This document shows, piece by piece, positions 1 through 38,958 of a DNA stretch of 38,958 bases. The stretch covers positions 1 through 38,958 of the IMG/VR virus record IMGVR_UViG_3300029258_001532. The stretch is one strand, 5' to 3'. The stretch is from a virus. The translations under genes were made by a program, and so were the position numbers. Position 1 is the first letter of the stretch; each line of letters opens with the position of its first letter. Below the pieces are notes generated by a model. It was not told the DNA's origin and did no database searches. It saw only the letters and a program-made list of their open reading frames with translations.

Positions 1-3
1 CCC

Positions 4-438
4 CTACCTAAGCCCTCTTATATACATAGTATCGCGTTGTGATCTTGGTGTCGATACATCCACGCGGGCACCGGGCGCTATGCCCTGGCGTTTCCTTAGC
101 TCTCTATTGTGGCAGTCATTGCACAAGGTTTCTAGCCACCGCCAAGATAGCGGGTTATCACCCCGGGCCTTAAGATCTCCTACCTCTACTATATGGTGCA
201 CCATATCACCCTTAAGGATAGTCCCCCGTCGCTTATGCTCGGCGCATAGCGGATTCATACGGCGAAAGGCCCGGCTCGTCTTAGTCCATGCTGCCGAGCT
301 ATAGAATCCCGAGCGATCGGCCTTAGCCAAGTGCCTAAAGCGCTCGGCCTCTACGTGCTTATGCTCGTCGCAATAGCCAGGCCGTGGTATTAGGGCGCTG
401 CAATTAACTTGCCTACATATGGAATTAGCGTTTAACAT
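4..438 (-). CDS. HNH endonuclease, packaging-associated
   Basis: A 144-residue HNH nuclease. The core has His81-His82 (in MVHHIVE), Asn95 and His110. Cysteine pairs around C65/H68 and C106/C109 can form the structural zinc site, and an N-terminal C8-C13-C23-H26 cluster looks like a second zinc knuckle. The start is ATG 438 because AAGGA lies just upstream; an in-frame TTG at 495 would add 19 residues but has no good ribosome binding site. In HK97-type phages this family lies next to terS and is needed with terminase for cos cleavage (family knowledge). Here terS is at the far right end on the same strand, so the two genes become adjacent if the ends are joined. The packaging role is inferred from that position. 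Confidence 0.88.
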   Translation of the reverse strand: MLNANSICRQVNCSALIPRPGYCDEHKHVEAERFRHLAKADRSGFYSSAAWTKTSRAFRRMNPLCAEHKRRGTILKGDMVHHIVEVGDLKARGDNPLSWRWLETLCNDCHNRELRKRQGIAPGARVDVSTPRSQRDTMYIRGLR

Positions 439-506
439 TTTGTCCTTAATATAAGTATATACTTTTTTCAAGCAAAAAGCGTCTAATTTAACCAAAAAGG
501 CAATAG

Positions 507-900
507 TGTCTTGTCACCCAAAAAGCTAAGACGTTGGTATATAGGCACTTAGCCAATTTTGTCTTGTGGTGTCTTGTCGCTCCAAAAGTCGCAAGACACC
601 CCGCAGCCCTACTCCCAAGCCGTTTCTAGGGCGTTTGTCTCGTTGTCTTGCGCATTTCGCTATATCCCTTATATGAAAAACAAAAATTATTTGTTTCATT
701 GTATCATACAACAAACAAACAAATACTTTCCCTCACATAGGACTTAGTAAAAGTGGCAAGACAACAAGACAAACGCCCTAGAAAGCGCCAGGCCGTAGGG
801 CTGCGGGGTGTCTTGTCACTTTGATCGCCACAAGACACCACAAGACAAAACGTCATAAGCCGTTGAAAATAGCTAACTTACATTTTTTAGCCACAAGACA
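507..900. repeat. 394-bp dyad of twelve TGTCTTG heptamers
   Basis: TGTCTTG or its complement CAAGACA occurs at 507, 560, 570, 592, 644, 757, 765, 809, 831, 841 and 894, and a one-base variant TGTCTCG at 636. Every copy has a partner mirrored about position 703.5: 507/894, 560/841, 570/831, 592/809, 636/765 and 644/757. The arms 592-650 and 757-815 also match over most of their length (52 of 59 bases by eye). The spacings of 53, 10, 22, 44 and 8 bases are kept exactly on both sides, even where the intervening bases differ. The centre is AT-rich and carries the palindrome TTGTATCATACAA (699-711). Confidence 0.95.
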
Positions 901-936
901 AAACGATCTTAAGCCCTTATAAATAGCCCACTTACA
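838..936. repeat. Direct repeat of about 45 bp, two copies
   Basis: Copy A (838-882) and copy B (891-936) both begin CCACAAGACAAAACG. They go on through a similar TAAGCC...AAATAGC...CTTACA pattern with scattered changes and one 1-base indel. The offset is 53 bases, the same as the outer heptamer spacing on the left side of the dyad. The array therefore looks as if it grew by duplicating a unit of about 53 bp. Confidence 0.8.
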
Positions 937-990
937 ACGGCCAGAATTGAAAATACATTGAATTAAAAAGGCGTTTTACGGGATTTTAGC

Positions 991-1050
991 ATACAGGGCC
1001 CTTTATACACCCTTATCTATATACAAGGCCCTATATAAACCCCTCTATAT
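991..1050. repeat. 30-bp tandem direct repeat, two copies
   Basis: The units 991-1020 and 1021-1050 abut exactly and agree at 24 of 30 positions by eye. Both begin ATACA, then have a GGCCCT core, a TATA run and an ACCC block. They lie between the heptamer array and the promoter of the first rightward gene. A protein-binding or origin role is possible but unproven. Confidence 0.75.
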
Positions 1051-1097
1051 TTAAGATTTTAACTAAAAATAAAAACGCGTTATTTTGTGCAATTATA

Positions 1098-1125
1098 TTG
1101 CCTTTCCACAAAAAAGAGCTATATT
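1098..1125 (+). promoter_or_regulatory. Probable promoter for the 1164 gene cluster
   Basis: TTGCCT (1098-1103), a 16-base gap and TATATT (1120-1125) resemble -35 and -10 boxes. They lie about 40 bases before the ATG at 1164, in AT-rich sequence on the correct strand. The match is only moderate. Confidence 0.4.
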
Positions 1126-1163
1126 AGTAATAAGCAAAAACACTAAACCAAAGGACAAAAACC

Positions 1164-1886
1164 ATGGCAAAAGCAATAACAGCAAAACAGGCCGAGAAAA
1201 TCGCCGCAATTAATAACTACCTTGCCACCGAGATCGGCAAGCCCGGCGCAATGGTAGCCGAAAACGACGCTTCTTTTATTTGGAATTTGAAAAAGATCTA
1301 CGCCAACGCTACCGGCGTATATTTGGGAGGTAGCGAGGCCGGCGGGCGGCCTTTCAAAGATCGGATCGACTTTGGCCAGATCGGCACCCTCTACGCCGCG
1401 ATCCGTCGGGGCGACGACGATTTTAAAGAATTTTTACAAACCCCCGCCCCGGCACCCGAGGCCCCCAAGGCACCCGAGGCCCCCGCGCCGGCAGCCAGGA
1501 AAAGCAGCCCCGAGCGTGCGCAATTGGTTTTTGATATTTTTATTACGGCCTTAGAGGGCGGCGTAGGCTATTGGGCCTACTCTAAAACCTACCATTGGAG
1601 AAACGACGACGGCAGCGACGACGTAACCGGCTTTTACTCCGACATTATCGACGCCGAGAGCGACGACGAAACCGGCGAGGACGCGGGCTTTAAACCCTGC
1701 CGGATCGACGCCGCCGTTATCAAGCGGGGTATAAGCCGGATCATGAAAAAGGATTTTCAGGTAAGCGACGCTATTAAAAAAGAGGTTACCCGGGCGAGCT
1801 TTTCAAACGACTTCGGCGATATGGACGCCGACCACGCCGACTGCATAGTACAAGCCGGGCTATTTAACGAGATCGTTTTCTGTTAG
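1164..1886 (+). CDS. Two-part phage protein of unknown function
   Basis: A 240-residue acidic protein, not recognised as a named family. The N-terminal part (about 1-90) is a small mixed domain. A proline/alanine-rich linker follows (about 93-112, with repeated APEAP). The C-terminal part (about 115-240) begins with a helix and the pattern ALEGGVGYWA, then an acidic loop and a helix containing RGISRIM. That C-terminal layout is like early proteins of unknown role seen in many phages. It is first in the rightward cluster, with AAAGGA and the leader shared by the following genes, so it is probably early-expressed. No catalytic residues can be pointed to. Confidence 0.85.
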   Translation: MAKAITAKQAEKIAAINNYLATEIGKPGAMVAENDASFIWNLKKIYANATGVYLGGSEAGGRPFKDRIDFGQIGTLYAAIRRGDDDFKEFLQTPAPAPEAPKAPEAPAPAARKSSPERAQLVFDIFITALEGGVGYWAYSKTYHWRNDDGSDDVTGFYSDIIDAESDDETGEDAGFKPCRIDAAVIKRGISRIMKKDFQVSDAIKKEVTRASFSNDFGDMDADHADCIVQAGLFNEIVFC

Positions 1887-1894
1887 TGCTAACC

Positions 1895-2180
1895 GGGGCC
1901 TACGGGCCCCACCGCCAAAACCAAAGGACAAAAACCATGATAGAAGAAAATAAGAAATACTATTACACGCAAAAGGATGTTGAAAACGAAGCTATACGAA
2001 TTTTAGAGGGAGCAATAAACTATATCAAAGGGATCGGGCCGGCAGTCCAAACTAATATATTTGACGCCTCTAATATGGTAGCCGACGCGTTAAAACATTG
2101 TGGAATAAGATAATAGCCCCGGGGCCTACGGGCCCCACCACTAAAACCAAAGGACAAAAACCATGATAAAAGAAAATAAG
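1895..2180 (+). repeat. Duplicated hairpin-plus-leader module
   Basis: Bases 1895-1955 and 2121-2181 are nearly identical. Each has a 6-bp stem GGGGCC/GGCCCC closed by a TACG tetraloop (1895-1910 and 2121-2136), then an A-rich stretch with AAAGGA, then the ATG and the first codons of a gene. The ATG is 42 bases from the stem start in both copies. C(UACG)G is an exceptionally stable RNA tetraloop of the UNCG class. The copies differ at only a handful of positions. They sit before the 58-residue and 97-residue genes. Confidence 0.85.
1937..2113 (+). CDS. Small unknown protein (58 aa)
   Basis: A 58-residue protein with no recognised family. It begins MIEENKKYYY and is mostly predicted helix, with no cysteine pairs beyond one late Cys and no membrane segment. 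The ATG at 1937 is chosen because it follows AAAGGA in the conserved leader. An upstream in-frame ATG at 1886 would translate through the hairpin and lacks a ribosome binding site. The start region is copied in the next gene, so the two genes share regulation and may share origin of their 5' ends. Confidence 0.7.
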   Translation: MIEENKKYYYTQKDVENEAIRILEGAINYIKGIGPAVQTNIFDASNMVADALKHCGIR

Positions 2181-2456
2181 ACAAGCGCCGACGCCCACGA
2201 GCTCGTAGAGGTAGAGCCCCGGGATCTTATAGATTCAATACAAAAGGCCCACGAGGATCGCCGGCAAAAGGTTAATCGGGGGTGCTATATACTGCGCAAG
2301 GCCGGGCTATTGGCTAACTCCGAAAATATAGAAGAGGCGATCACGGCGCTTTTACACGTCGCCGGCCAAAGGCTACACTATGCCGAAATGGCCATGATCC
2401 AACAAGTCGCCGAAAATATTATACACGATACTAGAAAATGCTTAGGAAAAATATAA
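2163..2456 (+). CDS. Small unknown protein (97 aa)
   Basis: A 97-residue, largely helical protein not matched to a family I know. It starts MIKENK, close to the MIEENK start of the preceding gene, because the 5' leader and first codons are duplicated. The rest is different: an acidic patch near residues 15-22, then helices rich in Ala, Glu and His. The ribosome binding site is AAAGGA, 8 bases before the ATG. Likely an early accessory protein by position only. Confidence 0.75.
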   Translation: MIKENKTSADAHELVEVEPRDLIDSIQKAHEDRRQKVNRGCYILRKAGLLANSENIEEAITALLHVAGQRLHYAEMAMIQQVAENIIHDTRKCLGKI

Positions 2457-2619
2457 ATTCAGTATACGCGGCTAGCCCCGACCACCACGCCACCGGCCAC
2501 GCGCCACGGCGACGGCGGGGGCTACCCCTGCGGTGTGTGCCCTCGACCGAAACAGGGGCGCAGCGGGTCTGGCGTTGTAGTGGCCCACCAATCCCCCAAG
2601 CCATAAGGACAAAAACACC
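2457..2619 (+). other. GC-rich structured intergenic stretch
   Basis: No convincing gene. Two consecutive hairpins are visible: TAGCCCC (2473-2479) with GGGGCTA (2518-2524), directly followed by CCCCTG (2525-2530) with CAGGGG (2553-2558). The composition is markedly more GC-rich than the flanking small genes. An overlapping reading frame exists here but is arginine/proline-rich and has no ribosome binding site. A structured leader or small RNA for the next gene is possible. Confidence 0.45.
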
Positions 2620-2808
2620 ATGAGCAAATTACTAAACGGGTTGATCCCGCCTAAAACCCCGTGCCCTTTTAAAAGCCGGTGCCGGCTATATTGCCACCAC
2701 GCGGGAAAAGATCATTTAGCCGCTTTTTCATGCGCAGCCGCCCGGGCTTTCGATATAGAAGAAAGGCCCCGCCGCCCTTACACTATGTACACGCGGAGGA
2801 AAAAATAA
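2620..2808 (+). CDS. Cys/His-rich small protein, possible zinc binder
   Basis: A 62-residue basic protein with an N-terminal cluster of cysteines and histidines (CPFKSRCRLYCHH, then FSCAAARAFD). That spacing could hold zinc. The same pattern of a CPF...C...C.H.G motif followed by FSCAAARAFD appears in small phage proteins of unknown function (family impression, not tested). The start ATG follows AAGGACAAAAACACC, the standard leader of this cluster. Function unknown. Confidence 0.75.
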   Translation: MSKLLNGLIPPKTPCPFKSRCRLYCHHAGKDHLAAFSCAAARAFDIEERPRRPYTMYTRRKK

Positions 2809-2809
2809 A

Positions 2810-2968
2810 ATGAGGTATCACGAGTGCGTAAAATTGTTTGGCGTGGAATTTAAACGCCGGGTAGAGCGCGAGCGCCGGCGAAAGCGTAAGATCTGGCTTA
2901 CTCGGATCTCTCAATGGGCGCTATTTATAGCTATGGTTTTGCTTTTACTCTTGGGGGATCGGTTATGA
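2810..2968 (+). CDS. Small single-pass membrane protein (52 aa)
   Basis: A short gene with GGAGGA 9 bases before the ATG. The 52-residue product has a strongly basic stretch (RRVERERRRKRK, about 16-27) followed by a hydrophobic segment (about 36-49). It would thus be anchored in the membrane with the basic part inside. It ends in ATGA, overlapping the next start by 4 bases, which implies translational coupling. Function unknown; a regulatory or inner-membrane accessory role is possible. Confidence 0.6.
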   Translation: MRYHECVKLFGVEFKRRVERERRRKRKIWLTRISQWALFIAMVLLLLLGDRL

Positions 2969-3171
2969 GCCCACGCCGTAAAATAAGGCCCCACGAGGCA
3001 GGCCGTAGGCCATGCACGAGCCCCGAGGGTAGACTAGTAAATTATAGTATTATGCTGCCGCCAAGCCTTAAAGCGTGGTGTATGGAAAAAGGGCCGGCCC
3101 GGGTGCGGGCGCTCTTGGAATTGTACCGGGGCCCCGAGGACGGATCTAAACCGCTGCGCTATTTACCATAG
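2965..3171 (+). CDS. Small basic protein, ribbon-helix-helix-like
   Basis: A 68-residue basic protein. The ATG at 2965 overlaps the previous stop (ATGA) and has GGGGGA 6 bases upstream, so it is preferred over an in-frame ATG at 2914. Residues about 26-55 show a short strand with MLPPSL, then a helix ending in a VRALLELY pattern. That is reminiscent of small ribbon-helix-helix-like phage proteins, but it is too short to be sure. The last 13 bases overlap the convergent M15 peptidase gene. Last gene of the rightward cluster. Confidence 0.65.
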   Translation: MSPRRKIRPHEAGRRPCTSPEGRLVNYSIMLPPSLKAWCMEKGPARVRALLELYRGPEDGSKPLRYLP

Positions 3172-3530
3172 CCCCAAACTTGGCCGGCGGGATCGTGGTG
3201 CCGGTCAACGTGTAGAAAGCTGTTATCTTTAAAGCCTATACCGTTAAACCCTACGATCTGCGCCACCCTTATAAGCTCCCACTCTTCGCCCGGCTCGGTG
3301 CGAATATCGAAAGCCCCGCGCAAGTGCGCCGAGTTTGGCCGGCCCTTAATATACCGGTTGTACCGCTCGCACCTGGCCGCGCTGTTTAATATCATAGGGC
3401 GGTTTAAAATCAGCCGCATAGCGTAGAGCATTTCTATAGATCTATAATCCGGCAAATGACAGCACCCGTCCGGGCACATTAACTCTTTAGACGTGAAAAA
3501 CTCGCGTATTCTCATTTTATCTAATACCAT
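3159..3530 (-). CDS. M15A-type zinc peptidase (endolysin candidate)
   Basis: A 123-residue protein with the Peptidase_M15A signature: SAHLRGAFD (zinc ligands His69 and Asp75) and LHVDRH (His107, with Asp109). This family cuts D-Ala-containing peptide links of peptidoglycan. Cysteines at 19, 23 and 24 near the N terminus are unusual. There is no signal peptide or wall-binding domain, so release would need a holin or a helper. It ends the leftward operon after a 36-residue membrane peptide and is the only lytic-type enzyme visible in the window, making it the best endolysin candidate. Start ATG 3530 follows GAGG. Its 3' end overlaps the convergent gene by 13 bases. Confidence 0.85.
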   Translation of the reverse strand: MVLDKMRIREFFTSKELMCPDGCCHLPDYRSIEMLYAMRLILNRPMILNSAARCERYNRYIKGRPNSAHLRGAFDIRTEPGEEWELIRVAQIVGFNGIGFKDNSFLHVDRHHDPAGQVWGYGK

Positions 3531-3575
3531 TTAAACCTCGCTTTATTATAAGTTTTTTAGGGCCCGGGGCGCAAA

Positions 3576-3686
3576 TTAACGGCGTAATTTAAGCCTTATC
3601 AGTAATATTGAATATTGGGCCAATAAAAGGGCGACGCTAAAAGGCCATTTTATAATGCCCCAAATTTTGAAAAACCATTTAATCAT
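3576..3686 (-). CDS. 36-aa membrane peptide, possible holin-like
   Basis: A tiny gene whose ATG lies inside the last codons of the primase-helicase gene (8-base overlap through AATGATTAA) with AAAGGGG upstream. The 36-residue product is one hydrophobic segment with aromatic residues at its start (IKWFFKIWGIIKW) and a basic end (RLKLRR). Its position right before the M15A peptidase suggests a holin or spanin-like helper, but this is inference from position and topology only. A longer in-frame upstream start exists but would lie wholly within the primase gene. Confidence 0.55.
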   Translation of the reverse strand: MIKWFFKIWGIIKWPFSVALLLAQYSILLIRLKLRR

Positions 3687-5961
3687 TTTCGCCCCTTTCT
3701 TTATTATGCAATTCCTTAAGCGTTGCCGTATCGCCCGGGGTGCGCGACGGGTTATAATAGACGTAAACCCGCCGGCCACCGGCTCGTATTTGCTGCGAGT
3801 GATAGCCCTTATCCATAAGCGCCCGGCGCATGCGATCACGCCCGATCCCTACCGTCGCTATATCCTCGGAATATTCGGCTAGCGCCTTGGCGGCGTAGTC
3901 GAAATCAAAAACCGCCGGGGCCTCTTCGGCTAACCACGTGCCCAAATCCGCGCCGCCCACGCCGACGGCAGCGTTAACCATTTGGATCTTAGTTACCGAG
4001 CGCGGGGCCCTTTTAAAATGATCCATATCTACCGGGTAGGATTTGAGGTATTTAAACAGCGCCGAAATATTGAGCCCGTCGGCTTTCCACCGCATGATCT
4101 CGTCTATAAACCAGTTACTAATAGGGTGATCCGCGCCGCGCATGGCGTAGATCCGGCGCTCGTTTACGTCCTGCAAGGGTAACGCGTCTATATTATTCGA
4201 GAACATTAAAAAATTAGCGTATACATTGGCCGTGTAGCTATCTTGCCCTTTAGGTTGTATGTTCGCCACGGTATCGGCTAAAAGGCTTTTCATACGCTCC
4301 CAGGTTTGATATTTACGGGCCCCTGTATTGGCTTTTATTTCTTGCACCACGGCTATAAGGCACTTATCTAAAAACCCGTTAAAACGGCCCTCCATATCGT
4401 CGGGGCTTACGTCGTGCGTATTATGGCCGCCGACAAGTAAGCGCAGTATATCGAATAAGATCCCGCGCCCGGTGCCGGTTACCGGCGTTATGTTGATAGG
4501 CGTTACAAACGAGCGCGTACACGGGTTTTGAATTAACCGGGCTAGCCACTCGGTAAACCAAGCCCTTTCTATTTCCTCGGGGAAAAGGTGCTGCAAAAGC
4601 AATTTAAACGGGCCGATCCGGCTCTCGGGATCGTCTATCGTTTCGTCGTGCGGGGGAAAATAAAAGGTGTTAATAAATTGTGTATTATCGCCGTAGCTAT
4701 TGGGCCGGCTGCAAAAGCGCGGGGCCCCGGGTTGGTAGGTGTAGCCGGCAAAGTGGCGCACGTTTTGGCTATTCTGCCAGGCCGTAGCCATTGGCTCTAT
4801 CTCTACCTCGCCGTCGGGCCCTATAAATCGGTGTAGATAACTTGTGTTTTGCTCTTTAAAGGCTTTTAGCGTGCGCCTCTTGGCCTTGTGCGCCGGTACC
4901 CCCATATCGTAAACCTCGGATCCGTCGGCGAGCTCTACAAAAGAATAGCGTTTTTCCCAATCGCTTAGCTTTTTGCTCTTGCGCTCGCGGGTGGGATCGT
5001 CGGTCTTGGCGGTAACCTCGTTATACATTTGGATCACCGTCGCCATAGTTACCGGGTTGCCGCCGTAGCTATCCGCGCCCCACGAGGGCCACCGGGCTAA
5101 AATTTCGCTATAGTCGTACTCTATGCTATTTTCGCTCCACTCGCGGAAAAGCTCGCGGCCCTCGTCGCTCCCTTGGAATTGGTGATATAAGGCCATGCCG
5201 ACGGTACGCCACCCGAGGCCGTTAACGTTGCCGTCGGGGCTTAGCGCGGCCAATAGAGAGCGGATCCGATCCTTGTCCATATTGAGCGGCGGCTTGTAGT
5301 TTTCAAAGGCCGTGGCCCCTGTAAGCACGCCGTCGGGGCCCAGGCCGCCGGCTGCCGCCCGAGAGCGCCCGCCCGAGAGCTTAAGCCACCCCTCGGGGGC
5401 TATGCTTTCAAAATATTCAAATAGGGCGCTAATTTTCTCGCCCGTAAGGGTGGGCAAAAATTCGCTATCTACCGAGTACAGATCGCCGCCCTGCCAGGCG
5501 TAAGGCTTGCCGGTGCCCGGGTGTACGCCATACGCTACCCATTGCTGCCCTTTGGCTTTAATTTCTATTTGGTGTAAATTGCCTAGCTCGCACTCGTATT
5601 TAGCCGAGTTATCCGGCCCGAGGCCCCCCGGGGGCGCGGCGCAGGGGATAAGGACGCGGGGCGGCCTGCCTATGCGCACCGGCGTAACGCCGATATTTTC
5701 GCGGCACCAAATAACCAATTTTTCTACTACTTCCCGATCTTGTATATCTATATCTATGCCCGGGTTAAATTCGCCCAGGACGCCGAGGCCCCCATAATAT
5801 GAGGCCTTGGCCCACTTCTCCACGTCTTCACGCGTTGCCCTGAGAAGGGGCCAGGCCTTTTTATTAGGGAACTTTTCGCCGGTTTTTATCGGCACTAGCA
5901 TATAGCCCGCCTCTACAAGCGCGGGGCCGTGCTGCCTTTTGTAGTTGGTTTGCATATGCAA
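3679..5961 (-). CDS. Prim-Pol / SF3-like primase-helicase
   Basis: A 760-residue replication protein. The N terminus (about 10-200) is a bifunctional primase/polymerase domain: the metal site DID is at 70-72 in GIDIDI, and a later YGVHPGTGKPY strand matches the family. Residues about 230-320 match a PriCT-type linker domain (LGWRTVGMALYHQFQG). The C-terminal half resembles DUF5906/D5-like SF3 helicases: a P-loop-like TPVTGTGRGIL near 490-500, an acidic VVQEIK strand, MFSNNIDALPL and NERRIYAM. The usual P-loop lysine is arginine. Expected roles are origin opening and priming at the fork. TTG 5961 follows the previous stop directly, with AAGGG 8 bases upstream; ATG 5955 is the alternative start. 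Confidence 0.88.
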   Translation of the reverse strand: MHMQTNYKRQHGPALVEAGYMLVPIKTGEKFPNKKAWPLLRATREDVEKWAKASYYGGLGVLGEFNPGIDIDIQDREVVEKLVIWCRENIGVTPVRIGRPPRVLIPCAAPPGGLGPDNSAKYECELGNLHQIEIKAKGQQWVAYGVHPGTGKPYAWQGGDLYSVDSEFLPTLTGEKISALFEYFESIAPEGWLKLSGGRSRAAAGGLGPDGVLTGATAFENYKPPLNMDKDRIRSLLAALSPDGNVNGLGWRTVGMALYHQFQGSDEGRELFREWSENSIEYDYSEILARWPSWGADSYGGNPVTMATVIQMYNEVTAKTDDPTRERKSKKLSDWEKRYSFVELADGSEVYDMGVPAHKAKRRTLKAFKEQNTSYLHRFIGPDGEVEIEPMATAWQNSQNVRHFAGYTYQPGAPRFCSRPNSYGDNTQFINTFYFPPHDETIDDPESRIGPFKLLLQHLFPEEIERAWFTEWLARLIQNPCTRSFVTPINITPVTGTGRGILFDILRLLVGGHNTHDVSPDDMEGRFNGFLDKCLIAVVQEIKANTGARKYQTWERMKSLLADTVANIQPKGQDSYTANVYANFLMFSNNIDALPLQDVNERRIYAMRGADHPISNWFIDEIMRWKADGLNISALFKYLKSYPVDMDHFKRAPRSVTKIQMVNAAVGVGGADLGTWLAEEAPAVFDFDYAAKALAEYSEDIATVGIGRDRMRRALMDKGYHSQQIRAGGRRVYVYYNPSRTPGDTATLKELHNKERGEND

Positions 5962-6285
5962 TTAAAAAGCCCTTAAGCCTTTTTCGCACTCCATACCGAA
6001 AGCCGCGTACATAGCGGCATAACTGTAAAGCGTGGTATCGGTGGGCACCCGGGTTAATTCTTTTAGTTCCTCGTGCTGCTCGGTTATGGTTATTATCCGC
6101 TCGTCGCCGTTTATCTCTATGGCTACGGTGTAAAGGGCCTTGGGATCGTCGGGCTTGTCTCCGGTTATGCTCCACCCGAAAAAGCGGGCAAGGATCCGGC
6201 AGGTATTGGCTTGGGATAGCGTGAAATTGATCCCGATATGTCGCGGTACATCGGTATCGAAACAGCCGATCTTATGCTTTGCCAC
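5962..6285 (-). CDS. Unknown protein, helicase operon (107 aa)
   Basis: A 107-residue protein of unknown family. It begins at GTG 6285 with AAGGGGG upstream and overlaps the preceding gene by 14 bases. It has a middle strand-turn-strand segment (ALYTVAIEINGDERIITI, about 50-67) and flanking helices, no membrane segment, and two isolated cysteines. It abuts the primase-helicase start with no gap, so a replication accessory role is plausible, though nothing in the sequence proves it. Confidence 0.75.
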   Translation of the reverse strand: MAKHKIGCFDTDVPRHIGINFTLSQANTCRILARFFGWSITGDKPDDPKALYTVAIEINGDERIITITEQHEELKELTRVPTDTTLYSYAAMYAAFGMECEKGLRAF

Positions 6286-6457
6286 GGGCGGCCCCCTTAC
6301 GTGCTGCGAGCTCTTTAAGAACTACCGGGTGCAAGCGCTCGATCATTTGCTCGAAAGCCTCGCCGTTGCTCTTGCAGCCGAGCGCCCCCTTAATGCAAAG
6401 AAAACTTACTTCGTGCGAGGGCGTAACCTCGCCGCATATTCTAATTTTTTCATCCAT
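6272..6457 (-). CDS. Small unknown protein (61 aa)
   Basis: A 61-residue protein beginning MDEKIRICGE, with two cysteines in the first half and a basic helical C terminus (LKELAARKGAARGKA). AGGAG lies 11 bases before the ATG. It overlaps the next gene by 14 bases, so the two are probably translated together. No family recognised. Confidence 0.65.
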   Translation of the reverse strand: MDEKIRICGEVTPSHEVSFLCIKGALGCKSNGEAFEQMIERLHPVVLKELAARKGAARGKA

Positions 6458-6480
6458 TATATTTTTGCTCCTATTATTGG

Positions 6481-7227
6481 TTAACTTAATAGATAGTTTT
6501 CGTAGGCCTTATCTATACGCTTTTCAGCTATTTCAAAATATTTTTTATCTAATTCTATACCCGTAAATTTTCGGCCCAAATTTGCGCAAGCTACGCCCGT
6601 CGTGCCGCTCCCCATTGTAAAATCTAAGACGCGATCGCCTGGGTTAGTGTAAGTTTTTATAAGATACTCTATAAGGGCTACTGGCTTTTGTGTAGGGTGT
6701 TGCCCTTTTTGTACCCTCGTAAAAAATAGGACATTATCCGGCATAGATTTATTTATAGGGCATTTTCTAATGCCCTTATTATTTTCCACTTGTTTACCAT
6801 AGCAAGAGCTTGATTTTGTGACCATAGATAAGGGCCTTACATCCTTGCCAGGCTTATCTTTTAGTATGGGATAATATTTTATTTTACCCGTGCCAAATAC
6901 ACTGATATTTTCTGTCTTTTTCATTGGCATTTTCCAAGCGTTTAAATGCCCCGTACTACGATCTTTTTTCCATATCCAATCATATTTATAACTCTTAATA
7001 TTGCTCATCCGTAAGGCGCTACTGAATGGCTCGTTACCAAATAAAACCGCGGCCCCATTAGCTTTTATAAGGTTTTTCAAAGCTGCCCACATTGCCGGCA
7101 AGTCGATCACGGTATCCCACTTACAAGCCGTTGTGCCGTAAGGCGGATCGGTTAAAACTAGATCTATAGAGGCCGCCGGTAATTTCGCCATTTCCTCTAA
7201 ACAATCGCCTTTAATTAAATTAATCAT
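6481..7227 (-). CDS. Beta-class DNA methyltransferase (N6-A or N4-C)
   Basis: A 248-residue amino-methyltransferase. The catalytic motif DPPY is at 27-30 (LTDPPYGT) and the S-adenosylmethionine motif DFTMGSGTTG is near 199-212. That order (motif IV before motif I) marks the beta class, Pfam N6_N4_Mtase. The target-recognition part lies between (about 60-190, with WIWKK and GKQVENN). No restriction partner is nearby, so self-protection or regulation is more likely than a restriction system. The target site cannot be read from sequence. The ATG overlaps the upstream stop by 8 bases through AATGATTAA. Confidence 0.93.
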   Translation of the reverse strand: MINLIKGDCLEEMAKLPAASIDLVLTDPPYGTTACKWDTVIDLPAMWAALKNLIKANGAAVLFGNEPFSSALRMSNIKSYKYDWIWKKDRSTGHLNAWKMPMKKTENISVFGTGKIKYYPILKDKPGKDVRPLSMVTKSSSCYGKQVENNKGIRKCPINKSMPDNVLFFTRVQKGQHPTQKPVALIEYLIKTYTNPGDRVLDFTMGSGTTGVACANLGRKFTGIELDKKYFEIAEKRIDKAYENYLLS

Positions 7228-7435
7228 TTAACGGCCTTTCCTCGGGGTAAGGTAAGGGCTCGTCATACTCGTAATACTCGCACCCGATCCGCACTTCCCA
7301 AACCTCTATACATGTTGTAGCCAGGCGCAGCACGACAATAATAAAGGCCACGCCAAAAACAAACTTAGTGAACCAATTAGTATTAACCCACGTCCAAAAC
7401 CGGGCCGAGTTGTTTTTAAAATATTCCCTTACCAT
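7220..7435 (-). CDS. Small membrane protein (71 aa)
   Basis: A 71-residue protein with one hydrophobic segment (about 24-43, FVFGVAFIIVVLRLA). The N terminus is aromatic and polar, and the tail is acidic and tyrosine-rich (EYYEYDEPLPYPEERP). GAGG lies 8 bases before the ATG. First gene of the leftward operon, coupled to the methyltransferase by an 8-base overlap. No family recognised; the topology suggests a short inside end and an acidic tail on the other face. Confidence 0.7.
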   Translation of the reverse strand: MVREYFKNNSARFWTWVNTNWFTKFVFGVAFIIVVLRLATTCIEVWEVRIGCEYYEYDEPLPYPEERPLND

Positions 7436-7705
7436 GCGGCTATACCTCGTTTTAAAATCGGTGGGCCACTATAAGGGCAGACCCGCTCCCCGCCGAGTAT
7501 TTTTTTAGAAGGTGTTACGACATTTTCCTGCTGGGTGGCGCTACCGCGTGCGATTTCGGCACCCGTTTTTAACCTATAATAAAAAATCACAAAAAGCAAG
7601 AAAAAATATTTTTGATCAATTTGATCTTTTCTATTGACACCGGGATAGAATTAGAATACGTTATTTAGAGGTATTTTCAAAACTCAAAAACAGGAGATCA
7701 AAAAC
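7436..7705. promoter_or_regulatory. Divergent control region between two operons
   Basis: These 270 bases hold no gene and separate the leftward methylase/primase operon from the rightward replication operon. Rightward, TTGACA (7634-7639), a 17-base gap and TACGTT (7657-7662) give a good -35 box with a weak -10 box. A perfect 13-base palindrome GATCAATTTGATC (7614-7626) lies 7 bases before the -35 box and may be an operator. Leftward promoter elements are not clear, though AT-rich sequence at about 7575-7610 could serve. Confidence 0.5.
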
Positions 7706-8401
7706 ATGTCACTAGAAAAAACAATTCAGGAAAACACCGAGGCCGTTAACCGCCTGGCCGTAGGCTTTGCCGCCTTTGCCGCTCAAGTTATAAATGTAGT
7801 GCAAAGCCCGGCAGCCGGGACAAAGGCACCGGCGGCAACGGCAGCACCGGCGACGGTTACAACCCAGGCACCCGCGGCCAAGCGTAAACGCCGTACCAAG
7901 GCCGAGATCGAGGCGGCCCAAGCCACCGAAACCCAGGCAGCACCGGCAGCCGAAAACCCCGTAGACGATCGGGATCCGGCGCTTAAAGAAAAGGCTAAAG
8001 CCAAATGCGCCGAGGTAGGCGAAAAGCTCGGAAAGGCGAAGCTCGCCTTTTTGCTTTCCTGTTTTGGGGCTAAGACTTTTTCGGATGTTAAGCCCGGCGT
8101 CGGTGTATACGCGGATCTCATTAATCGGGCCGATACCATGATCGCCGACGGCGACGACGGCGGGGCCGACGATCTTTTAAACGACGCGCCCGACGACGAA
8201 AAGCCGGCCCCCACTTTCGAGGACGTTAAAACCGCGTTAGAAAAAGTGGCAGATAACCCCGAGCTCGGGCGCACCGAGATAAAAGCGATCCTTTCGGATC
8301 TCGGGGCCGCACGCCTGGGCGATCTCGCCGTTGACAAATACGCCGAGGCCATTAAAAAGGCCGAGGAAATATTAAAAGCCGTAGCCGACGAGGTGGAATA
8401 A
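7706..8401 (+). CDS. Repeat-domain replication-operon protein
   Basis: A 231-residue acidic protein. Residues 1-35 form a helix, 36-90 a low-complexity Ala/Pro/Thr linker with a basic KRKRRTKAEIEA patch. Two related helical units of about 54 residues follow (about 92-146 and 171-224). Each has a helix, an LSxxGA turn (LLSCFGAKTFSDV and ILSDLGAARLGDL) and a final helix. Between them lies an acidic spacer containing DDLL (155-158), a motif that recurs at the ends of three later proteins. Similar tandem units occur in phage replication or recombination cassettes; the exact role is unknown. ATG follows CAGGAGATC. Confidence 0.75.
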   Translation: MSLEKTIQENTEAVNRLAVGFAAFAAQVINVVQSPAAGTKAPAATAAPATVTTQAPAAKRKRRTKAEIEAAQATETQAAPAAENPVDDRDPALKEKAKAKCAEVGEKLGKAKLAFLLSCFGAKTFSDVKPGVGVYADLINRADTMIADGDDGGADDLLNDAPDDEKPAPTFEDVKTALEKVADNPELGRTEIKAILSDLGAARLGDLAVDKYAEAIKKAEEILKAVADEVE

Positions 8402-9708
8402 TGGCCGAGCAGCACGCCAAACTAAGCGCGAGCTCGTCGGCTAAGTGGCTAACGTGCCCCGGGGCGCTCGCCTTAGAGTACATAATAGACGAGCCGGACA
8501 CCGGCAGCCCTTTTGCGCAAGAGGGCACCGCCGGCCACGCGGTTTTAGAAAAAACGCTAGTTAAGGGCGTAGAGCCGTCGGTATACCTTGGCGAGATCAT
8601 GGTAGTAGACGAGGGCACCCCGCAGCAAGCCGAGATCGAGGTTAACCAAGAAATGATCGACGCCGTGGAAGTGGTCACCGATTACGTGCGCCGGCTACGG
8701 GCCCGCTCGGCTTTCTACGAAAAGCGGGTAGACTATAGCCATATAGCGCCCGAGGGTTTCGGCACCGCCGATATATGTTTAGAGGTGTACGAGAAAACCG
8801 CACCGGATACCCGTATTAATACCCTTTACGTGATTGATTTTAAATACGGCAAGGGTGTAAAAGTGGACGCGTTTGAAAATACGCAAGGTATGTTATACGG
8901 CCTTGGGGCCCTTAACACCTTGGATCTACTTTTCGAGCGCGAGATCGAGCGCGTCGTAATCGTTATAGCGCAGCCCCGGGTTGATTCGATTAGCGAGTAT
9001 ACGCTTACGGTAGACGAGCTTAAGGCGTGGGGCGAGGACGTGGCAAAGCCTAAAGCGATCCTTGCCCACGACATATACCAAGCCGCCCAGGAAAAAGGGG
9101 AGATCGTTTTATCCGAATTCGATTTTAACCCCACGGAAAAAGGCTGCCAATGGTGCCAGGGGCGCACGACGGGGCGCTGCAAGGCCCTAGCGAAAGCCGG
9201 TTACGCGGCAGCCGTCGAAGGTTTCACCGATCTAACCGCCGAGGAAAAGGCCGATATAGCCGCCGTAGAGGTTGCCACCAAAGATCCGGCGTTAATGGAT
9301 CTCGACGATATGGCCGCCGTATACCTGGCTATGAAAACCTTTATAAACTTTGCCGGTGCCGTAGAGGATCGGATTAGGGAACTATTGAGCGCCGGCCATG
9401 AGGTGCCGGGCCTGGCCCTTGTCGATACGGAAAGGCCCCGGGCGTGGCGGTTAGACGAGGAAAACACTATTAAGGCGCTGCGCACCGCCGGGCTACAAAA
9501 GAAACACTATGAAAAAATTAACATAGTGTCGCCCACCCAAGCGGAAAAGCTACTAAAGCGAGTAAAACCCAATGAATTTAAAAGGCGTTATCGGCGTTTG
9601 GAGGAAGCGGCGATCCACCGCCCCGCCGGCATGCCGAAAATAGTACAGACAAAAACCAAGGCCGAGCGGGCCGAAGGGCTCGACGAGCTCGACGATCTGC
9701 TTAGCTAA
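8401..9708 (+). CDS. DUF2800 PD-(D/E)XK nuclease
   Basis: A 435-residue protein of the DUF2800 family, related to RecB/Cas4-like nucleases. Visible features: the N-terminal LSASSSAKWLTCPGAL motif, the active-site strand VIDFKYGKG (about 144-152, Asp-x-Lys), ENTQGMLYGLGAL (the usual Gln...Tyr helix), and a later CQWC...GRC cysteine group (about 248-260) that could bind metal or an Fe-S cluster. The family lies beside DUF2815 and family A polymerase genes in many phages and is thought to process DNA ends. The protein ends DELDDLLS. Its ATG overlaps the previous stop by one base (TAATG). Confidence 0.9.
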   Translation: MAEQHAKLSASSSAKWLTCPGALALEYIIDEPDTGSPFAQEGTAGHAVLEKTLVKGVEPSVYLGEIMVVDEGTPQQAEIEVNQEMIDAVEVVTDYVRRLRARSAFYEKRVDYSHIAPEGFGTADICLEVYEKTAPDTRINTLYVIDFKYGKGVKVDAFENTQGMLYGLGALNTLDLLFEREIERVVIVIAQPRVDSISEYTLTVDELKAWGEDVAKPKAILAHDIYQAAQEKGEIVLSEFDFNPTEKGCQWCQGRTTGRCKALAKAGYAAAVEGFTDLTAEEKADIAAVEVATKDPALMDLDDMAAVYLAMKTFINFAGAVEDRIRELLSAGHEVPGLALVDTERPRAWRLDEENTIKALRTAGLQKKHYEKINIVSPTQAEKLLKRVKPNEFKRRYRRLEEAAIHRPAGMPKIVQTKTKAERAEGLDELDDLLS

Positions 9709-9741
9709 AACCCACCACCAAAAACCAAAGGATAAAACCAA

Positions 9742-10329
9742 ATGGGAAAACATACAATAATAAAAGAGGCCCGCTGCTCATTTCCGCAGCTATACGGCAA
9801 AGATACCCGCGACGATCAAACGTTTAACCCGGGTATTACTTTAATACTCGAAAAAGAAAAGCACGCGGCGACTATCGCCGAGGTAAAAGCCGAAATAAAG
9901 GCGGCCATTGCCGGAAACCCCAAGCTAAAAAAGCAAGAGCCCACCGGGGAGCGCCTTTGCTTGCGCCTGCCGGATCGCGACGAGCTCAAATATAAAGCGG
10001 GTAACTTGATCCTAAAGGCCAATAGCCAAAAGCCGCCCCTCGTACTCGACGCGGATCTTAAGGAAATGACCGAAGAAACCGACAAGATCTATAGTGGCTG
10101 CTATGTCAACGCAAAGATCGAAATTTGGGGCCAGGCTAACAAGTGGGGCCGGCGCGTTAACGCCAAATTGATCGCGGTGCAATTCGTTAATAAAGAGGCC
10201 GATAGCTTTGATGGTTCCTACGTCGCGCCCGAAGTGGCCGCCGAGGGTTTCGAGAGCTTGGAAAGCGATCCGAGCGGCGGCGGTTTTCTTGACGACGGCG
10301 ACGGCGACGGCGACGATCTGCTTAGCTAA
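9742..10329 (+). CDS. DUF2815 SSB-like protein
   Basis: A 195-residue protein matching DUF2815: an N-terminal CSFPQLYGKD strand, a helical insert (about 35-60), RLPDRDELKYKAGN and a later IEIWGQANKWGRRVNAKL beta segment. The family is regarded as a phage single-stranded DNA-binding protein of OB-fold type. It carries the tail expected of an SSB: a flexible Gly/Asp run (DDGDGDGDDLLS) at the end. The last residues are the same as those of the DUF2800 protein. AAAGGA and the cluster's standard leader precede the ATG. Confidence 0.88.
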   Translation: MGKHTIIKEARCSFPQLYGKDTRDDQTFNPGITLILEKEKHAATIAEVKAEIKAAIAGNPKLKKQEPTGERLCLRLPDRDELKYKAGNLILKANSQKPPLVLDADLKEMTEETDKIYSGCYVNAKIEIWGQANKWGRRVNAKLIAVQFVNKEADSFDGSYVAPEVAAEGFESLESDPSGGGFLDDGDGDGDDLLS

Positions 10330-10335
10330 TCACCC

Positions 10336-10393
10336 GGGCCGGCGGGCTTAAACACTAATCGGCGGTTTTGTTTTTCGTACCGCCCGCCGGCCC
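10336..10393 (+). other. Perfect 12-bp stem with 34-nt loop before the polymerase gene
   Basis: GGGCCGGCGGGC (10336-10347) pairs perfectly with GCCCGCCGGCCC (10382-10393). The loop includes CGGCGGTTTTGTTTTT. It fills the 81-base gap between the SSB-like and polymerase genes and ends 9 bases before AAGGGA. It has no T-tract after the stem, so a classic terminator is unlikely. An RNA processing, stability or translation-control element fits better. Confidence 0.7.
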
Positions 10394-10410
10394 ACCCCAT
10401 AAGGGACACC

Positions 10411-12414
10411 ATGCAAAAGCTACACATAGATTTAGAAACGTATAGCAAGGCCCCGCTTACCGGTACTAAATCGGTAGGCACCTGGGCGTATAGCTGCCAC
10501 CCCTCGACGCGGGTTTTAATGTTGGCTTGGGCTTTCGACGACGACGAGCCGGCGCTATGGCTGCCGGGCGACGATTTGCCCGATTGGCTAGTTTACGAAA
10601 TAGGCAACGCGCAACGGCCCTATACTTTACCCTTTAAAATTTGCGCGTGGAATGATTTTTTCGAGTATGCTATAATGAAAAACGTTTTAAAATGGCCGGT
10701 GCCCCCGCCTAAATATTGGGAGGACACCGCCGCCAAGGCCGCCGCCCTCGCGCTACCCCGGGGCCTCGGCGACTGCGGCGTAGCTCTTGGCCTGGCAGGC
10801 GATAAGGCCAAGGATAAGGCCGGAAAAAAGCTAATACAACTATTTAGCGTGCCCAAGAAAAGCCAGGCCAGGGCCACCAAGGGCCAATTAATAAGGCAAT
10901 TACCCGAGGATCACCCCGAGCAATTCGAGGCTTTTAAAAAATACTGTATTCAAGACGTGATCGCCGAGCGGGAAATAGATCGCCGGCTGCCGGATCTCCA
11001 AAAGCGCACCCGGCGTTTATGGGAATTAGATCGGGCCGTTAACTTGCGCGGGGTGCCGTTTGACGTGGCCGCCGTGCACGACGCCCGGGCCGTAATAGCC
11101 GACGCCAAAAGCGCGGCCTTGGCCGAGGTTAAACATATGACAAACGGCGAGCTAACCAATATAGCGAGCCGGGGCCAGTTTTTAACCTACATAGAGGACG
11201 CCTATAATATCACGCTAGAAAACGCCCGCAAAGAGTATTTAAAAGCCCAAGCCCGCGAGCTCGCGGATCGGGGTGACGATCTGGCCCGCAAGGCCGCCGA
11301 GCTCATACGGCTACGCCTGCGCGTTTCCAAGAGCTCGCTAGCCAAATACGATAAAATTATAGACATAATAGACGGGGATCGGGCTTACGGGCTCTTACGG
11401 TTTCACGGGGCCTCTACGGGCCGGTGGTCTGGAAATTTATTTCAGCCGCAAAACCTACCCCGGGGCTCGGTAGATATGCCGGATCTATGTATTGAGGTAT
11501 TAAAGCACCGCGACGCCGAGATCGTAGAAATGCTTTTCGGCGACGCCTTAGAGGCGGTTAGCCTATCGCTGCGCGGCATGATCAAAGCGCCCCCGGGCAC
11601 CCGGTTAATAGTCTCGGATTTTAGCCAAATAGAGAGCCGTATGTTAGCGTGGTTAGCCGGCGATAATAGAAAATTAGACGTTTACCGGGATCGCCTCGAC
11701 ATATACAAGGTAAACGCCGCCGCCGCGTTTAAAGTAAATTATGAGGACGTAACAAAAGACCAACGGCAGATCGGCAAAGTTATAGAGCTCGCTTGCGGCT
11801 ACCAGGGCGGCGTAGGGGCTTTTCAGCAATTCGCCAACGTCTACGGCGTAGTTATACCCGACGACGAGGCCGAGGTATTGATCGGCAATTGGCGCACCGG
11901 TAACCCTAAAATTACCTCGTATTGGTCAAACGTAGAAAATACGGCTATTAAGGCCGTAGCCGATCCCGGTACCGTGCAAACGGTTAATAACGTTTCTTTT
12001 AAAGTGATCGGCACCGGTAACGCGAGCTTTTTATTTTGCCGGCTGCCGAGCGGGCGGGCCATAGCCTACCACCGGCCAAGCCTATACGAGAGCAAATTTA
12101 ACCGCATGCAAGTACAGTTTTATGGCGTCGATAGCGCTACCAAAAAATACGGACGCCAAAAAACCTACGGCGGTAAACTCGTGGAAAATATCACCCAAGC
12201 CGCGAGCGCCGACGCTATGATAGACAAGATGTTTTTAGTAGAGCCCGCCGGCTATAAGATTATATTAACGGTACACGACGAGATAGTAGCCGAAGTGCCC
12301 GAGGGCCACGGCTCAATAGAGGATTTTAATAGTATAATGGAAACGCCGCTAACTTGGGCCCCGGGGCTACCGATAGCTGCCGACGGCTACGAGGCTAAAA
12401 GGTATAAAAAATAA
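10411..12414 (+). CDS. Family A DNA polymerase with 3'-5' exonuclease
   Basis: A 667-residue phage DNA polymerase I. The exonuclease metal site is HIDLETYS (6-12, Asp and Glu) with YCIQDVIAERE near 178-188. Polymerase motif A is SDFSQIESRMLAWLAGD (about 401-418), motif B RQIGKVIELACGYQGG (about 454-469), and motif C TVHDEIVAE (about 619-627). All catalytic acids are present. There is no 5'-nuclease domain, as is usual for these phage enzymes. It would copy the phage genome with the primase-helicase and SSB-like protein. The ATG follows AAGGGA. Its stop overlaps the next start by one base (TAATG). Confidence 0.95.
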   Translation: MQKLHIDLETYSKAPLTGTKSVGTWAYSCHPSTRVLMLAWAFDDDEPALWLPGDDLPDWLVYEIGNAQRPYTLPFKICAWNDFFEYAIMKNVLKWPVPPPKYWEDTAAKAAALALPRGLGDCGVALGLAGDKAKDKAGKKLIQLFSVPKKSQARATKGQLIRQLPEDHPEQFEAFKKYCIQDVIAEREIDRRLPDLQKRTRRLWELDRAVNLRGVPFDVAAVHDARAVIADAKSAALAEVKHMTNGELTNIASRGQFLTYIEDAYNITLENARKEYLKAQARELADRGDDLARKAAELIRLRLRVSKSSLAKYDKIIDIIDGDRAYGLLRFHGASTGRWSGNLFQPQNLPRGSVDMPDLCIEVLKHRDAEIVEMLFGDALEAVSLSLRGMIKAPPGTRLIVSDFSQIESRMLAWLAGDNRKLDVYRDRLDIYKVNAAAAFKVNYEDVTKDQRQIGKVIELACGYQGGVGAFQQFANVYGVVIPDDEAEVLIGNWRTGNPKITSYWSNVENTAIKAVADPGTVQTVNNVSFKVIGTGNASFLFCRLPSGRAIAYHRPSLYESKFNRMQVQFYGVDSATKKYGRQKTYGGKLVENITQAASADAMIDKMFLVEPAGYKIILTVHDEIVAEVPEGHGSIEDFNSIMETPLTWAPGLPIAADGYEAKRYKK

Positions 12415-12551
12415 TGAGCCCTAAGATTTTTCCCATAGTTTTAATACTGCTCGACGTTGCCGCCGCTGCCGTGTACGCGGCCCACGGCGACGCCCGGCGC
12501 TTTGTTTACTGGATCGCGGCTGCCGTCCTTACGGCGTCGGTAACCTTTTAA
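12414..12551 (+). CDS. Two-helix small membrane protein (45 aa)
   Basis: A 45-residue hydrophobic protein: a first segment (about 5-23), a short polar turn with HGDARR (24-29), and a second segment (about 31-45). Its small double-pass design with a HGD.RR turn and a YW.AAAVLTA second helix resembles tiny phage membrane proteins often found after polymerase genes (impression, not searched). The ATG overlaps the polymerase stop, so it is coupled to polymerase translation. Function unknown. Confidence 0.65.
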   Translation: MSPKIFPIVLILLDVAAAAVYAAHGDARRFVYWIAAAVLTASVTF

Positions 12552-12562
12552 CCGGGTCTAAT

Positions 12563-12952
12563 ATGGCAAAACCTAAAAGAATACACCCAAGACTAACGCC
12601 AATAACAAAGGCATATGATCACGATAGGCGCGTTAATACCTCTAATTTTACTATCCGCGTGCGGGCTAAATTGGTAATTATCCGCACCGGCTTTTTATTC
12701 GACGGGGCGAGTATACCCCGGGCGGCGTGGTCTATAGTTGGTAGCCCTTTTCAACCTGAATTTGAAGGGCCGGCAATGGTGCACGATCACTTATATAAAA
12801 CGCACCGGATCGCCGGCGATATACTGATAAGCCGGTTAGAGGCCGACAAAATTTTTAGAGAGCTCTTGCGCCTTAACGGCGTGGGGCTAGTACATAGCCA
12901 AATAATCTATAGAGCCGTGCGGCTCGGGGGATCTTTCGCATGGAAACGATAA
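12563..12952 (+). CDS. DUF1353 protein
   Basis: A 129-residue protein of the DUF1353 family. It shows the diagnostic GFLFDGASIPRAAW stretch (about 43-56) and MVHDHLYKTH (about 72-81), with His, Asp and His residues placed as in possible metal or catalytic sites. The family is common in phages and no role is established; a link to peptidase-like or cell-wall functions has been suggested only by sequence. The C-terminal half is helical. It overlaps the next gene by 13 bases. Confidence 0.85.
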   Translation: MAKPKRIHPRLTPITKAYDHDRRVNTSNFTIRVRAKLVIIRTGFLFDGASIPRAAWSIVGSPFQPEFEGPAMVHDHLYKTHRIAGDILISRLEADKIFRELLRLNGVGLVHSQIIYRAVRLGGSFAWKR

Positions 12953-13152
12953 TATTATTTATAGGCGGGGCCCTGGCCGCGCTGCTATCCTTTACTAACC
13001 CCGAGCCCAAGGCCCCGAGCCCCGAGCCCCCGCCGATCCTAACGCCCGCCGACGTGCGCGTTTTTGAGTGGGCCGGCTGCGAGTACCTATATATTGAAAA
13101 TGGCCACCGGGCCGAATTTGTAGCTACTGGAAAGTGCCGCAATGGTAAATAA
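12940..13152 (+). CDS. Membrane-anchored Pro-rich small protein
   Basis: A 70-residue protein: a hydrophobic N terminus (about 4-18), a proline-rich stretch (PEPKAPSPEPPP, about 21-32), then a small compact end with two cysteines (CEYLYIENGHR and GKC). The first part is an uncleaved anchor or signal segment, so the end would face the periplasm or outside. The gene overlaps its neighbours by 13 and 11 bases. A Rz1-like or other envelope role is possible, but no lipobox is visible. Unknown function. Confidence 0.6.
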   Translation: METIILFIGGALAALLSFTNPEPKAPSPEPPPILTPADVRVFEWAGCEYLYIENGHRAEFVATGKCRNGK

Positions 13153-13672
13153 AATTTTACATAGCAGCATAAAGCAAGATTGGGAAACGCCGCAAGCCGA
13201 TTTTAACGAGTGGAATTTAAAATATAATTTCACCTTGGATCCGTGCTGCACTACTAAAAACTGCAAGTGCCCCGACGGCATATATTTTGATCTCGGGGAA
13301 AGCGGGCTAGATCTGCCGTGGGCCGGGCGCGTTTTTATGAACCCACCCTATAACGCCCAAAAATTGTGGATCCCCAAGGCAGTAAAAGAAAGCCGGCGGG
13401 CCGGCGTGGAATTTGTGATCGGGCTACTGCCGGCCCGCACCGATACCGAGGTTTTTCATAACTATATATGGGATCGGCATAGCCACCGCCCGCACCCTTT
13501 CGCGCAAGTGGAATTTTTAAAGGGCCGGCTCGTTTTCGGCTCGGATCAATATTGGGCGAGCGTTTGGGAAGCGGAAACGATCAACGGCAAACCCAATAAG
13601 TTATATAAACAGTATGGAAAGAAAAACGCCGCGCCCTTTCCATCTATGTTAGTTAAGTGGCAATTGGCCTAA
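13142..13672 (+). CDS. Dam-type phage N6-adenine methyltransferase
   Basis: A 176-residue methylase of the phage Dam family (PF05869). It has the N-terminal DWETP (13-17), the S-adenosylmethionine-binding LDPCC (32-36), the catalytic NPPY (67-70) and LLPARTDTEVFH (about 99-110). Relatives such as phage T1 Dam methylate adenine in GATC (family knowledge). GATC is strikingly frequent in this genome, which fits that specificity. A cysteine cluster at 35, 36, 41 and 43 may hold zinc. Its ATG overlaps the previous stop by 11 bases. Confidence 0.92.
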   Translation: MVNKILHSSIKQDWETPQADFNEWNLKYNFTLDPCCTTKNCKCPDGIYFDLGESGLDLPWAGRVFMNPPYNAQKLWIPKAVKESRRAGVEFVIGLLPARTDTEVFHNYIWDRHSHRPHPFAQVEFLKGRLVFGSDQYWASVWEAETINGKPNKLYKQYGKKNAAPFPSMLVKWQLA

Positions 13673-14023
13673 ATGCAAGAGAAACTAATAGAAAAAGACG
13701 GCGTTAAATATGCCGGGGATCGCGGGTGGCTCGTCTATAAGTGGGCCACGCCTGGCCGGGCCGGCGTGCACGATCGATTATTTTTTCAGCGCGGGATCGT
13801 TTTCACTATCGAATACAAGGCGAGCGGCGAGCGGGCCACACCCAAGCAACGGGCCGAGGCTGTTAAATTAAAGTGCGCCGGCGTGCCGGCCCGGTGCTGC
13901 GATAGCGTGCAAAGCTCGCGGGCTTTCATTGATACAATGACCAATCTATTAAAGGAACCCGAGGACGAAATAGCCCTAGCCTTGTGTATGCTCTCGTGCG
14001 ATATTTCGAGCTTTGATCCATGA
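13673..14023 (+). CDS. VRR-NUC nuclease
   Basis: A 116-residue stand-alone VRR-NUC domain of the PD-(D/E)XK superfamily. The active site is visible as GVHDR (Asp34), IEYKA (Glu47 and Lys49) and TPKQ (Gln59). Stand-alone VRR-NUC proteins cut branched DNA such as Holliday junctions, which suits resolution of replication intermediates before packaging. The ATG abuts the methylase stop (TAAATG), and its end overlaps the helicase start by 4 bases (ATGA). This VRR-NUC then SNF2-helicase order is common in phage replication cassettes. A downstream tail (about 90-116) contains two cysteines with no known role. Confidence 0.92.
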   Translation: MQEKLIEKDGVKYAGDRGWLVYKWATPGRAGVHDRLFFQRGIVFTIEYKASGERATPKQRAEAVKLKCAGVPARCCDSVQSSRAFIDTMTNLLKEPEDEIALALCMLSCDISSFDP

Positions 14024-15609
14024 GCAAATTAAACCCCGACGATCTGCGCCAATCCCAAAAGAGCGTAACCGAATTTATAATTAATACCCCGTTTTGCGCC
14101 TGTTTTTCCGGTATGGGTTTTGGTAAAACGGCGGCGGTAACCACGGCCATAGAAAAATTATTCCGGCTCGGCGAGATCCGAAAAGTGCTAATAGTTACCA
14201 CGCTACGCGTAGCCCAAAATACGTGGCCCGACGAGATCCAAGATTGGGCGCATACGTCGTATTTAAAATTTGCCGTACTAACCGGCAGCGCCGACAAGCG
14301 GTTAGCCGCTGCCAGGGGCCCCGAGCAAATTCATATAATTAATCAAGAAAATTTTGTATGGTTAGTTTACAAGGCCGGGCGCACCTGGCCGTATGATACC
14401 CTGATTTTTGACGACGCCGAGGGCTTGCGCAGCGCCCGCCGGAAATCGCCGGCAAAGCAAGCTATTTGCGTGCACCGGAAAACGTGCCCGCTTTTCGCGA
14501 CTGAAAAAACCGGTATTTGTGCGTTATCCATACCGGCGGCCCGGTGCCCCGCTTATAAGCCAATGACATATAGCGACGTTTGCGCCGTGCGCTGCCGGGC
14601 GTTTCAGCAAATACCGGATCGCCTGCAAGCCTGTATAACACTATGTAAAGACTTTAAAGCACCCCCGGCTCGCTATACTCGTTTCGGCGCGTTGTGCGCC
14701 CTGGCCCCGCAAATTGGGCGCTTGGTGCACCTTACGGGCACCCCGTCAAATAAGGCGCTTTTAGACTTATGGCCGCTTGTTTTCACTCTCGACGGCGGTA
14801 AGCGCTTGGGCCGCACTTATAGCCAGTATAAAAACCAATATTTCACCCGAAAACATAGCGGTTTCGGGTGGGATTTAAAGCCAGGGGCCGAGGCCGAGAT
14901 CCACGCGCAGATCCGCGATCTTTGCGTTGCCGTAGATAGCGAGGCCGAGCTTACACCATGCCACCACATTAACGAGATCGTCGCCCTGCCGCCCGAGCCG
15001 GCCCGCATGTACGCCGAATTTGAGCGAGATCTTATTATGGAAATAGGCGACGAGGAAATAGAGGCAGCTAATAACGGGGTATTAGCCGGCAAGCTCTTGC
15101 AGATTTGCGGCGGGGCCGTATATACCGGCCAGGATCGCGAGTGGGTGGAATTGCACAACGAGAAATTTAAACGGCTCGACGCTATACTTAAAAAGCACGC
15201 CGCCGAGCCCGTGCTAGTGGGCTATAATTTCGGCCACGAGCTCGCCCGGCTTAAAACCCGATACCCCCACGGGATCGATATAAGGGATAAGCGCGACGCC
15301 GTGCACGCGTGGAATAGTGGCGACGTGCCGCTTATGTTCGCCCACCCCGGCAGCGCCGGCCACGGGCTTAACCTCCAAAAAGGGCCCGGGCGCGTACTCG
15401 TTTGGCTTGGGCTTAATTGGCGGTTAGACTATAACAAGCAATTAAATAAGCGCCTTTGGCGGCCAGGCCAAGCGCAAGAGGTTTTTATTTATTACCTCAT
15501 AACCGAGGGCCGGGCCGACGTGCGGCTTATGGAGGGCGTGGCAAAATACGAGTGGACGCAAAACCAACTATTAGAAGCGGTTAAGATGGACGCTAAAAAG
15601 CGAGGTTAA
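14020..15609 (+). CDS. SNF2-like helicase with Cys-rich insert
   Basis: A 529-residue superfamily 2 helicase of the phage SNF2-like type. Motif I GMGFGKT is at 31-37, motif II is the unusual IFDDAEG (131-134), motif III is LTGTP (238-242) and motif VI is NKRLWRPGQ near the C terminus. Between II and III lies an insert with nine cysteines (150, 156, 167, 176, 188, 192, 205, 209, 226), much longer than in relatives where DE-S is followed closely by TGTP. It could bind zinc or an Fe-S cluster. Motif II has Asp where the catalytic Glu is expected. Probable role: DNA translocation or remodelling during replication and recombination. The ATG overlaps the nuclease gene by 4 bases. Confidence 0.9.
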   Translation: MSKLNPDDLRQSQKSVTEFIINTPFCACFSGMGFGKTAAVTTAIEKLFRLGEIRKVLIVTTLRVAQNTWPDEIQDWAHTSYLKFAVLTGSADKRLAAARGPEQIHIINQENFVWLVYKAGRTWPYDTLIFDDAEGLRSARRKSPAKQAICVHRKTCPLFATEKTGICALSIPAARCPAYKPMTYSDVCAVRCRAFQQIPDRLQACITLCKDFKAPPARYTRFGALCALAPQIGRLVHLTGTPSNKALLDLWPLVFTLDGGKRLGRTYSQYKNQYFTRKHSGFGWDLKPGAEAEIHAQIRDLCVAVDSEAELTPCHHINEIVALPPEPARMYAEFERDLIMEIGDEEIEAANNGVLAGKLLQICGGAVYTGQDREWVELHNEKFKRLDAILKKHAAEPVLVGYNFGHELARLKTRYPHGIDIRDKRDAVHAWNSGDVPLMFAHPGSAGHGLNLQKGPGRVLVWLGLNWRLDYNKQLNKRLWRPGQAQEVFIYYLITEGRADVRLMEGVAKYEWTQNQLLEAVKMDAKKRG

Positions 15610-15612
15610 AAT

Positions 15613-15831
15613 ATGATCGAATTGATACGGGAAAACCAAGGGGCCGGCCTGGCCGTAGAGGGCACCGCGCAAGAGCTTGATCAATTGTGTATTATGGCCC
15701 GGGCGGCTATGAAAAACGGCGATTGCGAGGGCACTAAAATTAAAAATACCGTAGGCGCAAAAATAAAATTTCGGTTTCGGCTAAAAGGCTACAAGCCCGA
15801 GCCCGACGATATAGACGATCTTTTAAGTTAG
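15613..15831 (+). CDS. Small protein with SSB-like DDLLS tail
   Basis: A 72-residue protein ending the replication operon. A helix (about 19-35, with Cys26) is followed by a beta hairpin (TKIKNTVGAKIKFRFRLKGY) and an acidic tail (PEPDDIDDLLS). The last five residues match the ends of the DUF2800 and DUF2815 proteins, although the DNA codons are not those used in those two. The tail suggests docking to a shared partner. No family recognised. Its stop overlaps the convergent holin-like gene by 4 bases. Confidence 0.75.
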   Translation: MIELIRENQGAGLAVEGTAQELDQLCIMARAAMKNGDCEGTKIKNTVGAKIKFRFRLKGYKPEPDDIDDLLS

Positions 15832-16034
15832 CCGGCGGGCTTGCTATTAGCGACAAGATAGATAATACCTAACAATTGCAAGATCGCCGAAGTCATGCCG
15901 GCGATAACCCAATTTTTGATCCCGTCGATCCTTTCGTGCGCTTTTATAGTGCCTTGTTTTGCCTCTATCATATCGCCCTCTAAGTTTTTGATCCTGTGTG
16001 CGTGCCCGCTATGGTCTAAGCAATGATCTTTCAT
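15828..16034 (-). CDS. XhlA-like small membrane protein, holin candidate
   Basis: A 68-residue protein: an N-terminal Cys/His segment (CLDHSGHAHRI), a coiled-coil helix (about 15-40) and one transmembrane segment (about 43-62, IAGMTSAILQLLGIIYLVA). That layout matches the XhlA/putative-holin group of small phage proteins. It ends the late operon, a usual place for lysis genes. The peptidase candidate lies elsewhere (3159-3530), so the lysis functions would be split. Convergent overlap of 4 bases with the replication operon. Confidence 0.7.
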   Translation of the reverse strand: MKDHCLDHSGHAHRIKNLEGDMIEAKQGTIKAHERIDGIKNWVIAGMTSAILQLLGIIYLVANSKPAG

Positions 16035-16073
16035 TTTCTGCCCTATGTAAGTACATGCCGCCCCCGGCTTAAT

Positions 16074-17018
16074 CTATTGTAACCTCAAATCGCGGAAACC
16101 GCGCACCCCTAGATCGACAAACCCGGCGCTAGTGTTTCCGTACATAGCTACGAAAATCTGCCGGCTAGTACCTACTATTATATCTATATCGCCGGATCCC
16201 GGTTCGGTAGACGCCGGGTTATAAGCCTCGACAAAAACGTAAGCCTCGGCATATATTACGCCGCCCGATACTAGATTAAGAGGTATAGAAAATAAGGTAT
16301 TATTGGAGTTAATAAGCCCTAGCGTTACGCCTTGCACCCTTATACTTAACTTGGCCTCTACCACCCTTTCCGGCAGCGCGTAACCTTCAGATAATACGGT
16401 TTCATTTAGCGTAACCGTTTGGTATTGGTTATCAAGTCCCGGGCTATTGGCTACTTGGATCTCGCGGTTTGTATACATATCGTTAGGGTTTATATAAACG
16501 TCGTCGCCGTTTTCGCTGTACATTTCTACCAAGTTAAAACTGCTAAAGGATCCGGCGTCTTTTGTTTTGAAAGCCCCTACATACCGCTTTTTAGTAAAGG
16601 TGCCCGACGATACGTTAGTGCCGCTTGGGTTATCGTCAAACATAATGTCGGTGGATCCGTCGGTGGGATTCATTATTATAAACATATAATACCACGTATG
16701 CGCGGCGACGGTAACCGCCGAGGCCATACCGCCAAACGATACGCCGTTACCCTGCGCCCACGTGTTTAGATTTTTCTGTATGGCGGTGTCTCTGTTAATC
16801 GGGAAACCGTCCGACGAATAGCACGAGCCGGGTTTAACGTTTACTATACCGTCGTAACCGCCTACGCTATTATTTACCGTAAACCCGAAACCGTGCACCC
16901 GGCGTTTAGTGGCGTCGCGTATGCTTTCGGTGTTTTGTTCTATCCTGTTTAGATCGTCATAGCCGATCCCGTCCGTAGTTACCCAATTAGTTTTTGGAGC
17001 TTCCCATATATCAGCCAT
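16074..17018 (-). CDS. Tail-tip or fibre protein (314 aa)
   Basis: A 314-residue structural protein. The N-terminal stretch PKTNWVTTDGIGYDDLNRIEQN is of the kind seen at the start of many phage tail-associated proteins, where it likely attaches the protein to the tail. The rest is rich in Gly, Ser, Asn and beta-prone segments with few charged runs, as in fibres. It follows the 683-residue tail protein in the late operon and is the last structural gene. Receptor binding is possible but no enzymatic motif is visible. Start ATG 17018 has GAGGG upstream. Confidence 0.75.
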   Translation of the reverse strand: MADIWEAPKTNWVTTDGIGYDDLNRIEQNTESIRDATKRRVHGFGFTVNNSVGGYDGIVNVKPGSCYSSDGFPINRDTAIQKNLNTWAQGNGVSFGGMASAVTVAAHTWYYMFIIMNPTDGSTDIMFDDNPSGTNVSSGTFTKKRYVGAFKTKDAGSFSSFNLVEMYSENGDDVYINPNDMYTNREIQVANSPGLDNQYQTVTLNETVLSEGYALPERVVEAKLSIRVQGVTLGLINSNNTLFSIPLNLVSGGVIYAEAYVFVEAYNPASTEPGSGDIDIIVGTSRQIFVAMYGNTSAGFVDLGVRGFRDLRLQ

Positions 17019-17021
17019 ATT

Positions 17022-19073
17022 TTACCCTCGTCTTAATTCTGCGTTGGCTTGTAGCGAGCCGTCGAAAGCTATAGTTTGCCTTTTTATTATAAAATTGCCT
17101 TTAGTCTCCACGGTGTCGCTTTTAAATTCTACTACCTCTAACGAATCGCCCACCGTTATTAACGTGGTGGCGGGCCATTGGATCGCAGCGTCTTGCCTTA
17201 ATTCGCCGTAACCGGTGATCAATTCGTCGGCCAGGGCTTGCGCCTGGGCTAACGTAGTGATCGCCTGATTACCGGTTAGGGCAAATTCGCGAGCGCCGTA
17301 TATGCTTATACTCGTGGTATCGTCTGCCGTTGTCTCGGTATTTTCCACTAGCGTATAAGGCCGCCCGGTTATAGATAGCGTAAAAGTATCGCCGGGGTTT
17401 CCGGTTACCACTAAATCGGCCCCGTTTGCGAAAGCCTCTGAAGAGGTTAAAACCGGCGTCCCGGTAACTTGCACAAGGGATATAGAAACGCCCGAGGCTA
17501 ACACCGGCGGGCTATTCCACCCTATGTAGAATGAAAATTCTGAAACGCCGCCAGGGATCACAAATTCCTGATCGTCGGGAAATACATCAGTAACGGCCCC
17601 TAGTGTGTACTCGGTGAAACCGACGCGGATCCGGTTAATAAGCTCGTCTAACCTGGGCTCGGATTGAAAATCGAAATAATCCGAGAGATCTAATTCTTGG
17701 TAGCTCTCTAACGTCGTAGCTAATCCCAATTTTGATCCGACGATTAACACGCCGTTACGGTTAACGTAGGCGTAAGTTAGCGTGGCCTCGCAAATATCTT
17801 TTACTATTTCCAAGTAGTTTTTAGTCTCAAAAGACATATCGTTCCAACTAGCACCAACGAGATCGGGGCTAACCTCCCACTCTAGATCGGGTACGTCGTT
17901 TCTAGCCTCGGTTAGCACGTCGTTTATAATAGTCGTTACGTTGCCGCTATAGTTATCGGAGCGTAAAAAATCTTTTTGGCTTAGCTTATAGGCAATGTCG
18001 TAGGCCGTGGTAGTCGTTACCATGCTATCGTAACTACTTATCCAATCCTTAGACCAATAAACGCCGTAAGGCATAAAGCCCACTTTTTCGCCTTTAATAG
18101 TTTCGACGATATAGCCGGGCAATTGGCCCGTATAATCCGTAGATCCCGCCGGCAGCACAAAGCCAAGCCATACGCGAATTTTTCTATTAGATAATAAAGA
18201 CGCCGCGTAGGGGCTTTCCGTATTACCGTAGGAAAAGCGGCGATCGGTGTTTAATATGGATATATCTAATTCATTAGCGGAAACGTTACCGATCGGGACT
18301 ACCCCCGTATCGCTATTAGTTTCCTCTAAAATATTAAGCTCTACTATATCGTCGCCGTAATATACGTCTATCAAGGTGCCGGAAAACTCGGTAATTTTTA
18401 CTATCGTATTCGGTGCGCTCCACTTGGAGATCTTTAGCTCTATTTTTGTTACGTCGGATATAGGGGAAAGATCGGCGGTGTACACTAATTCGGTGTTACC
18501 GGTTACGTTTAACACGGTGGGCCCGCCCGGGTGCGTAAACGTGATCGTAAAATCTACCGGGTATTCGTTGTAAAAACTATCACCGGCTACCGTTATTTGT
18601 GTGTAGGCCCTGGCGTCGTGGGTTACCTCTAACTCGGGCTCGGTGCCTGTAAAGTCGCCCGAGCCGTCGCCTACTAGCGCGGTGCCATACCACCCCATTT
18701 GGGGCTCGTTGTCAAGCTCGGGGCACGGGTGAAAATTGCCGTCGGCTATTAAGCCGCTATGCAAATACGCCCACTTTTCGCCCGACGCCGTAACCGCGTT
18801 ACCGGTTTGCCCGGTACGATCGATCCTGTTTACGTCGTTGGCAGAAACGACGCGGTTAAAATCTAATCCGCTATCGGCCCAGGTAATTTCTATACGGGCC
18901 TTAGCGCAGCGAAAATCCGAGGTAGCCGCTACGATATAGTCCGACGTGTAACCCTCTTCTAAGCCTATCCATTGGCCCCTAGATAACACCTCGGAAAAAT
19001 TGGGAATTGTCCCGCCCGAGTGGCCCACGCCGCCCGATAAAATACTTTCGTAGTCGCCTATTGTAACGGACAT
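17022..19073 (-). CDS. Tail tip / baseplate hub-like protein (683 aa)
   Basis: A 683-residue tail protein. The segment around 240-300 (ILEETN, then GNVSANELDISILNTDRRFS and SPYAASLL) follows a pattern common in siphovirus minor tail and hub proteins, where an ILEE...LN.DR.F stretch recurs. The N-terminal 180 residues are beta-rich and may be a carbohydrate-binding domain. The C-terminal part has beta sandwich-like segments and ends with AIQWPATTLITVGDSLEV, typical of hub proteins. The gene follows the 855-residue fibre gene directly (TAAATG). Exact position in the tail tip is inferred from gene order. Confidence 0.72.
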   Translation of the reverse strand: MSVTIGDYESILSGGVGHSGGTIPNFSEVLSRGQWIGLEEGYTSDYIVAATSDFRCAKARIEITWADSGLDFNRVVSANDVNRIDRTGQTGNAVTASGEKWAYLHSGLIADGNFHPCPELDNEPQMGWYGTALVGDGSGDFTGTEPELEVTHDARAYTQITVAGDSFYNEYPVDFTITFTHPGGPTVLNVTGNTELVYTADLSPISDVTKIELKISKWSAPNTIVKITEFSGTLIDVYYGDDIVELNILEETNSDTGVVPIGNVSANELDISILNTDRRFSYGNTESPYAASLLSNRKIRVWLGFVLPAGSTDYTGQLPGYIVETIKGEKVGFMPYGVYWSKDWISSYDSMVTTTTAYDIAYKLSQKDFLRSDNYSGNVTTIINDVLTEARNDVPDLEWEVSPDLVGASWNDMSFETKNYLEIVKDICEATLTYAYVNRNGVLIVGSKLGLATTLESYQELDLSDYFDFQSEPRLDELINRIRVGFTEYTLGAVTDVFPDDQEFVIPGGVSEFSFYIGWNSPPVLASGVSISLVQVTGTPVLTSSEAFANGADLVVTGNPGDTFTLSITGRPYTLVENTETTADDTTSISIYGAREFALTGNQAITTLAQAQALADELITGYGELRQDAAIQWPATTLITVGDSLEVVEFKSDTVETKGNFIIKRQTIAFDGSLQANAELRRG

Positions 19074-21641
19074 TTACGAGCGGCCCCCCGTCGTAATAGT
19101 GTAGCTAAACGCCGTCGTGCTGCCGTCTTGTTTCTTATAGCTGTATTGGTTACCCACGCGCACTACGTCGCCCTGCAAGGCGGCTATAAAAGCCTCGAAC
19201 ATTGTAACGATCGGGATAGTGTCAACGCTAACCGAGCCGCCGATCTGTGTTAGATTGGCGTCTATTGGCTCGGCTGCCGTTATAGCTGCCGCGCATGCCG
19301 TTTGCACGTCGGTGCTATCTATATTATTAAGCGCCGAGATCTGCGCCGGTATATCGGTGCCCGTATCTTGCAGGATCGCCGCTATGCTCGCGTTACTGGT
19401 TATCGTGCTATCCACGTCGCCGGTGGAAATATCGTTAAGCGCAGCAATTAGCGCCGGTATGTCGGTGCCGGTATCGGTTAAAATGTCGTCTAAGTGCTCA
19501 TCTACCGATCCGGCAGCCGGGGCCCCGCCCGTGGGCGCTAATTTCATAGCGTCGCGCACTTGCTGCGAAGTAAGGCCGGATCCGCCGGATTGCCAAGAGC
19601 CCGCGCCGTGATTAGCTGTTAACTCGGTGTCCACGTCCTCGGGAATGTCGTTTATATCCCCACTAAGAAGGGGCAAATAGTTAGCGGCGGCCTCGTCGTC
19701 CGAAATCGCGCTAACGTCTACCGTAGGGTATTGCGTGGCCGTGCTTAGCTTAACGGCCACGTCGAGCCACTCCCTAACGTTTACATGAAAACCCGTCGGA
19801 TCGGCCTGGCTTTGCGTTTTCCACTCGTCTACTGCATAGCCGGCTATGACATTAAAACGATCGGTATTAACCGTGGTGCCGGTAGAACTATCCCCAAGAT
19901 AGCCGGATCCCGATAGTGTGATCGTGCCGTTGTCGCAAGACGATTGTATTACCACGCTACCGCTTTTCATATTTATATAATAGTTGTCGGCTGCATCACT
20001 CTCGTTAACTATGTTAACCCGGCCAGTAAAGCCGGTAAGGTTATAAGTAGCGCCGGAAGGTGCGCCGTTAAGCGTTAGTGTGTTGCCACCGGTGGTATAG
20101 CAATCTATAAGGGTGGCGGTGTTTACGCCGTTCATAGTTGAATTAGCGATCTCACAACGGACTAACTTTAAAGGCGCGGCGAGGTAGTTATTACCCGATA
20201 CCTTGCAGTCCTCGATCGTAACCTCAGATGAGCCGGAAACCTGTACACCGCCGTTAACGGTTACGTTTATATTTCTAACCTTTGTTAGAGATAGGCTGCT
20301 AGTGCTATGCGTAGAGAAAACCGCGCCCGAGTCTAAACCCTCAATAATAAAGCCGTTTAAATTGCCGGCCACGCTATGATCAAACGTCCCGTTTTGTACA
20401 AATATTTTCTTGCCGCCGTGGGCAATGGCCAACGTTTCGGCGGCGTCCTCTTCGGTTACGGGGTTGTCGCTTGTACCGTCTACGCCTAATTCGGTGCCGG
20501 TGTTTGCCGCCGCCGTGGGATCGTAGAAAATACCGCCCTCGGGGTAATTGGCAAGGGGATCCGCTAATTCCACATTAAAGGCGCTTACGTCTACCGTAAA
20601 GCTACCGCCCGAGTTATCCGTTATTTTACCGTAACCGGTAAGTATAACGGATCCCGAAGTGCACGACGAATCTATTGTTATACTGCCGCCGGCCATATTT
20701 ATATAGTGATCTACTCCCCCGTCCTCGTTTTTAAGCGTCACCGTGCCGGTAAATTTTACCAAGTTAAAACTACCGGCGCTAACGCAGTCTAAAACCAATT
20801 CGGACGCGTCGGCATTGAAGCAATTAATTAAATTAGCCTCGCCGCTTTGCAATAAATTTACGTCGTCTCTAAATTCGCAATTTTCGAAACGCAGCGGCCC
20901 GTTATAATAAAAATTATCTACAACCGGTGTATCTATTATGCTTTCTTTAAACTGCACTAGATCGGTGCTATCGGCCAGTGCCGCAAAGTCTACGGCCACG
21001 GCTAGCTTAGATATTTTCGTAAAAGCTAGCGAGCTATTGCTTATAGTTGAAAGCGTGGAATTTGGGTTAATTCCTTCGAGCGAAAACCCCGCTAGATCGT
21101 TAGCTACGTCGCAGTCGAAAGTACCCTTAATAAATATTTTCTTGCCGCCGTGGGCTACCGACAAAGTTTTAGCCGCGTCCTCTTCGGTTACGGGGTTTTT
21201 ACTTGTGCCGTCCCTACCTAAAAGCGTGCCGGTGTTAGCCGTTGCCGCCGCGTCGTAAAAAATACCACCCTCGGGGTATTCCGGCAGCCCGTCGGAAAGC
21301 ATAAATTCCCGGTGCGCGATCTCTTCGTCGCTATCATCATATAACGAAATAGCAACGCGATCCGCGCCAGTAGCGAAAGCCCCGTCGGGCACGTCGGCGC
21401 GGAAAAGAAATTTATTTCCATCGGTAGCCGTGGCCGATAAATAGATCCCCGCGTTATTAGTGTGGGCCGTGGTTATGGTAGCTAACGCAGTCATGGCCGA
21501 CGTGGAAACCGTAAAGCTAGTACCGTCGCCCTCGGTAAATCGCGTATAAGAAAGCCTAAACTCGGTAATAGTTAAGCCGGCCTGGGCGAGCGCGAATAAA
21601 ACCGACTGATCGGTAGCCCCTTTTTTAATTGCGTCGATCAT
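19074..21641 (-). CDS. Tail fibre with duplicated beta-helix domain (855 aa)
   Basis: An 855-residue fibre. After an N-terminal beta domain (about 1-120), two related units begin YPEGGIFYD (about 122 and 366), share NTGT.LG.DGTS.NPVTEEDAA.TL and HGGKKIF, and have short repeated beta strands like a right-handed beta-helix. The unit length is about 244 residues. The C-terminal part (about 600-855) has repeated DTGTDIPA...AL..IS helices that look like a coiled-coil or knob. The start is at ATGA, overlapping the previous stop by 4 bases. Likely role: receptor or surface-glycan binding. No catalytic residues are evident. Confidence 0.78.
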   Translation of the reverse strand: MIDAIKKGATDQSVLFALAQAGLTITEFRLSYTRFTEGDGTSFTVSTSAMTALATITTAHTNNAGIYLSATATDGNKFLFRADVPDGAFATGADRVAISLYDDSDEEIAHREFMLSDGLPEYPEGGIFYDAAATANTGTLLGRDGTSKNPVTEEDAAKTLSVAHGGKKIFIKGTFDCDVANDLAGFSLEGINPNSTLSTISNSSLAFTKISKLAVAVDFAALADSTDLVQFKESIIDTPVVDNFYYNGPLRFENCEFRDDVNLLQSGEANLINCFNADASELVLDCVSAGSFNLVKFTGTVTLKNEDGGVDHYINMAGGSITIDSSCTSGSVILTGYGKITDNSGGSFTVDVSAFNVELADPLANYPEGGIFYDPTAAANTGTELGVDGTSDNPVTEEDAAETLAIAHGGKKIFVQNGTFDHSVAGNLNGFIIEGLDSGAVFSTHSTSSLSLTKVRNINVTVNGGVQVSGSSEVTIEDCKVSGNNYLAAPLKLVRCEIANSTMNGVNTATLIDCYTTGGNTLTLNGAPSGATYNLTGFTGRVNIVNESDAADNYYINMKSGSVVIQSSCDNGTITLSGSGYLGDSSTGTTVNTDRFNVIAGYAVDEWKTQSQADPTGFHVNVREWLDVAVKLSTATQYPTVDVSAISDDEAAANYLPLLSGDINDIPEDVDTELTANHGAGSWQSGGSGLTSQQVRDAMKLAPTGGAPAAGSVDEHLDDILTDTGTDIPALIAALNDISTGDVDSTITSNASIAAILQDTGTDIPAQISALNNIDSTDVQTACAAAITAAEPIDANLTQIGGSVSVDTIPIVTMFEAFIAALQGDVVRVGNQYSYKKQDGSTTAFSYTITTGGRS

Positions 21642-23809
21642 GTCTGGAAACCTCCCAAAAATTTTCTATTAAAATTGCCTGTTAGAGTGGTTATAACACC
21701 CGCCGCCGACGGGCTAAAATCGATCACCGCCATAGATAACTTAGCCTCGACGGTGGAATTATTACCCCTAACCATATCAATATTATTGCTAGCGGTTAGA
21801 TCGGCAGTAAATGCAAATTCGTCGCCGTCCTCTAGTGTATCCTCCGAGGCCACCATAGAGGGTTCTAACGACTGATGTACCACTATTGAGGTGTCGGGGT
21901 TTACGGTGGGCGACAATGTTTGACTTTCTGTGTCGCCGCTTTCTAAAGTATTTAGGTATTGATAGACTACGGCGTCGTCGGTAAATTCGACGACAAAAAC
22001 CCTATAATATATACCATGCGCTACCGCGCTATATTTTCTAAACGTGACCGTATTAACGTCGGTTAATTCTACGTTAATTATTTGATCGCCGTCGTTTGTA
22101 TTTGATCCGCTATCTCTAAGCGTACCCACTAAAAAAGTTTTTGCTAAAATAAAAGATCCAGCCGTATCGTCGGTAAACGATGTTGCCGCATCCGAATTGG
22201 TACCATTAAGCCACTGAACTTCACATTCATCATACTGAACCACTTGGATGCTATACGTGCACGCTATGCCGCCCGACGTTGCCCTTATTATGTCGCAGCT
22301 ATTAGAGTGCTCAAATTCGATACTTAAGCGCCCGTCCGAATCCAAAGCGGTTTGATTTACCGCGTAGTTCATCATTATAAACGATCGGTACCTATTAAAC
22401 GGGTTGGTAAACGTTTCGGTTTCTGCGGTTTCACCCGTCGCCATTGCTTGATTATTAAACCGCTCTACGGTAACGCCCGCGCTAAATTCGACTAATTGCC
22501 ACTCTATAGTAACGGTGCCCGATGAGCCGTATCTTGTAGCCTGTATATTAGTGGTAGAGGACATATAAATATTACAGTGCGTATCATCCGAGCCGGGCAC
22601 GTCGCTACCGCTAACTCTAACGCTCGTAAAAAGTACGGATTTAGATAAATCGACGGCGGTAACCGCTTGCCCTTGCGAGGTGCCCGACATTGTAAAGCTA
22701 CCGCGTTGGATATTATCTATTACAACGGCGGCGGGGGTGTCCGTTATTGCGGTGCGGGTGCCTTTAGTCGCAAAGGTAGCCGGATCGCCTTGGTTTCTCT
22801 CTAAAGCTAACCTTTCCGTTTCCGCACAAGAGGACATAATATACACGTCGTCTAAAAAGCCCTCAAAATCCGCTACGTCGTGATCGGGGCTATTACCTAA
22901 ACATATCGGATTATCATTATTTTTAACCGTATTTATACTAATATTGCCTTTCCATTGGCCATCAACATAGCACTCACAAGTACCGTTAAAATAGTGAAAG
23001 CCGTATATATGCCAAGCGTCGTCGCCTATAGATGAAAATGTAAGATCCCCCCAAACCGCGCCGTTACCGCGAACCCTTATAACCGTATCGCTACTATCTA
23101 ACCTTGATATTTCAAAACCGTCATCGTCGGCGGTATTTCCACTTTTATTAGATATAATTACTTGGTTACCTATTGGGCCCTGATCGTCCGTTTTCATTGC
23201 GAATTGAACGTAAAAAATACCGCCTAAATCAAAATCTACCAAATCTATATAGCTTGAACCGTCCCCGCTAAACTCTTGCCCGTCGAAAAATTGGCCCGAC
23301 GTTGCCGAGTGCGCGGGATCGCCGGCGCTCTGTTTTGTCCCGTCGTTATTATTGCCCGTCCTATCGTTTAGCGTTGTGCCGGTAGACTCCATACAATAAA
23401 CGCCTTTATACCGGGAAGCGTAAGCGTTATTCCTACCGTATGTATGGGTATCGGCTAGCGCCGTTTCCCTTGGCATGCCCCATGCGACGTGGATCACCGT
23501 ATCCACTGAATTAGATACGCTAGGTACTTGTACGTGTATCTCTACCTTAGAATTAGCCGGGGTGTTATCCAAATCAAAATTAACAATGTCAAAAGCTAGC
23601 GGCGTTAATAGGTTTGAATTACTATCGAAAAATCTAACGTCGGCACCGTCGGAAAGCGGGGCGTAGGTTCCATCCGCGTCTAAAAATTCGTCGGGTAAAA
23701 CGTGCTCAGTAACCTTAAAAGTAAAATCGGTAAACGTATGCTTAATCTTATCGGCGTCGATCGTTATCGTCGCGTATGATCCGTAATCCCTGGCGATCGA
23801 GTCGGCCAT
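21638..23809 (-). CDS. Tail fibre with DUF2341- and LamG-like domains (723 aa)
   Basis: A 723-residue protein. The first 120 residues resemble DUF2341 (DGADVRFFDSN, then VPSVSNSVDTVIHVAWG). Residues about 130-350 look like a LamG/concanavalin-type sandwich (YKGVYCMEST, DRTGNNNDGT, WHIYGFHYFNGTCECYVDG, GFLDDVYI). The rest is beta-rich with no assigned fold. Such lectin-like modules bind sugars, so a receptor-binding fibre or adhesin is likely. No lysogeny or toxin link is seen. Start ATG 23809 lies 3 bases after the stop of the preceding 86-residue gene, suggesting coupled translation. Confidence 0.78.
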   Translation of the reverse strand: MADSIARDYGSYATITIDADKIKHTFTDFTFKVTEHVLPDEFLDADGTYAPLSDGADVRFFDSNSNLLTPLAFDIVNFDLDNTPANSKVEIHVQVPSVSNSVDTVIHVAWGMPRETALADTHTYGRNNAYASRYKGVYCMESTGTTLNDRTGNNNDGTKQSAGDPAHSATSGQFFDGQEFSGDGSSYIDLVDFDLGGIFYVQFAMKTDDQGPIGNQVIISNKSGNTADDDGFEISRLDSSDTVIRVRGNGAVWGDLTFSSIGDDAWHIYGFHYFNGTCECYVDGQWKGNISINTVKNNDNPICLGNSPDHDVADFEGFLDDVYIMSSCAETERLALERNQGDPATFATKGTRTAITDTPAAVVIDNIQRGSFTMSGTSQGQAVTAVDLSKSVLFTSVRVSGSDVPGSDDTHCNIYMSSTTNIQATRYGSSGTVTIEWQLVEFSAGVTVERFNNQAMATGETAETETFTNPFNRYRSFIMMNYAVNQTALDSDGRLSIEFEHSNSCDIIRATSGGIACTYSIQVVQYDECEVQWLNGTNSDAATSFTDDTAGSFILAKTFLVGTLRDSGSNTNDGDQIINVELTDVNTVTFRKYSAVAHGIYYRVFVVEFTDDAVVYQYLNTLESGDTESQTLSPTVNPDTSIVVHQSLEPSMVASEDTLEDGDEFAFTADLTASNNIDMVRGNNSTVEAKLSMAVIDFSPSAAGVITTLTGNFNRKFLGGFQT

Positions 23810-23812
23810 ATA

Positions 23813-24073
23813 CTACAAGCTCAATTTTTCCACGGTGGTTTTAATGGTGGCGATTTCGGCGAGGTTTGCGGCTACCTCGGCCTTTTGTGCCGATGTAAAA
23901 GAGCCCTCAGCGCCTACCATGCTGCTTAACGCGGTTAATTCGTCGTGTATAGTAGTTATACGGGTTTTAAATTCCGTTAGCCTTTGCTTGGCTTGGTTTG
24001 CCAAATCTATAATTTGATCGGGGGCGGTGGCTTTGCTCTTTAATTGCTGCATTTCTGTAAGTATAACGGCCAT
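23813..24073 (-). CDS. Small coiled-coil tail protein (86 aa)
   Basis: An 86-residue, almost wholly helical protein with leucine/isoleucine heptads and alternating charges (LKSKATAPDQIIDLANQAKQ and later NLAEIATIKTTVEKLSL). It has no cysteine, signal or catalytic motif. It lies between the tail component downstream of the tape measure gene and the first large fibre, so it is probably a small tail-tip or fibre-assembly protein. Function inferred from place only. Confidence 0.65.
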   Translation of the reverse strand: MAVILTEMQQLKSKATAPDQIIDLANQAKQRLTEFKTRITTIHDELTALSSMVGAEGSFTSAQKAEVAANLAEIATIKTTVEKLSL

Positions 24074-24096
24074 ATTTTTACCTCTTTACGTTAAAT

Positions 24097-24480
24097 TTAA
24101 ACTTCTACCATTTCAAATGTAACACCGCTGTATAAATTATCGGCGCTTTTTACTACCCGGGTGCGATCCACGGGGCGCGGTATTACGCTATATTCGTCGT
24201 AAGCCGCCGGCCCGGTGTACATGTACAGCGGCAAAGCCGCCTTATTTGTTTTAAAATACTCGTACCAATAATCTAACACCTCGATCGCGCTCTCGGTGAT
24301 CCCGTCGTAGGAAAGTATAAATTCGCGCTTGACGTATAAACAATCCTGTTTTAGCGTGCCGTCGGCTGCGCGTTGATCCCGGGTAGTTTCGATTTTCTTG
24401 ATCGTTACCTTACGGCCAAAAGCCGATAGCTTGCCCGTCGGGCCGGTAGTGCCTAAATAAATATCCCACTCTATAGCCAT
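24097..24480 (-). CDS. Tail component following tape measure (127 aa)
   Basis: A 127-residue protein of mixed beta/alpha type (YLGTTGPTGKLSAFGRKVTI, then KREFILSYDGIT and VLDYWYEYFKTNK). It directly follows the tape measure gene, the usual site of distal tail or tail-tip components in siphoviruses. No named family is assigned with certainty. The start ATG lies one base from the tape-measure stop (TAAATGG), so the genes are probably coupled. Confidence 0.65.
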   Translation of the reverse strand: MAIEWDIYLGTTGPTGKLSAFGRKVTIKKIETTRDQRAADGTLKQDCLYVKREFILSYDGITESAIEVLDYWYEYFKTNKAALPLYMYTGPAAYDEYSVIPRPVDRTRVVKSADNLYSGVTFEMVEV

Positions 24481-26898
24481 TTAAAAACCTTTGCGCTGAT
24501 TTTCCGAGATCCGTATAGTTTCAAGCTGCCGCTCTAATTGCTTAAGCCCCTGCCGGTTACCTATGAAAGTGCCGATATTTAAATTTATCGTAGTGGCGAC
24601 GCCGGCCCCGGGAGCGGCCAGGGCGGCCCCAAGGCCAAAGCTAGGGGCCTCTATTTGGCTTATTTTTTCTATGAAAGCGTCCACGAGTAGACCGATCCCG
24701 CGCTCTAACGGGAAAACGAGCTCGTCAGTGTTTCGCTCGCCGACGATAGCGGGCACGCCCTCGGCGCTGCCGGTAATTAGCCCGCCCTCTTGGAAGGGTA
24801 GCGGGGCCGACGCTACGGCTATGCCCTCGGCTACGCCCAAGGCACCCACGAAAATAGAAAGCGGTATATTCGGTAAGGCCTCAATAACCGCCGACGCGGT
24901 GTTAATCGCGATATTAAACAGCGCCGCCGCCTTTTCACGGATCGCCCGCTGCTTTTCGATTTTCTGCCGCTTTGCCTCGGTCTTGGCCTCTATATCCTCG
25001 ATCGCCTTGGCCTTGGCCTCTTCGCTCATTTCCGAGGCTTCGACGGCTTTTATCTGCCGTTGCTCTTCACGATCAAGGCGCTTTAATTTGTTATCGGAAA
25101 ACATGCCGATCACGCGGTTTAACTTATTAAACATGCCCGACGTTTGCCTTAGCCGATCCTTGATCTCTTGCTTTTGCTTTCGCTTTTCCTCTTCCCTAAA
25201 TTTATCGTTTAACTCTTGCTCTTTTAATTTATATAGGCGCTTAACTGATAAAACATCGGCCCCCAAAGCCTCGGCCTCGGCTATGGCCTTTTGTTTTTCT
25301 ACCTCTAAAAGCTCGGCCTCGGTTAGCGTCATTTGCTGCCGCTCGGATAGGATCTTAGCGTTAAACTCTTTTGCTTTTTCCTCCCGCTCTTCGGCGGCTG
25401 CGAGCTCGTCGCCCCAGGCCTTTTTAGCGGCCTCGGATTTTTCCTTATCGGCTTGCGTTTGGATCTTAGTGGCCGTTGTTAATTTTTTAACCTTATCGGT
25501 TAGGCTTTTAACCGTTTCGGTTACGCTCGCGGTGGCCTTTGTTTGCTCTTGCGCGGCGGTAGTAGCCCGGCGCTGCTCGGCGACGCCCCTAAACATAGCG
25601 GCTTGAAATTTCAATATGGCTATTTTAGCCTTATTTACTTTTTCCTCTAAGCCCGGTATTACCTTAGCGACTTTGCCGACGACGCCCAATATATTTAATA
25701 GGCCGTTAGTATACGCCTGCACTATGGTGTTAATATTTTCCTTAAGGAATAAAACTATATTTTCCCATAGCGCCCGCCATTGGCTTATGATTTTATCCCA
25801 TTGGCTATACCAATACCACCCGATAGCTACGAGCGTGCCTATAAGCGCCACCCAAACTAACATATTCTTTTGGAGGGCCCCCATAGCGGCGGCCCACCCG
25901 AAAGTACCGGCTTTAATGGCTACCAATAGCGGCACAAGTATTTTAGACCACGCTATCAATTTACCGATAGTAAAAACCACCGGGCCAATAGCTGCCAGGA
26001 TAATAATAAAACCTTTAGCCGTTTTACGGGTAGTCTCGTCTAAACCTTTCCACCCCTCGATCATACGCTCGACGATAGAAACCACTTTTTGCATTATTTT
26101 TAAAATGCTATCCCATAAGGGTAGTATTAACTGACCAAGGCTAGCCGATACGTTTTCGAGCCGGGCGGCTAATATTCTTTGTTGGTTCGCGGCACCCGCC
26201 GAGGTGCGGGCGAAATCGCCCTGCGCTACTTTTGTTTGATCTAATATAAGGGCCTGCGCGGCTAATACTTTCGTTTGGGGTAGTAGCGCTTTTTTGGTAG
26301 TGCTCACAAGGCCGAGCTCTAGCGCTTTTTGCCGCATGGTGGCGTCATCTAACATAACGCCATATTTACGGATCGGCTCGGTTTCGCCGCGAAAAGCCGC
26401 GCCGATCGCGGTGATCGCCTCTTCGGGCTCGGTGTTAAAAAAGCTCGCCATATCAGAGGAAAGCTCTACCATTTCCGTAGAAAATTTATTCAAATCTTTG
26501 CCGGCAAGGCCCGCGCTTTTGCCAAAGATCGCAAAGGTGCCGGCGGCGTCCATAGCTTGCGCTTTTGATTGGCCTAGCTTTTCGGCGCTTTTAGACGCCC
26601 ATTTTTCAATGTCTTTTGAAGTCTCGCCGAATATCTCGCCCGTTTTAGAAATTGTTTCGTTTAAATCTACGGCGCTATCGACAAATTTTTTAGAGGCCAC
26701 GGCGGCGGCCAGGATCGGCAAGGTAAAAACCTTGGTTAATACTTTGCCGGTGTCGGAAACCTTGCGCCCAAAACGATCGATCGCCTTTTGCGTGCGCTTG
26801 GTCTGCTTTTCAATTTGGGTTAATTGCTTTTTAGTCTTTTCTACGCCTTGCATACCAATAAGGCCGAATAGTTTAAAAAGCTCCTTACCGGCTGCCAT
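24481..26898 (-). CDS. Tape measure protein
   Basis: An 805-residue tape measure protein. The N-terminal half is helical with the typical LFGLIGMQGVEKTKK, GQSKAQAMDAAG and FRGETEPIRKYG segments of the TP901/lambda-H type. A hydrophobic cluster of likely membrane segments sits at about 290-370. Long charged coiled coils (about 470-660) follow. The C terminus has the usual FQEGGLITGSAEGVPA and GERNTDELVF tail-tip sequence. Length predicts a tail near 120 nm. The start overlaps the upstream frameshifted chaperone gene by 14 bases, as is common. The large open frame on the opposite strand here is a composition artefact. Confidence 0.93.
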   Translation of the reverse strand: MAAGKELFKLFGLIGMQGVEKTKKQLTQIEKQTKRTQKAIDRFGRKVSDTGKVLTKVFTLPILAAAVASKKFVDSAVDLNETISKTGEIFGETSKDIEKWASKSAEKLGQSKAQAMDAAGTFAIFGKSAGLAGKDLNKFSTEMVELSSDMASFFNTEPEEAITAIGAAFRGETEPIRKYGVMLDDATMRQKALELGLVSTTKKALLPQTKVLAAQALILDQTKVAQGDFARTSAGAANQQRILAARLENVSASLGQLILPLWDSILKIMQKVVSIVERMIEGWKGLDETTRKTAKGFIIILAAIGPVVFTIGKLIAWSKILVPLLVAIKAGTFGWAAAMGALQKNMLVWVALIGTLVAIGWYWYSQWDKIISQWRALWENIVLFLKENINTIVQAYTNGLLNILGVVGKVAKVIPGLEEKVNKAKIAILKFQAAMFRGVAEQRRATTAAQEQTKATASVTETVKSLTDKVKKLTTATKIQTQADKEKSEAAKKAWGDELAAAEEREEKAKEFNAKILSERQQMTLTEAELLEVEKQKAIAEAEALGADVLSVKRLYKLKEQELNDKFREEEKRKQKQEIKDRLRQTSGMFNKLNRVIGMFSDNKLKRLDREEQRQIKAVEASEMSEEAKAKAIEDIEAKTEAKRQKIEKQRAIREKAAALFNIAINTASAVIEALPNIPLSIFVGALGVAEGIAVASAPLPFQEGGLITGSAEGVPAIVGERNTDELVFPLERGIGLLVDAFIEKISQIEAPSFGLGAALAAPGAGVATTINLNIGTFIGNRQGLKQLERQLETIRISENQRKGF

Positions 26899-27268
26899 TT
26901 TTGCGGGCCCTTTCTACAATACGTTGCGCGTTTGCCATAGCGTGATCGGCTTCGCGCTTTATGTCTTTTTTTGAGAGCTTAGGTTCATCGGATAACCCTA
27001 GATTTTTTAAATATGTACTCCACTTTGGCGGCTTTTCGACTTGCGCCCCGAGCGTTAGCCAAGCGTTAAACGCGGCGGCTACTAGCCCCTGGCGCTCTTG
27101 GCGTAGCTGCTCGCCTTGCAAATAGCCCCCACGAAATAAAATAGTTTCGTAGGGTGTCGCGTCAAGCTGCGCCGCCGTTAAGTTATCGTAAAACCTTACT
27201 AGGTTTTCGCGCTCTACCGGTTTTCTATTAAGCCTCGGATCTTGTTGTATAGCCCCGAGGCTTGCGAG
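26885..27268 (-). CDS. Tail assembly chaperone, -1 frame extension (GT)
   Basis: The reading frame one base back from the upstream chaperone is open from about 27289 to the stop at 26885. Translated through the slippery site 27274-27268, it would give a fusion of 126 residues from the first gene plus 127 from this frame (253 in all). The extension runs LASLGAIQQDPRLN... and ends RKNGSR, with helical, basic character like lambda GT. A stand-alone start is a weak TTG at 27121 with no ribosome binding site, so expression by frameshift is favoured. It overlaps the tape measure start by 14 bases. Confidence 0.85.
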   Translation of the reverse strand, partial: LASLGAIQQDPRLNRKPVERENLVRFYDNLTAAQLDATPYETILFRGGYLQGEQLRQERQGLVAAAFNAWLTLGAQVEKPPKWSTYLKNLGLSDEPKLSKKDIKREADHAMANAQRIVERARKNGSR

Positions 27269-27645
27269 AAAAAACCCGTAAAACCTTTTTTATCCATTAA
27301 CTGATCTATGATATTTACTTCTATGTCGAAAGGCATAGCGTCGTATTCGGCGCGATCCTGGCACCCGATAAGATCCATAAACCACGCGGCTACCTCGGCC
27401 TCGGCCCACTCTATGATCCCGTCTAAGACGTTTTTGATCGTTTCGTAAAGCTGATCCGTTTCCGCGTCGGGCGCTGCCTCGTCGCCGCTATCCGAGCCGT
27501 CGGGCTTTGCTGCCGGTACCATTTCGGTAAGCCGAATATTACCGGATCGATTGGCAAAAGCCTGTATTAGCTCGGATAGCTTACGGCGATCCTTGCGCGT
27601 TAAATCCCTTATTTTAGGATATTCAAATTCTGTTTTTTCAGTCAT
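27214..27645 (-). CDS. Tail assembly chaperone (G-like)
   Basis: A 143-residue protein, helical, acidic and polar in the middle (KPDGSDSGDEAAPDAETDQ) and ending in a helix with MDKKGFTGFFSQASGLYNK. It sits between the major tail protein and the tape measure gene, where lambda G-type chaperones lie, and it hosts the -1 frameshift signal near its end. The chaperone keeps tape measure protein soluble while the tube polymerises (family knowledge). Start ATG 27645 has AAGGG upstream. No sequence family name can be assigned beyond position and the frameshift. Confidence 0.85.
   Translation of the reverse strand: MTEKTEFEYPKIRDLTRKDRRKLSELIQAFANRSGNIRLTEMVPAAKPDGSDSGDEAAPDAETDQLYETIKNVLDGIIEWAEAEVAAWFMDLIGCQDRAEYDAMPFDIEVNIIDQLMDKKGFTGFFSQASGLYNKIRGLIENR
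27230..27274 (-). promoter_or_regulatory. Programmed -1 frameshift signal (TTTTTTC plus stem)
   Basis: The minus strand reads GGT TTT TTC TCG in the first chaperone frame; T TTT TTC (27274-27268) fits the classical X XXY YYZ slippery heptamer. After a 4-base spacer (TCGC), a perfect 9-bp stem AAGCCTCGG (27263-27255) and CCGAGGCTT (27238-27230) encloses a 16-base loop. This pairs a slippery site with a stimulatory hairpin at about the right distance and leads into the open -1 frame. Established parallels are the G/GT pairs of lambda and other siphoviruses. Confidence 0.88.
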
Positions 27646-27684
27646 AATTTTTTGCCCTTTTTGTTTATTTGTTACTGCTTATGA

Positions 27685-28260
27685 CTAGCTCGGGTAATAG
27701 ATAGTCCACGGCTCCGTATCGGTGCCGGCGGCTAAATCCGCCGGATCGAAATGAGCGGTAAACGTAACGGCTACTACGCCCTCTTCTTTGTCGGCAAAAG
27801 AAAGCTCGAAATTGCCGTCGGCTATTACGTCGCTGAGCTTGATCGCGCACTCGCCTAACGCGGTGTCGCCGGAAACGTCGCCCACTAACGTAACGTCGCT
27901 AAGAAAATCGGCGTCGGCGATCTTGAAATCGCCACGGGTGATCGCGTCCCAATCGGTTTCAAAAGTGGCCGAATCGGAGCCCACCAAGAGCCGTTTTAAA
28001 TTATCGGTAGTGTGCTCAATAAAATTAACGGTTAATGAAGCCTTAACCATAGTGATCCGGCGTGAACCTTTCACCGGGCCCCGGGCCCCGTCTACCTCCA
28101 TTTCGCGGATCTCTTGCTCAATGATAAATTGAGAGCCGCCCCGGGTGGCCCCTAAGAGGGTGCCAAGCGCGGCGAAGCCGGTAAAACCGGTATAAGCCGC
28201 CCCCGAGTCTATGATAAATTTCTGGTATGTGTCGGCGCTTATGCCGTGTTTTCTGGACAT
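27685..28260 (-). CDS. Major tail (tube) protein
   Basis: A 191-residue tail tube subunit. It begins MSRKHGISADTYQKFIIDSGA and contains GTLLGATRGG and a final beta pair ending EPWTIYYPS. A perfectly spaced AAAGGAGGT precedes the ATG, as expected for an abundant virion protein. Its N-terminal half closely matches the first 190 residues of the neighbouring 485-residue protein, including GTLxGATRGG and the PW.IY.P end, so the two genes are paralogues. It would polymerise as the tail tube. No signal or membrane segment. Confidence 0.85.
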   Translation of the reverse strand: MSRKHGISADTYQKFIIDSGAAYTGFTGFAALGTLLGATRGGSQFIIEQEIREMEVDGARGPVKGSRRITMVKASLTVNFIEHTTDNLKRLLVGSDSATFETDWDAITRGDFKIADADFLSDVTLVGDVSGDTALGECAIKLSDVIADGNFELSFADKEEGVVAVTFTAHFDPADLAAGTDTEPWTIYYPS

Positions 28261-28286
28261 TGTTCTAACCTCCTTTTAGGTTTTTG

Positions 28287-29744
28287 TTATGCTGCAATTT
28301 GCTGCCAAGATCCCGATCCTATAAATGTAGTTTGCCACGTTGCCCCGTCGTCGCTGCTATAAGCTACGTTACCGTCGGATCCTATGGCAACAAAAAGGCC
28401 CTTACTATAGACCATATCGCCCCAAGTGGCCGCGCTCGGGATCGGCATATTACCCACCGAAACCCAATTAAGGCCGCCGTCGGTAGACTTTGCCACCGCG
28501 CCGCCCGAGGCCGCCGCGATAGCTAAAAAAGTGCCGTCGCCGTAGGCTACCGCTACCCACGAGGTAGAGCTAGGCAAAGCGCCGCCGGCGTTCCATGTTA
28601 TACCGTTTGAACTGTAAGCCGTTACCGTGCTATTCCGGCAAATAGCTACATACTTATTACCACCGTAGGCGAGATCCTCCCAATTAGTAGCGCCCGGCAT
28701 AGTGCCGGCGCTCCAATTGATCCCGTCGGCGCTATAATTGCAAACGGTAGAATTTGGCACGAGCGCTACGAATTTGTCGCCGTATACCAAAGCCTCGAAA
28801 GCTAGCGCCGCCGTCATATCAGCCGACGCCCAAGAGGCCCCGTTATCACTTGAATAGGCGGCTTTGCCGTTTGGTGGCTGCGGATTATTGCCCCTATTTG
28901 TAACTACGAAAACGCCGGCCCCGTAGGCCGCCCGCACCCAAACTATATTATCACCTATATCATAGGGTAACGCGCCGCCCGCCGTCCACGCGGCCCCGTC
29001 GGCGCTGTAAGCGCTCGTTAAGCCCTGGGCGTCAACGGCCAGGAAAACGCCGTTGCCCCGGGCGATAACGCGCCAAAAGGCCTCGCTCGGCAGTAATACC
29101 GCCGTCCAATCCATATCTATAGCCGAATAGCCGGCGTTATCGGCCACCGTAGCGGGTGCGCCCAGGGCGGCAAAAAGCCCGGGATTCGGCCAGTAAATAC
29201 GCCACGGGGGCGTAGCAAAGCCGGCGGCCTCGGTATAGAAAGCCGAAAAAACCCACTTGCTTACGGCCTCGGCCTTATCCTTAAAGCCCAGGCTTAGATC
29301 GTTTTCGCATATCGGGTTATCTATGATCAAGGCTACGGGCTCGTCTTGGCCGGAAATCTGCGCGATCAATGCGATATTTGTAAGAGTATGCACGGCGAGA
29401 TCGTCCCACTCGGCCCCGGTGATCTTGGTGTAAACCTGGCTAAAAGCGTCTTCGGTGGAAACGTTAGGGATCGCCAAGCTAAGATTAGCCACGTCAAACG
29501 CGATTATACTAACCTCTAAAGTTATTTTTTCGCCTATTAGTTGCTTTTGGCCGGCTACCTGGCCCGGGATCCCCTCGTATTTGAGATCCTTATACTCGGG
29601 CGTGCGTTTGAAAACAGCGCCGCCCCGGGTGGCCCCTATTAGCGTGCCGAGGTTATCGAAATCAACAAAATTTTTATAGATCGCCCCCGAGTCTAGCAAA
29701 AACTTGCCGTATGTATCGCTCGCTATGCCGTGGTGCCTTGCCAT
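28287..29744 (-). CDS. Tail tube paralogue with C-terminal beta-propeller
   Basis: A 485-residue fusion. Residues 1-190 match the major tail protein (HGIASDTYGKFLLDSGA, GTLIGATRGG, PPWRIYWP). Residues about 205-485 form six or seven blades with an Asp-box-like S.D(G)..W motif (YSADGAAW, YSSDNGASW, YSADGINW, YSSNGITW, KSTDGGLNW, YSSDDGATW) and recurring W..VAYG.G.F strands. The chain ends SWQQIAA, which can close the first blade. The propeller would decorate the tail surface, likely for sugar or surface contact. It is transcribed before the simple tube gene. A gene fusion rather than a frameshift makes this variant. Confidence 0.82.
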   Translation of the reverse strand: MARHHGIASDTYGKFLLDSGAIYKNFVDFDNLGTLIGATRGGAVFKRTPEYKDLKYEGIPGQVAGQKQLIGEKITLEVSIIAFDVANLSLAIPNVSTEDAFSQVYTKITGAEWDDLAVHTLTNIALIAQISGQDEPVALIIDNPICENDLSLGFKDKAEAVSKWVFSAFYTEAAGFATPPWRIYWPNPGLFAALGAPATVADNAGYSAIDMDWTAVLLPSEAFWRVIARGNGVFLAVDAQGLTSAYSADGAAWTAGGALPYDIGDNIVWVRAAYGAGVFVVTNRGNNPQPPNGKAAYSSDNGASWASADMTAALAFEALVYGDKFVALVPNSTVCNYSADGINWSAGTMPGATNWEDLAYGGNKYVAICRNSTVTAYSSNGITWNAGGALPSSTSWVAVAYGDGTFLAIAAASGGAVAKSTDGGLNWVSVGNMPIPSAATWGDMVYSKGLFVAIGSDGNVAYSSDDGATWQTTFIGSGSWQQIAA

Positions 29745-29750
29745 TTTCTA

Positions 29751-30569
29751 TTAATCGTCCACGAGTAAAAGATCAAAGCCGGCTTGGGTGCCCGACTCGT
29801 CGGAAGCGTCTACGAGCCGGATCCTTATATCCGTATGCTCGGGCAAAGGGCCCGCCGGGATCCCGTATTCATACTGCCACCACGACGATCCAATATTAAT
29901 TAAACCCGCCTCGCCTTTTACAAGCCAAGCGCCGTTAGTGCCGTTGTTTAGCTTGGCCTGCCATTGAAAAAGACCGTCTTGGCCGTTTTTATCGTCGTTA
30001 AAAAACGCTACATAGCCCTTTATAAAATACCCGGTTTTACCGTCGGGGATCGTGTATATAGCTTGCTGCGTTTGGCCCTCGCCGGCGGCTATAAAAGCGC
30101 CTACAAGAGCCTCGCCCGCCACCCTTATTGATATATCGCCGGCGTTGGTATCCGCGGCCCCTGCCGATACGACAAAAGCCCGAAAAGTGCGCCGCCATAC
30201 TCCCGCGAGATCTACCGAATCGGTGCCCACCATTGTAACGGTATCGGCTTGCTCGGCCCAGTTAGAATCTAACCCAAATACGGCCACCGTTAGCGCCCCG
30301 CTACCACCGATCGAGTCCGCGCCCGCCGTGCTGATAACTACCATAGATCGAGCCGTATCGGGATAAAAATTATATGCCCCGCCGGCGGCCCAAACATCCT
30401 CGCCGCTAGTTGCGGCCTCGTTTTTACCGAATTTATTTATAGACGAGTGCCCGGGCACGTTGCCTTTAGCCACGTCGGCGTAAAAACTTACTATACCCCT
30501 GTAATGTTTATCACCGCAAAAAGCGGCGGCGGCTAAAACCGATAAAATCAAAAAAATATTTCTAATCAT
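29751..30569 (-). CDS. Virion-type protein with signal sequence (272 aa)
   Basis: A 272-residue beta-rich protein in the tail gene block. The ATG at 30569 is preferred because AAGGGG lies just upstream; a start 36 bases earlier has none. The N terminus is a signal-peptide-like stretch (MIRNIFLILSVLAAAAFC, then GDKH). The cysteine after it is not a good lipobox, as Phe precedes it. Segments such as SGALTVAVFGLDSN, GVWRRTFRAFVV and YTIPDGKTGYF are typical of phage structural proteins. Signal peptides are unusual on virion proteins. It lies between the tail terminator and tube genes. Function unknown; a secreted product is the alternative. Confidence 0.7.
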   Translation of the reverse strand: MIRNIFLILSVLAAAAFCGDKHYRGIVSFYADVAKGNVPGHSSINKFGKNEAATSGEDVWAAGGAYNFYPDTARSMVVISTAGADSIGGSGALTVAVFGLDSNWAEQADTVTMVGTDSVDLAGVWRRTFRAFVVSAGAADTNAGDISIRVAGEALVGAFIAAGEGQTQQAIYTIPDGKTGYFIKGYVAFFNDDKNGQDGLFQWQAKLNNGTNGAWLVKGEAGLINIGSSWWQYEYGIPAGPLPEHTDIRIRLVDASDESGTQAGFDLLLVDD

Positions 30570-30583
30570 TTTAAACCCCTTTT

Positions 30584-31003
30584 TTATAAAGTTTCCTCGG
30601 CCCACTTTTTCCGGCCCGCCCGGGCGCTTAGCCTTACGACATAGTGCCGGATCTTAACGTCGCTGTTCTCTACCTCGCGCCCGTCCTCGTAATATATGCG
30701 AATAGTACCAAACCGATCGTCGGTCATAATTTCAACGTGATCACAAACAAACTCGATCCGCTCGGCGATCTGTCTTAATTCCTTGCCGCTCTCTTGGCGG
30801 TGGTATATGTCTAAAGTCACGTCGAAACCCGAGGCGGCCAGATTTTCGACGGCGTTTTTATCTATGTCAAAAACTATATAAGGCCGCTCGGCCTTTTGCG
30901 GGGCCGCACTGGAAAAAATAGCCGGGGCGCTCTCAAAGGTAGAGAGCAACGCAACTAAAGCGCTATCGGCAGCTAAAAGCGTTATTAATGATCCTTCAAA
31001 CAT
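30584..31003 (-). CDS. Tail terminator-like protein (DUF3168)
   Basis: A 139-residue protein matching DUF3168/tail completion proteins: an N-terminal helix (SLITLLAADSALVALLSTF), PYIVFDID, then VTLDIYHRQESGKELRQIAERI and a C-terminal beta sheet. Such proteins cap the tube and join it to the head connector. It follows the HK97 gp10-like gene in the usual order. Its 3' end runs 22 bases past the predicted longer start of the next gene, which is why the later start is chosen there. Confidence 0.82.
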   Translation of the reverse strand: MFEGSLITLLAADSALVALLSTFESAPAIFSSAAPQKAERPYIVFDIDKNAVENLAASGFDVTLDIYHRQESGKELRQIAERIEFVCDHVEIMTDDRFGTIRIYYEDGREVENSDVKIRHYVVRLSARAGRKKWAEETL

Positions 31004-31006
31004 GTT

Positions 31007-31390
31007 TTACCAATACCGCTCACTCATAAGTTTAATAATCTCGGGCTCGGCCTCGCGTAGCGACGGGAAAACAAAAGGGCGCTTATTGCGCGTTTTGCCG
31101 TCGCCGTGCCCAAACTCTAATAAATGCGCTGTAAAATACTTACTACCTACCTTGGCCGAGCGATCGGCTTTTAATAATTGAAAGCCTATGCTACGCCGTA
31201 ACGCCCCGCTGCGCCGGGTGGGAAAGCCCCCGGGCGTAGACGTGCCTTTTTTACCTATGTTTTTGCGCATTATTTTAGCGGCGTACCGGGCCGCCTCGCG
31301 CCTGTTTTCAAATTCACCGCGATCAAGATCCGCAAAAATAGCGTCGGTGTTAAGCGTGAGCTTTGAAAATTTGCCTTTGACTACGCTCAC
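31007..31390 (-). CDS. HK97 gp10-like head-tail protein
   Basis: A 127-residue protein of the HK97 gp10 family: FENRREAARYAAKIMRKNIG, PTRRSGALRRSIGF and AHLLEFGHGDGKTRNKRPF, with the usual RRSG.LR.SI motif and the EFG stretch. It is part of the head-tail connecting region (completion or tail-side joining). It overlaps the head-closure gene by 4 bases (ATGA). Confidence is high for the family, moderate for the exact place in the neck. Confidence 0.87.
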   Translation of the reverse strand: MSVVKGKFSKLTLNTDAIFADLDRGEFENRREAARYAAKIMRKNIGKKGTSTPGGFPTRRSGALRRSIGFQLLKADRSAKVGSKYFTAHLLEFGHGDGKTRNKRPFVFPSLREAEPEIIKLMSERYW

Positions 31391-31767
31391 GGGCGGCGCT
31401 CCTCGGCGATCATAAATTGCTCTATATCTCGGGTTTGAATATCCTCTAAAGTCTTAATATAAAAGTAACGAGTACCGGCAGGGGTAACAAAAACCGCCCG
31501 GCCTACCTCGGCCACGGGGATATTAGAGCGAACCCTTAAATAGTGGGTAGCTATAATATTCCAAGAGCGCATTTCTGCGCGTACTTGCGCCTTAATTGGT
31601 ACGATCTCGGTAGGTATTTGGGTAGCGCCGGAAATATTGGCCCAAACCTCGGTAAAACCGCCCTCGCCGTCGGGTGTCTCGGTCTTGGCCTGATAGTCGA
31701 CATAGTGGCGGCACCGGCTCGCGAGCGTTTTGGTTTTGCCTTTGCTATCGGCGCGAAAAATAGCCAT
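31387..31767 (-). CDS. Head-tail adaptor / head closure protein
   Basis: A 126-residue protein of the SPP1 gp16/HK97-type head-tail joining family (PF05521): RCRHYVDYQAKTETPDGEGGFTEVW, then THYLRVRSN and AGTRYFYIKTLED. It closes the head after packaging and docks the tail. Gene order (connector, closure, gp10-like, terminator) is the usual one. It overlaps the next gene by 4 bases. Confidence 0.85.
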   Translation of the reverse strand: MAIFRADSKGKTKTLASRCRHYVDYQAKTETPDGEGGFTEVWANISGATQIPTEIVPIKAQVRAEMRSWNIIATHYLRVRSNIPVAEVGRAVFVTPAGTRYFYIKTLEDIQTRDIEQFMIAEERRP

Positions 31768-31769
31768 AT

Positions 31770-32336
31770 CTACATACTCACTAAACGATCCGGTTTGAGC
31801 ACATCAAAAAACGCCTGCGGGATCGTGCCGGCCTCGGCGTCGCGGTTTTCGTACATGTACGTGCAATAAAGATAGATCGCATTTTTTACGCTATCGGGCA
31901 CTACCGTAGCGTCGTCGCCGTAGCCGGCGGTAAACTCGACTATAACGGAATTAATAGGCCGTAGCGTCGTGGTAGGCCATACGGCATTATCGTTAAGAGA
32001 AAAGCGGCCTACCTCGGAAATAGTGTCTATAAAATAATTTGTGTCGGCGAAAGTGGCCTCGGTGTCGTCGGTGTCGTAGTATTTAACTGAATCCACACTA
32101 ATTAGCGGCGACATTGGGAGATCAAAGCACGTCGGCGGGTAGCTATCAAAAATAACCCTGTAAACCTCTTTTACATAGCTGCGGTGCTGATATTCGCCAG
32201 CCATTTTCGCGGCGGCGTTAATCCATTGCTCTATAAGATCGTCCTCGACCGAGTGGGCGACGCGGGCGTTAAGTTTAACCTCGGCAACGGTTACCGGTGC
32301 CGCCGCTGCCGCCGTTTTCAGCCGGGAAAGTCTCAT
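31770..32336 (-). CDS. Head-tail connector (gp6-like)
   Basis: A 188-residue protein of the HK97 gp6/phage_connect type. Visible features: the N-terminal helix VTVAEVKLNARVAHSVEDD, then LIEQWINAAAKMAGEYQHRSY, then FDLPMSPLISVDSVKYYD, then a GYGDDATVVPDSVKNAI region. It forms a ring beneath the portal. The start overlaps the stop of the previous short gene by 4 bases (ATGA). Family match is clear by pattern. Confidence 0.9.
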   Translation of the reverse strand: MRLSRLKTAAAAAPVTVAEVKLNARVAHSVEDDLIEQWINAAAKMAGEYQHRSYVKEVYRVIFDSYPPTCFDLPMSPLISVDSVKYYDTDDTEATFADTNYFIDTISEVGRFSLNDNAVWPTTTLRPINSVIVEFTAGYGDDATVVPDSVKNAIYLYCTYMYENRDAEAGTIPQAFFDVLKPDRLVSM

Positions 32337-32578
32337 TTTACTACATCCTTAGCGTTAAACCAACGAGAAACGCACCCGTTTAATTTAAGGAAAACTTGCT
32401 TGTTTTTTCCGACGGTACGCCGGCAAGTGCAAACGCCCCTATACTCGGTTTCGCCGATCTTTACTGTAATTTCCTCGCCTTTCTTGGGGGCCTTGGAAGT
32501 GGCCGCCGCTGCGGGCTTGGTTTCGGCTGCCGGTTTTGTTTCGGCTGCCGGTTTTGTTTCGCCTTTTTTCTTTGCCAT
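32333..32578 (-). CDS. Short head-region protein with KPAAET repeats (81 aa)
   Basis: An 81-residue basic protein. The N terminus has about three tandem KPAAET units encoded by an 18-base repeat (about 32518-32563). Then comes a small beta domain (EEITVKIGETEYRGVCTCRR) with CTC and a further Cys, ending RWFNAKDVVK. No family recognised. It lies between the capsid-side hairpin and the connector gene, a common place for small head completion or decoration proteins. The repeat number may vary between relatives. Confidence 0.65.
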   Translation of the reverse strand: MAKKKGETKPAAETKPAAETKPAAAATSKAPKKGEEITVKIGETEYRGVCTCRRTVGKNKQVFLKLNGCVSRWFNAKDVVK

Positions 32579-32598
32579 AATAAGATCCTTTTCTTAAA

Positions 32599-32635
32599 GC
32601 CCCGCCCCTAGTCGCCAGGCGTCCAAGGGCGGGGC
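32599..32635 (-). terminator. GC-rich hairpin, attenuator-like
   Basis: GCCCCGCCC (32599-32607) pairs with GGGCGGGGC (32627-32635), a perfect 9-bp stem in the 85-base gap between the 147-residue and 81-residue genes. On the minus strand the stem is followed only by TTTAAGAAAA, so it is a weak terminator at best. It may trim or stabilise the highly expressed capsid mRNA. Confidence 0.5.
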
Positions 32636-32663
32636 GGGTGTTTGGCTGTTTACCTGTTAAGGC

Positions 32664-33107
32664 TTACGCGCCGACGCCGCTTTCGTGGTAGGCGTCGTCG
32701 ATCGCAATGGCGCTAAGTATGTTAGCGTCGTTTGAATCGCCGAAACTAAGGCACATATACTTACCGGCGGGGATAAGTATAGACGGCACGTTAAAAACCA
32801 CTACAACTACGGCGCTATCGTCCGTTACCGTAAAGGTTTTAGCGTCCGTTTGCCTTACGTCGTCCTTAAAGATCGGGACGTTCTCGGCAAGGGCCACCGG
32901 GTTAGTGCCGTCGGCGTCGTCGCCGCTCACGATAGAGAGCGCGAGGTTTGCCGCGTTGGCCATGGTGCAAAGACAAAGGAAAGTTAGGCTATTCGATCCT
33001 TTGGTGGGTTTGACGCCTATGGCGTCGCCGGTGCCGGTAACTTGACCGTTAAACAGCACGCGGGAAGCAGTTTTTAGCTGCTCGGGGATCATAGAAAGAA
33101 TACGCAT
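32664..33107 (-). CDS. Head protein after capsid, decoration candidate (147 aa)
   Basis: A 147-residue beta-rich protein: SRVLFNGQVTGTGDAIGVKP, TDDSAVVVVVFNVP, SILIPAGKYMCLSF. It directly follows the major capsid gene and is probably co-expressed with it. Single-domain proteins in this place often decorate the capsid or bind its vertices. No family is recognised with certainty, and the function is inferred from gene order. AGGAG lies 11 bases before the ATG; the next ATG (residue 6) is possible. Confidence 0.65.
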   Translation of the reverse strand: MRILSMIPEQLKTASRVLFNGQVTGTGDAIGVKPTKGSNSLTFLCLCTMANAANLALSIVSGDDADGTNPVALAENVPIFKDDVRQTDAKTFTVTDDSAVVVVVFNVPSILIPAGKYMCLSFGDSNDANILSAIAIDDAYHESGVGA

Positions 33108-33141
33108 TATATTTTTTCTCCTATTGCTCTATAGCCTAAAA

Positions 33142-34476
33142 TTAGGCCCGAGCGGCTAAGGTGATATAGGGGGATGTGAGAAACGAGCTATTCGCCCGGC
33201 TCGCAAGCGAGGTACGGGTATAGGGAGCGCCGTTAACACGTTTGATAAAACGAAATGACGTGATCGCCTTGTCGAAGTCTACGTGGATCGAGCTTGCGGT
33301 TTTGATCCCGCCCTTAGCGATCGCGATATAGTCCGACATATCGGCTAACACAATGTCCCCGAGATCGCCGAGTGCGGCGGCCTGCTCAATGGGGATCACG
33401 GGCAAGCCGAGCAGCGTAGAATAAGGGGAAACGCTCGCGCCGCCGGCAGGCAGGTAAACGGGCGCGCCGCCGGTGCCTACTGACAGGTTCATAAGCGGCA
33501 ATTGTTCGAGCGCTTGCTGTGTGATAAACCATGCCGCGTTAGAGATCCGGCGTGCGGGCATGCGGGCCCACATTTTGATCACGTTTTCATAGACGATAGT
33601 GTCGGCGGTCTGGCTTGTTTCTTTTGCAACGGTAACGAGTGCGTTACTGTTCATAATTCCCAGGGGTTTGCCGTTGCCGTCGCCATCGAAAACGCCCTGA
33701 TCAAGCGCGAAAGCCATTTCGGCGGGGTATGCGCTTTGCACCCACGAGCTAAGCAGCGCGGAGTCTTCTAGCATTTCGTCGGTAACCTTAACAAGCCCCA
33801 TGAGCTTAGAAAGTTTAATATCAAGGTTACGGAAAGCCGGTTGCGAATACGTGCCGCTGCCGCCCTCTTTTACCCAGTAGACCGCGATCCCGCCGTAGCG
33901 GCTGCCGTCGGCCCGGCTGCTTTCGTCCACGCCGGGAATATTGGCGGTATTGCCAACGCCTAGCGTAAGCTCGGTAGCCCGGGAAAAAAGGTTAGATTCG
34001 GCTACGGCCTGTTCCATCATGTTACCGAAAAATTCTTCGGGAACTGCAAAACCACCGTCGGCCCCGGTTTCGGTGTTAAGTGAAGCCTTAAGCAGCCTTT
34101 CGGTGGCCTCGGCGGCGTTTGCCGTCTTGGTGCGGGCCACGTCTACGAGCATTTCGCCCAGGTTAGCGTATGGCTTTTTAGCTGCCAGGTTATCGCCGGC
34201 GTTAACGTCGTCGCCGTGGGCCTTGGCGCTCGCGTTTGCTGCGGGCTCGTGGGCTTTGGCGTCGGCGTCGGCCTTGGCGTTGGCGTCAACGGCTGCGGCT
34301 TTTGCTGCGAGCTCGTCGGCCTTGGCTTTGGCGGCTTCGAGGCGTTTGTATTCGGTTTCGGCGGCGCTGTATTTCGCCTGCTCGTCGTCTGTAAATTCTC
34401 GGTTCTCGGCTTGCGCGGCCTCAAACAACGAGCTCATAACGTCAAGCTGTTTTTTCATGAGTAAAGTATAATCCAT
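33142..34476 (-). CDS. HK97-fold major capsid protein
   Basis: A 444-residue capsid protein. The N-terminal 130 residues are an Ala/Lys/Glu-rich coiled coil (the delta or scaffold domain), to be cut by the neighbouring protease. The core begins near GADGGFAVPEEF and shows typical HK97-family segments: VTDEMLEDSALL, FDGDGNGKPLGIMN, WFITQQALEQL and DMSDYIAIAKGG. The end is VNGAPYTRTSLASR. GGAGG lies 8 bases before the ATG. Adjacent protease and portal genes confirm the role. Confidence 0.95.
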   Translation of the reverse strand: MDYTLLMKKQLDVMSSLFEAAQAENREFTDDEQAKYSAAETEYKRLEAAKAKADELAAKAAAVDANAKADADAKAHEPAANASAKAHGDDVNAGDNLAAKKPYANLGEMLVDVARTKTANAAEATERLLKASLNTETGADGGFAVPEEFFGNMMEQAVAESNLFSRATELTLGVGNTANIPGVDESSRADGSRYGGIAVYWVKEGGSGTYSQPAFRNLDIKLSKLMGLVKVTDEMLEDSALLSSWVQSAYPAEMAFALDQGVFDGDGNGKPLGIMNSNALVTVAKETSQTADTIVYENVIKMWARMPARRISNAAWFITQQALEQLPLMNLSVGTGGAPVYLPAGGASVSPYSTLLGLPVIPIEQAAALGDLGDIVLADMSDYIAIAKGGIKTASSIHVDFDKAITSFRFIKRVNGAPYTRTSLASRANSSFLTSPYITLAARA

Positions 34477-34492
34477 ATACTTAGACCTCCGG

Positions 34493-35212
34493 TTAATTGT
34501 GTGCCGAGAGCATATTTATTTTATGCCGGTGGCGGTTTGCTAGTGACATTTTTTGTGGTGGTTTATGTTCGGTAAATTTCGACTTAGGAAAAGACCGAAA
34601 TTTATTTAATTGAACCTCTACGCTATCAAAAAGCACGTTTTCACCCTGATAGCACGCGGCGATCTTTTGCTCTTGCTCTACCTCGTCGGCAAAACCGAGC
34701 TCTAAAGCCTCGGGGCCTGTTAGCCAGGTTTCCGCGTCCATCATTTCCGCGAGCTTTTCCTTTTCAAGCCCGGTTTTATTTTCGTATGTAGAGACTAAAA
34801 CGCCGTCCTTTATACGATCTATTTTGTCGGCGAGCTCGCGCAGCGCGTTAGCGTCGCCGCATGCGCACGTCCACGGGTTATGGATCATTAGCATAGCGTT
34901 AAAAGGCATGACCACCCGATCCGCCGCCAGGACAATAAGCGACGCGATAGAAGCGGCCAGCCCGTCAATATACGCCGTTGTAGGCTTATTTAATCGCTTG
35001 ATCTCGTTATAGATAGCCACGCCGGCGAAAACGCTACCCCCGGGCGAGTTAACATATATGTTAACCTCGGCGGCGTCCTCAAGTTTCTTGATCTCGTCGG
35101 CCACGCCTGCCGGCGTTACGTCCTCGTCTATAAATTTCCAATCTTCTATATCGCCATAAATATAGAGCTCGCCGATCTTGTTTTGTATTTTCGCTTGTAA
35201 CCACTTGATCAT
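34493..35212 (-). CDS. ClpP-like head maturation protease
   Basis: A 239-residue serine protease of the ClpP/S14 family used for capsid maturation. NSPGGSVFAGVAIYNEI (about 55-71), then the nucleophile Ser88 in DGLAASIASL and His111 in MLMIHNPW are visible, with an acidic MMDAETWLTGPEALELGFAD region downstream. The C-terminal 45 residues (FPKSKFTEH...) are basic and likely bind capsid. It would remove the coiled-coil domain of the capsid protein. It overlaps the portal stop by 4 bases. Confidence 0.94.
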   Translation of the reverse strand: MIKWLQAKIQNKIGELYIYGDIEDWKFIDEDVTPAGVADEIKKLEDAAEVNIYVNSPGGSVFAGVAIYNEIKRLNKPTTAYIDGLAASIASLIVLAADRVVMPFNAMLMIHNPWTCACGDANALRELADKIDRIKDGVLVSTYENKTGLEKEKLAEMMDAETWLTGPEALELGFADEVEQEQKIAACYQGENVLFDSVEVQLNKFRSFPKSKFTEHKPPQKMSLANRHRHKINMLSAHN

Positions 35213-36495
35213 ATATTACCTTCTTTGGTTGCTTGCTCCATTATGTCGCCGACGATCTGCCGGACGCGGTTGTCTATTGAGCCGCCGGCGTCGGCGTCGG
35301 GCTCGGTGCCGAGCGGCACCATATTAAGGGGCTGCAAATGGGTGTCGCCGCCCTCTACGCTGTTTAAATTCAACATACGCCGCACCTCGTTAACCGATAG
35401 CCACCCCCATTGCAAACCTTTCGCGAAACTCTCCGACATAGTTTTAGAGTCGCCGCGCAAAAGGGTGCTAATATTGTACTCCATATAATAGCCCTGCGCC
35501 CGCTGCCGGGGCGTGAGTAATTGGCTATTAATATTTTGCTCGGCCCGGCGAAAATGCGGTAGCATTGTATACATAACAAACTCTAAACTTTGCTGCTCGA
35601 TATTATTATTTGTCGATTTTTCGAGGTGCTGCACTAAATGAGGTTGCACTCGGAAAAATCTACAAATATCCTCGATCTGAAATTTCTTAGAGCTAAGTAA
35701 CTCGGCGTCTATAGGCTTGATCGTAAGGGGCGAGGCTTTTAACCCGTCCTCTAATAGCATAGGCGTGCCGGCGTTTTTCAGGCCGCTATAATTTGTTTTG
35801 ATTTCTTTTTTAAGCCTATCGTAAGCCTCGTCTTTTAGAAAGCCTGGGATCTCGAAAACCACCGAGGGCACCGCGCCGTTTTTAAAAAACTCCTGGCCGA
35901 ATTTTTCGTAAGAATAGCCGAGCATAATAGCGCGGGCGGCGTACTCTAATAGCGACATGCCGACGATCCCGTTAACCGAGGGCCCCGGGACGTGTAAAAC
36001 CTCGTCGCGCTCTAAAACTACCTGGCCGGCGTCGCCGTTTACCCGGTATTTTATCCGGCGATCCTTTTGATCGCGGAAAATTGTAACGTTTTGCCACTCC
36101 AATTGGGACAGGCCGGCCAGGCGTCGCCCGTTTTTAAGGCGCTCGGCTACGAAATTGCCGCCCAAATTGGTTTGATACATTTGGCACTCTTGGAAATTAT
36201 AGGCGCTCGTTTCGTCGTTTGGGGCCTCGTGTAGAATAGGAAAAAGGCCGGTTTCGTTAGTGGCCTCGCGATCCCCGGTTTCGGTGTCGCGTTTGTACTC
36301 GTGGATCGATACGCTCGCGAAAGTCTCGGCGAGTACCCGGTTACATGCGAAAAAAGCGCTGTATTTAAGCGCGAGATCTTGGGAGATCTGGCCGTAGGTA
36401 TCCGGCGGCATATCTCCCCCGCCTAGCCACTCTTTTACGTACTGTTCAAAGTAAGAATTGGAAAAAACCGCCCGCACTCTTTGAAAAAATTTCAT
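35209..36495 (-). CDS. Portal protein (HK97 type)
   Basis: A 428-residue portal subunit. It shows the family features: LALKYSAFFACNRVLAETFASV near the N terminus, VLHVPGPSVNGIVGMSLLEY (about 165-185), FFKNGAVPSVVFE, and the HLEKSTNNNIEQQSLEFV segment (about 290-307). The C terminus holds the MNLNSVEGGD stretch. It forms the DNA gate in the head vertex. It overlaps terL by 4 bases and the protease by 4. Confidence 0.95.
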   Translation of the reverse strand: MKFFQRVRAVFSNSYFEQYVKEWLGGGDMPPDTYGQISQDLALKYSAFFACNRVLAETFASVSIHEYKRDTETGDREATNETGLFPILHEAPNDETSAYNFQECQMYQTNLGGNFVAERLKNGRRLAGLSQLEWQNVTIFRDQKDRRIKYRVNGDAGQVVLERDEVLHVPGPSVNGIVGMSLLEYAARAIMLGYSYEKFGQEFFKNGAVPSVVFEIPGFLKDEAYDRLKKEIKTNYSGLKNAGTPMLLEDGLKASPLTIKPIDAELLSSKKFQIEDICRFFRVQPHLVQHLEKSTNNNIEQQSLEFVMYTMLPHFRRAEQNINSQLLTPRQRAQGYYMEYNISTLLRGDSKTMSESFAKGLQWGWLSVNEVRRMLNLNSVEGGDTHLQPLNMVPLGTEPDADAGGSIDNRVRQIVGDIMEQATKEGNI

Positions 36496-38264
36496 GCTGC
36501 AAAACTCCTCATAGGCCTATTATTATAACCGCCGATTGTATCGGCCACCATTGCGCGCACATAGGCGTTAATAATTGAGGCAATAGGATCGATCCTTTCC
36601 GAGCTTTTCGCCTTGTTTAGCAGAATATTCATATTTCGATCTACAATATCAACAATTGCGTTTCCGATCGCCCAAGAAATTACCGGGTTTCCGTCGTGTA
36701 TTATATTCTTATTAGCTACTTGATCCCTGAAATCCTTTGTGGGCTCGCTTAAAGTCTTGATCCCCTGCGTGATATTTACCACCGTTTCGCCCTCTTCTAT
36801 AAGATCATTTGAAATCTGAAGAGAGCCCCACGGGTCTACGCACCACTCCTGCACCACGGTGCGAAGCCTGGCCACGGTTTCGTTAACCCAAGCCACTACG
36901 GTCTTATAATCGACTACCGCGCCCTTAGTGAGCGTTAAAAAGCCTTGTTTTTCCCAAAGATCGTACGGCACTAAATCGCCTTTCATTTTTTCATGTAGCG
37001 TACTTTCGGGAATAAAAGAATGACCTATTACTATATACTTTCCATTATACGGAAAAACGAGGCCCGCCGAGGTTAGATCGTTTTTCGCCGAGAGATCAAG
37101 GCCGGCAAAGCACGGGAACCCGGCAAGATCCGGCAGCGTATCGCGGCAGGTGTTCCACTTTAATAGTGGCATATAGCCGGCCTCGCGTTGGTTAACCCAT
37201 ACGTTTAAATGCTTAGTTAAAAAATTCCGCATTTTATCCGGTGCGGCCTTGGCCTCGTCGGCTTTTTTCTTCAAATAGTTACGGCCCTCCACATAACTAC
37301 AAATAATCGGGTTTGCCTTTGGCCAGTTTGCCGGCTCAAAAGGATCATCGATCAAATCCCCGGGTGCGATTTTACGCCCGTCCTCTATTTCTATGTCTTC
37401 GCTCGTGGTGTTAGTTTCGAGCTCGTGCACGTCGGCGAAAACGCTCTCTAAGTCGGTGTCGTCGTCGGGATCTAGAATCCGGCAAACAAGTTTATACTCG
37501 ACTACATAGCAGGGGTTATTTAGATCGAAGCCCGACGTAGTAATTATGCCAATTAGCGGCTCGGGCCGGGCACCCATGGCGCTATCCATTATATCATAAA
37601 TTTCCGTAGTAGGGTGGGCGTGGTACTCGTCTATACAAACGCATTGGGGGTTATAACCGTCGCCGGTTTTCCTATCCTCTTTAGATAGGGCCCGGCAAAA
37701 TGATTTAGTTTTAAGGTGCGTTATCTTATGGTAAGCCTCTTTATATTTGCCGGCCAGTACCTTAGAGCCGTCTAACATAGCCAAGAGCTCATTATATACG
37801 ATCGCGGCTTGCTCTTTTTTAGTGGCCGCGCAATATACTTCAGATAAGCCGCCATTTGTAAAAACCATGAGCTCATAAGAAAGTATAACCGCGAGCAATT
37901 GGCTTTTAGCGTTTTTACGGGCTACCTGAAAATAAAACTTTTGGAAACGCCTATAACCGGTATCCCGATAATAAAAGCCGTATATATTGGCCACTATAAA
38001 GGCCTGGCTAATGTGTAGCTCGATAGGTTGCCCCGTTAATATGCCCTTAGTATGGCTAAACAGGCTAGCCCAAAGGATCACCCGATCCACGGGGGCCCAA
38101 TCGAATTTAAAACGGGCCCCGGGGGCCTGCGCTGCCTCGTAGTCGCGTAGGAAACGGGCGCAGGCCTGGGCGTGCTTCTTGCACGAAAGCACCTTACCGC
38201 TAACGCAATCGCGGGCATACTGCAAAACCTTAGTCGATACGCTGCGCGGTTTTCGCTTTTTCAT
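36492..38264 (-). CDS. terL: Terminase large subunit
   Basis: A 590-residue packaging motor. The ATPase Walker A-like site is ARKNAKSQLLAV (about 114-125), Walker B is CVCIDEYHAHP (about 205-215), and the nuclease domain has AGLDLSAKNDLTSAG (about 388-402) and WCVDPWGS (about 470-478), with Asp residues expected for the cleavage site. It is of the Terminase_1/HK97-like group. It overlaps terS and the portal gene by 4 bases each. It would cut at cos with TerS and the HNH protein. Confidence 0.95.
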   Translation of the reverse strand: MKKRKPRSVSTKVLQYARDCVSGKVLSCKKHAQACARFLRDYEAAQAPGARFKFDWAPVDRVILWASLFSHTKGILTGQPIELHISQAFIVANIYGFYYRDTGYRRFQKFYFQVARKNAKSQLLAVILSYELMVFTNGGLSEVYCAATKKEQAAIVYNELLAMLDGSKVLAGKYKEAYHKITHLKTKSFCRALSKEDRKTGDGYNPQCVCIDEYHAHPTTEIYDIMDSAMGARPEPLIGIITTSGFDLNNPCYVVEYKLVCRILDPDDDTDLESVFADVHELETNTTSEDIEIEDGRKIAPGDLIDDPFEPANWPKANPIICSYVEGRNYLKKKADEAKAAPDKMRNFLTKHLNVWVNQREAGYMPLLKWNTCRDTLPDLAGFPCFAGLDLSAKNDLTSAGLVFPYNGKYIVIGHSFIPESTLHEKMKGDLVPYDLWEKQGFLTLTKGAVVDYKTVVAWVNETVARLRTVVQEWCVDPWGSLQISNDLIEEGETVVNITQGIKTLSEPTKDFRDQVANKNIIHDGNPVISWAIGNAIVDIVDRNMNILLNKAKSSERIDPIASIINAYVRAMVADTIGGYNNRPMRSFAA

Positions 38265-38857
38265 ATATCGAAACCTATGTCGCCGGCGGGATCCCGTTTC
38301 TTATGGCGTTTAATCGGCAGCGTGCGCACCTTCGCGGCGGGGTTTAGAAATATACGATCCTCCAAATCAAGGATCGCTTTTAGCTTTCGGTCTATGGCGC
38401 TATCCAATTTTAAAAGGGCCTGCAAGCTAACCGAATACTCGTATATGCCCCATAGCTTTTTAGCGCGGTGCCTGTTATACTCTTCGGCATTCATTAATAA
38501 AAGATCGTCTTGATCCTCTACCGGTAATTTAAAGGCCGAGAGCTCGCGGCGCTGCAAAACCATATCTAACCACTCGGCATGCGCTATACAATAGCGGTTT
38601 AAAATACCGTTATCGGTATCGCTTAGATAGGTGCCGATCTGGTCTTCGGATTTTTTATAAATCTTTGTTATCTCGCGCCATTTGGCCAGGGCCTTTTTGT
38701 GCGCTTTCACCTCGTCGGTAGGTTTAAAAATAAATTCGCCTAGCGTGATCTCGGCCTCGGCGGCGCTTTCGATCTCGGCCTTGGCCTTTTTGCATTTTGG
38801 GTTTTGAGCTTTGGCCGCCGCCGGCGCTCGTGGCTTGCGCATAGTGGCTATACTCAT
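38261..38857 (-). CDS. terS: Terminase small subunit (P27-like)
   Basis: A 198-residue protein of the P27-type terminase small subunit group. It has a basic N terminus (MRKPRAPAAAKAQNPKCKK), a helical DNA-binding part (KKALAKWREITKIYKKS, then DNGILNRYCIAHAEW), a helical middle and a C terminus with DLEDRIFLNPAAKVRTLP. It binds the packaging site and recruits TerL. GGGGGG lies 6 bases before the ATG; the next ATG (residue 6) is possible. It is the first late gene seen in the window on this strand. Confidence 0.88.
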   Translation of the reverse strand: MSIATMRKPRAPAAAKAQNPKCKKAKAEIESAAEAEITLGEFIFKPTDEVKAHKKALAKWREITKIYKKSEDQIGTYLSDTDNGILNRYCIAHAEWLDMVLQRRELSAFKLPVEDQDDLLLMNAEEYNRHRAKKLWGIYEYSVSLQALLKLDSAIDRKLKAILDLEDRIFLNPAAKVRTLPIKRHKKRDPAGDIGFDI

Positions 38858-38958
38858 ATAACCCCCCGCATATAGGCGCTATCGTGTAGCCCCTGGCATA
38901 TAGGCCCGGGCGCGCTAACTTTAGTTTTTTGGGAAAGGGGAATTTGTGAACAGAAAAG
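38858..38958. other. Region before terS, possible cos/packaging site
   Basis: No gene in the last 101 bases. Two direct repeats GCATATAGGCGC (38868-38879) and GCATATAGGCCC (38896-38907) lie 28 bases apart, followed by a GC-rich CCCGGGCGCGC and an A-rich end. Directly repeated sites next to terS resemble TerS-binding sites. The cos cut itself cannot be located. If the ends join, this region lies between terS and the HNH gene. Confidence 0.4.

Follow-up and report, generated by a model that had tools for sequence, protein, structure and literature searches.

To our knowledge, the replication origin is unknown for most phages. A literature search on where PrimPol phages or phage Chi begin replication, with subscription papers largely outside its coverage, returned no description of such an origin. 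For satellites of the PICI/SaPI type, an origin is recognized by the criterion that pri-rep plus ori suffices for autonomous replication. At PICI origins, an AT-rich region located 3′ of rep has a set of iterons on either side, a layout that was stated in 2018 to occur in no other known bacterial replicon (PMC6092414). The Rep protein of SaPIs reads its origin through a C-terminal domain, apparently as two hexamers (PMC7581432), and the PrimPol-helicase of NrS-1 uses start sites with the 8-nt sequence TTTGGTTA (PMC8718748, PMC7102993). Here we analyze an array of short repeats in a phage record from IMG/VR (38,958 bp; 'the window', meaning the whole stretch of DNA that was analyzed), which in our best reading would work like a PICI/SaPI origin.

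The mirrored array

The earlier note on this DNA had described twelve mirrored TGTCTTG heptamers, and this description was borne out with one small correction. Exact copies of TGTCTTG number 11 in the 38,958-bp record, compared with 1.2 expected by chance, and a count across the record placed all of them within positions 507–900; the twelfth site, at 636–642, reads TGTCTCG, with one mismatch. The 12 sites form six opposite-strand pairs that share a mirror sum of 1407 and thus an axis at 703.5. Chance does not readily produce such symmetry, as the best of 20,000 trials that put 12 sites at random into 394 bp contained three mirror pairs, compared with six in the window. The pairs flank a 106-bp spacer that is 70% AT (genome, 49%), and relatives have the same layout. 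The features of the array and its surroundings are as follows.

4–495, minus strand: HNH endonuclease gene, always adjoining the array in the window family and lying toward the genome end and terS (from gene neighborhood)
507–900, no strand: mirrored iteron array, proposed replication origin; 11 exact and one near TGTCTTG, kept in five relatives
507–513, plus strand: left outer iteron, present in six of six genomes
560–576, plus strand: two direct iterons 10 bp apart (560–566, 570–576; word search)
592–598, minus strand: left-arm inverted iteron (word search)
636–650, plus strand: inner tandem pair 8 bp apart (636–642, TGTCTCG; 644–650; word search)
651–756, no strand: AT-rich center (70% AT), proposed unwinding region, with the palindrome TTGTATCATACAA at ~697–709
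757–771, minus strand: right-arm inner tandem pair (757–763, 765–771; word search)
809–815, plus strand: right-arm inverted iteron (word search)
831–847, minus strand: two direct iterons 10 bp apart (831–837, 841–847; word search)
894–900, minus strand: right outer iteron (word search); most relatives have no site at the same distance
557–667, plus strand: left arm of a long inverted repeat (81% complementary; partner 740–850), the extended stem being specific to the window
740–850, minus strand: right arm of the long inverted repeat (81% complementary; partner 557–667)

The spacings had been thought to be kept to the base even where the intervening sequence differs. This was true of the outer pair, which lies beyond the arms of the long repeat and whose 44-nt spacer matches its mirror at only 19 of 44 positions, but not of the inner spacers, which match at 38 of 50 positions, indicating that the inner symmetry is partly due to the long inverted repeat. 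A 30-nt direct repeat (80%; 853–882 and 907–936, 54 bp apart) flanks the right outer site. GC skew has no clear switch at the window array, and a search for RNA elements gave no Rfam match for the array region.

Conservation and genome setting

Using the exonuclease, TerL and primase, we found five related genomes, and in all five a TGTCTTG array lies beside the same HNH gene. The arm spacings in the six genomes, read from the outside in, are 52–53, 8–11, 22–23, 43–44 and 8 bp; some sites are degenerate yet occupy the expected positions. This conservation supports the proposal of selection on site position. Loss of the sites or their spacing beside a retained flanking gene, which the earlier note had named as a refutation, was not seen in these five. 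The base-exact symmetry did not survive the same comparison: small indels break the exact mirror in the relatives, leaving it only approximate, with more irregularity in the right arm, whose outer site is absent or shifted in most of them. The central spacer is 63–70% AT in the six genomes, compared with 48–57% for the genomes as a whole. The sequence TTACATACA or a close form of it occurs in the center of five of the six, with an inverted partner in most, and the window has TTGTATCATACAA instead.

The arms had also been said to be capable of forming a cruciform. The window does contain the 81% inverted repeat, but the capacity to fold is not conserved, with a single-strand folding z-score of −16 in the window compared with −6.4, −6.4 and −2.7 in three relatives. 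Taken together, the relatives' indels and folding scores indicate conservation of site position but not of the long stem, and we therefore rejected the cruciform as the function of the region. In general, a left arm is about as similar to its counterparts in other genomes as to its own right arm; the window is the exception, its own two arms being clearly closer to each other. The near-perfect long stem in the window thus looks like local homogenization of the arms, outside the conserved design.

Searches farther afield recovered little. Searching for TGTCTTGTGGTGTCTTGT across viral contigs yielded three further contigs, each with one match and no such array, a scan of genome contigs with a primase alignment found only distant Serratia loci without the array, and direct DNA similarity to named phages consisted of chance matches to an A-rich stretch.

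TerS and TerL begin the opposite end of the contig. With HNH at one end and terS/terL at the other, the circular order is array, HNH, cos, terS, terL, and the likeness of the contig ends among relatives suggests that they are real (cos) termini. In most relatives the terS-side contig end starts with CTTTTCTGTATNCAAAC or a near form (L036–L047, window ends); in the G010 record the terminal ~110 nt look foreign. One relative, G001 (L030), has many tandem GCCAGAG/GCCAGTG units between the HNH stop codon and the contig end, and the other relatives are without them. Repeats resembling GGGGTCTATATGA (window 38860–38920 and 990–1050, and several relatives) lie before terS, at the HNH-side end and ~100 bp to the right of the array, and are possibly terminase or promoter elements. 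The GGGNNCTATA repeat family near cos was set aside as not specific. The record also encodes a portal protein, TerL, TerS and a long late structural unit, and the closest named TerL proteins are those of Geobacillus phages and phi105.

Arrays in phages with related primases

The replication genes of the window encode a PrimPol–PriCT_2–DUF5906 primase-helicase, a DUF2800 exonuclease, an Enc34-type SSB, PolA, a VRR-NUC-like nuclease and an SNF2-type helicase. No DnaB helicase is encoded in the window, and it contains no DnaA box (TTWTNCACA), which sets it apart from DnaA-dependent iteron plasmids. Three further features bear on what might bind the array.

3679–5961, minus strand: primase-helicase with PrimPol, PriCT_2 and DUF5906 domains (domains found; 71–76% identity in four relatives), proposed initiator
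3754–3912, minus strand: predicted winged helix at the primase C terminus (~residues 684–736; AF2 model, 10-residue mean pLDDT 76–94), proposed iteron reader
6272–6457, minus strand: 61-amino-acid ribbon-helix-helix (RHH)-like protein (model matches RHH folds), rival binder

The primase stop codon is ~2.8 kb from the array, which lies on the 3′ side with other genes between. By its domain content (Prim-Pol, PriCT_2 and DUF5906) the enzyme may belong with initiators of the SaPI Rep/D5-like type, in which a DUF5906/D5-like helicase is fused to an AEP primase and carries a C-terminal DNA-binding domain, here a model prediction, and its helicase part matches the NrS-1 PrimPol-helicase (E 1e-13). 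We modeled the last 151 residues of the primase, in which the predicted winged helix has mostly high confidence, and structure comparison of this model returned winged-helix proteins, all with middling scores that speak to fold only. The C termini of the two primase groups gave a weak profile match (hhalign E 0.002, probability 14%). Another candidate binder, the early protein encoded at 1164–1886, was rejected because it is absent from the relatives; its homologs are in mycobacteriophages, and no relatives of it were found in viral contigs.

The N-terminal part of the primase has relatives in Enc34, BPP-1, BcepNazgul and others, and we inspected such phages near their primase genes, adding APSE-1 by way of its DUF2800 exonuclease. 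Arrays built from other words were present in 13 of 18 phages with a related PrimPol-helicase replisome (BPP-1, Acinetobacter 4316, APSE-1, AH2, JS26, Enc34, BcepNazgul, phiAxp-2, Redjac, Chi, MA11, SS2019XI and Mel-JY33). They usually occupy the interval from the primase to the following gene or to cos, and in 4316, APSE-1, AH2, JS26, Enc34, BcepNazgul and phiAxp-2 the array is immediately 3′ of the primase gene. BPP-1 has two copies of TTGCCTCGT followed ~70 nt on by two mirrored copies of ACGAGGCAA, just before HNH–terS. Acinetobacter 4316 has two copies of AGTGACGTT and their mirror around TATATATATA, between the primase and the gene in the HNH position before terS. In APSE-1, repeats of GTAACAACC in both orientations surround ATATATATA, directly after the gene in the primase/helicase position and far from the terminase genes. 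The gene preceding the APSE-1 array also carries, within its 3′ end, three one-mismatch iteron copies in tandem 10 bp apart (L062 3310–3338). Thus, a mirrored layout of two iteron sets that had previously been reported just from small phage satellites is now seen in several well-known phages.

To score the arrays we used random 550-bp windows as controls (median score 3, 95% at 4.5). Ten phages reached a score of 5.5, compared with 3 of 154 random windows, some of the tested regions being longer than the 550-bp controls. JS26, BPP-1 and 4316 were counted for an exact mirrored tandem pattern, a criterion picked post hoc. A strict scan for w-w...rc(w)-rc(w) identified one place each in BPP-1, 4316, APSE-1 and four of the six window-family genomes (G000, G001, G003 and G005). 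Each hit was the array itself, and neither the shuffled controls nor Geobacillus E2 gave any. The scan did not pick up G010, L051, Enc34 and BcepNazgul, in which the words are more variable. By the same tests that found the 13, five of the 18 primase relatives (PM87, VP2, KLEP18-1, FoX4 and A18P4) had no array, and two of these, VP2 and KLEP18-1, match the primase of the window in the PriCT/helicase part only.

Geobacillus E2, with a TerL like that of the window, a DnaA-like/DnaB replisome and no array, and APSE-1, with its terminase elsewhere, together indicate that the array tracks the replication genes and not the terminase. The same two phages bear on whether the array serves packaging, as an element close to cos that terminase or the HNH protein would recognize. 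Its place within ~1.2 kb of the genome end and beside HNH, in the window family and several relatives, would fit such a role, but E2 has the same TerL without the array, and the APSE-1 array adjoins the primase, far from the terminase genes, making this explanation very improbable.

The proposed initiator and comparison with known systems

Among the binders that the earlier note had put forward, the origin initiator is the one that our observations support, namely the array and its conservation, the way it follows the primase type from phage to phage, the domains of the primase and the absence of DnaB and of DnaA boxes. We consider it likely that the array is the phage's replication origin and that the PrimPol-helicase reads it as two head-to-head rings, although the origin activity, the binder and the two-ring mechanism are each what we infer. 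In the proposed mechanism, two oppositely oriented sets of 7–8-bp iterons would flank an AT-rich unwinding region, and the PrimPol-helicase (3679–5961) would read them, probably through its C-terminal winged helix. One helicase ring would be loaded per arm, so that the two sit head to head over the center, and the rings would then melt the AT-rich DNA. The same enzyme would make the primers, and replication would be bidirectional. Several observations count against this reading: the ~2.8 kb between array and primase stop codon in the window, the five primase relatives that had no array by our tests, the weak profile match between the primase C termini, the middling scores of the winged-helix matches and the uneven retention of the two outer sites.

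A different binder would give the array a different role, as an operator and not an origin, at which the RHH protein (6272–6457) switches the leftward HNH–cos–terS–terL late unit through pairs of sites that cooperate along the DNA, in the manner of the heptad arrays of RHH regulators. All six genomes encode the RHH-like protein (~60 amino acids), either directly ahead of the primase or with one gene in between, its structural model matches RHH folds (although with weak Foldseek E-values, 0.13 and up), and RHH regulators such as omega bind 7-bp heptads. Its position is roughly the slot of a small regulator in Enc34-like phages. The array always precedes HNH, the left outer site is found in all six genomes, and in five of them the best −10 box facing HNH is placed 6, 17 or 27, 26, 36 and 36 bp beyond that site, in steps of about one helical turn; this pattern is suggestive in those five only, as the window's own −10 box is ambiguous (53 or 45 bp) and out of step. 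However, the RHH profile had no match in BPP-1, 4316, APSE-1 or other array-bearing phages, the APSE-1 array does not precede terminase or head genes, and exact words are confined to 507–900, with none at the divergent early control region (7436–7705). We regard an operator in place of an origin as unlikely.

An origin could also double as a late-promoter control, with occupancy by the initiator or the RHH protein coupling replication to late transcription. This would be compatible with the origin reading, and we hold it as a tentative possibility. The array precedes HNH and the late genes, predicted HNH promoters lie just outside the conserved left outer site, and this site, on the HNH side, is retained more consistently than its counterpart on the right, an asymmetry that an origin alone would not call for. 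On the other hand, these promoters were predicted from short consensus matches, the −10 box of the window is out of step, and for the window a separate scan detected no promoter directed toward HNH. The earlier suggestion of a partition-like complex found no support. Heptad arrays with RHH proteins are known from pSM19035-type partition (PMC9499535), but neither PF13614 (ParA) nor PF02195 (ParB_N, which does not cover RHH-type centromere binders) is present in the record, and its gene set is one of replication and virion genes; a centromere-like site is scarcely credible here.

Extended to the whole class, the origin reading becomes an evenly balanced proposition: that PrimPol-helicase phages (relatives of Chi, BPP-1, APSE-1 and BcepNazgul) start replication at PICI-like mirrored iteron origins, that the word co-varies with the primase winged helix, and that the origin system is common with PICIs. 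The layout is detectable from sequence alone and points to a specific initiator, and origins are thereby predicted for the much-studied Chi, BPP-1, APSE-1 and BcepNazgul, whose consulted records annotate none. If the origin reading is true, the 2018 statement about other bacterial replicons (PMC6092414) would need widening, and the result would bear on the source of the satellites' replicons. The paired differences in word and C-terminal domain would also offer a natural set for studying site choice by initiator helicases.

Several known systems share parts of this design. The omega/RHH arrays of pSM19035 resemble it in having 7-bp words, both direct and inverted, and the window encodes an RHH-like protein (PMC9499535), but no ParA-type ATPase was found in the window, and arrays of the same layout elsewhere occur without a detectable RHH relative. 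For SCCmec Cch2, too, an initiator helicase reads iterons downstream of its own gene via its C-terminal domain, but there the iterons are three 5-nt units in a direct-repeat region and the inverted repeats are dispensable for binding (PMC7581432). NrS-1 provides a related helicase part in a phage enzyme that makes its own primers and starts at a specific sequence, although with two copies of the word, one per strand, as opposed to 12 in a mirrored array.

PICI and SaPI origins come closest. The phages with arrays differ from these satellites in being full-size, with their own virion genes and PolA, and in having iteron words that vary among phage groups; moreover, the window array is not immediately 3′ of the primase, other genes intervening. 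Because of the full set of virion genes and the separation of array and primase, we did not file the window as a PICI. The claim that the array is far more ordered than ordinary iterons was overstated for the family, as the PICI/SaPI origin likewise places an AT-rich region between two iteron sets. Indeed, in both cases the AT-rich region with its two sets of short iterons lies 3′ of a gene for a primase/helicase initiator (PMC6092414; PMC7581432), and the likeness to SaPIs would extend to an initiator helicase that, in the SaPI case, reads DNA with its C-terminal domain (PMC7581432).
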